DNA of 49,473 nt. It comes from Propionibacteriaceae bacterium. Its GTDB lineage: Bacteria > Actinomycetota > Actinomycetes > Propionibacteriales > Propionibacteriaceae. The notes beneath the pieces were generated by a model. The model did no database searches. It was not told the origin of the DNA and saw nothing but the letters and a program-made list of their open reading frames with translations. Numbering within the stretch: the first letter of the stretch is position 1; each line of letters begins with the position of its first letter. Of this stretch, positions 1 to 49,473 are shown piece after piece. Both the position numbers and the translations under genes were made by a program. The stretch lies in the NCBI GenBank assembly GCA_031285505.1, contig JAITVZ010000153.1, forward strand, positions 1-49,473, in the 5' to 3' direction.

Positions 1-107
1 ACCGTCGAATCTCTGCCCAATCATTCACAGTAATCACTCCCTCAATCTGCAACGGAGTGACTCACTTTCCAACCGGCAAAACTGGCCCACACTTGGATCG
101 TCATTGA

Positions 108-434
108 CACATCACGCAAGACGCAACCAGCTCATCAGTTGGTGGCATTGAGACAACGCTTGCAGAACACGAAGGCTTCAATATCGTCCGTGCCATCGTC
201 GCCTCCGACATCGCCTATGACCGAGTATTCATGCGTGATTCCAAAAGCTATTGTGCCGTCATCACCGATGACAACAATCGGAAGACCTTATGCCGTCTGC
301 ATTTCAACCGCAGCAAGAAATACCTCGGTCTTTTTGATGCCGATAAGGTGGAAACTCGCGTGGCCATTGACCGCATCGAGGATATTTACCTCCATGCCGA
401 CGCCCTGAGGGCCACGACGCGACTCTACGCCTGA
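108..434 (+). pseudogene. C-terminal remnant of a type I restriction HsdR_N-like protein
   Basis: This frame ends at the stop at 432-434 and reads back without interruption to a stop at 105-107. Its last 90 or so residues (ETTLAEHEGFNIVRAI, then RDSKSYCAVITDDNNRKTLC, then CRLHFNRSKKYLGLFD) resemble, from memory, the C-terminus of proteins annotated as type I restriction enzyme HsdR N-terminal domain-containing. An ATG at 231 would give only 67 residues and would leave out part of the family-like sequence upstream of it. No family-like sequence was found in any frame before 108. I read it as a decayed 3' end rather than a working gene. The family call is from recalled similarity and is moderate. 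Confidence 0.5.
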
Positions 435-460
435 GACCACTGCGTCGCACCTCTCCCCGA

Positions 461-1345
461 TCACTCCACAGGCTGCCAATCCGCATCGATCATCCACCGA
501 TTCCGCACCCGGAACGCCGGAATAGTCTGTCGTTTCGCCTTGCTGGCTGCAACATTGCCCTTAACCTCAGCCGCTTTGGCCCAATCACTCAAGCGAATGA
601 TCCGGCGCGCAGTCAAGATCGCGATTCGCTTGTGCAGGGACTCTTGCAGTAGGACTGTCAGCAGTTTTGTCATACCAGTGTGATCATCGGTGCGAGTGAA
701 ATGATCGAGAAGGGGGTAGTAGTCCCGCTCGCGACCTTTGGCTCGCACAATCACCGGGGGCAGGCCGCGCTCGAGCAACTGTTGATTGATGATGACCCGC
801 CCGATGCGCCCGTTGCCATCGCCAAAGGGATGGATCAGCTCGAACTGGCAGTGGAAGCGGGCAATCTTGTCGAGGAAATGTTGGCCCGTGTCTGCCTGAT
901 AATCCGAGACAGCAGCAGCGATCATATCCGGGACGAATTCGGGGTTGGCCCCAAGATGTCCGGCGACCCGAACCCACTCGCCGCGTTTTCGCCAGCGCCC
1001 CGCCAAGTGGGGTGCGATATTACCCAGCAGCCGACCATGCCAATCCTGAATTCGCTGTGACGTCAAATGTCCTGGATCAATCAGCAGCGCCGACGTGACC
1101 GCTGCCAGATTGGTCGCCTCGAAGACTTCTCGCAAGCTGCGTGCCGCACGAGGTGTCACCCCAGCCAGGATGCGTTCAGTGTCCTCCAAGGTCAAAGTCG
1201 AATACTCGATGGCGTTGGATTGGTGAACCGACTCTGCCAACTCCGCCATGGCGATTTCGGTCAGCGCAACTGCTTGATCGACGCTGGCAGCGCAGTAGCG
1301 CTCGATGAGTCCGTCCAGGCGCGCCATCCAAACAGGATCAGCCAC
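461..1345 (-). CDS. Fic family protein (probable AMP-transferase)
   Basis: The 294-residue protein has a complete Fic core, HPFGDGNGRIGR at about residues 172-183, with the catalytic His and the Asp/Asn/Gly/Arg residues that bind nucleotide phosphates. Fic proteins usually transfer AMP to hydroxyl side chains of target proteins. An N-terminal SNAIE at about residues 43-47 fits the inhibitory helix motif (S/T)xxxE(G/N) of self-restrained Fic enzymes, but the residue after Glu is Tyr instead of Gly or Asn. The C-terminal 70 residues look like a small helix-turn-helix or wing region, as in many Fic proteins. The start is a GTG preceded by GAAGGTGG. No Doc/Phd-type antitoxin lies next to it, so it is probably a stand-alone class II type enzyme. 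Its target is unknown. Confidence 0.9.
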   Translation of the reverse strand: MADPVWMARLDGLIERYCAASVDQAVALTEIAMAELAESVHQSNAIEYSTLTLEDTERILAGVTPRAARSLREVFEATNLAAVTSALLIDPGHLTSQRIQDWHGRLLGNIAPHLAGRWRKRGEWVRVAGHLGANPEFVPDMIAAAVSDYQADTGQHFLDKIARFHCQFELIHPFGDGNGRIGRVIINQQLLERGLPPVIVRAKGRERDYYPLLDHFTRTDDHTGMTKLLTVLLQESLHKRIAILTARRIIRLSDWAKAAEVKGNVAASKAKRQTIPAFRVRNRWMIDADWQPVE

Positions 1346-1464
1346 TTCGCACCACCTTCACAAGCCAATTGAGTCGATCGTATCGTGAGTTTTGGTGTTT
1401 CTCTGGATTTTTCACGATTTCTACTGATCAGGCCCATCACCCGGAATTGTTTGATTGCTGTGGC

Positions 1465-1546
1465 GGCTGCCCAGTTGGCGGCGCGCAGCGCTTCTCCCGC
1501 CTGTCCGCCGGCTGCGCCTGATGGCTTCGGCTGCCCAGTTGGCGGC
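1465..1546. repeat. 18-bp direct repeat downstream of the MMPL gene
   Basis: GGCTGCCCAGTTGGCGGC occurs at 1465-1482 and again, identical, at 1529-1546. It lies in the 218-bp gap between the Fic gene and the MMPL gene. No function is evident. Confidence 0.7.
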
Positions 1547-1563
1547 CCGAAGACACCCCCAGC

Positions 1564-3810
1564 TCAGTGCACGATCTTCAACCGGCTGTAAACCCAGTGC
1601 AACGGTTTCGGCGCCCACCAATTCCACTTGCCCAACACGGTCATGGTCGCCGGCACCAACAGCATCCGCACCAAGGTGGCGTCGATCACCACCGTCGCCG
1701 CCAAAGCCACGCCAATCTCCTTGATCGGCACCATCTCGCCGAAGGTGAAGCCAATGAACACCGCTACGATGATGGCCGCCGCCGAAGTGATAATCCGGCC
1801 CGACCGTTGCAAACCGCGTTCGACCGCCTCATCGTTGGTCAGTCCCTTGTCCCAGAACTCCTTGACCCGGGTCAACAAGAAGACCTCATAATCCATCGCC
1901 AGACCGAAACCGAAGCACAAACCGCACACCAGGATGAAGGTCTCCATGCCCATCACCTTGGGCATGCCGAGCAAACCATTCATGAAGATGAAGGTCGTCG
2001 CACCCAACGACGCCAACAATGACAGCGAGTTGATGATGATCGCTTTGAGCGGCACAATCAACGAGCCGGTCATCAAGAACATCAAGACGAACACCGCCAA
2101 CACCATGATCAAGCCCGCCGCCCAGGCCCGATCAATGATCGATTGGACGAAATCCATTTGCAAAGCAGCCGAGCCACCGATCTCGACGCCGAAACCGGCA
2201 TCATAGGCCCGGAGGTCTTTGACATAACCAGTCACCTCCGACCCGACCTGATTGGCCACATCGACGTGGACATTGATCAGGGTCCGCCCAGAATCAGTCG
2301 GCAACACGGTCGGCGCCGACACGTAATCGACATCGGTCAACCCCTCCAAATGCTTGACCAGGTCGCCAGTGCTGCTCGGCGGCGCGTCGGCCAAGACGAC
2401 GATCGATGATTGTTGCAGCGCCGGATAATCGGCGTCGATGCTGTCATAAGCCCTGGTCACATCGTTATTCGGTGGAAGGTAATCAGTGAAAGCCGTCCGG
2501 GTCTGCAGGTTGAGCAAGGGCGATGCCATCGTCAGCAGCAGCACGAAAACGATTCCCATGATCCACCAGGGGTGGCGATGCACCCAATGAGCCAGCTTCG
2601 AGAAGAAGCCATGGTCGGAGGCTGAATCGCCAACGGCCTTGACCAATGAGCGCAGACCCGGGATGCGGGTGACCACCGATGGCTTGATGATCGCCCGATT
2701 CAACAGGGTCAACACCGCCGGCACCAAGGTGGTGGCGGTCAACACCGCCATCAGAGTGACGATCATGCCGGACAGGCCGATGATCCGCAGCATCGGCGCT
2801 TTCATCACCATCAAGGCGCACAGGGCCAAGGCGATGGTCAGTGCAGAGAAGAAGACAGTCCGCCCAGCGGTGCGGATGGTCGCCTCCAGAGCGTCGCGGA
2901 CCACTGGCTGGGCGGCGTGTTTACGCGGCACCCGCGAACCATCGCCCGGATAACCATGATCGACCAAAGCCCGGGCCAACTCCTCGCGATAACGGGAGAC
3001 GATCAGCAAACCGTAATCAATCGACAAAGCCAAGCCGATGATCGAGGTGATGTTGATGGTGAAGGTTTCGACAGTCGTGGCGAAGGTCATCGCCCAGAGT
3101 GACCCCATGCCGACAGCGATGGCGGCAATGGCGCCGATGATCGGCATGCCGGCGGCCAGCACACCGCCGAAGACGATGATCATCAGGATCAAAGCGATCG
3201 GCACGCCGACCGCCTCACCTTTGACCAAATCGAGTTTGACCTGGTCCATGACGGTGTTCACCATGATCGTCGATGAGAAGTCACGGGCAGTCGCTTTGGG
3301 CCAATCGGCGCGCAACTGTGCTTGCAAATCCGCCACCGCGTCATCGACCCGGTCAATGGTGTCCTGCATGTCTCCATCGTGGAGGCCGTCCTTGAGCGTC
3401 AAGGCGATGATGAAACCATCTTCCTTGTCGGAGAGGTAGGCAGCGGCTTGCGGCGCGGTCAGATCCGGCAGCATGAAGGGGTCGAACTCAGAGTCGACGT
3501 TCTTGAGTTTAGCCAAGTCACCCCGGTGATCAGCCATGAATGCGGCGATGTCGCCAGCATCGGCCTTGAGATCAAGCCCGGAGACCACCACTGTGATCGT
3601 CTCGCCGCTGGCCTCATCAGTCATGGCTTGGTTGACCTGATCCGATTCTGTGTCCGGCACCAGCGACAGCGAGTTCTCCAGCCGATCGAAGACTCCCCCC
3701 TGCCCGAAACCCCAGAAGGCGGCGGCGGCACAGGCCAGCACCACCACCAACCAGATGCTGATTGCCCGCCAGGGGTGGCGCACCACCGATCTACCCATGC
3801 GATCAAACAC
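1564..3810 (-). CDS. MMPL/RND family transporter
   Basis: The 748-residue membrane protein has the twofold layout of MMPL-type RND permeases. There is one N-terminal membrane helix, an extracytoplasmic domain, a block of helices containing SIDYGLLIVSRYRE, then a second similar half with LAMDYEVFLLTRVKE. The paired Asp-Tyr positions in these helices are the usual proton-relay sites of the family. Such proteins export lipids, siderophores or drugs across the cytoplasmic membrane using the proton gradient. The start is a GTG with GAAGGAGAG in front. The neighbouring dihydroorotate-dehydrogenase-like gene lies upstream on the same strand, separated by about 245 bp, so co-transcription is uncertain. 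The substrate cannot be told from sequence. Confidence 0.92.
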   Translation of the reverse strand: MFDRMGRSVVRHPWRAISIWLVVVLACAAAAFWGFGQGGVFDRLENSLSLVPDTESDQVNQAMTDEASGETITVVVSGLDLKADAGDIAAFMADHRGDLAKLKNVDSEFDPFMLPDLTAPQAAAYLSDKEDGFIIALTLKDGLHDGDMQDTIDRVDDAVADLQAQLRADWPKATARDFSSTIMVNTVMDQVKLDLVKGEAVGVPIALILMIIVFGGVLAAGMPIIGAIAAIAVGMGSLWAMTFATTVETFTINITSIIGLALSIDYGLLIVSRYREELARALVDHGYPGDGSRVPRKHAAQPVVRDALEATIRTAGRTVFFSALTIALALCALMVMKAPMLRIIGLSGMIVTLMAVLTATTLVPAVLTLLNRAIIKPSVVTRIPGLRSLVKAVGDSASDHGFFSKLAHWVHRHPWWIMGIVFVLLLTMASPLLNLQTRTAFTDYLPPNNDVTRAYDSIDADYPALQQSSIVVLADAPPSSTGDLVKHLEGLTDVDYVSAPTVLPTDSGRTLINVHVDVANQVGSEVTGYVKDLRAYDAGFGVEIGGSAALQMDFVQSIIDRAWAAGLIMVLAVFVLMFLMTGSLIVPLKAIIINSLSLLASLGATTFIFMNGLLGMPKVMGMETFILVCGLCFGFGLAMDYEVFLLTRVKEFWDKGLTNDEAVERGLQRSGRIITSAAAIIVAVFIGFTFGEMVPIKEIGVALAATVVIDATLVRMLLVPATMTVLGKWNWWAPKPLHWVYSRLKIVH

Positions 3811-4055
3811 GGCGCACTCTCCTTCAATCAGCCCGGCCCTGATCCTCGATGGACCATTTCCACTTGCCTGGCCGCTATCAGCCTAGCCCGCTGGTAACAC
3901 CCTCCGTAGCCAGCAGCCGCCGATTGCGGGTGGTGGGACTAAGTGAGCGTCCCTCCAATGGGAGCATACTGGTACGCTTCGCTGATTCGGCTGCCAGCGC
4001 CTGACCGATTGCATCAACTGCCAACAGGTGGGGTGAGGCACTCGCCGTTCCAGGG

Positions 4056-5135
4056 TCAGGCAATTACCCTTGGCCGCTCAGACTCAACCAGCGGCGAAGA
4101 GCCAGGGTCGATTCCGGCCAAGCTGGCATAGCGTCGTTTGCCCGTTTGGAGAGCGGCCACATATGCCTGGCGCTCCAACTGATCGCCTTGATCAGCCGGC
4201 AAGGCCATCGCGCCGCGCACCTGCCCCAAGTCCTCAAAACCGCGCTGCTCCATCCATTCAACAGCGCCGGCCAGCAATTGGGCCGCGTAGGTCGGCCCAT
4301 TGCGCACCAAGGCCGAGGTGCTGGCAACGACATCGGCGCCAGCCAACAGATATTTGACAACGTCTTCGGAGGTCGCCACGCCGGAACTGGCCGCCAGTGA
4401 TAGGCCGCTGACCGGGCGCAACAAGGAGATCCAGGTCCGCGGCAGGCGAGCGTCAATCGGCTCCGACAGGCTCAATCCGGGCACCAAGCTGAGGTCAGTC
4501 AGATCGATGTCGGGCTGGAGGAAGCGATTGAACAGGGTCAAACCGGCCAACCCACTGTGCTCCAGCCGGGCAACGAAGGCCCCCAGCGACGAGAAGAAGG
4601 GTGACAGTTTCAAAGTCACCGGGATCGACACTTGAGCCAAAACGGCGGCGACGATGTCAAGGTGGAGATTCTCAACGTCGCTGCCCGTCAGACGGCCATC
4701 GCCTGGCAAGTGGTAGATGTTCAGCTCAATGGCGCTGGCGCCGGCTGCCTCCATCTGGCGGGCGATATTGGCCCAGCCGCCAAGGGTGGCGCCGTTGAGC
4801 GAGGCGATCAACGGTTGTTCGATGGCCGCCGCTCCGGCTTCAATCAGCCTGAGGTAGGCCGCGGTGGTCGAATCTTGATCGCCAGGCAGGCGCATCGGCA
4901 CATCCGGAAAATAGGACAATCCCTCTGGATTGGCGTCATCGTTGGCAGTGGCCAGCCAGGTTGTCTCCGCTGCCTCGCGTCTGATCTGCTCCTCGAACAG
5001 CGAAAACATGGTGACAGCGCCGACACCGGCGTCGGCTAAAGCCTTGATGCCGTCGACTGATTGACTGATCGGTCCAGCGCTGGCCACCAGCGGGCTGATC
5101 AAGCGCAGGCCCAGATAGTTGGTCGTCAGATCCAT
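4056..5135 (-). CDS. Dihydroorotate dehydrogenase-like flavoprotein
   Basis: The 359-residue protein looks like a single TIM-barrel FMN enzyme of the dihydroorotate dehydrogenase/PreA superfamily. It starts MDLTTNYLGLRLISPLVASA, and near the C-terminus has a phosphate-binding turn (ASSGVATSEDVVKYLLAGAD). It belongs with the group usually annotated dihydroorotate dehydrogenase-like, found away from pyrimidine genes and often of unknown substrate. I chose the ATG at 5135 because AAGGAAGG lies 5-6 nt upstream and the family-like sequence begins there; a longer frame to 5240 adds 35 unrelated residues. No pyr genes are nearby, so a role in pyrimidine synthesis should not be assumed. Confidence 0.85.
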   Translation of the reverse strand: MDLTTNYLGLRLISPLVASAGPISQSVDGIKALADAGVGAVTMFSLFEEQIRREAAETTWLATANDDANPEGLSYFPDVPMRLPGDQDSTTAAYLRLIEAGAAAIEQPLIASLNGATLGGWANIARQMEAAGASAIELNIYHLPGDGRLTGSDVENLHLDIVAAVLAQVSIPVTLKLSPFFSSLGAFVARLEHSGLAGLTLFNRFLQPDIDLTDLSLVPGLSLSEPIDARLPRTWISLLRPVSGLSLAASSGVATSEDVVKYLLAGADVVASTSALVRNGPTYAAQLLAGAVEWMEQRGFEDLGQVRGAMALPADQGDQLERQAYVAALQTGKRRYASLAGIDPGSSPLVESERPRVIA

Positions 5136-5332
5136 GTCACCTTCCTTGAGGCGTAGCCGAGCGGCGGATTGGGCAGGGTCCAGCCAAGCCGTCAGATTCG
5201 ATATCAGCTTTACGTTAGCTTGAATTGTCCTCCAAGACAACTAGCAATATGCAAGTGATGTGGGTTTTGCTGTACAACTGAGAATCTGTGCCCGTCGACA
5301 CCGTCACCATCGGCCACCCGCCCGCTAGTTCA

Positions 5333-5403
5333 CACCGGACGAATCCATCCCCCCGAATCATGCCCGGCTAGATCCCGACCATCCACCCGCCACCGGACGA
5401 ATC
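5333..5403. repeat. 13-bp direct repeat upstream of the tad operon
   Basis: CACCGGACGAATC is present at 5333-5345 and 5391-5403, in the 367-bp region between the start of the flavoprotein gene and the first tad gene. It could be a regulator site for the divergent promoters, but this is only inference. I saw no other structure in this gap. Confidence 0.45.
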
Positions 5404-5502
5404 ACTCACAAACTGGCCGGTTTGAGGCAATTCGCCGAAAACTCAGCAAATTGCCCTGTGCATAACTCCCTAATCGCCGTGCATTCACTTCAGAATCATG
5501 CT

Positions 5503-6009
5503 ATGAGCAGATTGACAGGCTGGATAGGCGGGCCGCCGACCAAGACAATCCCAGCAGCCCGCACCCGGCATCCTGACGGTGACGAAGCCGCCACAAGCAC
5601 CACACCCAACACCCCCAGATCATCCGCCACAGCAGGTCAGTCCGGTCGGATCGCCGCCATGACGCCACTGCTGGCCTTCGGCTGTCTATTGATCATCGGT
5701 TTGGCCGTGGACGCCGCCGGTCAGGCCCACGCCGAGCAGGCCCTGCGCCAGTCGGGAGCCTACTGCGGTCGCCAGGCCATCGCTGACGCCAGCACCTGGG
5801 CCCGATCAGCCGCCGCAGTGGTTGTCGAGGCGACCCAGACCTGCCTGACTGCCGCCGGACTATCCGGCCAAGTCATTGCCCACGGCGACCAGTTGCTGAT
5901 TGAGCTGGATAGCCAGACACCGACCCGCCTGCTCAACCTGATAGGCATCAACACCCTCCCCTGCCAAGCCACGGTCCAGTTGTCTTTGACCAGCGGAGGC
6001 GGGCGATGA
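5503..6009 (+). CDS. TadG/Rv3654c-like secreted pilus-associated protein
   Basis: The 168-residue product has a Thr/Pro-rich N-terminus, one hydrophobic helix (MTPLLAFGCLLIIGLAVDAA) and then AHAEQALRQSGAYCGRQAIA. This is the pattern of small TadG-like proteins at the edge of actinobacterial tad loci. Two Cys pairs in the extracellular part could form disulfides. Unlike the other pilin-like proteins in the operon it lacks the Glu at position 5 after the putative cleavage Gly. I chose the ATG at 5503, since an upstream in-frame start at 5422 adds 27 unlikely residues; the ribosome site is weak. The stop overlaps the next start (ATGA-type), so it is translationally coupled to the SAF-domain gene. 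Confidence 0.7.
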   Translation: MSRLTGWIGGPPTKTIPAARTRHPDGDEAATSTTPNTPRSSATAGQSGRIAAMTPLLAFGCLLIIGLAVDAAGQAHAEQALRQSGAYCGRQAIADASTWARSAAAVVVEATQTCLTAAGLSGQVIAHGDQLLIELDSQTPTRLLNLIGINTLPCQATVQLSLTSGGGR

Positions 6010-6686
6010 GCCGCCGCCCGACCGGCAGACGCCGTCCCTGGTTGATCGGCGTCGGATTGCTGCTGATGGTCAGCGGGATCCTCGGCAGCCTATCCATCTA
6101 TCAGAATCTCAACCAGTCACGCGAAGTTCTGATCGTGGCAGTCGACATCCCCCAAGGCGCGCGCATTGCCCGCTCGGATCTGACGACTGCCCGTCTGGCG
6201 GCAGATGACAGCATCGCCACGATGCCAGCTGGCAACCTCGACCAGCTGCTGGGCCGGTTTGCCGCCACTGACCTGCTGGCTGGGTCTCTCCTCACCCCCG
6301 AGAGCACCAGCCAGCAGGTCACCCCCGCCGCCGGTCAGGCGGAGATCGGCCTGGTGTTGGCCCCCAACCAGCACCCGGCCGGTCGTCTCTTGGTGGGCGA
6401 CAAGGTGCAGCTGGTCGCCGATGACGGCATTGAGACAGCGACCGACTCGACCGGTGCTGCCAATGACGGCACGCAGGCCAGCGGCGGCAGCCACAGCACA
6501 GAGGCGAGCGGAGCCGGGGCTGACCCAGAGTCGTCCGGCCAAGCGGTGATCGCCAGCCTCAACCCCAGCATCGATCAGTCGAGCCTGCGCCTGACCGTCA
6601 CCATTGACGCTGATCAGGCCGTCTTTTGGGCAGCCGTCGCCGCTGACAGCCAAGTCAGCTTGATTCTGCTCAGCCGGGAGGCCTGA
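6006..6686 (+). CDS. CpaB/RcpC-like SAF domain pilus assembly protein
   Basis: The 226-residue protein has an N-terminal membrane anchor (about residues 14-32) followed by a SAF domain, with VAVDIPQGARIARSDLTTA and LLGRFAATDLLAGSLLTPE. This is the hallmark of CpaB/RcpC proteins of Flp pilus systems. In Gram-negative bacteria CpaB works with the secretin; in a Gram-positive the role is unclear but the gene is common in actinobacterial tad loci. A Ser/Gly/Thr-rich stretch (about residues 145-180) interrupts the C-terminal part. The gene overlaps its neighbours on both sides by 1-4 nt. Confidence 0.82.
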   Translation: MSRRPTGRRRPWLIGVGLLLMVSGILGSLSIYQNLNQSREVLIVAVDIPQGARIARSDLTTARLAADDSIATMPAGNLDQLLGRFAATDLLAGSLLTPESTSQQVTPAAGQAEIGLVLAPNQHPAGRLLVGDKVQLVADDGIETATDSTGAANDGTQASGGSHSTEASGAGADPESSGQAVIASLNPSIDQSSLRLTVTIDADQAVFWAAVAADSQVSLILLSREA

Positions 6687-7675
6687 TGTCGATCATCACG
6701 TTGACCAGTGCCGGCGGCGCTCCAGGGGTGTCGACCCTGGCCCGACAATTGGTGGTGAACAATCGACGTCCGACCGTGCTGGTCGACGCCGATCCGCAAG
6801 GCGGCACTGGGCAATTGACTAAGTTGTTCGGCGGCTTCCGACGCCCCAATCTCGGTCTGATCGACCTGTTGCTGGCCGCTCGGGCCGGCCGATTGGCCCA
6901 GGCATACCCAGAGGCGCTGATGGCCTGGCCACCGGCGACAGCGACGGCAAGTGGCGCAGCACGCTGGCTGCTGCCCGGGCCGACCAGTCACGCCCAAGCC
7001 CGCAGTACTTTGGAGCTGTGGCCGCAGCTGCTCAGCTCCTGGCGGCGCCCAAGCAGCGACGCAACCCACAGCTGTGAACCCGAACCAACATCACCTAAGA
7101 CATCATTGCCAGTGTCAGGCGCACCTCGTGGCCGTGAAACCGACCCTTCACGCGCCTGGCCGCCAGGATCAGGCCTTGGTCTGCCGACCGCCACCAGCGC
7201 CGATATCATCATCGACGCCGGTCGCCTGGGCAGTGAGTTCTTTCCCCAGGATCTGATTGATCAGGCCGATCTGGTGATCCTGGTCGCCTGGCCGGATTTA
7301 GCCGGTTTGATCGGAGCCAATCAGTGGATCAAAATCTGGCAGGAACGGCGCCTCGACCGGCCGGAATTGGCTGATTGGCGACTGCTGCTGGCCGAGGGTG
7401 GCCAGGGTTACTCACCGTCGGAAATCACTTCGTCTCTGGGGATATCGTTGCTGCGCCCTGGCCGCGAACGCCACGATTTCGAGCACCCCGGGCAAGGCTC
7501 TCGTCTCGGCGAATCACGCCGACACTGGTTCACCCGCCGCCCGATCGGCATCGAATGGTGGCCAGCCATCGATGCGGCGCTGGATCGGCCTCGATCCGAG
7601 TCACTCAGGCACACCGTTTCCAGCACACCAGCTGCCAGCTCCCCAGCCGCGAAGGAGTCCCCGCATGCCTCTTGA
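6686..7675 (+). CDS. TadZ/CpaE-like MinD/ParA-type ATPase
   Basis: The 329-residue protein starts with a deviant P-loop (SAGGAPGVSTLARQLV), then VLVDADPQGG, and later IIIDAGRLG and DLVILVAWPDLAGL. This is the order of motifs in MinD/ParA-fold ATPases that place Tad pilus machinery in the cell. The Walker A Lys that precedes Ser/Thr in most members is replaced by Val (GVST), as in other actinobacterial TadZ-like proteins I recall, so ATP hydrolysis may be weak or absent. A hydrophilic segment of some 50 residues (about 130-170) separates the two halves and is not part of the fold. The gene overlaps the tadA start by 11 nt. Confidence 0.8.
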   Translation: MSIITLTSAGGAPGVSTLARQLVVNNRRPTVLVDADPQGGTGQLTKLFGGFRRPNLGLIDLLLAARAGRLAQAYPEALMAWPPATATASGAARWLLPGPTSHAQARSTLELWPQLLSSWRRPSSDATHSCEPEPTSPKTSLPVSGAPRGRETDPSRAWPPGSGLGLPTATSADIIIDAGRLGSEFFPQDLIDQADLVILVAWPDLAGLIGANQWIKIWQERRLDRPELADWRLLLAEGGQGYSPSEITSSLGISLLRPGRERHDFEHPGQGSRLGESRRHWFTRRPIGIEWWPAIDAALDRPRSESLRHTVSSTPAASSPAAKESPHAS

Positions 7676-9203
7676 CCTCACTGATTGGCGATCACGGATC
7701 GATCCCCACCAGCCGGCTCGCACACCGCCGACCGCATCGTCGACCCAGTCCACGCCACTCGCCCCGGCGACTCTTGACTGGCCGACCGTCGCCCAGTTGC
7801 GCCAGCAGGCCTCCAACCGCTTGAGCCACCGCTTGGCCAATCGCCACGTCAGTGACGACGAGCAGCGCCTGACCGGCATTGCCATCATCGACGATCTGCT
7901 TGACGAACGTGACTCGGACGATCTGCGCCGCGGTTTGGCGCCCACGCCCCAGACGGCGCGCCAGCTGTTGCGTCAGGCAGTGATCGACGCCGTCTTCGGC
8001 TTAGGGCGGCTTCAACCCCTGATTGACGATCAGAGCATCGAGAACATCATCATCACCGGCTGCGACCGGGTCTGGCTGGAGTTGGCTGACGGATCGATGT
8101 TGACTGGTCCAGCGGTGGCTGATTCAGACGAGGAGCTGATCGATTTCCTGAGCTTCATCGCCGCCCGTTCCGCCTCCACACCGCGAGCCTTCGCTCCAGT
8201 CGAACCGCGCCTGCACCTGCAATTGGCCGATGGTTCCCGATTGGCGGCGGTCGCCTGGGTGACACCCCGCCCTTGCGTCGTCATCCGCCGCCACCGGCTG
8301 GCCGAGGTCAGCCTTGACGATCTGGTGGCCCGCGGCACCCTGTCTCGTCAATTGGCCGACTTCCTCAATCGGGCAGTCCAAGCACGGGCCTCAATCGTGG
8401 TCAGTGGGGCCCAAGGGGCTGGCAAAACCACCTTGATGCGGGCCCTATGCGCCGCCATCCCAGCGCAGGAGACGATTGGCACCTTCGAGACCGAATATGA
8501 ACTCGGTCTCCATAGGCAATTGGGCCGCCACCCCCGAGTGATCGCCTGGGAGGCCCGCCCGGGGTTCGGCGAGCTCGACGCAGCCGGCCAGCGCCCCGGG
8601 GCGTTCAGCCTCGATCAGGCCCTCTACGACTCCTTCCGCTTCAATCTGACCAGGCAAATCGTCGGCGAGGTCCGCGGGGCGGAAATCCTGCCGATGATCA
8701 AAGCGATGCAATCCGGATCAGGCTCCTTGTCGACCACCCACGCCCGTTCGGCGGCCGCCGCCATCGACAAGCTGATCACCTGCGCCCTGGAAAGCGGTGA
8801 ACGCATCTCGGCCGCCTTCGCCACCCGGGCGATCAGTGGCACCATCGATTTCGTCGTCCACATCGAGATGAGCGACCAGCCCGACATGACCGATCAGGCC
8901 GACAGGACCGATCAGGCCGAAGTCTCGCAGCAGCGTCCAAATGGCCAACCGGCCTCTAGCCCCAGCGCAGCATCCTCCAGTGGTAAGCGCCCCGCCTCCA
9001 CCCGACAGCGCTGGGTCAGTCAGGTGTTGGCGGTCAAGCCATCCGACGCTGAGCAAGGCTATGCCTGCACCACCGTCTTCGATTGCCCACCAGGTCGGCG
9101 TCAAGCCGAATTGGTCAGCCTGCCACCCGGCTTCGAAGAGTTGATCGAGCGACCGACACTGCCGGATGGACGCTGGCTGCGGGGGCAATCATGGTCAGTC
9201 TGA
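7665..9203 (+). CDS. tadA: TadA/CpaF-type pilus assembly ATPase
   Basis: The 512-residue protein is the secretion/assembly ATPase of the Tad pilus. It has an N-terminal all-helical domain, the GLGRLQPLIDDQSIENIIIT region, a Walker A GAQGAGKT at about 248-255, an acidic Asp-box-like FETEYELGLH, and the GEVRGAEILPMIKAMQSG and STTHARSA motifs of VirB11/CpaF ATPases. The C-terminus has an unusual linker with MTDQADRTDQAE-like repeats around residues 405-450. I chose the ATG at 7665 because GAAGGAG precedes it by 7 nt; the longer frame from 7398 only overlaps tadZ. It powers assembly with the TadB/TadC membrane platform encoded next. Confidence 0.92.
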   Translation: MPLDLTDWRSRIDPHQPARTPPTASSTQSTPLAPATLDWPTVAQLRQQASNRLSHRLANRHVSDDEQRLTGIAIIDDLLDERDSDDLRRGLAPTPQTARQLLRQAVIDAVFGLGRLQPLIDDQSIENIIITGCDRVWLELADGSMLTGPAVADSDEELIDFLSFIAARSASTPRAFAPVEPRLHLQLADGSRLAAVAWVTPRPCVVIRRHRLAEVSLDDLVARGTLSRQLADFLNRAVQARASIVVSGAQGAGKTTLMRALCAAIPAQETIGTFETEYELGLHRQLGRHPRVIAWEARPGFGELDAAGQRPGAFSLDQALYDSFRFNLTRQIVGEVRGAEILPMIKAMQSGSGSLSTTHARSAAAAIDKLITCALESGERISAAFATRAISGTIDFVVHIEMSDQPDMTDQADRTDQAEVSQQRPNGQPASSPSAASSSGKRPASTRQRWVSQVLAVKPSDAEQGYACTTVFDCPPGRRQAELVSLPPGFEELIERPTLPDGRWLRGQSWSV

Positions 9204-10309
9204 TCCACGTCAGCGTCATCGCAGCTTGGGCCGGGTTGTCTCTGACTATCTGGGCGATTTGGGGTGATCCTGGCAATAGAGACCAACCATTGGCCCTTCA
9301 CCCGGCCACTTCCTCGCGTCTGCGCCGATTCGGACCAGCACCGAGACCAAATGATTGGCGGTCTTGGCTGGCCCAGCCCTGGTGTCGGGCGGTCATCGGA
9401 CTGATCGCCGGAGCTGTCATCGCCGCCCTCTCCGGATGGATGATTGCCCTGATCGCTGTGCCATTGCTGGCGGTGGCCCTGCCCACCCTGCTCCGTGGCC
9501 ACAACAGCCAACGCGACATTGATCGCCTGGTGGCGATGGAGGAATGGACCCGGTCACTGTCGGGTTTGCTGACGGCTGGCGCCAGTCTCGAACAAGCCCT
9601 GATCGCTTCGTTGCGAGGCGCGCCGGCGCCGATCAGGCCGCAAATCAGCCGACTGGTGGCCCGCTTGCGGGCTCACTGGCGCAGCGAGCAAGCTATCGCC
9701 GCTTTGGGCGACGAGCTGGCCGATCCGACCGGTGACATCATCGCCGCCACCCTGCTGCTCGGCGCGCGACAGCGCGGTTTTGGGCTGGCGGCCATCCTCA
9801 GCGGCTTGGCCGAGTCAGTCAGCCTCGATGTCCGCGGGCGACGCCAAGTCGAAGCCGAGGCGGCCAAGCCACGCGCCACTGCTCGTTGGGTCACCGCCAT
9901 CACCTTGGCGATGCTGGCCGCGCTGATGGCCAGCGGCTCCTACTTCGCCAGCTACCGCAGCGGGATCGGTCAGATCATCTTGGCTGGTCTGCTCTGCTCC
10001 TACCTGTTGATCTTGGCCTGGATGCGCCGGATCGCCGCTGGGCCTTCGCCGACCCGACCACTGCGCCTGGAGCCAGAAACTCATCGAATCAGCCAGCACG
10101 GATCAGAGACTGATCTGACCGATTCAGACCTTGGCATCGCCAGTCCACTCAGATCGACCGGGGCAGCGACTAGCGGTCTGACTGCTCGGCAACCGGCGGT
10201 CAAACCGTCCGACAGGGACTGGGCCGAGGCAGCCAAGTCCCGCCCTGGGCAGAGCAGTCCTTGGCCAGTCCGCCTGAATCAGCACAGCCTCTGGATCGAA
10301 CAGTCATGA
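9191..10309 (+). CDS. tadB: TadB-like type II secretion system F protein
   Basis: The 372-residue membrane protein has an N-terminal helix, a central hydrophobic pair (about residues 70-105), then the T2SSF domain (MEEWTRSLSGLLTAGASLEQ through LSGLAESVSLDVRGRRQVEA), then two C-terminal helices. It should form half of the inner membrane platform of the Tad machine. I chose the ATG at 9191, which overlaps tadA by 13 nt; the frame is open upstream but only as an overlap. The last 90 residues are a Ser/Arg-rich hydrophilic tail not seen in the family core. The stop overlaps the tadC start as ATGA. Confidence 0.85.
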   Translation: MVSLIHVSVIAAWAGLSLTIWAIWGDPGNRDQPLALHPATSSRLRRFGPAPRPNDWRSWLAQPWCRAVIGLIAGAVIAALSGWMIALIAVPLLAVALPTLLRGHNSQRDIDRLVAMEEWTRSLSGLLTAGASLEQALIASLRGAPAPIRPQISRLVARLRAHWRSEQAIAALGDELADPTGDIIAATLLLGARQRGFGLAAILSGLAESVSLDVRGRRQVEAEAAKPRATARWVTAITLAMLAALMASGSYFASYRSGIGQIILAGLLCSYLLILAWMRRIAAGPSPTRPLRLEPETHRISQHGSETDLTDSDLGIASPLRSTGAATSGLTARQPAVKPSDRDWAEAAKSRPGQSSPWPVRLNQHSLWIEQS

Positions 10310-11196
10310 CCGCCACCCAAGCATTGTTGTTGGCCGGCGGAGCCGTCGGCCTCGGTCTGTGGGCTTGTTTGGTGGCCTTGACACCACGCCAGGTCAGCCT
10401 CCGCAGCGCCCTGGCCTTCCTCGAAGCAGCCCCCGGCCCGGTGGAACCAGCTGAGGCAGTTGGTGGCTTCGAGCGCATCGGCCACTGGGGATTGCAGCAC
10501 CTGCCGAGCAGTCTGCTCCAGTTGCCCGAGGCCGATTTGTGCCTGTTGAACCTGACGCGCAGCCAGCTGATCGCCCGCCAGCTCGTCGGGGCGACGCTTG
10601 GCTTGATCGCCCCGGCCTTGGCGGGCGCAGTCTCGGCCAGTCTGACCGGGCTGGCGTCCCCCGCCTGGCCGGTGATCGCCTCTATGATCGCTGCGATCCT
10701 CGGCTGGTGGTTGCCCCTGGCCCATGTCAAACGCCAGGCAGCGGAACAGCGCCGCTGCTGGACAATGGCGCTGGCATGCTACACCGACTTGGTGGCCTTG
10801 GAGCGCGCCAGTGGCTCCGGCAGCAGCCAGGCCCTGGAGACAGTCGCCCATTTGATGCCGACGCCGATCTTCTGGAGGATCGCCCGTCAGCTGGATTTGG
10901 CCCGCTGGTCTGGCCAACCAAGCTGGTCAGGGCTGCACCAACTGGCTGACCAGATCGACCTGGTCGACTTGGCCGACCTGGCCGATATCATTCGCTTGGC
11001 CGACACCGAAGGCGCCGCCGTTGCCAAGGGGTTGGCAGCCAAATCGCGCAGTTTGCGTGAAGCTCAACAAGCAGCCGATCAAGCCGCTGGCAACGCTCGC
11101 AATGAACAACTGAGCCTGCCGGTCAGCATCCTCGGCATCGTCTTCTTGGCTATCTTGATCACGCCAGCTCTGCTGACGATGCTGGGGTGGTCCTGA
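10306..11196 (+). CDS. tadC: TadC-like type II secretion system F protein
   Basis: The 296-residue membrane protein has an N-terminal helix, two central helices (about residues 85-145), a T2SSF-like helical domain (MALACYTDLVALERASGSGS, then AAVAKGLAAKSRSLREAQQA) and a C-terminal helix (LPVSILGIVFLAILITPALL). TadB and TadC together make the inner-membrane platform. The ATG at 10306 overlaps the tadB stop by 4 nt, which supports this start over one 45 nt upstream. Confidence 0.83.
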   Translation: MTATQALLLAGGAVGLGLWACLVALTPRQVSLRSALAFLEAAPGPVEPAEAVGGFERIGHWGLQHLPSSLLQLPEADLCLLNLTRSQLIARQLVGATLGLIAPALAGAVSASLTGLASPAWPVIASMIAAILGWWLPLAHVKRQAAEQRRCWTMALACYTDLVALERASGSGSSQALETVAHLMPTPIFWRIARQLDLARWSGQPSWSGLHQLADQIDLVDLADLADIIRLADTEGAAVAKGLAAKSRSLREAQQAADQAAGNARNEQLSLPVSILGIVFLAILITPALLTMLGWS

Positions 11197-11271
11197 TGGC
11201 ACATTCCAGCCGGGCCAAGCACCTCCGCACCCTCCGACCACCTTCACGGTGCCACTTGAAAGGAAACCCCT

Positions 11272-11505
11272 ATGAATCTGTTCAACCTGCTGCTCAACCA
11301 TGTCAACGCCTGGCTGCCCCGCCCGGCTGATCAGCCCCGATCGGCCCGCCAAAGTGATTCGACCACCAACCGGATCAAAAGCGCTGGCTCGGTCACCATC
11401 GAGAATGTCATCTGGGCCATCGCTGTGATCGTCATCGCTGGTATCGTCATCGCGGCCATCACCGCTTACGTCAACAACCAAGCCGATGCCCTGCTCGGGA
11501 GCTGA
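11272..11505 (+). CDS. flp: Flp-type prepilin (major pilin candidate)
   Basis: This 77-residue protein has one hydrophobic helix near the C-terminus preceded by GSVTIEN. Flp prepilins are cut after Gly and carry Glu at mature position 5; here the predicted cut is after Gly39, and Glu44 sits at position 5, followed by Asn where many Flp pilins have Tyr. The leader of 39 residues is much longer than the usual 10-20. A good ribosome site (GAAAGGAAA) precedes the ATG. Its place between the TadC gene and the TadE-like genes supports its being the pilin. No prepilin peptidase (TadV) is encoded in the window. Confidence 0.8.
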   Translation: MNLFNLLLNHVNAWLPRPADQPRSARQSDSTTNRIKSAGSVTIENVIWAIAVIVIAGIVIAAITAYVNNQADALLGS

Positions 11506-12070
11506 GCGAGCCGACCGCCTGGCCAGTGCCCAGCCAGATGCGACCCTGCCGAGCGCAGCGTCCACGGCTGAATCGATGCGGCGCATCAACGCTGCCAACT
11601 CAGTGCTCAAGGGCCCCAACCGCGGCTCTGGTGCCGGGCGCCGGAAATCGCTGGCGTGTGGAGGTGGGGTCGGGTCCCAGCCCAGCAACCGATTCCCGGA
11701 CTGGGACACTAAGACCAGGCAGACATCGGTCGGCTCCGTGTCGATCGAAGCGCTGCTGCTGATCCCAGTCGCCTTGCTGGTGCTGGTGATCGTCTTGCAA
11801 GGCTCGCTGTGGTTTCAGGCCCGGACCGTCGCCCAGGTTGCGGCGGCTGATGGTGCGGCGGCCGCCAGTTGGCATGGCAGTGACCGGGCCAGCGGCGAAC
11901 GGGCTGCCCTTGCGGTGTTGGAGCAGCGCCTCGTCGGGACCGATTGGCAGCTCGACTGGTCCTGGTCGGCCGATCTGGTCGAGTTGCGCGTTCACGGCCT
12001 GGCCCGATCGGTCTGGCCGGGATTGGAGTTGCCCGTCGAGCAAACAGCTCTGGCGGTGCGTGAGCCATGA
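11486..12070 (+). CDS. TadE-like minor pilin with enlarged leader
   Basis: The 194-residue protein has a long hydrophilic N-terminus (about 82 residues), then GSVSIEALLLIPVALLVLVI and an extracellular tail. The Gly-Ser-Val-x-Ile-Glu motif and the helix match the TadE/TadF pseudopilin class. The first ATG overlaps the flp stop by 20 nt and lacks a clear ribosome site, so an internal start such as the ATG near 11577 is possible. DNA coding for about residues 50-75 resembles the dispersed repeat at 11631-11712, which may explain the long leader. The stop overlaps the next start as ATGA. Confidence 0.72.
   Translation: MPCSGAERADRLASAQPDATLPSAASTAESMRRINAANSVLKGPNRGSGAGRRKSLACGGGVGSQPSNRFPDWDTKTRQTSVGSVSIEALLLIPVALLVLVIVLQGSLWFQARTVAQVAAADGAAAASWHGSDRASGERAALAVLEQRLVGTDWQLDWSWSADLVELRVHGLARSVWPGLELPVEQTALAVREP
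11631..11712. repeat. Short member of dispersed palindromic repeat family, inside the TadE-like gene
   Basis: The segment has inverted ends. The left end includes GCCGGAAATCGCTGG, and the right end, read on the other strand, includes GTCCGGGAATCGGTTG. The right end (CCCAGCAACCGATTCC up to GGGACACTAAG) closely resembles the ends of the copies near 15.6, 23.4 and 27.9 kb. It lies fully within the reading frame of the TadE-like gene and is read as Gly/Arg/Ser-rich leader residues. Confidence 0.5.
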
Positions 12071-12600
12071 GCTGGCCAGTTGACGACGCGACGCGACAGT
12101 GCGGCACCCTATCTGGGCGCTGGGCAACCAGTCGCCGGTCTCAGGTCTCAGCTGGTCATCATCGGCGACTCAAAGCAACCAACCGTTGTCGCCAAACCGG
12201 CTCAGTCGCCATCGAGACAGTGTTGATCGTGCCCGCCCTGCTGTTGTTCGTGATCTTGACGATCGCCCTGGCCCGCTGGGCTACGGCCTACGCCGATCTG
12301 CAGTCTGGGGCCTTGGCTGGAGCCCGCGCCGCCGCTTTGGCCGCTGACTCCACCGAAGGGGCTCAACTAGCCGAGCGCATCAGCCGCCAACAGATGGTGT
12401 CGGGCGGCCCAAACTGCCAAACCTTGACGGTCACTACCAGCACTGCTGCCCTTGACCAGGATCCCGGTCAGCTGGGCGAAGTCAGCGTTTCGCTGGTATG
12501 CCTGCTACCGCTGGGGGATTTGACACTGCCTGGGCTGCCAGGCCAAGTGACGATCGAAGCGGCGGCCGATTGTCCGATCGATCCCTTCGTGCCCCGCTGA
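12067..12600 (+). CDS. TadE/TadF-like minor pilin
   Basis: The 177-residue protein has GSVAIETVLIVPALLLFVIL as its predicted cleavage site and membrane helix (about residues 45-65), followed by ARWATAYADLQSGALAGARA and an extracellular tail with several Cys. The Gly-Ser-Val-x-Ile-Glu motif is the same as in the Flp pilin and the preceding TadE-like protein, so one peptidase probably cuts all three. It starts at the ATG overlapping the previous stop by 4 nt. It is the last gene of the operon; the following 220 bp contain no convincing gene and no obvious strong terminator. Confidence 0.75.
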   Translation: MSWPVDDATRQCGTLSGRWATSRRSQVSAGHHRRLKATNRCRQTGSVAIETVLIVPALLLFVILTIALARWATAYADLQSGALAGARAAALAADSTEGAQLAERISRQQMVSGGPNCQTLTVTTSTAALDQDPGQLGEVSVSLVCLLPLGDLTLPGLPGQVTIEAAADCPIDPFVPR

Positions 12601-12808
12601 GTCCACTGGCAAACGGTGACCGGCCCTACCTCGGTGATGCGCAGCGTTCCGAAACAGGCGATTGCCAGCTCTTCACAGTATCGTCGCGCCCCATTGCCAC
12701 TGCGATGGCGTTGGCAAAGCCAGACGGCGTGCTAATTGACGAGACCCTGGTCCCAGATGACCGTCTTGGCATCTGGCCACCGGATTAGCGCACTTGAAGT
12801 TGACTGGC

Positions 12809-12814
12809 TAGTTT
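12809..12814 (+). promoter_or_regulatory. Candidate -10 element of glgP, leaderless-type spacing
   Basis: TAGTTT lies 6 nt before the ATG at 12821, and no purine-rich ribosome site is present between 12790 and 12820. This spacing fits a leaderless transcript. No good -35 box was recognised. Confidence 0.4.
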
Positions 12815-12820
12815 AGAGCA

Positions 12821-15388
<2,568 letters not shown>

Positions 15389-15407
15389 CTTCGATTGACG
15401 CTCGTTT

Positions 15408-15443
15408 GATGCCCCCGGTTCCCTTCGGCGAATCGGGGGCATC
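15408..15443 (+). terminator. Hairpin terminator after glgP
   Basis: GATGCCCCCG (15408-15417) pairs perfectly with CGGGGGCATC (15434-15443) across a 16-nt loop, 20 bp after the glgP stop. There is no T tract, as is often the case in GC-rich actinobacteria. Confidence 0.65.
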
Positions 15444-15451
15444 GACCACTA

Positions 15452-15604
15452 ACGCCCTTCACCGGAGATTGGCTGGGTGCAGGGTGGGCCCCGGCGTGGT
15501 GGATCTGGATCGCCAGACGGGCTGGTTGCCCGTCGACCATTGACAACACAGCCTGACGCCACACCTGGTCACAGCTCAGCAACGAATTCCCGGCAGTAGA
15601 TACT
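15452..15604. repeat. Dispersed palindromic repeat copy, about 153 bp
   Basis: This copy begins near ACCGGAGATTGGCTGGGTGC and ends near CTCAGCAACGAATTCCCGGC, with partly complementary ends. Its middle (CCCGTCGACCA, then GACAACACAGCC) aligns along its length with the copy at 27823-27957. It fills most of the gap between glgP and the Rpn-like gene. Confidence 0.55.
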
Positions 15605-15650
15605 AGCTACTCAACAATGTGGCCCTTTATTGCCGGCAGATCACCTCGAT

Positions 15651-16616
15651 TCAGACAATTAGCCGACTGACCTGGTCAACCGGAAGGTCGACAGCCGAGG
15701 CCAGTTGCGCGATGGTCAAACCTTGCTGATGGAGGCGTTTGGCAATCGCCACCTTGGCCTCAAACTCACCATTGACGCGCCCTTGCTCAAGTCCTTGCTC
15801 AAGTCCTTGCTCTAGGCCTTGCTCTAGGCCTTGCTCCAGGCCTTGCTCACGCCCCCGAGCAAGGCCATCTCTAAGACCCTCGGCTAGGCCGGTAGCAAGA
15901 CCGGAGGCTCGCCCTTCACGCTCGGCGTCGAGGCGATACTGCTCCCAGACACGCTGGGTTTCATCTTCGCGCATAGCGGTGAAGAAAGCGATGTCCTCCG
16001 CACTGAATCGGTGCACTTTATCTACTGCGGCGTTGATCTCAGGGGAAATTGTCGATGCCATATTGAGCTCCTCCTCGGTGCGTGAAGCGATGAACCGCAG
16101 CCAACCCCACAGAGGGGTCTGGTCGCAGATGACTGGCAGTTTACGTAGTTCTAGGGTGTCAATCCGCGCCACGGGCGTCAAGTTGATGCCGACTTTGTTT
16201 TCACGCCAACTGAAGGTGTGGTGATAGTCATCAGTGACATCCACAAAGTTGAAGTTGGTGATGGCGATAGTGATCGCTTGATCGATACGATCAAATCCTT
16301 GACTTCGCCGTAGGCCATGTGACAGCAGACGAGCGTTATAGAACACCAGCCGCTCGGCCAATGCCAGATGCTGGCGCCGCTGCAATTCGATGTGGATGGT
16401 CTGATTCGCACTGTTGCTGACAAGGATATCGACGATACCGAGACGCCCTGTCGCCTGCTCAGGCGCCAATTGCGGATCAAGCAGCGTTATATCTGCCAGA
16501 TCGGCCTGCGGCCATCCCAGGATGGCCGCCAACAGGGCACGCAGTGCTCCAAGATCGTGCGGATCGGCAAAGACGTGCTTGAACACCCGGTCCATGATTG
16601 GCAGTAGCAGTGGCAT
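15651..16616 (-). CDS. Rpn family recombination-promoting nuclease/putative transposase
   Basis: The 321-residue protein matches the PD-(D/E)XK nuclease transposase family (Rpn, PDDEXK_2). It starts MPLLLPIMDRVFKHVFADPH and continues with GRLGIVDILVSNSANQTIHI and then ELQRRQHLALAERLVFYNAR. The Asp of GIVDIL and the Glu-x-Gln of IELQ are the nuclease positions, followed by the usual WRENKVGINLT and TPLWGWLRFI regions. Near the C-terminus a run of GLEQ units (about residues 250-280) precedes a small helix-turn-helix-like end. It starts at ATG 16616 after GGAGGGAAGG. G+C is somewhat lower than in neighbours. E. coli Rpn proteins promote recombination; no terminal repeats typical of an IS are present here. 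Confidence 0.85.
   Translation of the reverse strand: MPLLLPIMDRVFKHVFADPHDLGALRALLAAILGWPQADLADITLLDPQLAPEQATGRLGIVDILVSNSANQTIHIELQRRQHLALAERLVFYNARLLSHGLRRSQGFDRIDQAITIAITNFNFVDVTDDYHHTFSWRENKVGINLTPVARIDTLELRKLPVICDQTPLWGWLRFIASRTEEELNMASTISPEINAAVDKVHRFSAEDIAFFTAMREDETQRVWEQYRLDAEREGRASGLATGLAEGLRDGLARGREQGLEQGLEQGLEQGLEQGLEQGRVNGEFEAKVAIAKRLHQQGLTIAQLASAVDLPVDQVSRLIV
15781..15852. repeat. 12-bp tandem repeat coding for GLEQ units
   Basis: Six head-to-tail copies of a 12-bp unit beginning CCTTGCTC (starts at 15781, 15793, 15805, 15817, 15829 and 15841) code, on the minus strand, for Gly-Leu-Glu-Gln or similar. The unit keeps the reading frame, so copy-number change would lengthen or shorten the protein without breaking it. 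Confidence 0.85.
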
Positions 16617-16989
16617 GGCCTTCCCTCCGAATCAACGATCCGATCAAATGCCGGTCATATCAATAACCATGGGTGTTCAGGCAACGGATCTGTCACCGGA
16701 ATTTGAATCTGTGGATAACTTTGCCGATCTCCTCCTCCTTTGCCCTGGTAAACTGAGGACCGGTTTCCCCGGCCGCTTCCACCGACCGGGGAAACCTCTA
16801 ATTCACGTCGCCACCACGAGATTCTGTGCCGAGTTACCCCCCGATGATTGATAGCTTTGCGTTCCTACTGGTGAATCAACCTGTTTGATTGAGGGGACAT
16901 GGGATCAGATCAGCAGCAAATCAGGTGCCCCTGGCGGTGTGCGTTGCGTCGATGCCCATCTGACAAGCCAAGTAGGGCACAATAGAGCC
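16617..16989. other. Intergenic region between the divergent Rpn-like and NifX-like genes, with a hairpin
   Basis: No gene was recognised here. A perfect 11-bp hairpin lies at 16762-16796 (GGTTTCCCCGG pairing with CCGGGGAAACC across 13 nt). TAAACT at 16749-16754 lies 7 nt before it and could be a -10 box, so a very short structured transcript is possible but unproven. A DnaA-box-like 9-mer (TGTGGATAA) at 16710-16718 is single and probably chance. CACAAT at 16978-16983 is a possible leaderless -10 for the next gene. Confidence 0.45.
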
Positions 16990-17493
16990 ATGATTTTGGC
17001 AGTGAATGTTTCCGGAGAACAGATGGGTGACGGCCTGGGCCGGGCCCATACCATGGCGATCGCCTCGGTCGACGATGAGGGCTTGAAGTCCTGGCAGACT
17101 TATGATGTCGGCTGGGATGTGCTCCACGACGCACCAGCTGGGACCGGAGCCGACCAGGCCACCGCAACCACCAACACCTCCACCGACCCAGCCGAGACCG
17201 GTCACTCGCACGATCACGCCCACTCACACAGCCACGCTGGGCACGGCGCCCACCACGCCCGGATCGCCCGTTTCCTCAAAGAGCACGATGTCGACGCCGT
17301 CGTCACGGGCCACGCCGGGCCGCCGATGCTGAAGATGCTGGAAAACATGGGTATCCATGTGGTGATGGGCGCCAGCGGCGACGCCAAGGAGATGACCATC
17401 GAGGCCGCCCAGTTGATCGCCACCGAAGCCGACAGCTACGAGGCTGAGAAGGACGCCATCCTCGATGATATCGACAGGGTCGACCTGAGCTGA
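16990..17493 (+). CDS. NifX/NifB-type cofactor-binding domain protein with His-rich insertion
   Basis: The 167-residue protein has the dinitrogenase iron-molybdenum cofactor-binding fold (MILAVNVSGEQMGDGLGRAH at the start, ARFLKEHDVDAVVTGHAGPP and MLENMGIHVVMGASGDAKEM later). Small stand-alone members are common in anaerobes and are not evidence of nitrogen fixation. An insertion at about residues 45-88 holds HSHDHAHSHSHAGHGAHH, a likely metal-binding stretch. I chose the ATG at 16990, where the family-like sequence begins; the frame to 16885 adds 35 unrelated residues. It has no ribosome site and a CACAAT box 6 nt upstream, so it may be leaderless. The role is unknown. Confidence 0.82.
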   Translation: MILAVNVSGEQMGDGLGRAHTMAIASVDDEGLKSWQTYDVGWDVLHDAPAGTGADQATATTNTSTDPAETGHSHDHAHSHSHAGHGAHHARIARFLKEHDVDAVVTGHAGPPMLKMLENMGIHVVMGASGDAKEMTIEAAQLIATEADSYEAEKDAILDDIDRVDLS

Positions 17494-17525
17494 TCGATGT
17501 GACGCCACTGCGGTGAAGTCCGTTC

Positions 17526-17561
17526 GCAACAGCCTCCGGTAATTTGGTCAGAGGCTGTTGC
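17526..17561. terminator. Hairpin terminator between the convergent NifX-like and TetR genes
   Basis: GCAACAGCCTC (17526-17536) pairs perfectly with GAGGCTGTTGC (17551-17561) over a 14-nt loop. It lies 33 bp after the NifX-like stop and could serve both genes. Confidence 0.65.
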
Positions 17562-17664
17562 TGCCTGATGTCGGCTTCCTTGAGACCACTGGACCCGTTT
17601 GGCAGACGGTCATCCCCTCCACAGCCAACGCCGTTGGCGGCCCAAGGCTCAGTGGCCCCGATGA

Positions 17665-18450
17665 TCAGTTATCCGACGGACGGTCGCTGTCAGCGCCGTC
17701 AGTCTCAGCTCGCCGCCGCAGGATGTCGATATAGGTGTCCATGGCTGGCGATGGCGGGAAGAACGGGTGCGAGTACAGCTCCAACTGAGCCAGTATCTGG
17801 CGGGTGGTGTGGACGTGGTCGATGAAATGGCGAGGATCAGCCGGCGGATCAATGGCGAACTCGACGATCAGCATGCCAATCGATTGCGTCGCCAGGACAT
17901 GCAATTGGCTTTCGGGATCATCTGATTCAGAGATCATGCCGGCTTGCCGGGCCTCAGTCAGGATGGTCCGCAGGTGATCAACGTAGCGGCTGAAGAAGCG
18001 CCCCGCCGAACCGCTGGCGTCGAGGAAGCTTTGCACCATGTAGACGGTCAACACCGAGGCGGCGGCCGAGTCACGCAACTGGCCTTCAACCGAATCCGGT
18101 TGGCGCAGAGCCAACAATTCCATCTCCAAGAAGCGGGACATCACCTCATCATCACAGGCGACGCGCAGGGCGTCCTTGGTGCCGTAGTGATGGGTGATCA
18201 GGGCGACTGACACCCCGGCAATGTCGGCGATGGTCCGCATCGGTGCGCGAAAACCATCGCGCGCGAAAAGAAACAGTGCAGCGTCGCGGATGCGAGCCCG
18301 GGCGGTTAAGTCGGCTGGGTCGCGGCGGAAACGACCATGTCGGCGAGCCGACTCCACACCGGCCATGGCGCCAGTGGTGGTCCGGTTCCTGGTGGGAGCA
18401 GCGTCGCCAGTTGGGGCAACACTGCTTGAAGTCTGACTAGGTGGGTTCAT
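17665..18450 (-). CDS. TetR family transcriptional regulator
   Basis: The 261-residue protein has a TetR-type N-terminal helix-turn-helix (RIRDAALFLFARDGFRAPMR, TIADIAGVSVALITHHYGTK) at about residues 53-95, followed by a ligand-binding helical domain. Actinobacterial members of this kind commonly control neighbouring exporters, but none lies directly beside it. A perfect palindrome just upstream of the start is probably its operator, so it is likely autoregulated. The ATG at 18450 gives a Ser/Thr-rich N-terminus of about 28 residues; the ATG at 18366 would remove it, and the true start is uncertain. The effector is unknown. Confidence 0.88.
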   Translation of the reverse strand: MNPPSQTSSSVAPTGDAAPTRNRTTTGAMAGVESARRHGRFRRDPADLTARARIRDAALFLFARDGFRAPMRTIADIAGVSVALITHHYGTKDALRVACDDEVMSRFLEMELLALRQPDSVEGQLRDSAAASVLTVYMVQSFLDASGSAGRFFSRYVDHLRTILTEARQAGMISESDDPESQLHVLATQSIGMLIVEFAIDPPADPRHFIDHVHTTRQILAQLELYSHPFFPPSPAMDTYIDILRRRAETDGADSDRPSDN

Positions 18451-18460
18451 TTATAACTAA

Positions 18461-18476
18461 CTGTACACCCGTACAG
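18461..18476. promoter_or_regulatory. Palindromic operator upstream of the TetR gene
   Basis: CTGTACACCCGTACAG is a perfect inverted repeat (CTGTAC and GTACAG arms around ACCC), ending 11 bp upstream of the TetR start. Its form and position fit a TetR-family autoregulatory site. Confidence 0.7.
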
Positions 18477-18660
18477 CCTGGAAGTCATCCGTCGGCCAAC
18501 CATGCGGCAGTACAACCATGCGGCGGTATCGGGTGAACCCAGCTCGGGCGAGGGCTCATTCATCGTTACGGTCAAGATGGCTGCCCCTAGACCAGTGGAC
18601 CGCGCTGATATTGGGTGCCTGTGGGGGTGGTATCGGGTGTGGTGGATCGCCAAGCTGACA

Positions 18661-18700
18661 TGGTGAAGGGGCGGCGGCCACCACCGCCGCCCCTTCACCA
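18661..18700. terminator. Strong hairpin terminator after pspA
   Basis: A perfect 17-bp stem (18661-18677 with 18684-18700) closes a 6-nt loop, 5 bp beyond the pspA stop on the minus strand. It is very GC-rich and has no long T tract. Confidence 0.75.
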
Positions 18701-18705
18701 AAACA

Positions 18706-19494
18706 TCAGGCTTGAGCTGGCGCCGCCGTCGCCTCAATCGCCGGGGTGACCGGTGTCGGGGCAATGGCCGCCGCCGGGCTGGCCCCACCCTTGAGGGCGG
18801 CCAAACGGGCCTCAATCTCGATGTCGTCGCCAGCCGAAGCCAGCTGGGCGAACTGCGAGTCGAAGGAGCTGGCGGCGATCTCCGCCTGGCCGATCGCCTG
18901 AGCCTCCTGGCGGCGAACGGTGTCCTCGAAGCGCGAGATTTCGGAGGTCGGGTCGAGCACGTTGATCGAGTTGAGCGACGACTGCACCTGGACCTGAGCC
19001 TCGGCGGACTTTTGGCGAGCCACCAGCGAATCGCGCTTGCTCTTCAACTCACCGAGCTTGTCCTTCATCATCGCCAGACCGGACTTGAGCTTGTCGACCG
19101 TCACCCGCTGCGACTCGATCATCGGCTGCTCTTGCTTGACTTCGGACTCAGCGTCCATCTGCTTTCGCAGCGCCACCTTGGCCAGGTTGTCGAACTTGTC
19201 GGCGTTGAGGGTGTCACCCTTGGCGCGATACTGCTCAGCCATGGTTGAGGCTGCCTGGGCCTTGGAGCCCCACTCCTGGATGGCCGCAACGTCCTCGTTG
19301 TAGTCCTGCTCGGCCAAACGCAAGTTGCCGACGGTTTGAGCGATCGCCTGCTCGGCGTCGACAATGTTGTTGGTGTAATCGCGCACCAACTGGTCGAGCA
19401 TCTTCTGCGGATCCTCGGCGCGGTCGATCAGCGAATTGATGTTGGCCTTGGCCAGCTGGGCGATGCGCCCGAGGATCGATTGCTTCTGTGCCAT
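18706..19494 (-). CDS. pspA: PspA/IM30 family membrane stress protein
   Basis: The 262-residue protein is a coiled-coil PspA/IM30 (ESCRT-III-like) protein. It begins MAQKQSILGRIAQLAKANIN, continues with INSLIDRAEDPQKMLDQLV and has long helices with regular heptads to about residue 225, then an Ala/Pro-rich tail. These proteins bind the inner face of the membrane and protect it under envelope stress. It starts at ATG 19494 with AAGGAC in front. The TPM-domain membrane protein gene lies 138 bp upstream on the same strand, a pairing often seen in actinobacteria, so the two may work together at the membrane. Confidence 0.93.
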   Translation of the reverse strand: MAQKQSILGRIAQLAKANINSLIDRAEDPQKMLDQLVRDYTNNIVDAEQAIAQTVGNLRLAEQDYNEDVAAIQEWGSKAQAASTMAEQYRAKGDTLNADKFDNLAKVALRKQMDAESEVKQEQPMIESQRVTVDKLKSGLAMMKDKLGELKSKRDSLVARQKSAEAQVQVQSSLNSINVLDPTSEISRFEDTVRRQEAQAIGQAEIAASSFDSQFAQLASAGDDIEIEARLAALKGGASPAAAIAPTPVTPAIEATAAPAQA

Positions 19495-19513
19495 GTCATG
19501 TCCTTAATGTGGA

Positions 19514-19553
19514 TTAGCCCCGCTGGACTCGTCGCAGATGACGAAGCGGCTAA
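19514..19553 (-). terminator. Weak hairpin between the TPM gene and pspA
   Basis: TTAGCCCCGCT (19514-19524) pairs with AGCGGCTAA (19545-19553) if bases are bulged, across a 20-nt loop. It may reduce read-through from the upstream TPM gene into pspA, but it is not strong. Confidence 0.3.
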
Positions 19554-19632
19554 GGGTCATGATAGTCGCAAGATGCCGCGAAGTGTCAGATCGTCGACAA
19601 GTCGACTTGTCCAGGGCGGCGCGGACGTTTGA

Positions 19633-21636
19633 TTAGAAGGCGCCGCCACTGGAGTTGCCGCCGAAGCCGCCTCCCCCGCCACCACCGAAGCCACCGAAGC
19701 CACCGCCACCAAAACCACCGAAGCCACCATGGCCACGGCCGCCGCCACCGAGCAGCGAGCCAATGACCACGCCGGTCAGGATGTTGCCCAGCCCGGAACT
19801 GCCGTTGCCACCGCCCATGCCGCCCATGCCACCCCAAGAATCATTGTCTTGGTTGGCCAGCTGGATGGCTTCGTCGGCCCGGGCCTGGGCCTGCTGGGCC
19901 AATGCCAGAGCGCTGGCCGGATTGGTCGAAATGACGCCGGCCGCCTGAGCCGCCAAGCGCTGGGCTTCGGACAGGCGGGTGCGGGCGGTCGAATCGACCC
20001 ACGAGCGACGATTGGCGATATATGAACTGGCTTGACTGATACGGGCATTGACCTGGGCCAAGGTTGCTTGAGCGCTGGCCATTGCCCGGCGATCAGCTTC
20101 CTCCTGGCCGCGGGCTGGCGCCAAGACCGCGTCGAGATTGGCCTCGGCCGTACCCAAACGGGCCAGCGCCGCCAAAGGATCGCCGCCGCTGGCGGCCGCA
20201 TGGGCCTGATCGATGGCCGCGCGGGCCTCCGTCAGGGCGGGGGCAATCGCGCCACCGGTCACCCGCAATCGCCCGGCATCTTGAATGTCTGAGGAGATTG
20301 AGGCGATGGCCTTGGTCAATTGCTGCTTGGCCCGGGTCAGGTTGTCACCGGCATGATCGACCGAATCGAGCAGTTGGTTGGCCGTGGCCATGGCGTTCTC
20401 AGCCACCCGGGCATAACCGACCGCCTGATTCTTGTCACCGGCGGTCAAAGCCTCACGGCCCTTGTCCAGCGACTGGCGGGCGGCGGTGATCAGCACTTCG
20501 GCCTGATCAGGGGCCTGATTGATCGAGGCTAGAGCCGTCGCCGGGTAGGTGGCGGCCAGGTTGGCCAGGGCTTGGCGTGACACCGGCAGGCGCTGTTCCG
20601 CCTCGTCGCTGCGCCGTTGATTGTCGGCCAACACTTGGTCGGCGCGATCGGCCAGGTGGCGCAACTTCTGGAAGGACTCCACTTGGGCGTCAAGGGCATC
20701 GGCCCCATGATCACAGAGGGTCAACAGTTCGATCAGCATGGCCCGGCGTTGCGGATCCGTCTCCGGCTGGTCGTCGTCGAGTAGTTGTCGGATGGAGAAG
20801 GCCTTGGCGATGTCACCCTTGGCTTGAGCCAGGGCGCTCCGATAAGGATCAGTCGCCGCCAAGCCAAATTCGGCCTGGGCGAAGTTGACCTCATCCTCAC
20901 TGGAACGAATGGCGTTGTCGAGACCGATCAAAGCCGACCCGGCTCTCCGGTCAAGCTCCTCGGTGCTCAAACTCGCCAAGGCGTTCGGATCGGTCGACGC
21001 CTTCTGCCCCGCTGCCTTGCGCCGCTGCCGCCACCAGAGGAAGCCGCCGAGGCCACCGACGACCACCACGCCACCAACGGCGTAAGGCGCCACCCCGCCA
21101 CCGGAAACACCAGGAATGGCTTCGGCGCCGGCCACCGCCGCTCCGGCCCAATCGGACTGGCGCAGGCGGTCGACAATGGCGTTGGTCACCTTGTCCTTTT
21201 GTGACTGGCTAAGACTCGATTTGGCATCGACTGAGAAGCCCCAGAGGCGATCAGTCACGGCGATCGACAACAGGAGGTCATTGCGCCCGAGATGGGCACT
21301 GCTGGCGGTTTGATCCGACCAAGTGACACCGGAAAGACCGTCAAAGGAGTCCACCAGGACCACGAACAGCTGGTAATCAGTCTTGTCGGCGACCTCGGTC
21401 AACGCCCGATTGACCTCAGCCTTGTCGGCATCGGTCAGCACCTGGGCATCATCGGTGATTGGCCCCGCCAGCGCAGTCAGTGGTGGCTCAGCCGAAGACA
21501 AGGCGCTCGGCGCCAAGACCGCGGCGGCCATCAGCACGGCGGCCAGCATCGCCAGTCGGCGAGTCGCTTTGGTCATCAATTGGCCGATCCGCCAGCCCCG
21601 CTTGGCATCATCGGTTGGACAAGCCATGGTCTTCAT
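19633..21636 (-). CDS. TPM-domain membrane protein with glycine-rich C-terminus
   Basis: The 667-residue protein has a signal peptide (about residues 20-48), a TPM domain (ITDDAQVLTDADKAEVNRAL to about residue 170), one membrane helix (about 182-205, VVVVGGLGGFLWWRQRR), a long helical region with coiled-coil character, and a C-terminal 50 residues made almost wholly of Gly, Phe, Ser and Met. TPM domains were first described in photosystem repair proteins and in bacterial exported proteins of unclear function. The ATG at 21636 has GAGGTGAT about 7 nt upstream. It sits upstream of pspA on the same strand. The Gly-rich tail resembles those of other actinobacterial TPM proteins; its role is unknown. 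Confidence 0.88.
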   Translation of the reverse strand: MKTMACPTDDAKRGWRIGQLMTKATRRLAMLAAVLMAAAVLAPSALSSAEPPLTALAGPITDDAQVLTDADKAEVNRALTEVADKTDYQLFVVLVDSFDGLSGVTWSDQTASSAHLGRNDLLLSIAVTDRLWGFSVDAKSSLSQSQKDKVTNAIVDRLRQSDWAGAAVAGAEAIPGVSGGGVAPYAVGGVVVVGGLGGFLWWRQRRKAAGQKASTDPNALASLSTEELDRRAGSALIGLDNAIRSSEDEVNFAQAEFGLAATDPYRSALAQAKGDIAKAFSIRQLLDDDQPETDPQRRAMLIELLTLCDHGADALDAQVESFQKLRHLADRADQVLADNQRRSDEAEQRLPVSRQALANLAATYPATALASINQAPDQAEVLITAARQSLDKGREALTAGDKNQAVGYARVAENAMATANQLLDSVDHAGDNLTRAKQQLTKAIASISSDIQDAGRLRVTGGAIAPALTEARAAIDQAHAAASGGDPLAALARLGTAEANLDAVLAPARGQEEADRRAMASAQATLAQVNARISQASSYIANRRSWVDSTARTRLSEAQRLAAQAAGVISTNPASALALAQQAQARADEAIQLANQDNDSWGGMGGMGGGNGSSGLGNILTGVVIGSLLGGGGRGHGGFGGFGGGGFGGFGGGGGGGFGGNSSGGAF

Positions 21637-21684
21637 CTGGCATCACCTCAGTTTCAGGGTAGCAGACAGGCTCAAAGGGGCATC

Positions 21685-22566
21685 TTAGCTCACTGGAACT
21701 TCGCGCTGAATCCGTCCAATTGGCCGGGCCGTCACTGTCCCAGCCGTCAAGCGCGCCAAAGCCACGGTCGGATCCTTCGGGAAGGTGAAGCACCAATGCC
21801 ATGACAGGCTTTCACCGCGGCCGAACATCGACGGCGCCTGCGTTGCGGTCGACTCCGGGGCCAAGGCAGTGGTCTGGCCCCCATGCCGGGGCGGCAGTCC
21901 ATCGGTGATCCTTTCACCCCACGAGCCTTGGGTCTGACACCCATGCCGGAGCGGTGGGCTCGTGCCGGTTAACCTCGGCGCAGTGGCAGTTGCATCCGCC
22001 CCTTCCAGGAGAGATCCCCGGCAACTTTCGCCCCGCGGTCTAGGCGACGACTCGTCAACCAAATGGGTCTGGCCACCATCGACCGTTTCGGCGCCTAGGT
22101 TGATCATGGCGCCACTGACTCGACCGGCTTGTTCGTAAGGCAAATCGACTGCCCAGACAGTCCTGGTGACTAGCTCAACCCGGGGGCAGCCGGCCAAGGC
22201 CTGTGAAACCGATTGCCCATAGGCCCTGGTCAAGCCTCCGGTCCCCAGCTTGACGCCCCCGAAATAACGAGTGACCACCGCCACCAGATTGGCTAGCCCT
22301 GTCCCGTCAATGGCGTGTAGCATCGGCACACCGGCTGTCCCAGCCGGCTCGCCATCATCGCTCGAACGGGCGATGCGTATCCCGGCGTCATCAATGACGA
22401 AGGCCTGGCAGTGATGTCTGGCTTGGGGATGAGTCGCACGTGCTTCGGCAACGACTGCTCGCGCAGCCGGCTCGTCATCAACCCGCGCCACCCTGGTGAT
22501 GAAACGCGATCTCTTGATGACAATCTCACTGACCGAGGAGAAGCCGGTGGGCAGCAGCAGAGACAT
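21685..22566 (-). CDS. IMPACT/YigZ family protein with a large internal insertion
   Basis: The 293-residue protein has the YigZ N-terminal domain (GFSSVSEIVIKRSRFITRVA, SSDDGEPAGTAGVPMLHAID, VTRYFGGVKLGTGGLTRAYG). Its C-terminal DUF1949-like domain starts at about residue 130. At about residues 165-250 an in-frame Pro/Gly/Ser/Thr-rich segment splits that second domain; typical members are near 200 residues. The segment repeats the pattern GGQT or GCQT three times. TAGAAT lies 6 nt before the ATG and no ribosome site is seen, so the transcript may be leaderless. YigZ proteins are conserved but their function in bacteria is not settled; eukaryotic IMPACT modulates GCN2 signalling. Confidence 0.85.
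   Translation of the reverse strand: MSLLLPTGFSSVSEIVIKRSRFITRVARVDDEPAARAVVAEARATHPQARHHCQAFVIDDAGIRIARSSDDGEPAGTAGVPMLHAIDGTGLANLVAVVTRYFGGVKLGTGGLTRAYGQSVSQALAGCPRVELVTRTVWAVDLPYEQAGRVSGAMINLGAETVDGGQTHLVDESSPRPRGESCRGSLLEGADATATAPRLTGTSPPLRHGCQTQGSWGERITDGLPPRHGGQTTALAPESTATQAPSMFGRGESLSWHWCFTFPKDPTVALARLTAGTVTARPIGRIQREVPVS
21871..21954. repeat. Direct repeat inside the YigZ insertion
   Basis: Two 24-bp copies (21871-21894 and 21931-21954) match at 21 of 24 positions with a 60-bp period; both begin GGTCTG and contain CCCATGCCGG. A weaker third partial copy starts at 22065. They lie in the coding insertion of the YigZ-like gene. Confidence 0.7.
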
Positions 22567-22667
22567 GGGCTGATTCTAGAGCTGAATAGTCGAAACTGGC
22601 GATGCCTGGCTGATCGCTCGCTGGCGATGCCGTCATTGGCGACAGACATCACCGACAAACGTTCAAC

Positions 22668-23237
22668 TCAAGCAAGTATCGCAAATAGGAAATTCAGCAG
22701 AACCACGATTAGGCCAAAAAGGAAGACGCGGACAAATGCAATGCCACCAAGACGCCGTATATGCCAGCCGACCAATATAACGAAGAATGCTGATTCTAAT
22801 ACAGCCACGGCGATTCCGCTCCAGGTGTGATCCAGAAAATCCGTGACACCTGCTGGCCCTGAGGCACGATTGATAATCATGATGATTATCGCTCGGGGCA
22901 ACCAGCTCGCGACCGTGTAGCCATATACCGCATACAGCGATAAACGATCAAAACCGAGAATCCAGCCGCACAGCAAGCGATATACCAGCGCTTGGACCAG
23001 GGCAGCCAATCCGGTGGCCAGAGTCATAACTAGACCCATCATGGCCTGACCCAGCCAACTCGGCAATGTTGGAAAGTTGCCTTGCATTGATAAAACAGCC
23101 TGGTCGCGAATATAGTCACCTTGAATCATCGTTGCAGTGGCACACACGAGCGTGATTATCACCAGTGACCAGGGGCGCCATTTGTTGACCACAGGGACAG
23201 GCACGCTGGGTGGACAAGTTGTTGATTCGGACACCAT
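22668..23237 (-). CDS. Multi-pass membrane protein, possibly Yip1-like
   Basis: The 189-residue protein has a short hydrophilic N-terminus and about five hydrophobic helices (WRPWSLVIITLVCATATMIQ, WLGQAMMGLVMTLATGLAAL, YAVYGYTVASWLPRAIIIMI, IAVAVLESAFFVILVGW, VFLFGLIVVLLNFLFAILA). The layout recalls Yip1-family membrane proteins, but I do not recognise it firmly. G+C is visibly lower than in flanking genes, with many AT-rich codons, suggesting a different origin. It has no close partner: the YigZ gene lies 101 bp downstream and the 5' side is a long gap. Confidence 0.55.
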   Translation of the reverse strand: MVSESTTCPPSVPVPVVNKWRPWSLVIITLVCATATMIQGDYIRDQAVLSMQGNFPTLPSWLGQAMMGLVMTLATGLAALVQALVYRLLCGWILGFDRLSLYAVYGYTVASWLPRAIIIMIINRASGPAGVTDFLDHTWSGIAVAVLESAFFVILVGWHIRRLGGIAFVRVFLFGLIVVLLNFLFAILA

Positions 23238-24058
23238 TAATTACCAATCTTCCCTGTCAGAGATTCCTCCAAAGATTCAGCAAGGATGCGTTGGGCGATC
23301 AACAAAGAGGAGTCACTCCAACAGGAATCTAATCCTTAATCAAGCAGCTACTATATCACCGTGAGCAATCGCGGGCAGGACAGGCAGTCCCAGCAACGGA
23401 TTGCCGCTGCGGGGCACTATCGCCACTTCAGCGAAGTCGGTTTGGACTGATCCAATCGCTGGTCGGACAGCCGATTGAAACAGTGTTCAGGCTGATCCTT
23501 GCCGCAGAACGACCCAATACTCAGCCGGCGGCAGCTGAGGGCCGTCATCATTGAGGCCTGCCAGTCAATCGCGCCCGCCCGTACAATTCAAGTCGAACAG
23601 CCGGTGCCGTTTTTCGGCTCCGTTTCAACACACCCCAATCGTTGAGCAAGGAGCCGTCGCCCTCAATCGTCGCAATGACCTCCAACTACTTCCGGCCTGG
23701 GGCCGCCGATGCTTGGGTGTTGGGCTCTTCACTCAGGCAAGGGTCATCACACAGGCCCGATCCCGTGCCGACGGTGTCCGTGCCTTTACCAACCTGGTCT
23801 TGATGATATTGTTCGGCAATCTTGGTCAATTCTAAATTCAGACTATGATTCTATGGAGCGTAGAACCAAAGCCCCACTTCCTAGGTCACAGTACCCGCCC
23901 GTGGTGATATCAGAGATCGTTTTGCCTGAGTCCAGCGTCACGCCTACGAAACTTGTTTCGAGCACTTTCACGCTCAGGACGTCAGAATATCTGCTGGATT
24001 GAAACAGACATTGTTGACATCAACTTGCAGAAAGACGGCAATTCTGTATTCTGGTCTC
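23238..24058. other. Long intergenic region with one repeat fragment
   Basis: No convincing gene was found in 821 bp; the open frames present lack family-like sequence and ribosome sites. G+C is lower than average over 23240-23360. A fragment of the dispersed repeat lies at 23389-23419. TATTCT at 24047-24052, 6 nt before the next start, is a likely leaderless -10 box. The region may hold decayed genes that I cannot identify. Confidence 0.5.
23389..23419. repeat. End fragment of the dispersed palindromic repeat
   Basis: CCCAGCAACGGATTGCCGC followed by GGGGCACTA matches the right end of the copy at 11631-11712 and less closely that at 27823-27957. No left end was found. Confidence 0.4.
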
Positions 24059-24340
24059 ATGCTGACTCCACCGATATACGCCTCGATTACTGCCCGCGGC
24101 ACGATCTCAATCCCGGCGCCGATGCGCCGCCGGCTGCATCTTGACCAACCGGGGGCCCAGGTGGCCATCACCCTGCGTCCAGACAATGTCATGGAATTGC
24201 GCCCGTGCCTGCCAACCCCGTCAGACGCCGCTCCGCGCTGGGAAGAGGCGATTGCGGCGAGCAACCCGCCGATCCACATCCCCACCGATGAAGAGATTGA
24301 TGAGTGGCTGGCGAGAACCAGTCCTCAATCTGGCTCATGA
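24059..24340 (+). CDS. AbrB/MazE-type antitoxin without recognisable toxin partner
   Basis: The 93-residue protein begins with a SpoVT/AbrB swapped-hairpin-like sequence (YASITARGTISIPAPMRRRL, then LDQPGAQVAITLRPDN) and ends with an acidic tail (HIPTDEEIDEWLARTS) like antitoxins that pair with PIN or MazF toxins. The start at 24059 has no ribosome site but has TATTCT 6 nt upstream. The frame that begins over its stop (ATGATCAGC) ends after nine codons, so a toxin gene is absent or lost. The longer frame from 23999 adds 20 unlikely residues. Confidence 0.65.
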   Translation: MLTPPIYASITARGTISIPAPMRRRLHLDQPGAQVAITLRPDNVMELRPCLPTPSDAAPRWEEAIAASNPPIHIPTDEEIDEWLARTSPQSGS

Positions 24341-24570
24341 TCAGCCTCTCCGTGGCGTCGCGCTGATCATCGGTGTCATCCGAGCCGCCTTCAGACGATT
24401 GTCATGAAACCTGTTGCAATTGAGACTAGGGTCATAACCCCGTAGTGATAGCTCGATGTCACAACCGGGGAGCAGTCAGGGTGAGTCCCGATGGTGCCGA
24501 AGCGACTCTCTTGCCAGAATGGTAGGCGTTCGGCCTCGACCAGGCCGTTTCTACAGGTGTGGAGGAGAGC

Positions 24571-25287
24571 ATGGCACAAGCAACAATGGCTGGAAAGGTG
24601 GCGGGGGCCGCCGCCAACTATGCGCTGGCGAAACTGCCGGCTGTGGCCAGCTCAGCACTGTCCGGCAATCTGCTACGGCTGATGGACCTGGCAATCGATG
24701 GTTACGGCAAACTCCCCAGTGTCAAGAACAGCGCTGGCAAGCTCTTTCAGCGTCGGCAACAAGTTTCATTGGCCGCCGAATCACTGATCCGCCATCACAC
24801 CATCGCCGCCGCCGCCCAAGGAGCCATCACCAACATTGGTGGCTTGTTCACCGCGGTTATCGGCACACCGGCGAACATCACCGGCATCATCGTCACTCAA
24901 ATCCGCTTGGCGGCAGGCCTGGCCCACATCCATGGCTACGACATCGATGATCGACGAGTCCGCACGGCCGTGGCCATGTGCCTGCTCGGTGAACGGGAAC
25001 TGTCCCGGCAGTTGGCCAAGGGCCAATTGCCGACGACGCCGCTGGCCGTTGCGACCTCTCCAGTGTTCGACCCCAGCCTCTATCAGGAGGTGGCGCAGCG
25101 GGTGATGAGCAACCTGTTGCGTGACGCCGCCGGCAAGGGCCTGGCCAGCACCATCGCTCGCAAGGCGCCGCTGATCGGCGGCGGCGTCGGTGGGGCTGTT
25201 GACGGCTTCGACACCTACATGGTCAGCCGCTGCGTCCGCCGCCAGCTGCCTTTGCGTCGAGCAACGGCGCCGATTCAGGTCGCTTGA
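24571..25287 (+). CDS. EcsC family protein
   Basis: The 238-residue protein matches the EcsC family: RRQQVSLAAESLIRHHTIAA, GAITNIGGLFTAVIGTPANI, TGIIVTQIRLAAGLAHIHGY, VRTAVAMCLLGERE and a C-terminal Gly-rich membrane-active segment (APLIGGGVGGAVDGFDTYMV). EcsC was named from a Bacillus ABC transporter locus and its biochemical role is unclear. I chose the ATG at 24571 since GGAGGAGA lies directly upstream; a GTG at 24559 overlaps that site. It is convergent with the PfkB gene. Confidence 0.88.
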   Translation: MAQATMAGKVAGAAANYALAKLPAVASSALSGNLLRLMDLAIDGYGKLPSVKNSAGKLFQRRQQVSLAAESLIRHHTIAAAAQGAITNIGGLFTAVIGTPANITGIIVTQIRLAAGLAHIHGYDIDDRRVRTAVAMCLLGERELSRQLAKGQLPTTPLAVATSPVFDPSLYQEVAQRVMSNLLRDAAGKGLASTIARKAPLIGGGVGGAVDGFDTYMVSRCVRRQLPLRRATAPIQVA

Positions 25288-25305
25288 AACGTTTCTTTGC
25301 GATGA

Positions 25306-25329
25306 ACACGCCGCTGCGAGCGGGCGTTA
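25306..25329. terminator. Possible short terminator hairpin between convergent genes
   Basis: ACGCCGCT and AGCGGGCGT pair around GCG with one bulge, immediately after the EcsC gene and touching the end of the PfkB gene. It is short and of low confidence. Confidence 0.3.
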
Positions 25330-26460
25330 GTCGCCTCCCAGTGCAGGTGCCCCCGCCATGGCCTGATCAATTTCGCGGCGCGTCGGGGCAGTGGCGCCAC
25401 CGTGCCGGGTGACAGCTATGGCAGCAGCCACATTGGCCCGGCGGATCGCCGCCTCCAGGCTGAGCCCGTGTGCCATCCCGGCCAGCAACACACCGGCATG
25501 GCAGTCGCCGGCGCCGGTCTGGTCGACGGCGGTCACCGCCAAAGCTGGCAAGTGAATCAATTGGTCAGCGCTGGCCAACCACGAACCCTCGGCCCCATCG
25601 CGGAGGACCAGCGGCACGCTCAGCTGGGCTTGCAAGGCTCGGGCCAATGCAGCGACATCATCGACGGGTGCGACTCGGTCATCTGGTGCGGTTGGGCGCA
25701 AATCGGCGTCGACACCAGGAGCGGTGGCCGAGCCAAGGGCATTCTCGCCAAGGTCCTCTTTCTCAATAGCGACTCGTTCCTCCGTAGAAACTCCGTCATG
25801 GGGTTCGGCGGTGTCGTCGGCGACTTCGGTGGCATGGGATGCCGCCAGATCAGCGGTCAGCCGGTTCAGCATCAGACCGGCTTCTCGGCGGTTGACCGTC
25901 CACAAGCTGGCCCGGTGGACCACCAGTCGCCAGAGATCATCGGGGATCTCATCGAGCAGCGGCCCGGGATCGATCACCAAGGGCACGGCCCTGGGCAGAC
26001 TCGGCAGCCAGGCCGCGATGGTGGCGCCATTGTTGGGATGCCTTAAGGCGTAACCGCAGAGGAAAACGATGTCGTCATAGTCAATCGAGGCATGTGCCAA
26101 GTGTTCAGACGCTAGGCGACCCTCGGCCCCCAACACCGAGACGAAGGTCCGCTCGGCATCGTCATCGACCATCGCCAGGCACCAGCCGCTGTCCTGGCCG
26201 ATGATCGGTCGATTCAGCTGGGCGATGCCCTCCTTCACCATGGCGCCACTGATGATCGCTGCCAATGGACCGTCGCCGATCGTGCCGAGATAGGTGATCG
26301 CACCGCCGTCCCGCGCCGCCGCCGCCAGCACATTGAAACCACCGCCGGCCGACATTTGGGAGCGCTGCGCGAAGACATCGCCGCCGACTTCGGGCAGGTG
26401 GGGTAGACGTACCGACAAATCGACAATGGCTTGGCCGATGTACCAGATCCGCTGCGTCAT
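25327..26460 (-). CDS. PfkB family carbohydrate kinase
   Basis: The 377-residue sugar or nucleoside kinase has the PfkB N-terminal signature region (SAGGGFNVLAAAARDGG, YLGTIGDGPLA) and the C-terminal catalytic motif DQTGAGDCHAGVLLAGMAHG, whose Asp is the catalytic base. A hydrophilic segment of about 60 residues (around 213-272), rich in Asp, Glu, Ala and Pro, is inserted before the C-terminal lobe; most PfkB enzymes are about 300 residues. It is the last gene of the block that begins with the fab genes and follows the ADP-ribosylglycohydrolase by 98 bp. That neighbour suggests ribose or nucleoside salvage, but the substrate is not provable here. Confidence 0.88.
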   Translation of the reverse strand: MTQRIWYIGQAIVDLSVRLPHLPEVGGDVFAQRSQMSAGGGFNVLAAAARDGGAITYLGTIGDGPLAAIISGAMVKEGIAQLNRPIIGQDSGWCLAMVDDDAERTFVSVLGAEGRLASEHLAHASIDYDDIVFLCGYALRHPNNGATIAAWLPSLPRAVPLVIDPGPLLDEIPDDLWRLVVHRASLWTVNRREAGLMLNRLTADLAASHATEVADDTAEPHDGVSTEERVAIEKEDLGENALGSATAPGVDADLRPTAPDDRVAPVDDVAALARALQAQLSVPLVLRDGAEGSWLASADQLIHLPALAVTAVDQTGAGDCHAGVLLAGMAHGLSLEAAIRRANVAAAIAVTRHGGATAPTRREIDQAMAGAPALGGD

Positions 26461-26558
26461 GATTGCCTCCCTCGATCCCCCGCCACCAGTGTGTCAGGCT
26501 TAGCTAGCACGAACAATGCATCTTGGAGATTGAGCCAAGTCAAAGCATCCAGCAAGAG

Positions 26559-27971
26559 TCAGCTCTGGGTCGTCTGCCGTAGAGTCAGCAAGGAGTCAAC
26601 CACGGCATCAATCTCCAGTTGATTGACCGTCATGACCTGTTCCACCACCGCCGCCGGCCAAGCGGCCATGCCCCACCAGGCGCCGAGCATCGCCCCGGCC
26701 ATTGCCCCGATGGTGTCAGTGTCGCCACCGACCTGGGCAGCGGCACACAAGGCTGCGAAGGGCTGATCACCAAAACGCCAGATGATGGCGAAGGCGGCTG
26801 GTATCGCCTGCTCGGCAGCAACCGACGTGCCAATCAGCTGATCAATGCGCCGTAACGCTTGATCAACCGGCCATCCGTCGACCAACTGACAGGCCAGATC
26901 GATCCGGGCGGCGATGTCGCCACCGGGCAACCAGTGTCCTTGCCCGGCGGCCAGACTGGCGGCTGAGCGGGCGGCTTCGACCAGGCGGACGCGAGCGGTT
27001 GCCCAGTCGGGCGCCGGGCAGATGCCGCTGGGCTCTTCACTGGACTGATTGACAGCACCCTCCACTGAAACGGTCACCTTGGGCCCGCTGTCAAGGTCAG
27101 TTTCGGGTAATCCTCCAGGGTCACCTCGCGGTCCCGGATTGGTGGATCTGCCCGATCGAGACCGTTCGGCACTGAGCACCATCGGGTCAACCCAAGGCCT
27201 CACCGGTTGCGCCAAGCCGGCTGAAACGGCCGCCGCCACAGCCGCAGCGGACGACAGCCCCAGGTTGGTGTTATGGGTCAAGCGCGAAGCGGCGACGACG
27301 GCTTCCACCAGGCCGGTCCAACTGTGCTTGACCTCGCCATCCACACGATGTTCGGCGTCATCAGGGCCGTCCGGGCCGACGGCGATGCCCACTGGTGCGA
27401 TGCGCATGGCCGCCCCATCGGTGGCGCCACTGGCCCCCGGATCGTCATCGGGGCCAGCGCCAGCCTGAATCGCTGCCACGGCCGCCAGGGTCGAAGGCCC
27501 CAGCAGATCGAGAGAGCCCTGCGCCACCATCCGCTGTTGCCAGGCGGCCAGAGCGTCGGCGAAGCGGCCTGGGTCGATTCGGCCGCCACCAGCGACCAGC
27601 AAACCGGCCAGCAGCAATGCCTGCTCGGTGTCGTCGGTGATCGTGCCAGCCGGCAGATTGGGGGCGATCGGTTGGCAGGCGGCGGCGTCGATCAGCCGAT
27701 CGATTATGCCGTATGTTTGCCGGATGTCAGACGGGCTCATCGATTGCGTGGGCATGCCCAGCGCGTCGCCGATCGCCAGTCCGATCAGGGCACCACGGGC
27801 CCGATCGCGAAGGCGATCACTAGTCTCCCGCACCGGAGATTGGTTGGGCGCGGGGGTGGAGCCGGTAGGCGGACTGGACACCCGTCGACCAACGACCACA
27901 CCGCCAGACAGCACATCCGGACTCAACCCAGCAAGCGATTTCCGTTGCGGGCCACCATGAGTCGTCGCCAC
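26559..27971 (-). CDS. ADP-ribosylglycohydrolase family protein
   Basis: The 470-residue protein has the DraG/ARH metal-binding motifs in order: GLAIGDALGMPTQ, TDDTEQALLLAGLLVAGG and QVGGDTDTIGAMAGAMLGAW. These enzymes remove ADP-ribose from proteins or other molecules using two divalent metal ions. Two additions enlarge it: an N-terminal stretch of about 45 residues that is coded by a copy of the dispersed repeat (27823-27957), and a Pro/Gly/Ser-rich insertion at about residues 265-315. The GTG at 27971 is a weak start; a GTG at codon 47 (27833), just before the conserved part, is an alternative. It lies 14 bp after fabZ on the same strand. Confidence 0.87.
   Translation of the reverse strand: MATTHGGPQRKSLAGLSPDVLSGGVVVGRRVSSPPTGSTPAPNQSPVRETSDRLRDRARGALIGLAIGDALGMPTQSMSPSDIRQTYGIIDRLIDAAACQPIAPNLPAGTITDDTEQALLLAGLLVAGGGRIDPGRFADALAAWQQRMVAQGSLDLLGPSTLAAVAAIQAGAGPDDDPGASGATDGAAMRIAPVGIAVGPDGPDDAEHRVDGEVKHSWTGLVEAVVAASRLTHNTNLGLSSAAAVAAAVSAGLAQPVRPWVDPMVLSAERSRSGRSTNPGPRGDPGGLPETDLDSGPKVTVSVEGAVNQSSEEPSGICPAPDWATARVRLVEAARSAASLAAGQGHWLPGGDIAARIDLACQLVDGWPVDQALRRIDQLIGTSVAAEQAIPAAFAIIWRFGDQPFAALCAAAQVGGDTDTIGAMAGAMLGAWWGMAAWPAAVVEQVMTVNQLEIDAVVDSLLTLRQTTQS
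27823..27957. repeat. Dispersed palindromic repeat copy inside the ADP-ribosylglycohydrolase N-terminus
   Basis: The left arm (CCCGCACCGGAGATTGG) and the reverse complement of the right arm (CCCGCAACGGAAATCGC) are alike, so the ends are inverted repeats. The interior aligns with the copy at 15452-15604 (CACCGGAGATTGG, CCCGTCGACCA, AACCCAGCAA). On the minus strand it reads as residues of about 5-50 of the predicted protein. Confidence 0.55.
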
Positions 27972-27985
27972 AAGGACAAGCCCCC

Positions 27986-28516
27986 TCAGCCCACCAGGGC
28001 GAAGGACAATTCAGCACTGACACGCAGCTTGCCAGCCACCAGACCCTGGCCACTGACAAAATAAAAGGGCGCTTTGGCGCGGGTCAGGCTGACCTTGAAA
28101 ACGACCGTGTCACCGGGCAGGACCGGCTTGCGGAAGCGGACCTTGTCCATGCCGGTGAAGAACGGTGTCTTGCCAGCGGCGGCGTCGCCCAGCAGCACGC
28201 AGGCACTTTGACCCATCATCTCGCAGAGCATCACACCGGGCACCACCGGGTTGCCCGGAAAATGCCCTTGAAGGAAGAACTCATCGCCCTTGACGGTGTA
28301 CTGGCCGATTGCCAGCGGCTGGCCATCATCACCTAGCGTCAACTCGACCTGATCGACCAGCAGCATCGGGGCGCGATGCGGCAACAGGGCTTCGATGGCC
28401 ACTCGATCAAGCACCCCGACCGACGGTTCCGCCGGGGCGCCAGACATCGCTGATGGCCGTGAAGTCGACCTGCTCGGGTTCACCAAGGCGTCCTCCGCCA
28501 CTGCGTCCTGGCCCAT
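27986..28516 (-). CDS. fabZ: 3-hydroxyacyl-[ACP] dehydratase FabZ
   Basis: The 176-residue enzyme dehydrates 3-hydroxyacyl-ACP to trans-2-enoyl-ACP. It has the FabZ hot-dog motifs LLPHRAPMLLVDQ, GHFPGNPVVPGVMLCEMMGQ (catalytic His and Glu) and FRKPVLPGD. About 35 residues of Pro/Ser-rich sequence precede the conserved part; usual length is about 145. GAGGA lies upstream of the ATG at 28516, and a GTG at 28519 is also possible. It follows fabF with no gap, so the two are coupled. Confidence 0.95.
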   Translation of the reverse strand: MGQDAVAEDALVNPSRSTSRPSAMSGAPAEPSVGVLDRVAIEALLPHRAPMLLVDQVELTLGDDGQPLAIGQYTVKGDEFFLQGHFPGNPVVPGVMLCEMMGQSACVLLGDAAAGKTPFFTGMDKVRFRKPVLPGDTVVFKVSLTRAKAPFYFVSGQGLVAGKLRVSAELSFALVG

Positions 28517-28519
28517 CAC

Positions 28520-29752
28520 TCAGTCCTCTAACTCGGCGAACAACACGCCGGCGTTGTGCCCACCGAAGCCGAGCGAGGTTGACAGAGCCTTGTTGATCGG
28601 CGTCTCAACCACCTGGTTGGGCGTGTAATCGAGATCGCACTCCGGATCGGGCGTGGTGTAGCCGATGGTCGGCACCACCTTATTGCTGTTCAACACCTTG
28701 ATGGCGGCGATCGCTTCGACGCCACCAGCGGCACCGAGCATGTGACCGGTCATTGACTTGGTCGAGGAAATATGGACCTGATAAGCGGCGTCACCCAAGG
28801 CCTTCTTCAAGGCCAGGGTCTCGGTCTTGTCATTCAGCGGGGTCGAGGTGCCATGAGCGTTGACGTAAGTCTGGGCGTCGGCGGTCAGCCCCGCCTCGGC
28901 GAAGGCCTGTCGAATCATGGCGGCTGAGCCGGACGCCGACGGGTCCGGAGCGGTGATGTGATAGGCGTCGTTGGTGTTGCCATAGCCGACCACCTCAGCG
29001 TAGATCTGAGCGCCACGAGCCTTGGCGTGCTCCAACTCTTCGAGCACAAGCACCCCGGCGCCTTCGCCGATGACGAAGCCATCACGGCGCTGGTCGAAGG
29101 GAATCGAGATCGAGTCGGGATCCTCACGGGTGGTCAAGGCTTGGCAGTTGGTGAAACCGCCAATCGCCAGTGGATTGATGCAGGCCTCTGCCCCACCAGT
29201 GATGATGGCATCAGCGGCGCCGACCTTGATCGCCCGGAAGGCCTCACCGATGGCGTTGGTGCCACTGGAACAGGCGGACACCACGGGCAGCGACGGGCCC
29301 TTGGCGTCGAAGCGCATTGCCACCAGCGCCGAGGCCATGTTGATGATCATCATCGGAATAAAGAAGGGCGAGATCCGCGACGGGCCGCGGGTGAACAGCA
29401 CCTCAGCCTCTTTCAGGAAGGTCGAGATGCCACCGACGCCCGAGCCGATGTAAACGCCAAAGCGCTCCGGATCGACCGCACCGAAGATCCGCGAATCCTC
29501 AACTGACTGGACGGCGGCGGCCACTCCGTATTGGGCGAACAGGTCCATCCGGCGGATCTGGTTCTTTTCGATGTATTGCTCGGGCTGGAAGTCCTTGACC
29601 TCAGCGGCCAGCTTGACCTTCATGTCCTTGGGGTCGAAGCGGGTGATCGGCCCGAAGCCATGACGCCCGGCCAGCAGCGATTGCCAGAGACTGTCGACGT
29701 CGTTCCCGACTGGTGAGATCGCTCCCATGCCAGTCACCACCACTCGTTTCAT
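28520..29752 (-). CDS. fabF: 3-oxoacyl-[ACP] synthase II FabF
   Basis: The 410-residue condensing enzyme extends acyl-ACP with malonyl-ACP. The catalytic triad is complete: Cys161 in VSACSSGTNAIGEA, His300 in NAHGTSTPLND and His337 in TKSMTGHMLGAAGG. Length is normal for FabF. TAGGAG precedes the ATG. It lies between fabG (129 bp upstream) and fabZ in the fatty-acid operon. Confidence 0.97.
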   Translation of the reverse strand: MKRVVVTGMGAISPVGNDVDSLWQSLLAGRHGFGPITRFDPKDMKVKLAAEVKDFQPEQYIEKNQIRRMDLFAQYGVAAAVQSVEDSRIFGAVDPERFGVYIGSGVGGISTFLKEAEVLFTRGPSRISPFFIPMMIINMASALVAMRFDAKGPSLPVVSACSSGTNAIGEAFRAIKVGAADAIITGGAEACINPLAIGGFTNCQALTTREDPDSISIPFDQRRDGFVIGEGAGVLVLEELEHAKARGAQIYAEVVGYGNTNDAYHITAPDPSASGSAAMIRQAFAEAGLTADAQTYVNAHGTSTPLNDKTETLALKKALGDAAYQVHISSTKSMTGHMLGAAGGVEAIAAIKVLNSNKVVPTIGYTTPDPECDLDYTPNQVVETPINKALSTSLGFGGHNAGVLFAELED

Positions 29753-29881
29753 GGTTGACTCCTAATCTGTTGATCGATGATCAGTGATGAGTTGATTGCC
29801 GGCTGTTGTACGGCTTGTGAGACTTGATTCAGTTGTGTCGGGCCAATTGGGGCCGCCACGAGATTAGTCAAATTTGGCGGC

Positions 29882-30787
29882 TCAGATGTACATACCGCCG
29901 TCGACCCGCAGGACTTCGCCGGTGATATAGGCGGCCATGTCACTGGCCAAGAAGAGGGCGGCGGCGGCGATCTCGGCGGGCTGCCCAGCCCGCTTCAAAG
30001 GCACCAGCGCATCGAGTGACGACCGAGCTTGATCGCTCAAAGCGGCCGTCATATCGGTGGTGATCAGGCCCGGCGCGATGGCGTTGCAGGTGACTGCTCG
30101 ACCGGCCACCTCGCGGGCCACAGTCTTGGTCATGCCAATCAGGCCAGCCTTGGCAGCAGCGTAATTGGCCTGGCCAGGGTTGCCCATCATCCCCGACACC
30201 GACGAGATGTTGATGATCCGGCCGTGCTTGGAGCGCAACAGCGAGCGCATCAGGTGGTGGGTGACGTTGAAAGCGCCTTTGAGATTGACGGCGATGACCT
30301 CGTCGAAATCAGCGGCGCTCATGCGCAGCATCAGGTTGTCGCGGATGATGCCTGCGTTGTTGACCAGGATGTCGATCGATCCGAAATCCTTGACGATCCG
30401 GTCACAGACCTCTTGGGAGACGTCGTAATCGGCGACATCGCAGCGGTAGGCCTGCGCCGACACACCCATGGCCTGGGCCAGCTCGACCACTTGATGGGCC
30501 GCCGGACCGTTGCCGGCGTAGATGACCGCGACATTGGCGCCGTGATTGGCCAGCGCCAATGCGATGGCCCGACCGATGCCGCGCGATCCGCCGGTGACGA
30601 CGGCGGTGCGCCCGCTCAGGTCCAACCCGGGTAGATCAAGGTCAGGCAAGGCCGTCGGCTGGGCCGGCTTGCCACAGGTCGCCCCAACTGGAATTGATCC
30701 TGCGTCAACCGGGCTGGCAGCAGCCTCCGGCCCTCCAGCTTCGGTCACCTGCACCTGATCGGCCACCTCGAGGTTTTGTCGGTTCAT
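29882..30787 (-). CDS. fabG: 3-oxoacyl-[ACP] reductase FabG with N-terminal extension
   Basis: The 301-residue short-chain dehydrogenase has the NADPH-binding GGSRGIGRA at about 66-74, NNAG at 143-146 and catalytic Ser196, Tyr209 and Lys213 (NPGQANYAAAKAG), and it ends with TGEVLRVDGGMYI like FabG. It reduces 3-oxoacyl-ACP. About 55 residues of Ala/Pro-rich sequence precede the fold, while normal FabG is about 245 residues. The ATG overlaps the fabD stop by 4 nt, which supports translation of the extension, though an internal start cannot be excluded. Confidence 0.95.
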   Translation of the reverse strand: MNRQNLEVADQVQVTEAGGPEAAASPVDAGSIPVGATCGKPAQPTALPDLDLPGLDLSGRTAVVTGGSRGIGRAIALALANHGANVAVIYAGNGPAAHQVVELAQAMGVSAQAYRCDVADYDVSQEVCDRIVKDFGSIDILVNNAGIIRDNLMLRMSAADFDEVIAVNLKGAFNVTHHLMRSLLRSKHGRIINISSVSGMMGNPGQANYAAAKAGLIGMTKTVAREVAGRAVTCNAIAPGLITTDMTAALSDQARSSLDALVPLKRAGQPAEIAAAALFLASDMAAYITGEVLRVDGGMYI

Positions 30788-31755
30788 TTCAGGGCCTCCA
30801 GCGTGGTCGCCAAGCTGGCGGCGTCAGCGACGTTGTGAATGGCCACATCGGGGTTGATCTTCTTGATGAATCCCGACAGGGTCTTGCCTGGCCCGACTTC
30901 GATGAAGCAATCGAAACCGTCAGCGATCATCGCCTCAATCGACTTCTGCCAGAGCACCGGGTGGTTGACCTGATAAGACAGCAACTTGGCCGGCGTGGCG
31001 GGCAAGATCGACGGATCGGTCGCCAAGTCGGTCGCCTGTTCAATCGAACGGTTGGACGGCTCGTAGGGCGCGGCGGTGGCGTTGGCGAAGATCGGTATGG
31101 TCGGATCGCCGAACTGTTGCTGGTCGAGCCAAGCTGCCAGTTGCGGCACCGCCTCATCCATCAGCGGCGAGTGGAAGGCCCCACCGACCGCCAAACGAAT
31201 CGCCCGGCCACCAGCCTGTTTGACTGCCTGCGCCAAAGCATCGGCCACCGACTCGTCGCAGGCCACCACCACCTGACCTGGGCAGTTATAGTTGACCGGC
31301 CAGGCCAGGCCCACCGCCGCGGCCACCTGATCGACCTGGATCGGGGTCAGCTTGACAACGGCGAACATCGTGCCTGGGTGGCGCTCGTTGCAATCCTGCA
31401 TGGCGGCGGCCCGCAGAGTCACAAAATCGAAGGCCTGCTCGGCGGACATCACCCCTGCCAGCACGCAGGCCACCACTTCGCCCAGGGAGAAGCCAGCCAC
31501 ACCTTCAGGGGTGACCCCAGCCTCGATCAAGGCATTGGCGCAAGCCAGATCGTCGATGAACAGCGCCGGTTGGGTGTTGATCGTCTGATTGAGCTGGTCG
31601 GCCGGCCCGTTGAAGCAGAGCTCCGTCAGGCCCGGACGCAGCGCCTCAGCCTGGTCGAAGACAGCCTTGGCGGCTGGCGAGTGAGCGACGATATCGGCCC
31701 CCATGCCAGGGGCTTGAGCGCCTTGGCCGGCGCAAACGAAGGCGATTCGGGGCAC
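30784..31755 (-). CDS. fabD: Malonyl-CoA:ACP transacylase FabD
   Basis: The 323-residue enzyme loads malonyl groups onto ACP. It has CAGQGAQAPGMG near the N-terminus, the nucleophile Ser90 in GFSLGE, and His193 in GGAFHSPLMD. Length is typical. AAGGAG precedes the ATG. It overlaps fabG by 4 nt and follows fabK by 88 bp. Confidence 0.96.
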   Translation of the reverse strand: MPRIAFVCAGQGAQAPGMGADIVAHSPAAKAVFDQAEALRPGLTELCFNGPADQLNQTINTQPALFIDDLACANALIEAGVTPEGVAGFSLGEVVACVLAGVMSAEQAFDFVTLRAAAMQDCNERHPGTMFAVVKLTPIQVDQVAAAVGLAWPVNYNCPGQVVVACDESVADALAQAVKQAGGRAIRLAVGGAFHSPLMDEAVPQLAAWLDQQQFGDPTIPIFANATAAPYEPSNRSIEQATDLATDPSILPATPAKLLSYQVNHPVLWQKSIEAMIADGFDCFIEVGPGKTLSGFIKKINPDVAIHNVADAASLATTLEALK

Positions 31756-31843
31756 ATTGACTCCTTACTGGCGGGCGGGCCATGCTCGGCCCGCCCAGTC
31801 GATCATTGCTTGGGGTGGGTTGTCACTTGCTTGGGGTCGGCCA

Positions 31844-32791
31844 TCACTTGACCCATTTGGGCGCGGCCGCCAGCAGGGTTTCGGCTTCAGCCATGATCTC
31901 GGAGATGATCTCAGCCGCCGGTTGGGCCTGCTTGACCATGCCAGAGATCTGCCCGGCCAAGAAACAGCCGTGCTCGGCGTCACCGTCAACCGCTGCCAGG
32001 CGCAGTGCGCCCTCACCGAACTTCTCCAACTCAGCATCGCTGACCGACGAGTCGTATTCCTTCTTCAAGAACTCCTGGGAGAAGGGCGTCTTCAAGGACC
32101 GCACCGGATGGCCAAGACGCCGACCGGTGGACATGGTGTCAATGTCGCGGGCCTTGAGGACCTTGGCTTTGTAGACAGGGTTGACCCGACATTCGTCGGC
32201 CACCAGAAAACGGGTGCCGATCTGAACGCCGCAGGCGCCCAGCATCAGGGCCGCCGCCATGCCGCGACCGTCGGCGATGCCCCCAGCGCCGAGCACTGGG
32301 ATGTCGACGGCGTCTGCCACCTGGGGCAGCAGTGCCATGGTCGTCAGATCCCCGACATGACCGCCCGATTCGCCACCCTCGGCCACCACCGCCGTGGCGC
32401 CGGCGCGCTGCATCAGCTTGGCGATGCCGGTCGACGGCACCACCGGGATGACGGCGATGCCGACCTCCCGCCAGCGCTCCATGTAGCGCGATGGGTTGCC
32501 CGCTCCGGTGGTGACCACGGCCACCTTCTCCTGGGCGACCATCTCCGCCACCTCGGCCGCATTCGGGCTCATCAACATGATGTTGACACCGAAAGGCTTG
32601 TCAGTCAGGCTGCGAGCGGTCTGAATCTGATCGCGGATGTAGTCCGTCGGCGCGTTGCCACCGGCGATGATGCCGAGACCACCGGCGTTGGACACAGCCG
32701 CAGCCAGATGGGCCTCAGAGATCCAAGCCATCGCTCCTTGGAAGATGGGATAATCGATGCCGAGGATGTCACAAATCGGGGAATTGATCAC
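31844..32791 (-). CDS. fabK: Enoyl-[ACP] reductase II FabK
   Basis: The 315-residue FMN protein is of the FabK/nitronate monooxygenase TIM-barrel family. It begins MINSPICDILGIDYPIFQGA, has VVAEGGESGGHVG in the middle (the His common to this family) and GAGGIADGRGMAAALMLGA before the phosphate-binding turn. Its place between acpP and fabD is the position of fabK in streptococci, which favours enoyl-ACP reductase over nitronate monooxygenase. The start is GTG with a purine-rich AAGAAAGAG upstream. No FabI or InhA gene is in the window. Confidence 0.9.
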   Translation of the reverse strand: MINSPICDILGIDYPIFQGAMAWISEAHLAAAVSNAGGLGIIAGGNAPTDYIRDQIQTARSLTDKPFGVNIMLMSPNAAEVAEMVAQEKVAVVTTGAGNPSRYMERWREVGIAVIPVVPSTGIAKLMQRAGATAVVAEGGESGGHVGDLTTMALLPQVADAVDIPVLGAGGIADGRGMAAALMLGACGVQIGTRFLVADECRVNPVYKAKVLKARDIDTMSTGRRLGHPVRSLKTPFSQEFLKKEYDSSVSDAELEKFGEGALRLAAVDGDAEHGCFLAGQISGMVKQAQPAAEIISEIMAEAETLLAAAPKWVK

Positions 32792-32820
32792 AATGGGCTC
32801 TTTCTTGGGGCCTTTTAAGA

Positions 32821-33042
32821 TCAGGCCTGCTTGGCCTTCTCGATGGCGGTCATCAAATCACCAACGGTGTTGACATCGCCATTCATTTCAATGGAGACGC
32901 CGAACTTGTCCTCAATACTCATCACCAATTCGACAGTGTCGAGGGAATCGAGGGACAGGTCAGCGAAGCTGGTCTCTGGGGTGACGGTCAACTCGTCGTC
33001 ACCCTTGTATTCGCGCAGGACGTCTTGGATATCGTTCAACAT
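32821..33042 (-). CDS. acpP: Acyl carrier protein
   Basis: The 73-residue acidic protein has the phosphopantetheine site Ser33 in LSLDSLDTVELVM and the usual four-helix length. I chose ATG 33042, which has AGGAG upstream; a longer frame to 33129 adds 29 residues unlike ACP. It is the carrier for all enzymes of this cluster and probably the substrate of the phosphopantetheinyl transferase encoded at 34940-35815. Confidence 0.96.
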   Translation of the reverse strand: MLNDIQDVLREYKGDDELTVTPETSFADLSLDSLDTVELVMSIEDKFGVSIEMNGDVNTVGDLMTAIEKAKQA

Positions 33043-33100
33043 GGTGTTTCTCCTTATATTGTGGGTTTGTTGTTGATTGACGCTGGTGGAAATGACGAGG

Positions 33101-34066
33101 TCACTCCCACTCCCAAACACAGGTGCCATAGGTCATGCCGGCCCCGAAAGCGCAGAGGAACATCTTCTGTCCGGCCTTGATCTGACCCGCCTGGCGCAGT
33201 TCGTGCAGCAGCAGCGGAATCGACACCGACGAGGTGTTGCCGGTGTGGTCGATGTTGGTCGGGAATTTGTCCTTCGGCTGCTTCAGGCGGGAAATGGCGA
33301 AATCGATGATCCGCAAATTGGCTTGATGCAACAGGTAAAGGTCGATGTCATCCGGGGTCAGTCCGGTCTTCTCCAAGGCCGACTTGACTTCATTCTCGAT
33401 GATGTTGACGGCGTATTTGAAGACCTTTTGCCCATCCATGTGGACAAAGCCAGCCGCCGGCATATCCCGGGCAATCGGATTGTTGCCGGCCATATCGGCC
33501 TGAATCCGGATCACCTCGGTGTCAGGCTTGGAAGCGACATTGATGTATTTGATCATATTGCCGGCAGTCACCACCACTGCTGCCGCCCCATCGCCGAACA
33601 GAACACAGGTGCGCCGATCGGTCCAATCGGCATGAGCCGACATCTTCTCAGCGGCGACGATCAAGATGTTCTTGGCCCGACCGGTGGCGATCAGGGCATT
33701 GGCCACATCAAGGTCGTAGATGAAGCCGGTGCAGGCTCCGTTCAAGTCGACCGCCCCACAGCTGGCGTCGATCGCCTCGGCCACGGTGCAGGCCAGCGAT
33801 GGCGATTTGGTGTCGGCAGCGATGGTCGAGCAGAGGATGTAATCAATGTCGGCCCCGGTCAATTCGGCCTCATCGAGGGCCTGGCGGGCAGCGGTGATCG
33901 ACAGTTCGGCCAGCGTCTCCTCCTGGCAGACATAACGCCCCTTGATGCCGGTGCGGCTGTAGATCCACTCGTCTGAGGTGTCCAGGCCCATCACCTCAAC
34001 CAAGTCGTCATTGGTGATGAAGCGCTGCGGCAGCCCGACACCCGTCGATAAAACCTTCAAACTCAC
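33101..34066 (-). CDS. fabH: 3-oxoacyl-[ACP] synthase III FabH
   Basis: The 321-residue initiating condensing enzyme joins an acyl-CoA primer to malonyl-ACP. The triad is Cys112 in DLNGACTGFIYDL, His247 in LLHQANLRI and Asn277 in NIDHTGNTSS. Length is normal. Its ATG overlaps the stop of the MarR-type regulator gene by 4 nt, so the two are coupled. Confidence 0.96.
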   Translation of the reverse strand: MSLKVLSTGVGLPQRFITNDDLVEVMGLDTSDEWIYSRTGIKGRYVCQEETLAELSITAARQALDEAELTGADIDYILCSTIAADTKSPSLACTVAEAIDASCGAVDLNGACTGFIYDLDVANALIATGRAKNILIVAAEKMSAHADWTDRRTCVLFGDGAAAVVVTAGNMIKYINVASKPDTEVIRIQADMAGNNPIARDMPAAGFVHMDGQKVFKYAVNIIENEVKSALEKTGLTPDDIDLYLLHQANLRIIDFAISRLKQPKDKFPTNIDHTGNTSSVSIPLLLHELRQAGQIKAGQKMFLCAFGAGMTYGTCVWEWE

Positions 34067-34518
34067 TGTCGTCCTCCCGCTAAGCCCAAGAAGAAATCAC
34101 TCAACTGCTGCACAGCTGTCAACAGTGTATCTTTCTGATCCGGGCTGAATTGGTTACTGATGTGACGCACCATCCGCTGATGCATCAGGCTATGGGCTCG
34201 ATTGATCCGCATGCCTTGCTCGGTCAAATGCACGTAGATGCGCCGACCGTCTTGAGTACTGCGAACCTTGCGGATGTAGCCCTTTTGCTCCATTTTTTTG
34301 ACGGCCACCGTCACGGTTGGCAAGGCCAAGTGGCGGCCGGTGGCGATCGATGAGCCGGTCGCTTGGCCGTCCTGACCAGCAATGAACTCGATCATGTGGG
34401 CTTCGGCGATGGTCACCGACGGGCCAGGCAGGTCGGCCAAAGAGGCTGACTCATACTTCAGGATGGTGTCAAAGGTCGAGACGAGCAGGGCATTGAGTGT
34501 GTCCTCGAAGTCTGACAT
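34063..34518 (-). CDS. MarR family regulator, FabT-like by position
   Basis: The 151-residue protein has a winged helix of the MarR family (ATGRHLALPTVTVAVKKMEQ, KGYIRKVRSTQDGRRIYVHL) flanked by dimerisation helices. In streptococci a MarR protein, FabT, heads the same gene order and represses the fab genes when bound to long-chain acyl-ACP. This location just before fabH makes a FabT-like role likely but not proved. I chose ATG 34518 because AAGGAGGTG lies 5-7 nt upstream; the frame to 34587 adds unlikely residues. Confidence 0.88.
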   Translation of the reverse strand: MSDFEDTLNALLVSTFDTILKYESASLADLPGPSVTIAEAHMIEFIAGQDGQATGSSIATGRHLALPTVTVAVKKMEQKGYIRKVRSTQDGRRIYVHLTEQGMRINRAHSLMHQRMVRHISNQFSPDQKDTLLTAVQQLSDFFLGLAGGRQ

Positions 34519-34577
34519 CAACACCTCCTTCCGGTGGCCACAGGCCGTTTGTTCCGCCGCCGATCGTTGACCCGGCC

Positions 34578-34610
34578 GACCCATCAAGCGCTGGTCGCGC
34601 TTGATGGGTC
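34578..34610 (-). promoter_or_regulatory. Perfect hairpin in the leader of the fab operon
   Basis: GACCCATCAAGCGC (34578-34591) pairs perfectly with GCGCTTGATGGGTC (34597-34610) around a 5-nt loop. It lies between the likely promoter region near 34660 and the regulator start at 34518. There is no T tract after it. It could be a leader attenuator, a protein-binding site or a terminator. Confidence 0.55.
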
Positions 34611-34659
34611 GATCAACCGGTCAATGACTGCTGACTCGCTTGGACCTTCGACCAACAAA

Positions 34660-34674
34660 TTACTTAGTTAATAA
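34660..34674. promoter_or_regulatory. AT-rich imperfect palindrome, possible MarR/FabT operator
   Basis: TTACTTAGTTAATAA is partly self-complementary (9 of 15 positions, TTA and TAA at its ends) and stands out in GC-rich DNA 140 bp upstream of the regulator gene. MarR-type sites for fatty-acid regulators are AT-rich palindromes, so this is a candidate operator overlapping the operon promoter. Confidence 0.4.
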
Positions 34675-34728
34675 AACTAGCCGTGTTGCAGCCTACCTGG
34701 CGCCTTGCCCGAAATCAATCCATGGCTT

Positions 34729-34887
34729 GTGTCCTGCGCCGTTGATTCGGTGGATAAGGAATTGGGGTCAGGTGTGGTGGATCGCAAGGCGGAGGAGGGA
34801 GCGATTTGGGCCGATCGCGACCGACGACAACGCAGCGAGGCGCCGCAGATCACCCCAATTCTGCAACGAATTAACGGCGCAGGACAC
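34729..34887. repeat. Dispersed repeat copy, 159 bp, with perfect 15-bp inverted ends
   Basis: GTGTCCTGCGCCGTT (34729-34743) is matched by its exact reverse complement at 34873-34887; the pairing continues imperfectly inward for about 25 more bases. The copy at 45826-45984 has the same length and similar sequence (for example TCAGGTGTGGTGGATCGC here and TCAGGTGTCGTGCATCGT there). It lies between the phosphopantetheinyl transferase gene and the fab operon. Confidence 0.7.
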
Positions 34888-34939
34888 TAGGCGCCTTCGA
34901 AGTGTCCGATGGCTTGGCATTTGTCTTGGTGGATGCGCT

Positions 34940-35815
34940 TCACGGGGCTGGCTGGCTTCCCCGACCCAGCAACCCAACGATGATCAGGCCGTCCGCCAGC
35001 AGCCAGCGACCCCGCCAATCGATGCCGGCCAGCAAGGGGGCCAACTCGGCCTCGACCGTGAAACTGAAGCTGCCGGTGATCAAGGCGCTGTTTCCGCCAC
35101 TGGCGCCGCGGTGCCCCATCTCTCCCGGCTCAACAGCTGTCTTGGCCAGTGGCAAATGATTGGACTGGGCGCTGGGCACCTCTTCCGACTCAACAGTTGT
35201 TTTGGAGAAGTCCATCTCCCCCAACTCGACAGTGGCCTGATGGAAGGCCAAGGGCTGACCAGTCAGGGGCCGCCACGCCTTATAGATGGCCTCCTTGATG
35301 CTGAACAATAGGTGATCACCATCGAGTCGTGGCTGGGTGACTTTCAGTCGCGCCAACCAGTCAATCTCGCTCGGATTGGCGATATAGCTGACAATTCGCT
35401 GGCTGAGGGCACCGACCGGCTCAGCGTCGATGCCAATGGCCAGCGGTGGCCCTGCCAATCGGCCCTCAGCCTCAATCGCCCCGGTCTTTGCGGACATGTC
35501 ATCAACCTGTTCCCCGCTGCGAGCGACGACGGCCGCCCGATAACCGGGGCAATGGGTGATCGATCCAATCACGCCGACCGGCCAGACAGGCCCGCCGTCC
35601 GGTCCAATCGGGATCGCATCGGGGGTGATCCCCAGGGCTAACAAGGCTTGTCGGGCCAACCGCCGCCCACTGGCGAACTCCACCAGTCGCCGCTGCCCCG
35701 CCCCGGCAAGCAGGCGCTCTTCATCTGGCCAGAGGCGATCCGCCGCCGTGGCGTCATCATCACCGGTCCAGATTTCGGCGACGCACACGTCGCCCGGCAG
35801 CACCTGGTCAATCAT
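34940..35815 (-). CDS. 4'-phosphopantetheinyl transferase (EntD/Sfp type)
   Basis: The 291-residue enzyme attaches the phosphopantetheine arm to carrier proteins. It has RRLVEFASGRRLARQALLAL, GSITHCPGYRAAVVA, the metal-binding GIDAEP and FSIKEAIYKAWRPLTGQP. I chose ATG 35815 since family members begin with a similar MIxxVLP and TAAGCT lies 7 nt before it, fitting a leaderless transcript; the frame to 35872 adds 19 residues. Two hydrophilic additions are visible, one at about residues 100-120 and one at about 215-250 where TVE(L/S/P)xE units repeat. It may activate the ACP of the neighbouring fab cluster. Confidence 0.87.
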   Translation of the reverse strand: MIDQVLPGDVCVAEIWTGDDDATAADRLWPDEERLLAGAGQRRLVEFASGRRLARQALLALGITPDAIPIGPDGGPVWPVGVIGSITHCPGYRAAVVARSGEQVDDMSAKTGAIEAEGRLAGPPLAIGIDAEPVGALSQRIVSYIANPSEIDWLARLKVTQPRLDGDHLLFSIKEAIYKAWRPLTGQPLAFHQATVELGEMDFSKTTVESEEVPSAQSNHLPLAKTAVEPGEMGHRGASGGNSALITGSFSFTVEAELAPLLAGIDWRGRWLLADGLIIVGLLGRGSQPAP

Positions 35816-35924
35816 GCGACTGAGCTTAACCCCCACGGGCTTGGCGTTGGGCATTCCCGACACAACCACCATGGCTAGACAGTCGCCTGGTCAAACCGGC
35901 GGTGATTGGCCGAGCTGGTGCAGC

Positions 35925-35960
35925 AGCGGAATATCCACCACATGTGGTGGCTATTCCGCT
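35925..35960. promoter_or_regulatory. 36-bp near-perfect palindrome between divergent genes
   Basis: Seventeen of 18 arm positions pair, with the centre between 35942 and 35943 (CCACCACA and TGTGGTGG inner arms, AGCGGAATA and TATTCCGCT outer arms). It lies in the 327-bp region between the divergent phosphopantetheinyl transferase and alanine racemase starts. A terminator is unlikely there because both genes point away from it; an operator or a cruciform-forming element is more plausible. Confidence 0.65.
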
Positions 35961-36142
35961 TGGACAGGCCCACGAGATGACGCAGTGCCCTGATTTCCGC
36001 CTCGGCCCCGTGAGGCCAGGATCTCCGACCCAACAATGAGCCCGAGCAACCCATGGCTAGGTCCCAACTCCCAACGAAGGACACTTTCGATTGTTTCAAG
36101 CCCTTCGCCTTGGCAATAAACTGTCAGTTGGAAAGGAGGCTG

Positions 36143-37360
36143 ATGGACGGCTTCGAGACCTTTGCCCAGATCGACCTGGGAGCGCTCGAACGCAATCTTG
36201 ACGCCATTCGCAGTCGCGTCGAATTCCGTAAGATCCTCCTGCCGATCAAGGCCAACGCCTATGGGCATGGACTGATCGATTGTGAGCCGGGCAGCGCCAC
36301 GCAAGCGCCACTGGCCGCCTGGCTGGAGCAGCACCACAGTGTCGATTGGTTCGGCGTCGCCACCGTTGAAGAGGGCGTTCATCTGCGCGCCGCCGGCATC
36401 AGCCTGCCGATCCTGAAGCTGTCACCGGCTCAGAACCATCAACTTGGAGCGGCCATCGCCGCTGGATTGACCCTGACCGTGGTTGATCCGGTGACCATTT
36501 GGGCCGCCAGCGCCGCCGCCGAGGCCGCCGACCAAGCGATCAATGTCCACCTGAAAATTGACACTGGCATGCGCCGGATTGGTTGCCCACCCGTCCTGGC
36601 GCCCCGTCTGGCCGAGCTGATCGATCAATCACCGCTGCTCCACCTCCAAGCGGTTTACACCCATTTCGCGTCTGCCGAGAACCCGGCTGAGGATGAGTTC
36701 ACCCGCCGTCAGATTCAGCAATTCAATGAAGCCGTCGACGGCATCGAGCAACTGATCGGTCGTGGGCTGGAATTGAAGCATGCAGCCAACTCGGCGGCCG
36801 TCGAACGTCACCCAGATAGCTGGTATGACATGGTCCGCCCGGGCATCCTCAGCTATGGCTACCCCCAGTCGCAGGCGGCCAGCACCGAAGCCTGGTCGAG
36901 CGGCTCCGGGCGTCACCAGCTGCCGACCGGTGGACTGCAAGCCCGGTCAGGTTTGCACGTCGACCCAGTGTTATCCCTGGTCAGCCACATATCTTTCGTC
37001 AAGACCGTCCACGCTGGCGAGACTGTCTCCTACGGGCGGCGCTGGGTGGCTGGCCAAGACACCAGGGTGGCGACCATCCCGGTCGGTTACGGCGACGGTT
37101 ACCTGCGCGGACTGAGCAATCGAGCGCAAGTGGCGATCGCCGGCCGGCTCTACCCGCAAATCGGCACCATCTGCATGGACCAGATGATGATTGATCTCGG
37201 CCCGGAATCGACGATCGGTGTCGGTGAGCCGGTGACCCTGATCGGTCGGGACGGCTCCGAGTTCCTCAGCGCCGCTGCCCTGGCCCAGCAGGCCGACACC
37301 ATATCTTATGAATTGCTTTGCGGCATCGCTGACCGGGTGCCCCGGGTGTACATCGGCTGA
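36143..37360 (+). CDS. alr: Alanine racemase
   Basis: The 405-residue pyridoxal-phosphate enzyme interconverts L- and D-alanine for peptidoglycan. The PLP Lys36 lies in LPIKANAYGHG, and the second catalytic base Tyr (about 297) in GETVSYGRRW. Other family motifs are HLKIDTGMRRIG, WYDMVRPGILSYG, VGYGDGYLRGL and GTICMDQMMIDLG. A hydrophilic insertion of about 25 residues (around 245-272) follows the ILSYGYP stretch. I chose ATG 36143, since GAAAGGAGG lies directly upstream; the frame to 36053 adds 30 unlikely residues. Confidence 0.95.
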   Translation: MDGFETFAQIDLGALERNLDAIRSRVEFRKILLPIKANAYGHGLIDCEPGSATQAPLAAWLEQHHSVDWFGVATVEEGVHLRAAGISLPILKLSPAQNHQLGAAIAAGLTLTVVDPVTIWAASAAAEAADQAINVHLKIDTGMRRIGCPPVLAPRLAELIDQSPLLHLQAVYTHFASAENPAEDEFTRRQIQQFNEAVDGIEQLIGRGLELKHAANSAAVERHPDSWYDMVRPGILSYGYPQSQAASTEAWSSGSGRHQLPTGGLQARSGLHVDPVLSLVSHISFVKTVHAGETVSYGRRWVAGQDTRVATIPVGYGDGYLRGLSNRAQVAIAGRLYPQIGTICMDQMMIDLGPESTIGVGEPVTLIGRDGSEFLSAAALAQQADTISYELLCGIADRVPRVYIG

Positions 37361-37577
37361 CTCTGGCTGTTGAAGCGCATCGGTTGCCAGGGGAGCCGAC
37401 AACTGCTCGACTAGCCTGATGTGGTCTGGGTCAAGTGATCACTGGTGCGTTGCAACGTTATCTGACCGATCCGTTGTCTATGCCACAGGTTTGGTACCGC
37501 ACACCAACTCGCGCTTCAGCTTCGGCTTGGCCCTGGTCTGTGCCAGCGGGTTGGGGACAGCACACCATAATTGAGGT

Positions 37578-38588
37578 ATGTGTGGTCGATTCATCATCCC
37601 CCGAGTCGAGTCTGTCATCGACCATTTCGGCATCGACTTGGTCGAAGGGCGGCGTGAGCCTTCGACGGACGTTCGCCCAACCCAGGCGATCTGGATGATC
37701 AGCCCAATTATCGATGACCGACGCCAGCACGGCGCTGCAGCATCAGTCAGCGTCAACCCGGCCCCGACCATCGAACCCGACAGCGCCGAGATCCCCGCCC
37801 AGAAGACGGCCGGTGACAACCATCGATTCGATCTGGGACCTGACCCATCACCGGCCCAGCAGCCGCCGCACGATCGCCGTCGTCTCAGCCTGGCCCGTTG
37901 GGGTTTGGTGCCGGCATGGTCGAAAACCATCAGCAGTCGCCCTCTGATCAATGCCCGTGCCGAAACCGTCACCAGCAAACCGTCTTTTCGAGAGGCGGCG
38001 GCTCGCCGGCGAGTGATCATCCCGGCGGCGGGATACTACGAGTGGGCGCTCAGCCATGGCCATAAGCAGCCTTATTGGCTGCATGCCGATGATGAGCGAC
38101 TGCTTGCTTTCGCCGGTCTCTATGACTGGTGGAGGGCACCGGAGCCGCCGAGTCCGGGCCAAGGGTCTGCTGCGACCCCTAATACAGCTGTGATGGATCC
38201 ATTGCTTTCCGACCAAGATACGGCTGCGAAATTGGGCCACGCCGCGATGGGGATAGCGCCAGCGGCGGATCACCCCCGGGACGACAGCGGGGCGCCATCC
38301 GGGCCGAAGAGCAGCGCCGCCTCGACCGATATGAACGCCACTGCGGAGTCCCGATCGACATCTAGCCCTGGGGTATTTGGCCACTGGCTGTGCTCGGCGA
38401 CGATCATCACCCGTCCAGCAACCGACGCCTTGGGCCATATCCACGACCGGATGCCGGTGGTGGTGCCTCTCGATAGTGTCGACGATTGGCTCGATCCCGA
38501 CCTGACCGACCTGACAATGGTCGACGCCCTGTTGCGCAGCTTGCCCGATCCGACACTGACACCGACGCCGCGCCAACCTGGGACATAG
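37578..38588 (+). CDS. SRAP domain protein (HMCES/YedK type) with two insertions
   Basis: The 336-residue protein starts MCGRFI, so after Met removal Cys2 can form the thiazolidine link to abasic sites in single-stranded DNA, as in HMCES and YedK. Further SRAP motifs are LARWGLVPAWSKT, LINARAETVTSKPSFREAAA, RRVIIPAAGYYEWAL (catalytic Glu), LLAFAGLYDWW, SATIITRPATDALGHIHDRM and PVVVPLDSVDDWLDPD. Two long hydrophilic insertions (about residues 45-92 and 187-265) raise the size from the usual 220. The ATG has CATAAT 6 nt upstream and may be leaderless. Confidence 0.92.
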   Translation: MCGRFIIPRVESVIDHFGIDLVEGRREPSTDVRPTQAIWMISPIIDDRRQHGAAASVSVNPAPTIEPDSAEIPAQKTAGDNHRFDLGPDPSPAQQPPHDRRRLSLARWGLVPAWSKTISSRPLINARAETVTSKPSFREAAARRRVIIPAAGYYEWALSHGHKQPYWLHADDERLLAFAGLYDWWRAPEPPSPGQGSAATPNTAVMDPLLSDQDTAAKLGHAAMGIAPAADHPRDDSGAPSGPKSSAASTDMNATAESRSTSSPGVFGHWLCSATIITRPATDALGHIHDRMPVVVPLDSVDDWLDPDLTDLTMVDALLRSLPDPTLTPTPRQPGT

Positions 38589-38698
38589 CGGGGCAGTCGA
38601 CCAGCCTGAGCGTCTGATGGCCACGAATCCTGCTGGTGCCTCCGACTGCCACGGCCCATCCACCAGGTTGACAGCCGCAGCGATGCGACAATGAAGCA

Positions 38699-39250
38699 AT
38701 GAGCAAGAAGCCCAAAGCGCCCGCCACCCCCGCCCTGGCCATCCTCGATGCCGCCGGAGTCAGCTATCGAACCCATAGCTACGAGCACGACGCCGCTGCC
38801 AGCATCGGCTTCGGTCTGGAGACGGCGGCGGTCTTGGGCGTCGATCCAGCCAGGGTCTTCAAGACGCTGATGACAAGAGTCGATGGGCAACTGGTGACGG
38901 CGGTGGTGCCAGCCTCGGGCCTGCTCAATCTCAAGTCCTTGGCGGCAGCCGTCGGCGGCAAGAAGGCTGAAATGGCGGCTCCAGCTCAGGCCGAACGCGC
39001 CACCGGTTATGTGGTTGGGGGCATCTCACCGCTGGGCCAGAAGCGCCGCCACCGTCTGGTGATCGACACATCGGCCCGGCATCATCAAACCATTCTGGTC
39101 TCGGGAGGGCGTCGCGGACTGAGCCTGGAATTGAACGCCGATGACCTGGCTGCGGCCGCCATGACTGAGGTTGACACCAGCTCGGCCACCGCTGCTAACG
39201 TCGATCAGGGAACGCCTGGCGTGGTTTTCGCGCCAGTCAGCCGCGCTTGA
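38699..39250 (+). CDS. ybaK: YbaK/EbsC family Cys-tRNA(Pro) deacylase
   Basis: The 183-residue protein matches YbaK: TPALAILDAAGVSYRTHSYE, ARVFKTLMTRVDGQLVTAVV, VPASGLLNLKSLAAAVGGKK, TGYVVGGISPLGQKRRHRLV and VSGGRRGLSLELNADDLAA. The Lys in VFKTLM is the conserved functional residue. These enzymes hydrolyse mischarged Cys-tRNA(Pro). GACAAT lies 6 nt before the ATG and no ribosome site is seen, so it may be leaderless. About 20 extra residues form the C-terminus. Confidence 0.93.
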   Translation: MSKKPKAPATPALAILDAAGVSYRTHSYEHDAAASIGFGLETAAVLGVDPARVFKTLMTRVDGQLVTAVVPASGLLNLKSLAAAVGGKKAEMAAPAQAERATGYVVGGISPLGQKRRHRLVIDTSARHHQTILVSGGRRGLSLELNADDLAAAAMTEVDTSSATAANVDQGTPGVVFAPVSRA

Positions 39251-39695
39251 CTCAGACGCAACTGATCTTCCAAGACTTCTTGAGCGCTGCCGGCATGTCT
39301 GTCGATGCGGTGGTCATGGCCACAGACTGTTCGATAGAGGAGATCCAGACAATGGAAGCACTTTCGCAGTGACGTACCGTCCCTTGAGTGGTTTCGTCAG
39401 CTGCCATCTTGACATGCGCTGACCAACAACAACTATCATTCAATCTGGCATCAACAAGGTTCACTGGTCTAGACATCACCGATCTGCCAGCATCCTTGTC
39501 CAAACCAACCAATTCTGTAAGAAACACCGCTCCTTCTCGGGGTAAGATATGAGGGTTACGTGTTCGTGCCGAAGATGCTCCGGCGGCATGAACGGTGGGC
39601 GGGAATCTCTTGGGCGTCAGGACTGCTCCTGGGCCCAAGCGCAGCGACACCGAAGTCTGATCCGGAGCAACGATTCAAGGAGATTCGCAGTCATA
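39251..39695. other. Intergenic region upstream of pyruvate phosphate dikinase
   Basis: No gene was recognised in these 445 bp. Open frames on both strands have no family-like sequence. The last 100 bp should hold the promoter of the next gene; AAGGAG at about 39678 is its ribosome site. I see no strong hairpins. Confidence 0.5.
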
Positions 39696-42323
39696 ATGTC
39701 TGACCACAAGTTTGTTTATGATTTCGCCGAGGGTGATGCCTCGATGAAGAACCTCCTGGGCGGCAAGGGCGCCAATGTCGCCGAGATGACCAAACTCGGC
39801 ATGCCCGTCCCCCAGGGTTTCACCATCACCACCGAGGCCTGCACCCAGTATTACAAGGACGACGAAGCCATTTCTGACGCCATCCGCGCCGAGATCATGG
39901 AGCATGTCGCCGCCCTTGAGGCCCAACAGGGCAAGAAGTTCGGCGACGCTGAGAACCCGCTGCTGGTCTCCGTCCGCTCTGGCGCCCGCGCCTCCATGCC
40001 CGGCATGATGGACACCATCTTGAACCTCGGCATCAATGAGACCGTTGTCGCCACCTTGATTGAGAAGTCCGGCAACCCGCGCTGGGCCTGGGACTCCTAC
40101 CGCCGCTTCATTCAGATGTACTCCGATGTCGTCATGGAGGTCGGCAAGGCCTACTTCGAGAAGCTGATTGACGAGATGAAGGAGGCCCGCGGGGTCACCC
40201 AGGACGTCGATCTGACGGCCGACGACCTCCACGAGTTGGCCGAACAATTCAAGGCCGAGTACAAGGCCAAGCTTGGCGAGGAGTTCCCGACCGACCCGAT
40301 CGAGCAGCTCTTCGGCGCCATCAAGGCCGTCTTCCGCTCCTGGAACAACGATCGCGCCATCTTCTATCGCCGCATGAACGACATCCCCGGTGACTGGGGC
40401 ACCGCCGTCAACGTCCAGTCGATGGTCTTCGGCAACTTGGGTGACACCTCCGGAACCGGCGTGGCCTTCTCACGCAACCCGGCCACCGGTGAGAAGGGCT
40501 TGTTCGGCGAGTTCCTGATGAACGCTCAGGGCGAGGACGTCGTCGCCGGCGTGCGCACCCCGATGCCGATCAGCCAACTCCAAGAGCAGAATCCCGCGGT
40601 TTACAACCAGTTCGTCGATATCGTCAACAAGCTGGAAGCCCATTACAAGGACATGCAGGACATGGAGTTCACCATCGAGGATGGCAAGCTCTACATGCTG
40701 CAAACCCGCAACGGCAAGCGCACCGCTGCCGCCGCCTTCAAGATCGCCTCCGATCTGGTCGATGAAGGCATGATCGATCCCAAGGCGGCTGTGCTGTCGA
40801 TTGACCCGAAGCAGATCGACGCCTTGCTCCATCCCCAGTTCGACGCCGCTGAGTTGAAGGCCGCCGAGGTCATCGGCAAGGGCCTGCCGGCTTCACCGGG
40901 CGCCGCTTGCGGCCGCATCGTCTTCACGGCTGAGGATGCCACCGCTTGGACTCGCGACAAGGGCGAAGACGTCGTCTTGGTCCGCCTGGAGACCTCACCG
41001 GAGGACATCGAGGGCATGCATTACGCCAAGGGCATTCTGACTGCTCGCGGTGGCATGACTTCGCATGCTGCCGTGGTGGCCCGCGGCATGGGCACCTGCT
41101 GTGTCTCCGGCCTGGGTGAGATCCGCTTCGGCGAGGACGGCAAGTCCTTCACGCTCGGCGGCAAGACCCTGACCGAGGGTGATTGGCTGTCGCTGGACGG
41201 CTCGACCGGCAATGTCTATGGCCAGGCCATCAAGACTGTCCCGGCCGAGATCGGTGGCGATTTCGGTCGGATCATGGGCTGGGCTGATGAGTTCCGCACG
41301 ATGAAGGTCCGCACCAACGCTGACACCCCGACCGACGCCCAGCAGGCCCGTGAGTTCGGTGCCGAAGGCATCGGCTTGACCCGCACCGAGCACATGTTCT
41401 TCGAGCCGGATCGGATCGCCGCCATTCGCGAGATGATCATCTCCGACACCGTCGAGCAGCGCGAGGCCGCCCTGGCCAAGCTGCTGCCGATGCAGCGCGG
41501 CGACTTCGAAGGCATCTATGAGGCGATGGAGGGCTTCCCGGTGACGGTGCGTCTGCTCGACCCGCCGCTGCACGAGTTCCTGCCGACAGCCGAAGAGGAT
41601 ATCGAGGCGCTGGCGGCCGACATGGGCGTGAAGCTGGAAGACCTCAAGGCTAAGATCGCTTCGCTGCACGAGTTCAACCCGATGATGGGACACCGTGGCT
41701 GCCGTCTCGATGTCACCTACCCGGAGATCGGCGCCATGCAGACCCGGGCGATCATCGAGGCTGCCATTGCCGTTCAGGGCCGTCACCCCGAGTGGAAGAT
41801 CGTCCCAGAGATCATGGTCCCGCTGGTTGGCGAGGTCAAGGAATTGGCTTATGTCAAGGGCATCATCACCTCAACAGCCGATGCCATCATCAAAGCGGCC
41901 GGTGTGGCGCTCGACTACAAGGTCGGCACCATGATCGAGATTCCGCGGGCGGCGCTGACGGCTGACGCCATCGCCACCGAGGCGGAGTTCTTCTCCTTCG
42001 GCACCAACGACCTGACGCAGATGACCTTCGGCTTCTCGCGTGATGACGCCGGCAACTTCCTCGACGCCTACTACGAGAAGAAGATCTACGAGAACGATCC
42101 CTTCGCCAAGTTGGATCAGGTCGGCGTCGGCAAGCTGGTTGAGATGGCTGCCAAGCTCGGCAAGCAGACCCGCCCCGACATTCACCTGGGCATCTGTGGC
42201 GAGCACGGTGGCGATCCGTCGTCGGTCGAGTTCTGCTACCGCGTCGGTCTCGACTACGTCTCCTGCTCGCCGTTCCGGGTGCCGGTGGCCCGCTTGGCGG
42301 CGGCTCAGGCGGCGCTGCGCTAG
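39696..42323 (+). CDS. ppdK: Pyruvate, phosphate dikinase
   Basis: The 875-residue enzyme interconverts pyruvate, ATP and phosphate with phosphoenolpyruvate, AMP and pyrophosphate. Domain order is clear: an ATP-grasp domain beginning LGGKGANVAEMTKLG, the swivelling domain with phospho-His about 457 in GGMTSHAAVVARGMG, and the PEP-binding barrel with GAEGIGLTRTEHMF and Cys about 834 in GICGEHGGDPSSVEFC. Length is typical. I chose ATG 39696, where the family sequence begins and AAGGAG lies upstream. A strong terminator follows. Codon use is strongly biased to a few C/G-ending codons, as in a highly expressed gene. Confidence 0.97.
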   Translation: MSDHKFVYDFAEGDASMKNLLGGKGANVAEMTKLGMPVPQGFTITTEACTQYYKDDEAISDAIRAEIMEHVAALEAQQGKKFGDAENPLLVSVRSGARASMPGMMDTILNLGINETVVATLIEKSGNPRWAWDSYRRFIQMYSDVVMEVGKAYFEKLIDEMKEARGVTQDVDLTADDLHELAEQFKAEYKAKLGEEFPTDPIEQLFGAIKAVFRSWNNDRAIFYRRMNDIPGDWGTAVNVQSMVFGNLGDTSGTGVAFSRNPATGEKGLFGEFLMNAQGEDVVAGVRTPMPISQLQEQNPAVYNQFVDIVNKLEAHYKDMQDMEFTIEDGKLYMLQTRNGKRTAAAAFKIASDLVDEGMIDPKAAVLSIDPKQIDALLHPQFDAAELKAAEVIGKGLPASPGAACGRIVFTAEDATAWTRDKGEDVVLVRLETSPEDIEGMHYAKGILTARGGMTSHAAVVARGMGTCCVSGLGEIRFGEDGKSFTLGGKTLTEGDWLSLDGSTGNVYGQAIKTVPAEIGGDFGRIMGWADEFRTMKVRTNADTPTDAQQAREFGAEGIGLTRTEHMFFEPDRIAAIREMIISDTVEQREAALAKLLPMQRGDFEGIYEAMEGFPVTVRLLDPPLHEFLPTAEEDIEALAADMGVKLEDLKAKIASLHEFNPMMGHRGCRLDVTYPEIGAMQTRAIIEAAIAVQGRHPEWKIVPEIMVPLVGEVKELAYVKGIITSTADAIIKAAGVALDYKVGTMIEIPRAALTADAIATEAEFFSFGTNDLTQMTFGFSRDDAGNFLDAYYEKKIYENDPFAKLDQVGVGKLVEMAAKLGKQTRPDIHLGICGEHGGDPSSVEFCYRVGLDYVSCSPFRVPVARLAAAQAALR

Positions 42324-42346
42324 TCGTTTCTCTCTCCTCTCTAACA

Positions 42347-42393
42347 CCCCAACGGGTTCCGGTGCTTCGCCGGGACCCGTTGGGGCATTTTGG
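42347..42393 (+). terminator. Rho-independent terminator after ppdK
   Basis: CCCCAACGGGT (42347-42357) pairs with ACCCGTTGGGG (42375-42385), with further pairing inside the loop, and is followed by CATTTT. It starts 23 bp after the stop. Confidence 0.85.
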
Positions 42394-42490
42394 GGTTGGA
42401 AAGCCGGATGAGGGGGCGGACGACCTTGATGACGCTCTGACCCTACCGATCGGGCGGGTGGACTGCTGCCGCGAATGTTGTAGTGACGAA

Positions 42491-42566
42491 GTCAACCCTG
42501 GGTTAGAGGGATAGTCAACCTTGGGTTAGAAGGATAGCCAACCCTGGGTTAGAAGGATAGCCAACC
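42491..42566. repeat. Tandem array of 23-bp repeats in the promoter of ATPase gene A
   Basis: Three full units (42491-42513, 42514-42536 and 42537-42559) and a 7-bp partial fourth lie head to tail. Each contains CAACC(C/T)TGGGTTAGA followed by GGATA; units differ at only two or three positions. The inner part is close to self-complementary (AACCC and GGGTT). The last GGATA ends 30 nt before the ATG at 42590. A TAGGAT box at 42577-42582, 7 nt before the ATG, could be the -10 element, placing the array over the -35 region and upstream. It is a candidate operator. Confidence 0.85.
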
Positions 42567-42589
42567 GTCGGACTGCTAGGATTCAAGCC

Positions 42590-43828
42590 ATGCCGGAATC
42601 CTATGTTCCTCGGATGATTGATGCCTCACTGCGGCGCCTCGTCGCTGCTCTGCCTGCCGTCAGTCTGGTGGGACCACGTGCCTGCGGCAAGACCACTTCA
42701 ATGCGACGTTTGGCCGCCAGCGTGGTCAGCTTGGACAAGGCAGTCGATGCTGTGACGTTTGTGGCCGATCCAGACGCTGCCCTGGCTCGTTACCCTCGCC
42801 CGACACTGCTCGACGAGTGGCATGAGGTTCCAGGAGTCCTTGGGGCGGTCAAGCGAGCCGTCGATGATGATCCCGCTCCAGGGCAGTTTCTGCTGACCGG
42901 GTCGGTCCGAATCGGTGCCGAGTTCACCTGGCCGGCGACCGGGCGTGTGGTTCGACGGATTTCCTATGGTTTGACCCAGCATGAGATTGAGCGCTCGACA
43001 GGTGCCCTCTTCATCGACCGAGTGGCCGACGACGTCATGGCGTTGCTCGACGGGCCGGATTCCGATCTCAATATCTTCGATTATTTGGATAGAGCAGCGC
43101 GCGGTGGCTTCCCCGATGTCGTGCTCAGACAGCGCGACGAAGAAGTACAAGTCGCCTGGTTGGATTCGTATCTGCAAGAGATGCGCACAAATGACGTGAA
43201 GCTGGCCGGCGGCGATCCCGACCCAGCCAAGTTCAGCGCCTTCATTGAGGCGGTGGCACTCAACTCCTCACGCATTGTCGACCAGGCGACGCTCCGCGAA
43301 ACTGCGGGTATTTCAAAAGTCACCGCTGCCGTGTATGAGGATCTGCTCGAAGCCATCTTCTTCAGCGAGCGAGTGCCCGCGTGGCGCTCGGATCATCTCG
43401 ACAGAATTGCCGCCATGCCGAAGCGGTACGTCCTGGACACTTCGCTGATGATGCACCTTCTGGGTGTGGACACCGACGGCGCCGCCCGGAACGGGGCAGT
43501 CTTGGGGGCGGTCCTCGACACCTTTGTGGCCGCCCAACTCCGACCGGAGGTCGCCACCTGGGCTCGGCCCCCCAAGATCATGCACCTACGTGATCAGCGC
43601 GGCCGTCATGAGGTGGATCTCATCCTCGAGTTCCCTCGCCAACGGATCGTCGGCCTTGAGATCAAGGCCACTGCCGCGCCAGCGCTGGATGATGCACGAC
43701 ACCTGCTGTGGTTGAGGGATAAGCTGGGCGATCAGTTCATCGGTGGGGTCGTCCTCCACACCGGACCACGACCTTTTGCGTTGTCGCAGCGAGTGGTGGC
43801 GGCGCCGATATCGGCATTGTGGCGCTGA
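42590..43828 (+). CDS. AAA ATPase with DUF4143 and C-terminal nuclease-like motif (paralogue A)
   Basis: The 412-residue protein has Walker A GPRACGKTT at about 28-36, Walker B-like PTLLDEWHEVP at about 70-80 and a sensor-like FLLTGSVRIG. The DUF4143 region (SSRIVDQATLRETAGISKVT, PKRYVLDTSLMMHLLG) follows, and near the C-terminus GRHEVDLILEFP and IVGLEIKATAA give the Asp and Glu-x-Lys of a PD-(D/E)XK-like fold. The family is widespread; its function is not established. It has no ribosome site but TAGGAT 7 nt upstream. It is convergent with a gap-free paralogue of identical length at 44446-45684. Confidence 0.88.
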   Translation: MPESYVPRMIDASLRRLVAALPAVSLVGPRACGKTTSMRRLAASVVSLDKAVDAVTFVADPDAALARYPRPTLLDEWHEVPGVLGAVKRAVDDDPAPGQFLLTGSVRIGAEFTWPATGRVVRRISYGLTQHEIERSTGALFIDRVADDVMALLDGPDSDLNIFDYLDRAARGGFPDVVLRQRDEEVQVAWLDSYLQEMRTNDVKLAGGDPDPAKFSAFIEAVALNSSRIVDQATLRETAGISKVTAAVYEDLLEAIFFSERVPAWRSDHLDRIAAMPKRYVLDTSLMMHLLGVDTDGAARNGAVLGAVLDTFVAAQLRPEVATWARPPKIMHLRDQRGRHEVDLILEFPRQRIVGLEIKATAAPALDDARHLLWLRDKLGDQFIGGVVLHTGPRPFALSQRVVAAPISALWR

Positions 43829-44032
43829 CAGCGGATCAACTCTCGGCGATCATGGGCCTGATGCGACGAGGTCCATGAGGTCGAGCTACCGATAGCGGCC
43901 CGACCAACCGTGACCAGCATCTGACGGAAATGTGGCACCAGTGTACTTAGACGAGCAAGCGCTGCCCCACTTATCAGCCGAAGGTCAGCGTCCTAATCAT
44001 CACCCGTTCCACCATCGTGCCGGGCTGCCCGC

Positions 44033-44455
44033 TCATCGTTCTGGAACAGCCGTGGACGGCGTGCCCGTGACGTCCTGATCGTCAAAGATATCGCCACAAT
44101 TCGGGCAGAAGCGCGGCGGCTTGGACGGATTATCTTGCCCCCAACTGCACTTGTCGCAGCAGTAGAGCGGCAGATCGACGGCCTGTGTCGAGTCAACCTC
44201 CAGATCGACTTCAACGGATTCGGCGTAGGCGGTGTACTCCTCGGGAGTCATATGGGCGAGTTTCGATAGGTGCCTCTTAAGTCGGTGGGCCATCGGTTTG
44301 AAGGTGGCCAGGGCCAGTCCGCCCGACACCACACCCCCGATCACCGGCACAACTTTGGCCACTCCCTTGGCGAAGGCGGCCTTGACCATGTGTTGGCCCA
44401 GCAGAGTGGCGATCTTCTTGACCAGTGGGAAGACCCAGCCCTTGGTCAACGCCAA
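44033..44455 (-). pseudogene. Truncated EcsC-like membrane-protein fragment with zinc ribbon
   Basis: This frame codes for 140 residues: a hydrophobic, Gly-rich segment (VAKVVPVIGGVVSGGLALAT) like the C-terminal part of EcsC-like proteins, a charged helix and a four-Cys zinc ribbon (CDKC and CPNC). The only start is a TTG at 44455 inside the end of the ATPase B gene, and a stop lies just before it. The protein looks like the 3' part of a longer gene whose 5' part was replaced by the ATPase B gene. It might still be translated by coupling, since the two frames overlap by 10 nt. Confidence 0.5.
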
Positions 44456-45684
44456 AGGCTACCGATCGGTGCTGCGACCACGCGGCTCGACAGCGCAAAG
44501 GCTCGGGGGCCGGTGTGCAACACGACCCCGCCGATGAATTGGTCGCCCAGCTTGTCTCTGAGCCACAAAAGGTGTCTGGCGTCATCCAAACCAGGCGACG
44601 AAGTCGCCTTCACCTCGATCCCCACTACTCGGTGATGGGGGTACTCCAAGATCAAGTCGACTTCGTGTCTGCCGCCCTTGTCGCGCAGGTGCATCAGGTT
44701 CGGTCCCCTGACCTGTGTGGCGATCTCTGGTCGCAGCTGCGCGGCGACGAAGGTGTCGAGCACTGATCCCAAGATCGCGCCGTCGCGAGCCGTCGTGTCG
44801 ACATCTGCTTCGAGGATGTGCATCAACAAAGAGGTATCCAACACGTAGCGTTTGGGAAGCGCGGCCAAGCGGTCCAGTCGGTCCGACCGCCATGCGGGCA
44901 CCCGTTCGCTGAAGAAGATGGATTCAAGGAGCTTCTCGTAGGCGGCGGCAGTGATCTTGGAAACACCGGCGGTGTCGCGCAGCGTCGCCTGATCGACAAT
45001 GCGCGATGAATTGAGGGCGACCGCTTCGATGAATGCGGAGAATCTCCCTGGGTCGGGGTCGCCACCAGCCAGTTTGACGTCGTTGGACTTCATCTCCTGC
45101 ATGTATGAGTCCAACCAAATGGCGCGAGCGTCAGGGTTCGCCCGGTTGAGCACCAGATCCGGAAAACCGCCGGCGGCGGACCGCTCCAGGTAATCAATAA
45201 TGTTGAGGTCACAGGCGGAGATGTCCAGTAGTGCCATAACATCTCGCGAGACCCTGTCGATGAATAGTTGGCTGGTCGACCGCTCGATTTCCCGCTGGGT
45301 CAAACCGAAAGCGGTCTGACGGACCACCCGTCCCGTGGCTGGCCAGGTGTAACGGGCGCCGATCCTGACCGATCCCGTCAGCAGAAACTGGCCAACTCGG
45401 GAATCCTCATCGACGGCCCGCTTGACGGCTCCGAGGATTTCAGGGACTTCGTGCCACTCATCCAGCAGTGTCGGTCGCGGATACATAGTCAAGGCGACAT
45501 CGGGATCGGCCTGGAAGAGAGCGGCCTCCCGTGGCCGGTCAAGACGAACGATACTGGCCGCCAACCGCCTCATCGAAGTGGTCTTACCGCAGGCCCGAGG
45601 CCCCATCAGGCTGACTGCCGGGAGAGTGGCCAGAATACGCTCCAGTGGACCATCGATCAGACGCGGCAGATACATGGGTTCCAT
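44446..45684 (-). CDS. AAA ATPase with DUF4143 and C-terminal nuclease-like motif (paralogue B)
   Basis: The 412-residue protein aligns without gaps to paralogue A. Walker A GPRACGKTT, LLDEWHEVP, FLLTGSVRIGA, NSSRIVDQATLRDTAGVSK and PKRYVLDTSLLMHIL are all shared, as are GRHEVDLILEYP and VVGIEVKATSS of the nuclease-like end. The start ATG 45684 has TAATCT 6 nt upstream and no ribosome site. Its 3' end abuts the EcsC-like fragment, as if the gene had entered or replaced part of that locus. Function is unknown; the two paralogues could act as one system or be duplicates in decay, although both look intact. Confidence 0.88.
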   Translation of the reverse strand: MEPMYLPRLIDGPLERILATLPAVSLMGPRACGKTTSMRRLAASIVRLDRPREAALFQADPDVALTMYPRPTLLDEWHEVPEILGAVKRAVDEDSRVGQFLLTGSVRIGARYTWPATGRVVRQTAFGLTQREIERSTSQLFIDRVSRDVMALLDISACDLNIIDYLERSAAGGFPDLVLNRANPDARAIWLDSYMQEMKSNDVKLAGGDPDPGRFSAFIEAVALNSSRIVDQATLRDTAGVSKITAAAYEKLLESIFFSERVPAWRSDRLDRLAALPKRYVLDTSLLMHILEADVDTTARDGAILGSVLDTFVAAQLRPEIATQVRGPNLMHLRDKGGRHEVDLILEYPHHRVVGIEVKATSSPGLDDARHLLWLRDKLGDQFIGGVVLHTGPRAFALSSRVVAAPIGSLWR

Positions 45685-45713
45685 GCGGCCAGATTAGCAG
45701 GATCCTGCGTGAT

Positions 45714-45759
45714 TATCCCTCTGGACCAGATTCAACTATCCCTCTGGACCAGCTCGGCC
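45714..45759. repeat. Tandem pair of 23-bp repeats in the promoter of ATPase gene B
   Basis: Two adjacent 23-bp units (45714-45736 and 45737-45759) share TATCCCTCTGGACCAG. Read on the coding strand of ATPase B they give CTGGTCCAGAGGGATA, which matches the CTGGnnnAGAGGGATA core of the array in front of ATPase A; 16 of 23 positions agree. The unit nearest the gene ends 29 nt before the ATG, almost the same distance as in gene A. Confidence 0.82.
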
Positions 45760-45825
45760 ACCTGGCAATGCCCCCTGGCGTGGCATTGGTTGGTCGATCA
45801 CAAGCCCGCCAGGGTGTGTCACTAG

Positions 45826-45984
45826 GGTGCTGCACCGTTAGTTCGTTGCATTGAGAATTGAGGTCAGGTGTCGTGCATCGTCAGGTGGAGGACGAGCGAT
45901 ATTGGAGCCCTCGCGATCTGCAAGGCAACGCCGCAGGGCTCCGCAGCTGGCCCAATTCCGCAATGAACTAACAGTACGGGACAC
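45826..45984. repeat. Dispersed repeat copy, 159 bp
   Basis: Same length as the copy at 34729-34887 and similar along it. The left end (TGCACCGTTAGTTCGTTGC) and the reverse complement of the right end (CCGTACTGTTAGTTCATTGC) form imperfect inverted repeats. It fills most of the 372-bp gap between ATPase B and the lipoprotein gene; the remainder holds only the 23-bp repeats. Confidence 0.65.
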
Positions 45985-46056
45985 TCCAGGCTAGGCGTGC
46001 CGGCGCAAGTAGGCAGGAGACAGCTTGAACCCGCTCTGTTCGCAACGAGCCCTGGC

Positions 46057-47127
46057 TCACCCCTGCCCGTCAGCCCCCTCCTGCTCCCGTTCCGCCGCCT
46101 GCTGCTGAAAGTAGTCGTTCTCTGCCCGGGTGAGAATGCGGTAGAGGGCGTCCCGCTTCGCCATCATGGCGACCTCTTCAGGGGTGCCAGTGTCGGCATG
46201 CCACAGTCCGGTGTCCACACCTGGAGCATCGACGGCGATGTAGGGCTTGACCGTGTCCAGCTCTGTGGGATAGCCCTCACCGTCGGGATGCTCAGCCCAG
46301 AAATTGGGGTTCTCCTCCATGAACTGCTCCAATTTCTCGGCCCGATTGAGGTCGAAGGTGGGACAGTCGATCATCAGCCGCTCCAGGGCCACTGGATCGG
46401 TGGTGACCGGTAGCACAATCGATGGGTAGTCGGTGAAGACGTCGATGACGGCTGGCACGGCGGTGTCGGCGATGGCGGGGAAGCCATGTTCGCGGGCGCA
46501 GGAGGCCCAACGGTTGTTCGAATCGACCTGCTTCTGCATGGCGGACACATCAGGGGTGGCCTGACTCGCTACTTGATCCATGAACCCGAAGCCGCTGGTC
46601 GTCAGGCAACTGGCCCAATCATCACTGCGATCCTCACCGTCGATCTCCAGATGGGGCTGCCCATCGTTGAACTCGGGGGCGAAGAGCCGATCCCGATCGG
46701 CCTGTGACTCTGCCTCGGCCCAGGGGAGACGACCGCCGAGCCCCGACTTGCCCTGCCCGTCGTTGTAGAACACCAGGTCGTAGGTCTGGTCATCGAAGTC
46801 CACCCAGACCAAGTCCTCGGCCTCGTTGGCGGTGGCCAGCACAGTGCTGATGCCGGCCTGGGCCAGGCAGGATTGGAAGACGACGGCGGTCCGTTCCTCT
46901 TCGGTGTCGGGCGGTGGCGAGGTCGGTTCGACGACCGGCTGGGACGAAGCGCTGGTGGTGACTGATGCCGCACCGGTCGGTGCTGTCAGGTCATCGACGG
47001 AGGGCAACTCTGGCTCCGGGCCGGTACAGCCGGCGGCGAAGCCCAGCACCAAGACCGCCGCCAGGCCCGCTGCCAGCAGGTGGGCCTTGCCCGACCGGGT
47101 GTCTGAGGTGCCATTAGTTGTCATCAT
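46057..47127 (-). CDS. Secreted lipoprotein of unknown function (paralogue 1)
   Basis: The 356-residue protein has a signal peptide ending in a lipobox (LGFAAGC, Cys34), then a Ser/Thr/Pro-rich stalk (about 40-75) and a mostly acidic domain. NNRWASCAREHGFPAIADTA at about 205-225 is shared with the lipoprotein at 48109-49023, as is the general order of Cys-containing segments. I do not recognise a known domain. GAGAGG precedes the start. It is divergent from the acetyltransferase gene. Confidence 0.75.
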   Translation of the reverse strand: MMTTNGTSDTRSGKAHLLAAGLAAVLVLGFAAGCTGPEPELPSVDDLTAPTGAASVTTSASSQPVVEPTSPPPDTEEERTAVVFQSCLAQAGISTVLATANEAEDLVWVDFDDQTYDLVFYNDGQGKSGLGGRLPWAEAESQADRDRLFAPEFNDGQPHLEIDGEDRSDDWASCLTTSGFGFMDQVASQATPDVSAMQKQVDSNNRWASCAREHGFPAIADTAVPAVIDVFTDYPSIVLPVTTDPVALERLMIDCPTFDLNRAEKLEQFMEENPNFWAEHPDGEGYPTELDTVKPYIAVDAPGVDTGLWHADTGTPEEVAMMAKRDALYRILTRAENDYFQQQAAEREQEGADGQG

Positions 47128-47364
47128 CGCCTCTCTGCGTGTCGCTTGCTTGCCAGCCTAATGCACGGCAAGACGCCTTCAAGATCTGCTGCCTCCGCCC
47201 TTGACCAACCCATAAGCTGCGATCCATGTTCGGTTGGGCCAGGGTTGATATGGAAGCCAGGGCTTATCGCTGGTGGACAGGGAAGGTTTTGCCCGTGTCA
47301 GCTGGAGAATCTGAGCAGGTGGAGCAGCTGGCGTGGTGTTGAAAGCAGGACTAAACTGCCGTGC

Positions 47365-47907
47365 ATGTTTGAGGAACGCATCACCGACCACCTGTCGCTG
47401 CGTCCGGCCACGCCGCTGGACGCCGCCGAGATCTTCACTGTGGTCGACCGCAACCGGGATCATTTTCGCACCTATCTGCCCTGGGTAGACACCACCTTGA
47501 CGGCCGACGATGAGCTGGGTTACCTCAAATCTTTGGGCTGGTCGGGAACGGTGACCTACCTTCTGACTTGGGATGGCGCCATCATCGGCTCCTGCGGCTT
47601 CCACAACCTGGATTTGGAGAATCATGCCGCCGAGATCGGCTACTGGATCGACCAGGCCTATGAGGGCCGGGGCCTGATGTCCGCTGCGGTGCGTTGCCTG
47701 GAGCGCTTCGCTGTCGAGGAGCTGCGGGTCGAGCGCCTGGTCATCAGTGCCGCTGAGCCGAACCGCAAATCCCGCGCCATCCCCGAACGCCTGGGTTACC
47801 AGTTGGAGGGGATCTTGCGCCAGGAACACCCACTGACTGACGGCAGTCTGGTCGATCGGTGCATCTACTCGCTGCTCAAGCCAGAGTGGCTCAGTCGCGA
47901 GGCGTGA
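47365..47907 (+). CDS. GNAT family N-acetyltransferase (RimJ/RimL type)
   Basis: The 180-residue protein has the GNAT fold of ribosomal-protein acetyltransferases: LSLRPATPLDAAEIFTVVDR, then EIGYWIDQAYEGRGLMSAAV (acetyl-CoA binding), RLVISAAEPNRKSRAIPERL and GYQLEGILRQEHPLTDGSLV. It probably acetylates an N-terminal amino group or a small molecule; the substrate is unknown. I chose ATG 47365, where the family sequence begins. TAAACT lies 7 nt upstream with no ribosome site, so it may be leaderless. A longer frame from 47146 is unlikely. Confidence 0.88.
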   Translation: MFEERITDHLSLRPATPLDAAEIFTVVDRNRDHFRTYLPWVDTTLTADDELGYLKSLGWSGTVTYLLTWDGAIIGSCGFHNLDLENHAAEIGYWIDQAYEGRGLMSAAVRCLERFAVEELRVERLVISAAEPNRKSRAIPERLGYQLEGILRQEHPLTDGSLVDRCIYSLLKPEWLSREA

Positions 47908-48108
47908 GACCGACAGCCACTGGGCACGGGAGAAAGTCGTCAGCGATCTGATGGTCCATGATCGGCAACGCTGATCACTTGAGGGGCGCTGCCGCCAATC
48001 AGCGACAGTGACAACAAATCAGAAGAGCCGCTCGACCAGCTAGAATGCTGCGAGAGTCACTCACAAGCGTCGTTGCCTGTGGGAGACCGTCCTATCCAAG
48101 GAGCATCG

Positions 48109-49023
48109 ATGACCAAGCACCCACTCCAGGCGGCCGCCATTGCCTTGGTCGCCCTGGCTCTGACCGCCTGCTCTCCGTCCGACCCGGGGCTGCCCAGCCT
48201 GACCGATCCCAGCACCGCCGCCGCGGTCGATTTGGTGCTGGCCACTAAAGAGCTGTCCGATTGTCTGGACGATCTGGAGGTGCCGCATCAGGTGAGCGCC
48301 GATCACCTCGGGGGATTGACGCAGCTCAGCTTCGGCAGCTATGACTCCGACAAGCTGGTCCTGGCAACCTGGCGCGACGGCACCCCGACCGCCGGCACCC
48401 GACTGGCTGACTCAGAACTGTCGGCCGATGATCAGACCAAATTGGATGAGTGGTATGAAACCAGCCACGATGGCCCGACCCTGCTGATCAACTGGGTAGA
48501 CAAGTCCGCCGATTTCACCGCCTGTCTGGATCAGTCAGGCTACGACGATCAGGCCGCCGCGGCGATCGACAACCCGCCACCCGACCCGGAGGCTGTCCAA
48601 GCACAGGTGACCACCAACAATCGCTGGGCCGCCTGCGCTCGCGAAAATGGTCTGCCCAAGCTGGAGGATTCAGCCATCCCGACCGGCATCGAGGCCGGGG
48701 GAAGTCCCCACGTGACCGTGCCTTACGACAGCAGCCCGGAGCTGCTGCGCCAAGCCTTGGCCGCCTGCCCGGCCTTCAACGCCGAAAAGCAAGAACAGTT
48801 GGACGATTGGTATGTCGATCACAATGCCTGGGATGAACTGCCCGCCGATCTCGTGGCCGTCGATCCGTTCATCATCATCGACTCGTCGGAGCTGCGCGAC
48901 CTCGACCTTTGCGGCGCCCTGACGCCGGCGCAACAGGTCATGGTTGATCAAGTCAACCAACTGACCCATGTCCTATTCGAAGGCCGGGACACGCAGATCA
49001 TTGATTGGGGCGACGACTGCTGA
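48109..49023 (+). CDS. Secreted lipoprotein of unknown function (paralogue 2)
   Basis: The 304-residue protein has a short signal peptide and lipobox (LALTAC, Cys21). NNRWAACARENGLPKLEDSA at about residues 177-197 and the surrounding Cys pattern (FTACLDQSGYDD before it, LAACPAFNAEK after it) match the lipoprotein at 46057-47127, so the two are paralogues. I chose ATG 48109 with AAGGAG 6 nt upstream. No known domain is recognised. Both proteins should sit on the outer face of the membrane. Confidence 0.78.
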   Translation: MTKHPLQAAAIALVALALTACSPSDPGLPSLTDPSTAAAVDLVLATKELSDCLDDLEVPHQVSADHLGGLTQLSFGSYDSDKLVLATWRDGTPTAGTRLADSELSADDQTKLDEWYETSHDGPTLLINWVDKSADFTACLDQSGYDDQAAAAIDNPPPDPEAVQAQVTTNNRWAACARENGLPKLEDSAIPTGIEAGGSPHVTVPYDSSPELLRQALAACPAFNAEKQEQLDDWYVDHNAWDELPADLVAVDPFIIIDSSELRDLDLCGALTPAQQVMVDQVNQLTHVLFEGRDTQIIDWGDDC

Positions 49024-49141
49024 TGTGGCAGATCGGGTTGGGAGAATTGGAGGCCCGCCGACCCGCACGAGCCGAGGAGTAAACTGAACCCACCAGTTGT
49101 GGCCTGGTGATGCTGATGTGGGGCGGAGGTGCGGGGCAGTC

Positions 49142-49473
49142 GTGAGTTCAACCTTCTCATCGCTGTCCGTGCCCAATTATCGTCGTTATTTCACCGGCTG
49201 CCTGTCAGGCAATCTCGGCAACTGGATGTCGGCTACCGCCAAGTCATGGATGGTCCTGGTCGAATTGACCGCCAGCTCGGCCACCACCCTCGGCTGGCTG
49301 GCCACAGTCATGTTCCTGCCACAATTCGTCCTCCAGCCGGTCGGTGGCATGCTGGCCGATCGCTTCCCGAAACGCCGCATCGCCCTGATCACCCAATCGG
49401 CCCTCTGCTTGTCGGCCACCACCATGGCAATCTTGGTGCTCAGTGGGCAGATCAAACTGTGGATGGTCTTCGC
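49142..49473 (+). CDS. MFS transporter, N-terminal part (cut by window end)
   Basis: From a GTG at 49142 the frame is open to the window end, giving 110 residues of a major facilitator protein. It reads VPNYRRYFTGCLSGNLGNWM, TLGWLATVMFLPQFVLQPVG and then GGMLADRFPKRRIALITQSA, which holds the conserved loop motif between helices 2 and 3. It resembles enterobactin-exporter-like (MFS_3) members. GGAGGT lies 11 nt upstream, and a GTG at 49118 is an alternative start. The rest of the gene lies outside the window. Confidence 0.88.
   Translation, partial: MSSTFSSLSVPNYRRYFTGCLSGNLGNWMSATAKSWMVLVELTASSATTLGWLATVMFLPQFVLQPVGGMLADRFPKRRIALITQSALCLSATTMAILVLSGQIKLWMVF

What the first reader, a model, noticed from the sequence alone, without database searches (positions are those of the whole stretch)
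42491..45759. Convergent pair of equal-length AAA/DUF4143 ATPases, each with 23-bp promoter repeats
Two 412-residue paralogues (42590-43828 plus, 44446-45684 minus) align without gaps. Each is preceded by head-to-tail 23-bp units with the same core (CTGGnnnAGAGGGATA), at the same distance (about 30 nt) from the start codon. The result is a symmetrical module: repeats, ATPase, fragment, ATPase, repeats. The proteins combine an AAA ATPase with an Asp/Glu-x-Lys nuclease-like end. Shared operators suggest one regulator, perhaps the ATPases themselves, controls both. This could be a self-regulated defence, toxin-antitoxin-like or selfish module.
Basis: partly seen in the sequence, partly recalled or inferred. 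Interest (0 to 1): 0.72.

Follow-up and report, generated by a model that had tools for sequence, protein, structure and literature searches.

The report
ATPases that read their own operators
A very common but unexplained bacterial gene family (DUF4143, a candidate anti-phage defence gene) turns out to carry, just in front of most copies, a short DNA 'address', often repeated every 23 bases, that differs from copy to copy and changes together with two small parts of the encoded protein, so each protein most likely recognises and controls its own gene.

Summary
The two window genes are 75% identical AAA_14-DUF4143 paralogues, each preceded by 23-bp tandem repeats. In 277 DUF4143 genes gathered here, the only dominant upstream periodicity is 23 bp. 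One supported clade has the repeats in 120 of 130 genes, with a different sequence at each locus. Many genes outside it have private inverted repeats instead. The repeats run into a leaderless promoter. Across 79 loci the repeat sequence co-varies with two sites of the encoded protein: the winged-helix recognition helix (residues 243/244) with one half-site, and a beta-hairpin of the PD-(D/E)XK domain (residues 335-339) with the other. Three paralogues of this genome show it directly. So each protein almost certainly reads its own operator; autorepression is the likeliest consequence, but its direction is inferred. The family is PADLOC candidate PDC-S01, reported as the fourth most common defence candidate in prokaryotes and unvalidated. 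I found no description of the operators or the code in the papers searched. Defence remains untested.

The parts
42590..43828 (+). Gene 1: AAA_14 - winged helix - DUF4143/PD-(D/E)XK ATPase, 412 aa
   Evidence: Pfam AAA_14 E=1e-10, DUF4143 E=1.5e-30; PADLOC PDC-S01 E=1.3e-96; AF2 model pLDDT 95
44446..45684 (-). Gene 2: paralogue, 412 aa, 75% identical to gene 1
42500..42516 (+). Gene 1 operator site 1 (17-bp site; 23-bp spacing to the next)
42523..42539 (+). Gene 1 operator site 2
42546..42562 (+). Gene 1 operator site 3
42577..42582 (+). Gene 1 predicted -10 element TAGGAT, 7 nt before the start codon (leaderless); lies in the degenerate proximal repeat
   Evidence: sequence; in the family TANNNT ends 6-8 nt before the start in 85 of 151 repeat-bearing genes, against 10 of 335 control ORFs
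45734..45750 (-). Gene 2 operator site, distal
45711..45727 (-). Gene 2 operator site, proximal
45691..45696 (-). Gene 2 predicted -10 element TAATCT, 6 nt before the start codon
   Evidence: sequence; for the family
43310..43354 (+). Gene 1 winged-helix recognition helix (residues 241-255; K243, V244 are the specificity positions)
   Evidence: model helix 243-255; K243-op9 partial Mantel r=0.50
43583..43612 (+). Gene 1 beta-hairpin of the PD-(D/E)XK domain (residues 332-341; Q336, R337, R339 specificity positions; E341 catalytic)
   Evidence: strands 329-335 and 341-348; R339-op0 r=0.80; Q336 top of 330 residues for op0-4
44668..44682 (-). Gene 2 hairpin residues 335-339 (D K G G R): K336 instead of Q336
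44953..44958 (-). Gene 2 residues 243-244 (K I): K243 shared with gene 1, matching the shared half-site AGARGGATA
44033..44455 (-). 140-aa ORF between the genes, overlapping the end of gene 2 by 10 nt; zinc-ribbon-like C-terminus; no link to the operators shown

Best explanation
Each gene is a self-regulated, single-gene unit. The protein is a small STAND-like AAA ATPase with a winged helix and a C-terminal PD-(D/E)XK nuclease-like domain. Several copies bind side by side to a private array of 17-bp sites spaced 23 bp apart in the gene's own promoter. The winged-helix recognition helix (residues 243/244) reads one half of each site (operator columns 9-12). The beta-hairpin just before the catalytic residues (335-339) reads the other half (columns 0-4). 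The array runs into the -35/-10 region of a leaderless promoter, so binding most likely represses the gene and keeps a potentially harmful ATPase-nuclease low. A signal sensed through the ATPase would release it and switch on synthesis and nuclease activity, plausibly in defence against foreign DNA. SHOWN by computation: the repeats, their family-wide presence, their privacy, the promoter geometry, the protein-operator co-variation, intact ATPase and nuclease motifs. INFERRED: physical binding by the encoded protein (strong inference), repression rather than activation (moderate), the trigger and the defence role (weak).
For: 23-bp period dominates upstream of DUF4143 genes: over 258 genes the mean lag score is 17.5 at 23 bp against about 12.6 elsewhere, and 151 of 277 genes have p<=0.02. 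A clade of 130 (support 0.99) has it in 120; label changes on the tree are 25 against 89 shuffled. In 434 kb around 80 loci, 34 arrays of 23 bp lie upstream of DUF4143 genes and 5 elsewhere, at least two of these belonging to DUF4143 genes too. Units agree 70% within a locus and 38% between loci. Co-variation: R339 with G at op0 in 72 of 72, non-R 1 of 7. K336 with G at op1 and C at op3 in 18 of 18, others 5 of 61. R243 with C at op9 (41 of 54), K243 with G (4 of 4), A/Q/H/G243 with T (17 of 21). Residue 336 ranks first of 330 for columns 0-4, r=0.37 against a maximum of 0.25 in 300 permutations. Double dissociation at matched protein identity: sharing 336 raises only half A, sharing 243/244 raises only half B, the spacer is flat. 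Own genome: gene 1 Q336/K243 GGGTTAGARGGATA; gene 2 K336/K243 GGTCCAGAGGGATA; L003 K336/Q243 GGTCCAAACACTCA. Leaderless -10 at a fixed distance. AF2 pLDDT 95; closest folds archaeal STAND-type ATPases and CED-4, Can2/McrC nucleases.
Against: No binding, expression or infection data exist for these genes. Operator position argues for repression, but -35 regions are poor, so activation is not excluded. Effective sample of the co-variation is about 47 sequences; some rules rest on few lineages (H337 one, K336 three). The single pair Q336-op3 does not exceed the permutation maximum alone; only the five-column block does. About a quarter of the genes show neither direct nor inverted repeats by my tests. 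An independent reading of the code in 70 distant loci was not possible because their register is ambiguous.
Confidence: 0.78

Rival explanations
1. The repeats are bound by the encoded protein, but as an activating array (positive feedback switch) rather than a repressor.
For: Promoters show a good -10 and no clear -35; the array sits where -35 contacts would be. MalT, a STAND transcription activator, is among the Foldseek matches.
Against: In many loci the proximal site overlaps the -10 itself, the usual position of repressors; inverted-repeat members overlap the start codon. Keeping a nuclease constitutively self-activated would be costly.
Confidence: 0.15
2. The arrays are bound by an unrelated host regulator and merely travel with the genes.
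For: A weak common skeleton (GtGCnAAAtcGGTAnT) runs through the arrays.
Against: Sequences are private to each locus; repeat identity follows specific protein residues and not overall kinship, in a double dissociation with a flat spacer; 23-bp arrays are almost absent elsewhere.
Confidence: 0.04
3. The arrays arise by promoter duplication or slippage and only set promoter strength or phase-variable expression; no specific binding.
For: Recent duplications exist (identical neighbouring units, spacer identity within a locus 0.57).
Against: The period is fixed at 23 bp over hundreds of genes in several phyla, site columns are better conserved than spacers, and they co-vary with protein residues.
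Confidence: 0.03
4. The sites are recognition sequences of the nuclease for use on foreign DNA or rival elements (exclusion of elements with the same address), autoregulation being secondary.
For: Specificity residues 335-339 sit directly before the catalytic E341/D343; arrays are private, so copies do not interfere, as in incompatibility groups.
Against: No exact two-unit match of the window arrays in 2.9 million viral contigs; the gene's own array would be cut unless protected.
Confidence: 0.1

Closest known systems
PDC-S01 (PADLOC phage defence candidate; Pfam AAA_14 + DUF4143, COG1373)
   Same: Same protein family: E=1e-96 to 1e-160; described as ATPase fused to a PD-(D/E)XK-superfamily domain, fourth most common candidate defence in prokaryotes (PMC12988326).
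   Different: In the papers found here, no operator, autoregulation or DNA-reading code is described and antiviral activity is not validated.
STAND/archaeal MNS-type ATPases (2QEN, 2FNA), CED-4, MalT, Avs
   Same: AAA ATPase followed by a winged helix; Z 14.6 and 13.3 over about 250 residues to 2QEN and 2FNA, about 12 to CED-4.
   Different: Here the chain ends in a PD-(D/E)XK domain; no sensor repeats; private cis operators.
Can2/Card1 and McrC nuclease domains
   Same: C-terminal domain alone: Z 10.0 to Can2 over 148 residues, 8.7 to McrC; E..D..ExK motif kept.
   Different: No CARF domain; the hairpin beside the active site carries the sequence-specificity signal.
C proteins of restriction-modification systems and autorepressing antitoxins (e.g. 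AbiEi)
   Same: Works like: a potentially toxic defence gene held low by cooperative binding of a protein to repeats in its own promoter (general knowledge; PMC3874152 and PMC7319586 found, not read in full).
   Different: Here the controller and the presumed effector are one polypeptide, with no partner gene.

Membership tests
Pfam DUF4143 / AAA_14 | Match above the curated cut-off for both domains | tested here: met
   106.5 and 42 bits against cut-offs 28.1 and 27; gene 2 likewise
PDC-S01 (PADLOC candidate) | Full-length match to a PDC-S01 model | tested here: met
   Residues 1-412 against 8-419 of 422, E=1.3e-96
PDC-S01 (PADLOC candidate) | Protects against phage or plasmid | not testable with these tools
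   No experiment; not validated in the literature found
Autoregulated gene with self-encoded operator | Repeats confined to the gene's own promoter | tested here: met
   Own-genome searches: only at the two window promoters and only at L003's own array; 34 of 39 arrays in 434 kb
Autoregulated gene with self-encoded operator | Encoded protein binds the operator specifically | tested here: inconclusive
   Strong co-variation evidence, no binding assay
STAND-like ATPase | AAA core with Walker A/B plus winged helix in STAND arrangement | tested here: met
   K34, D75, E76, R119 invariant in 94 sequences; fold matches 2QEN, 2FNA, CED-4
PD-(D/E)XK nuclease | Fold and E/D...ExK residues | tested here: met
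   E341, D343 invariant, E357, K359 in 90% or more; fold matches Can2, McrC, restriction enzymes. Activity not tested
Type II toxin-antitoxin module | Two-gene operon with a small antitoxin | tested here: not met
   No conserved partner: gene 1 is alone, and the ORF after gene 2 has only weak zinc-ribbon matches in relatives; flanking genes of annotated plasmid loci differ from locus to locus
Iteron-controlled replicon | Rep-type protein and origin next to the iterons | not tested
   No systematic search for Rep genes was made

The most novel reading that the evidence does not exclude
DUF4143/PDC-S01 is a family of sequence-addressed genes: a readable two-part recognition code (recognition helix plus nuclease hairpin) gives every copy an insulated private operator, so that dozens of copies coexist in a genome. 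The same code tells the nuclease which DNA to attack, so copies exclude mobile elements that carry the matching address.
Probability: 0.12. Interest if true: 0.93.

Novelty: new variant of a known kind. Interest (0 to 1): 0.82.

Why it matters
PDC-S01 is reported as the fourth most common defence candidate in prokaryotes (29,494 bacterial and 9,986 archaeal loci; PMC12988326), yet I found nothing on how it works and no close solved structure. The finding gives it a first molecular activity that can be tested: sequence-specific DNA binding with a predictable cognate site for each member. It suggests how up to 43 copies can share a genome without cross-talk. It places DNA reading in the hairpin next to the nuclease centre. 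It supplies natural swaps (three paralogues in one genome) that make binding, autoregulation and the defence claim directly testable.

Tried and rejected
Repeats as an unrelated dispersed family: rejected by the own-genome pattern searches and the array scan. Repeats as a feature of all promoters: control ORFs 13 of 335 against 71 of 79. Window arrays in viruses: two exact two-unit searches, no hits. Phage carriage: only 5 of 50,697 phage records encode a relative of one tested member. Insertion of the pair into an older gene: relatives lack a clear full-length version of the middle ORF, so this stayed undecided. Covariation in 70 distant repeat-bearing loci: register ambiguous, not used. A first mutual-information run over 149 loci put Q336-op3 and R339-op0 first, but also listed scattered residues; the partial Mantel test with variable columns was used instead. 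Near-invariant columns gave outliers driven by single sequences (V87, D92 with op13) and were dropped. The fold search of the whole model hardly covered the C-terminus, so that domain was folded alone.
Full report
OBSERVATION. The two genes and their repeats are as described. They are 412 aa each and align end to end without a gap at 75% identity. Gene 1 is preceded by three 23-bp units (42493-42566), gene 2 by two. In the whole draft genome the exact core occurs only at these two promoters. Both proteins match AAA_14 and DUF4143.

THE GENOME HAS MANY MORE. The genome (2.54 Mb, 174 contigs) holds about 13 DUF4143 genes. Their upstream regions also carry repeats of 23 bp, but of different sequence. 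In nearly every paralogue with enough upstream DNA, 23 bp is the best or near-best period. Members of the same genus carry up to 26 copies, and a gammaproteobacterial draft genome 43.

A FAMILY-WIDE RULE. I gathered 277 distinct DUF4143 genes from relatives, other Actinomycetota, Chloroflexota, Acidobacteriota, Pseudomonadota and plasmids. Over the first 258, the mean best-window self-match score was 17.5 at lag 23 and 15.7 at lag 46, against about 12-13.4 at other lags. 151 genes reach p<=0.02 against shuffles. Control ORFs in the same DNA reach this in 13 of 335. On a protein tree, one clade of 130 (support 0.992) has the repeats in 120, with 25 label changes over the whole tree against 89 for shuffled labels. 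In 434 kb around 80 loci there are 34 arrays of 23 bp upstream of DUF4143 genes and 5 elsewhere; at least two of those five also belong to DUF4143 genes (one beyond the distance limit, one in a duplicate locus). Neighbouring periods give 0 or 1 upstream.

OTHER OPERATOR TYPES. Of 108 genes without direct repeats, 39 have a significant inverted repeat in the last 100 bp, against 6 of 277 control stretches inside the genes. Some are striking, such as 25-bp or 20-bp perfect arms beside the start codon (L259, L221). Rhizobial plasmid members have 22-bp direct repeats, and a Haloferax larsenii plasmid member a 33-bp array. So private operators are widespread in the family, and the arrangement depends partly on the subclade: the direct-repeat type follows the tree, the inverted type does not.

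PROMOTER GEOMETRY. In the repeat-bearing genes, TANNNT ends 6-8 nt before the start codon in 85 of 151 cases (61 exactly at 6), against 10 of 335 control ORFs. Shine-Dalgarno-like motifs are present in only 26 of 151. This predicts leaderless transcripts. For gene 1 the -10 is TAGGAT at 42577-42582, for gene 2 TAATCT at 45691-45696. The repeats extend from about -30 to -95, and in the most common register the proximal repeat contains the -10 itself. The spacing of 23 bp equals the usual start-to-start distance of -35 and -10 hexamers; this may be a coincidence.

PRIVATE SEQUENCES ON A COMMON SKELETON. With registers set from base content alone, the units share the weak skeleton GtGCnAAAtcGGTAnT plus a free spacer. 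Units agree 70% within a locus and 38% between loci in the site, most strongly in columns 1-4 and 11-12.

CO-VARIATION WITH THE PROTEIN. In 149 loci the two strongest of 9,476 residue-column pairs were Q336-op3 and R339-op0. In the 79 closest loci, with overall protein distance controlled, R339-op0 has r=0.80 and K243-op9 r=0.50 (permutation maximum over 200: 0.48). Residue 336 is first of 330 for columns 0-4 (r=0.37; largest permuted value in 300 trials 0.25). The pairings make chemical sense: R339 with G at column 0 (72 of 72; others 1 of 7); K336 with G-C at columns 1 and 3 (18 of 18 against 5 of 61); R243 with C at column 9, meaning G on the other strand; K243 with G; A/Q/H/G243 with T. 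At matched protein identity of 50-55%, sharing residue 336 raises the identity of columns 1-4 from 0.27 to 0.59 and leaves columns 9-12 unchanged. Sharing residues 243/244 raises columns 9-12 from 0.42 to 0.57 and leaves columns 1-4 unchanged. The spacer does not respond to either. Common descent or joint transfer of gene and promoter does not predict this double dissociation.

THE WINDOW AS A NATURAL EXPERIMENT. Gene 1 has Q336, R337 and K243, V244, with GGGTTA-GARGGATA. Gene 2 has K336, G337 and K243, I244, with GGTCCA-GAGGGATA. The third close paralogue, L003, has K336, G337 and Q243, N244, with GGTCCA-AACACTCA. The half that two genes share follows the recognition element that they share. 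L003's unit occurs only in its own array, which runs across a contig junction.

STRUCTURE. The AlphaFold model of gene 1 has mean pLDDT 95.1. Helix 243-255 is the second helix of a helix-turn-helix, followed by a wing strand at 259-262. Residues 335-339 form the turn between strands 329-335 and 341-348, directly before the catalytic E341/D343. Walker A/B and the nuclease residues are invariant or nearly so, so the proteins are probably active enzymes and not only repressors. The closest solved folds for the front part are archaeal ATPases 2QEN and 2FNA (Z 14.6, 13.3) and CED-4-type STAND proteins. For the C-terminal domain they are Can2 (Z 10.0 over 148 residues) and McrC (8.7). No PDB sequence matches the family significantly.

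WHAT IS KNOWN. The proteins match PADLOC candidate PDC-S01 end to end. A 2026 survey calls PDC-S01 the fourth most common defence across prokaryotes, counts 29,494 bacterial and 9,986 archaeal loci, and notes that most such candidates await experimental validation (PMC12988326). It is also the most frequent single locus in rumen genomes (PMC13356809). One DUF4143 gene of Thermus thermophilus, TT_P0211, had 6.6-fold more RNA when a plasmid was present in an Argonaute-bearing strain (PMC4406477); which of the three DUF4143 places on that megaplasmid it is was not verified here. Open-access searches found no report of operators or autoregulation for this family; closed papers and preprints were not searched.

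MECHANISM AND LIMITS. I conclude that the proteins read their own operators (about 0.9 by my judgement), most likely to repress themselves (about 0.8 given binding). The trigger, the role of ATP and the target of the nuclease are unknown. A defence role rests on the PADLOC listing and the fold relatives, not on a test. Limits: draft genomes with uncertain taxonomy, heuristic start codons, an effective sample of about 47 in the code analysis, and few lineages for some rules.

Noticed in passing
window 46057-47127 (-) and 48073-49023 (+): Two members of a predicted lipoprotein family with about 11 copies in this genome and some in other members of the genus; no Pfam family fits significantly.
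   Followed up: partly
window 44033-44455 (-): 140-aa ORF with a zinc-ribbon-like end whose TTG start overlaps the stop of gene 2 by 10 nt; possible translational coupling; only the zinc ribbon has relatives.
   Followed up: partly
window 15781-15849: Nearly six head-to-tail copies of the 12-mer CCTTGCTCAAGG, itself an imperfect palindrome.
   Followed up: no
G000 contigs C78 (28764) and C43 (11-72): The assembly breaks inside the 23-bp array of the third paralogue L003; the array continues on another contig, so it has more units than seen.
   Followed up: partly
L228 (Haloferax larsenii plasmid), upstream of 1363: A DUF4143 gene of an archaeon with a 33-bp array whose units contain an inverted repeat; next to a Cas3'' gene.
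   Followed up: no
L221, L259, L209, L205, L274: Perfect or near-perfect inverted repeats (13-25 bp arms) at or near the start codon of DUF4143 genes of other subclades.
   Followed up: partly
G023 and G026 (two draft genomes labelled Gammaproteobacteria): 43 and 23 DUF4143 copies in one genome, an extreme expansion.
   Followed up: no
L197:4872-4953: A 23-bp-spaced repeat (GGGGACTTCTCACGGCCACAGGT) not near the DUF4143 gene of that locus; perhaps another element.
   Followed up: no
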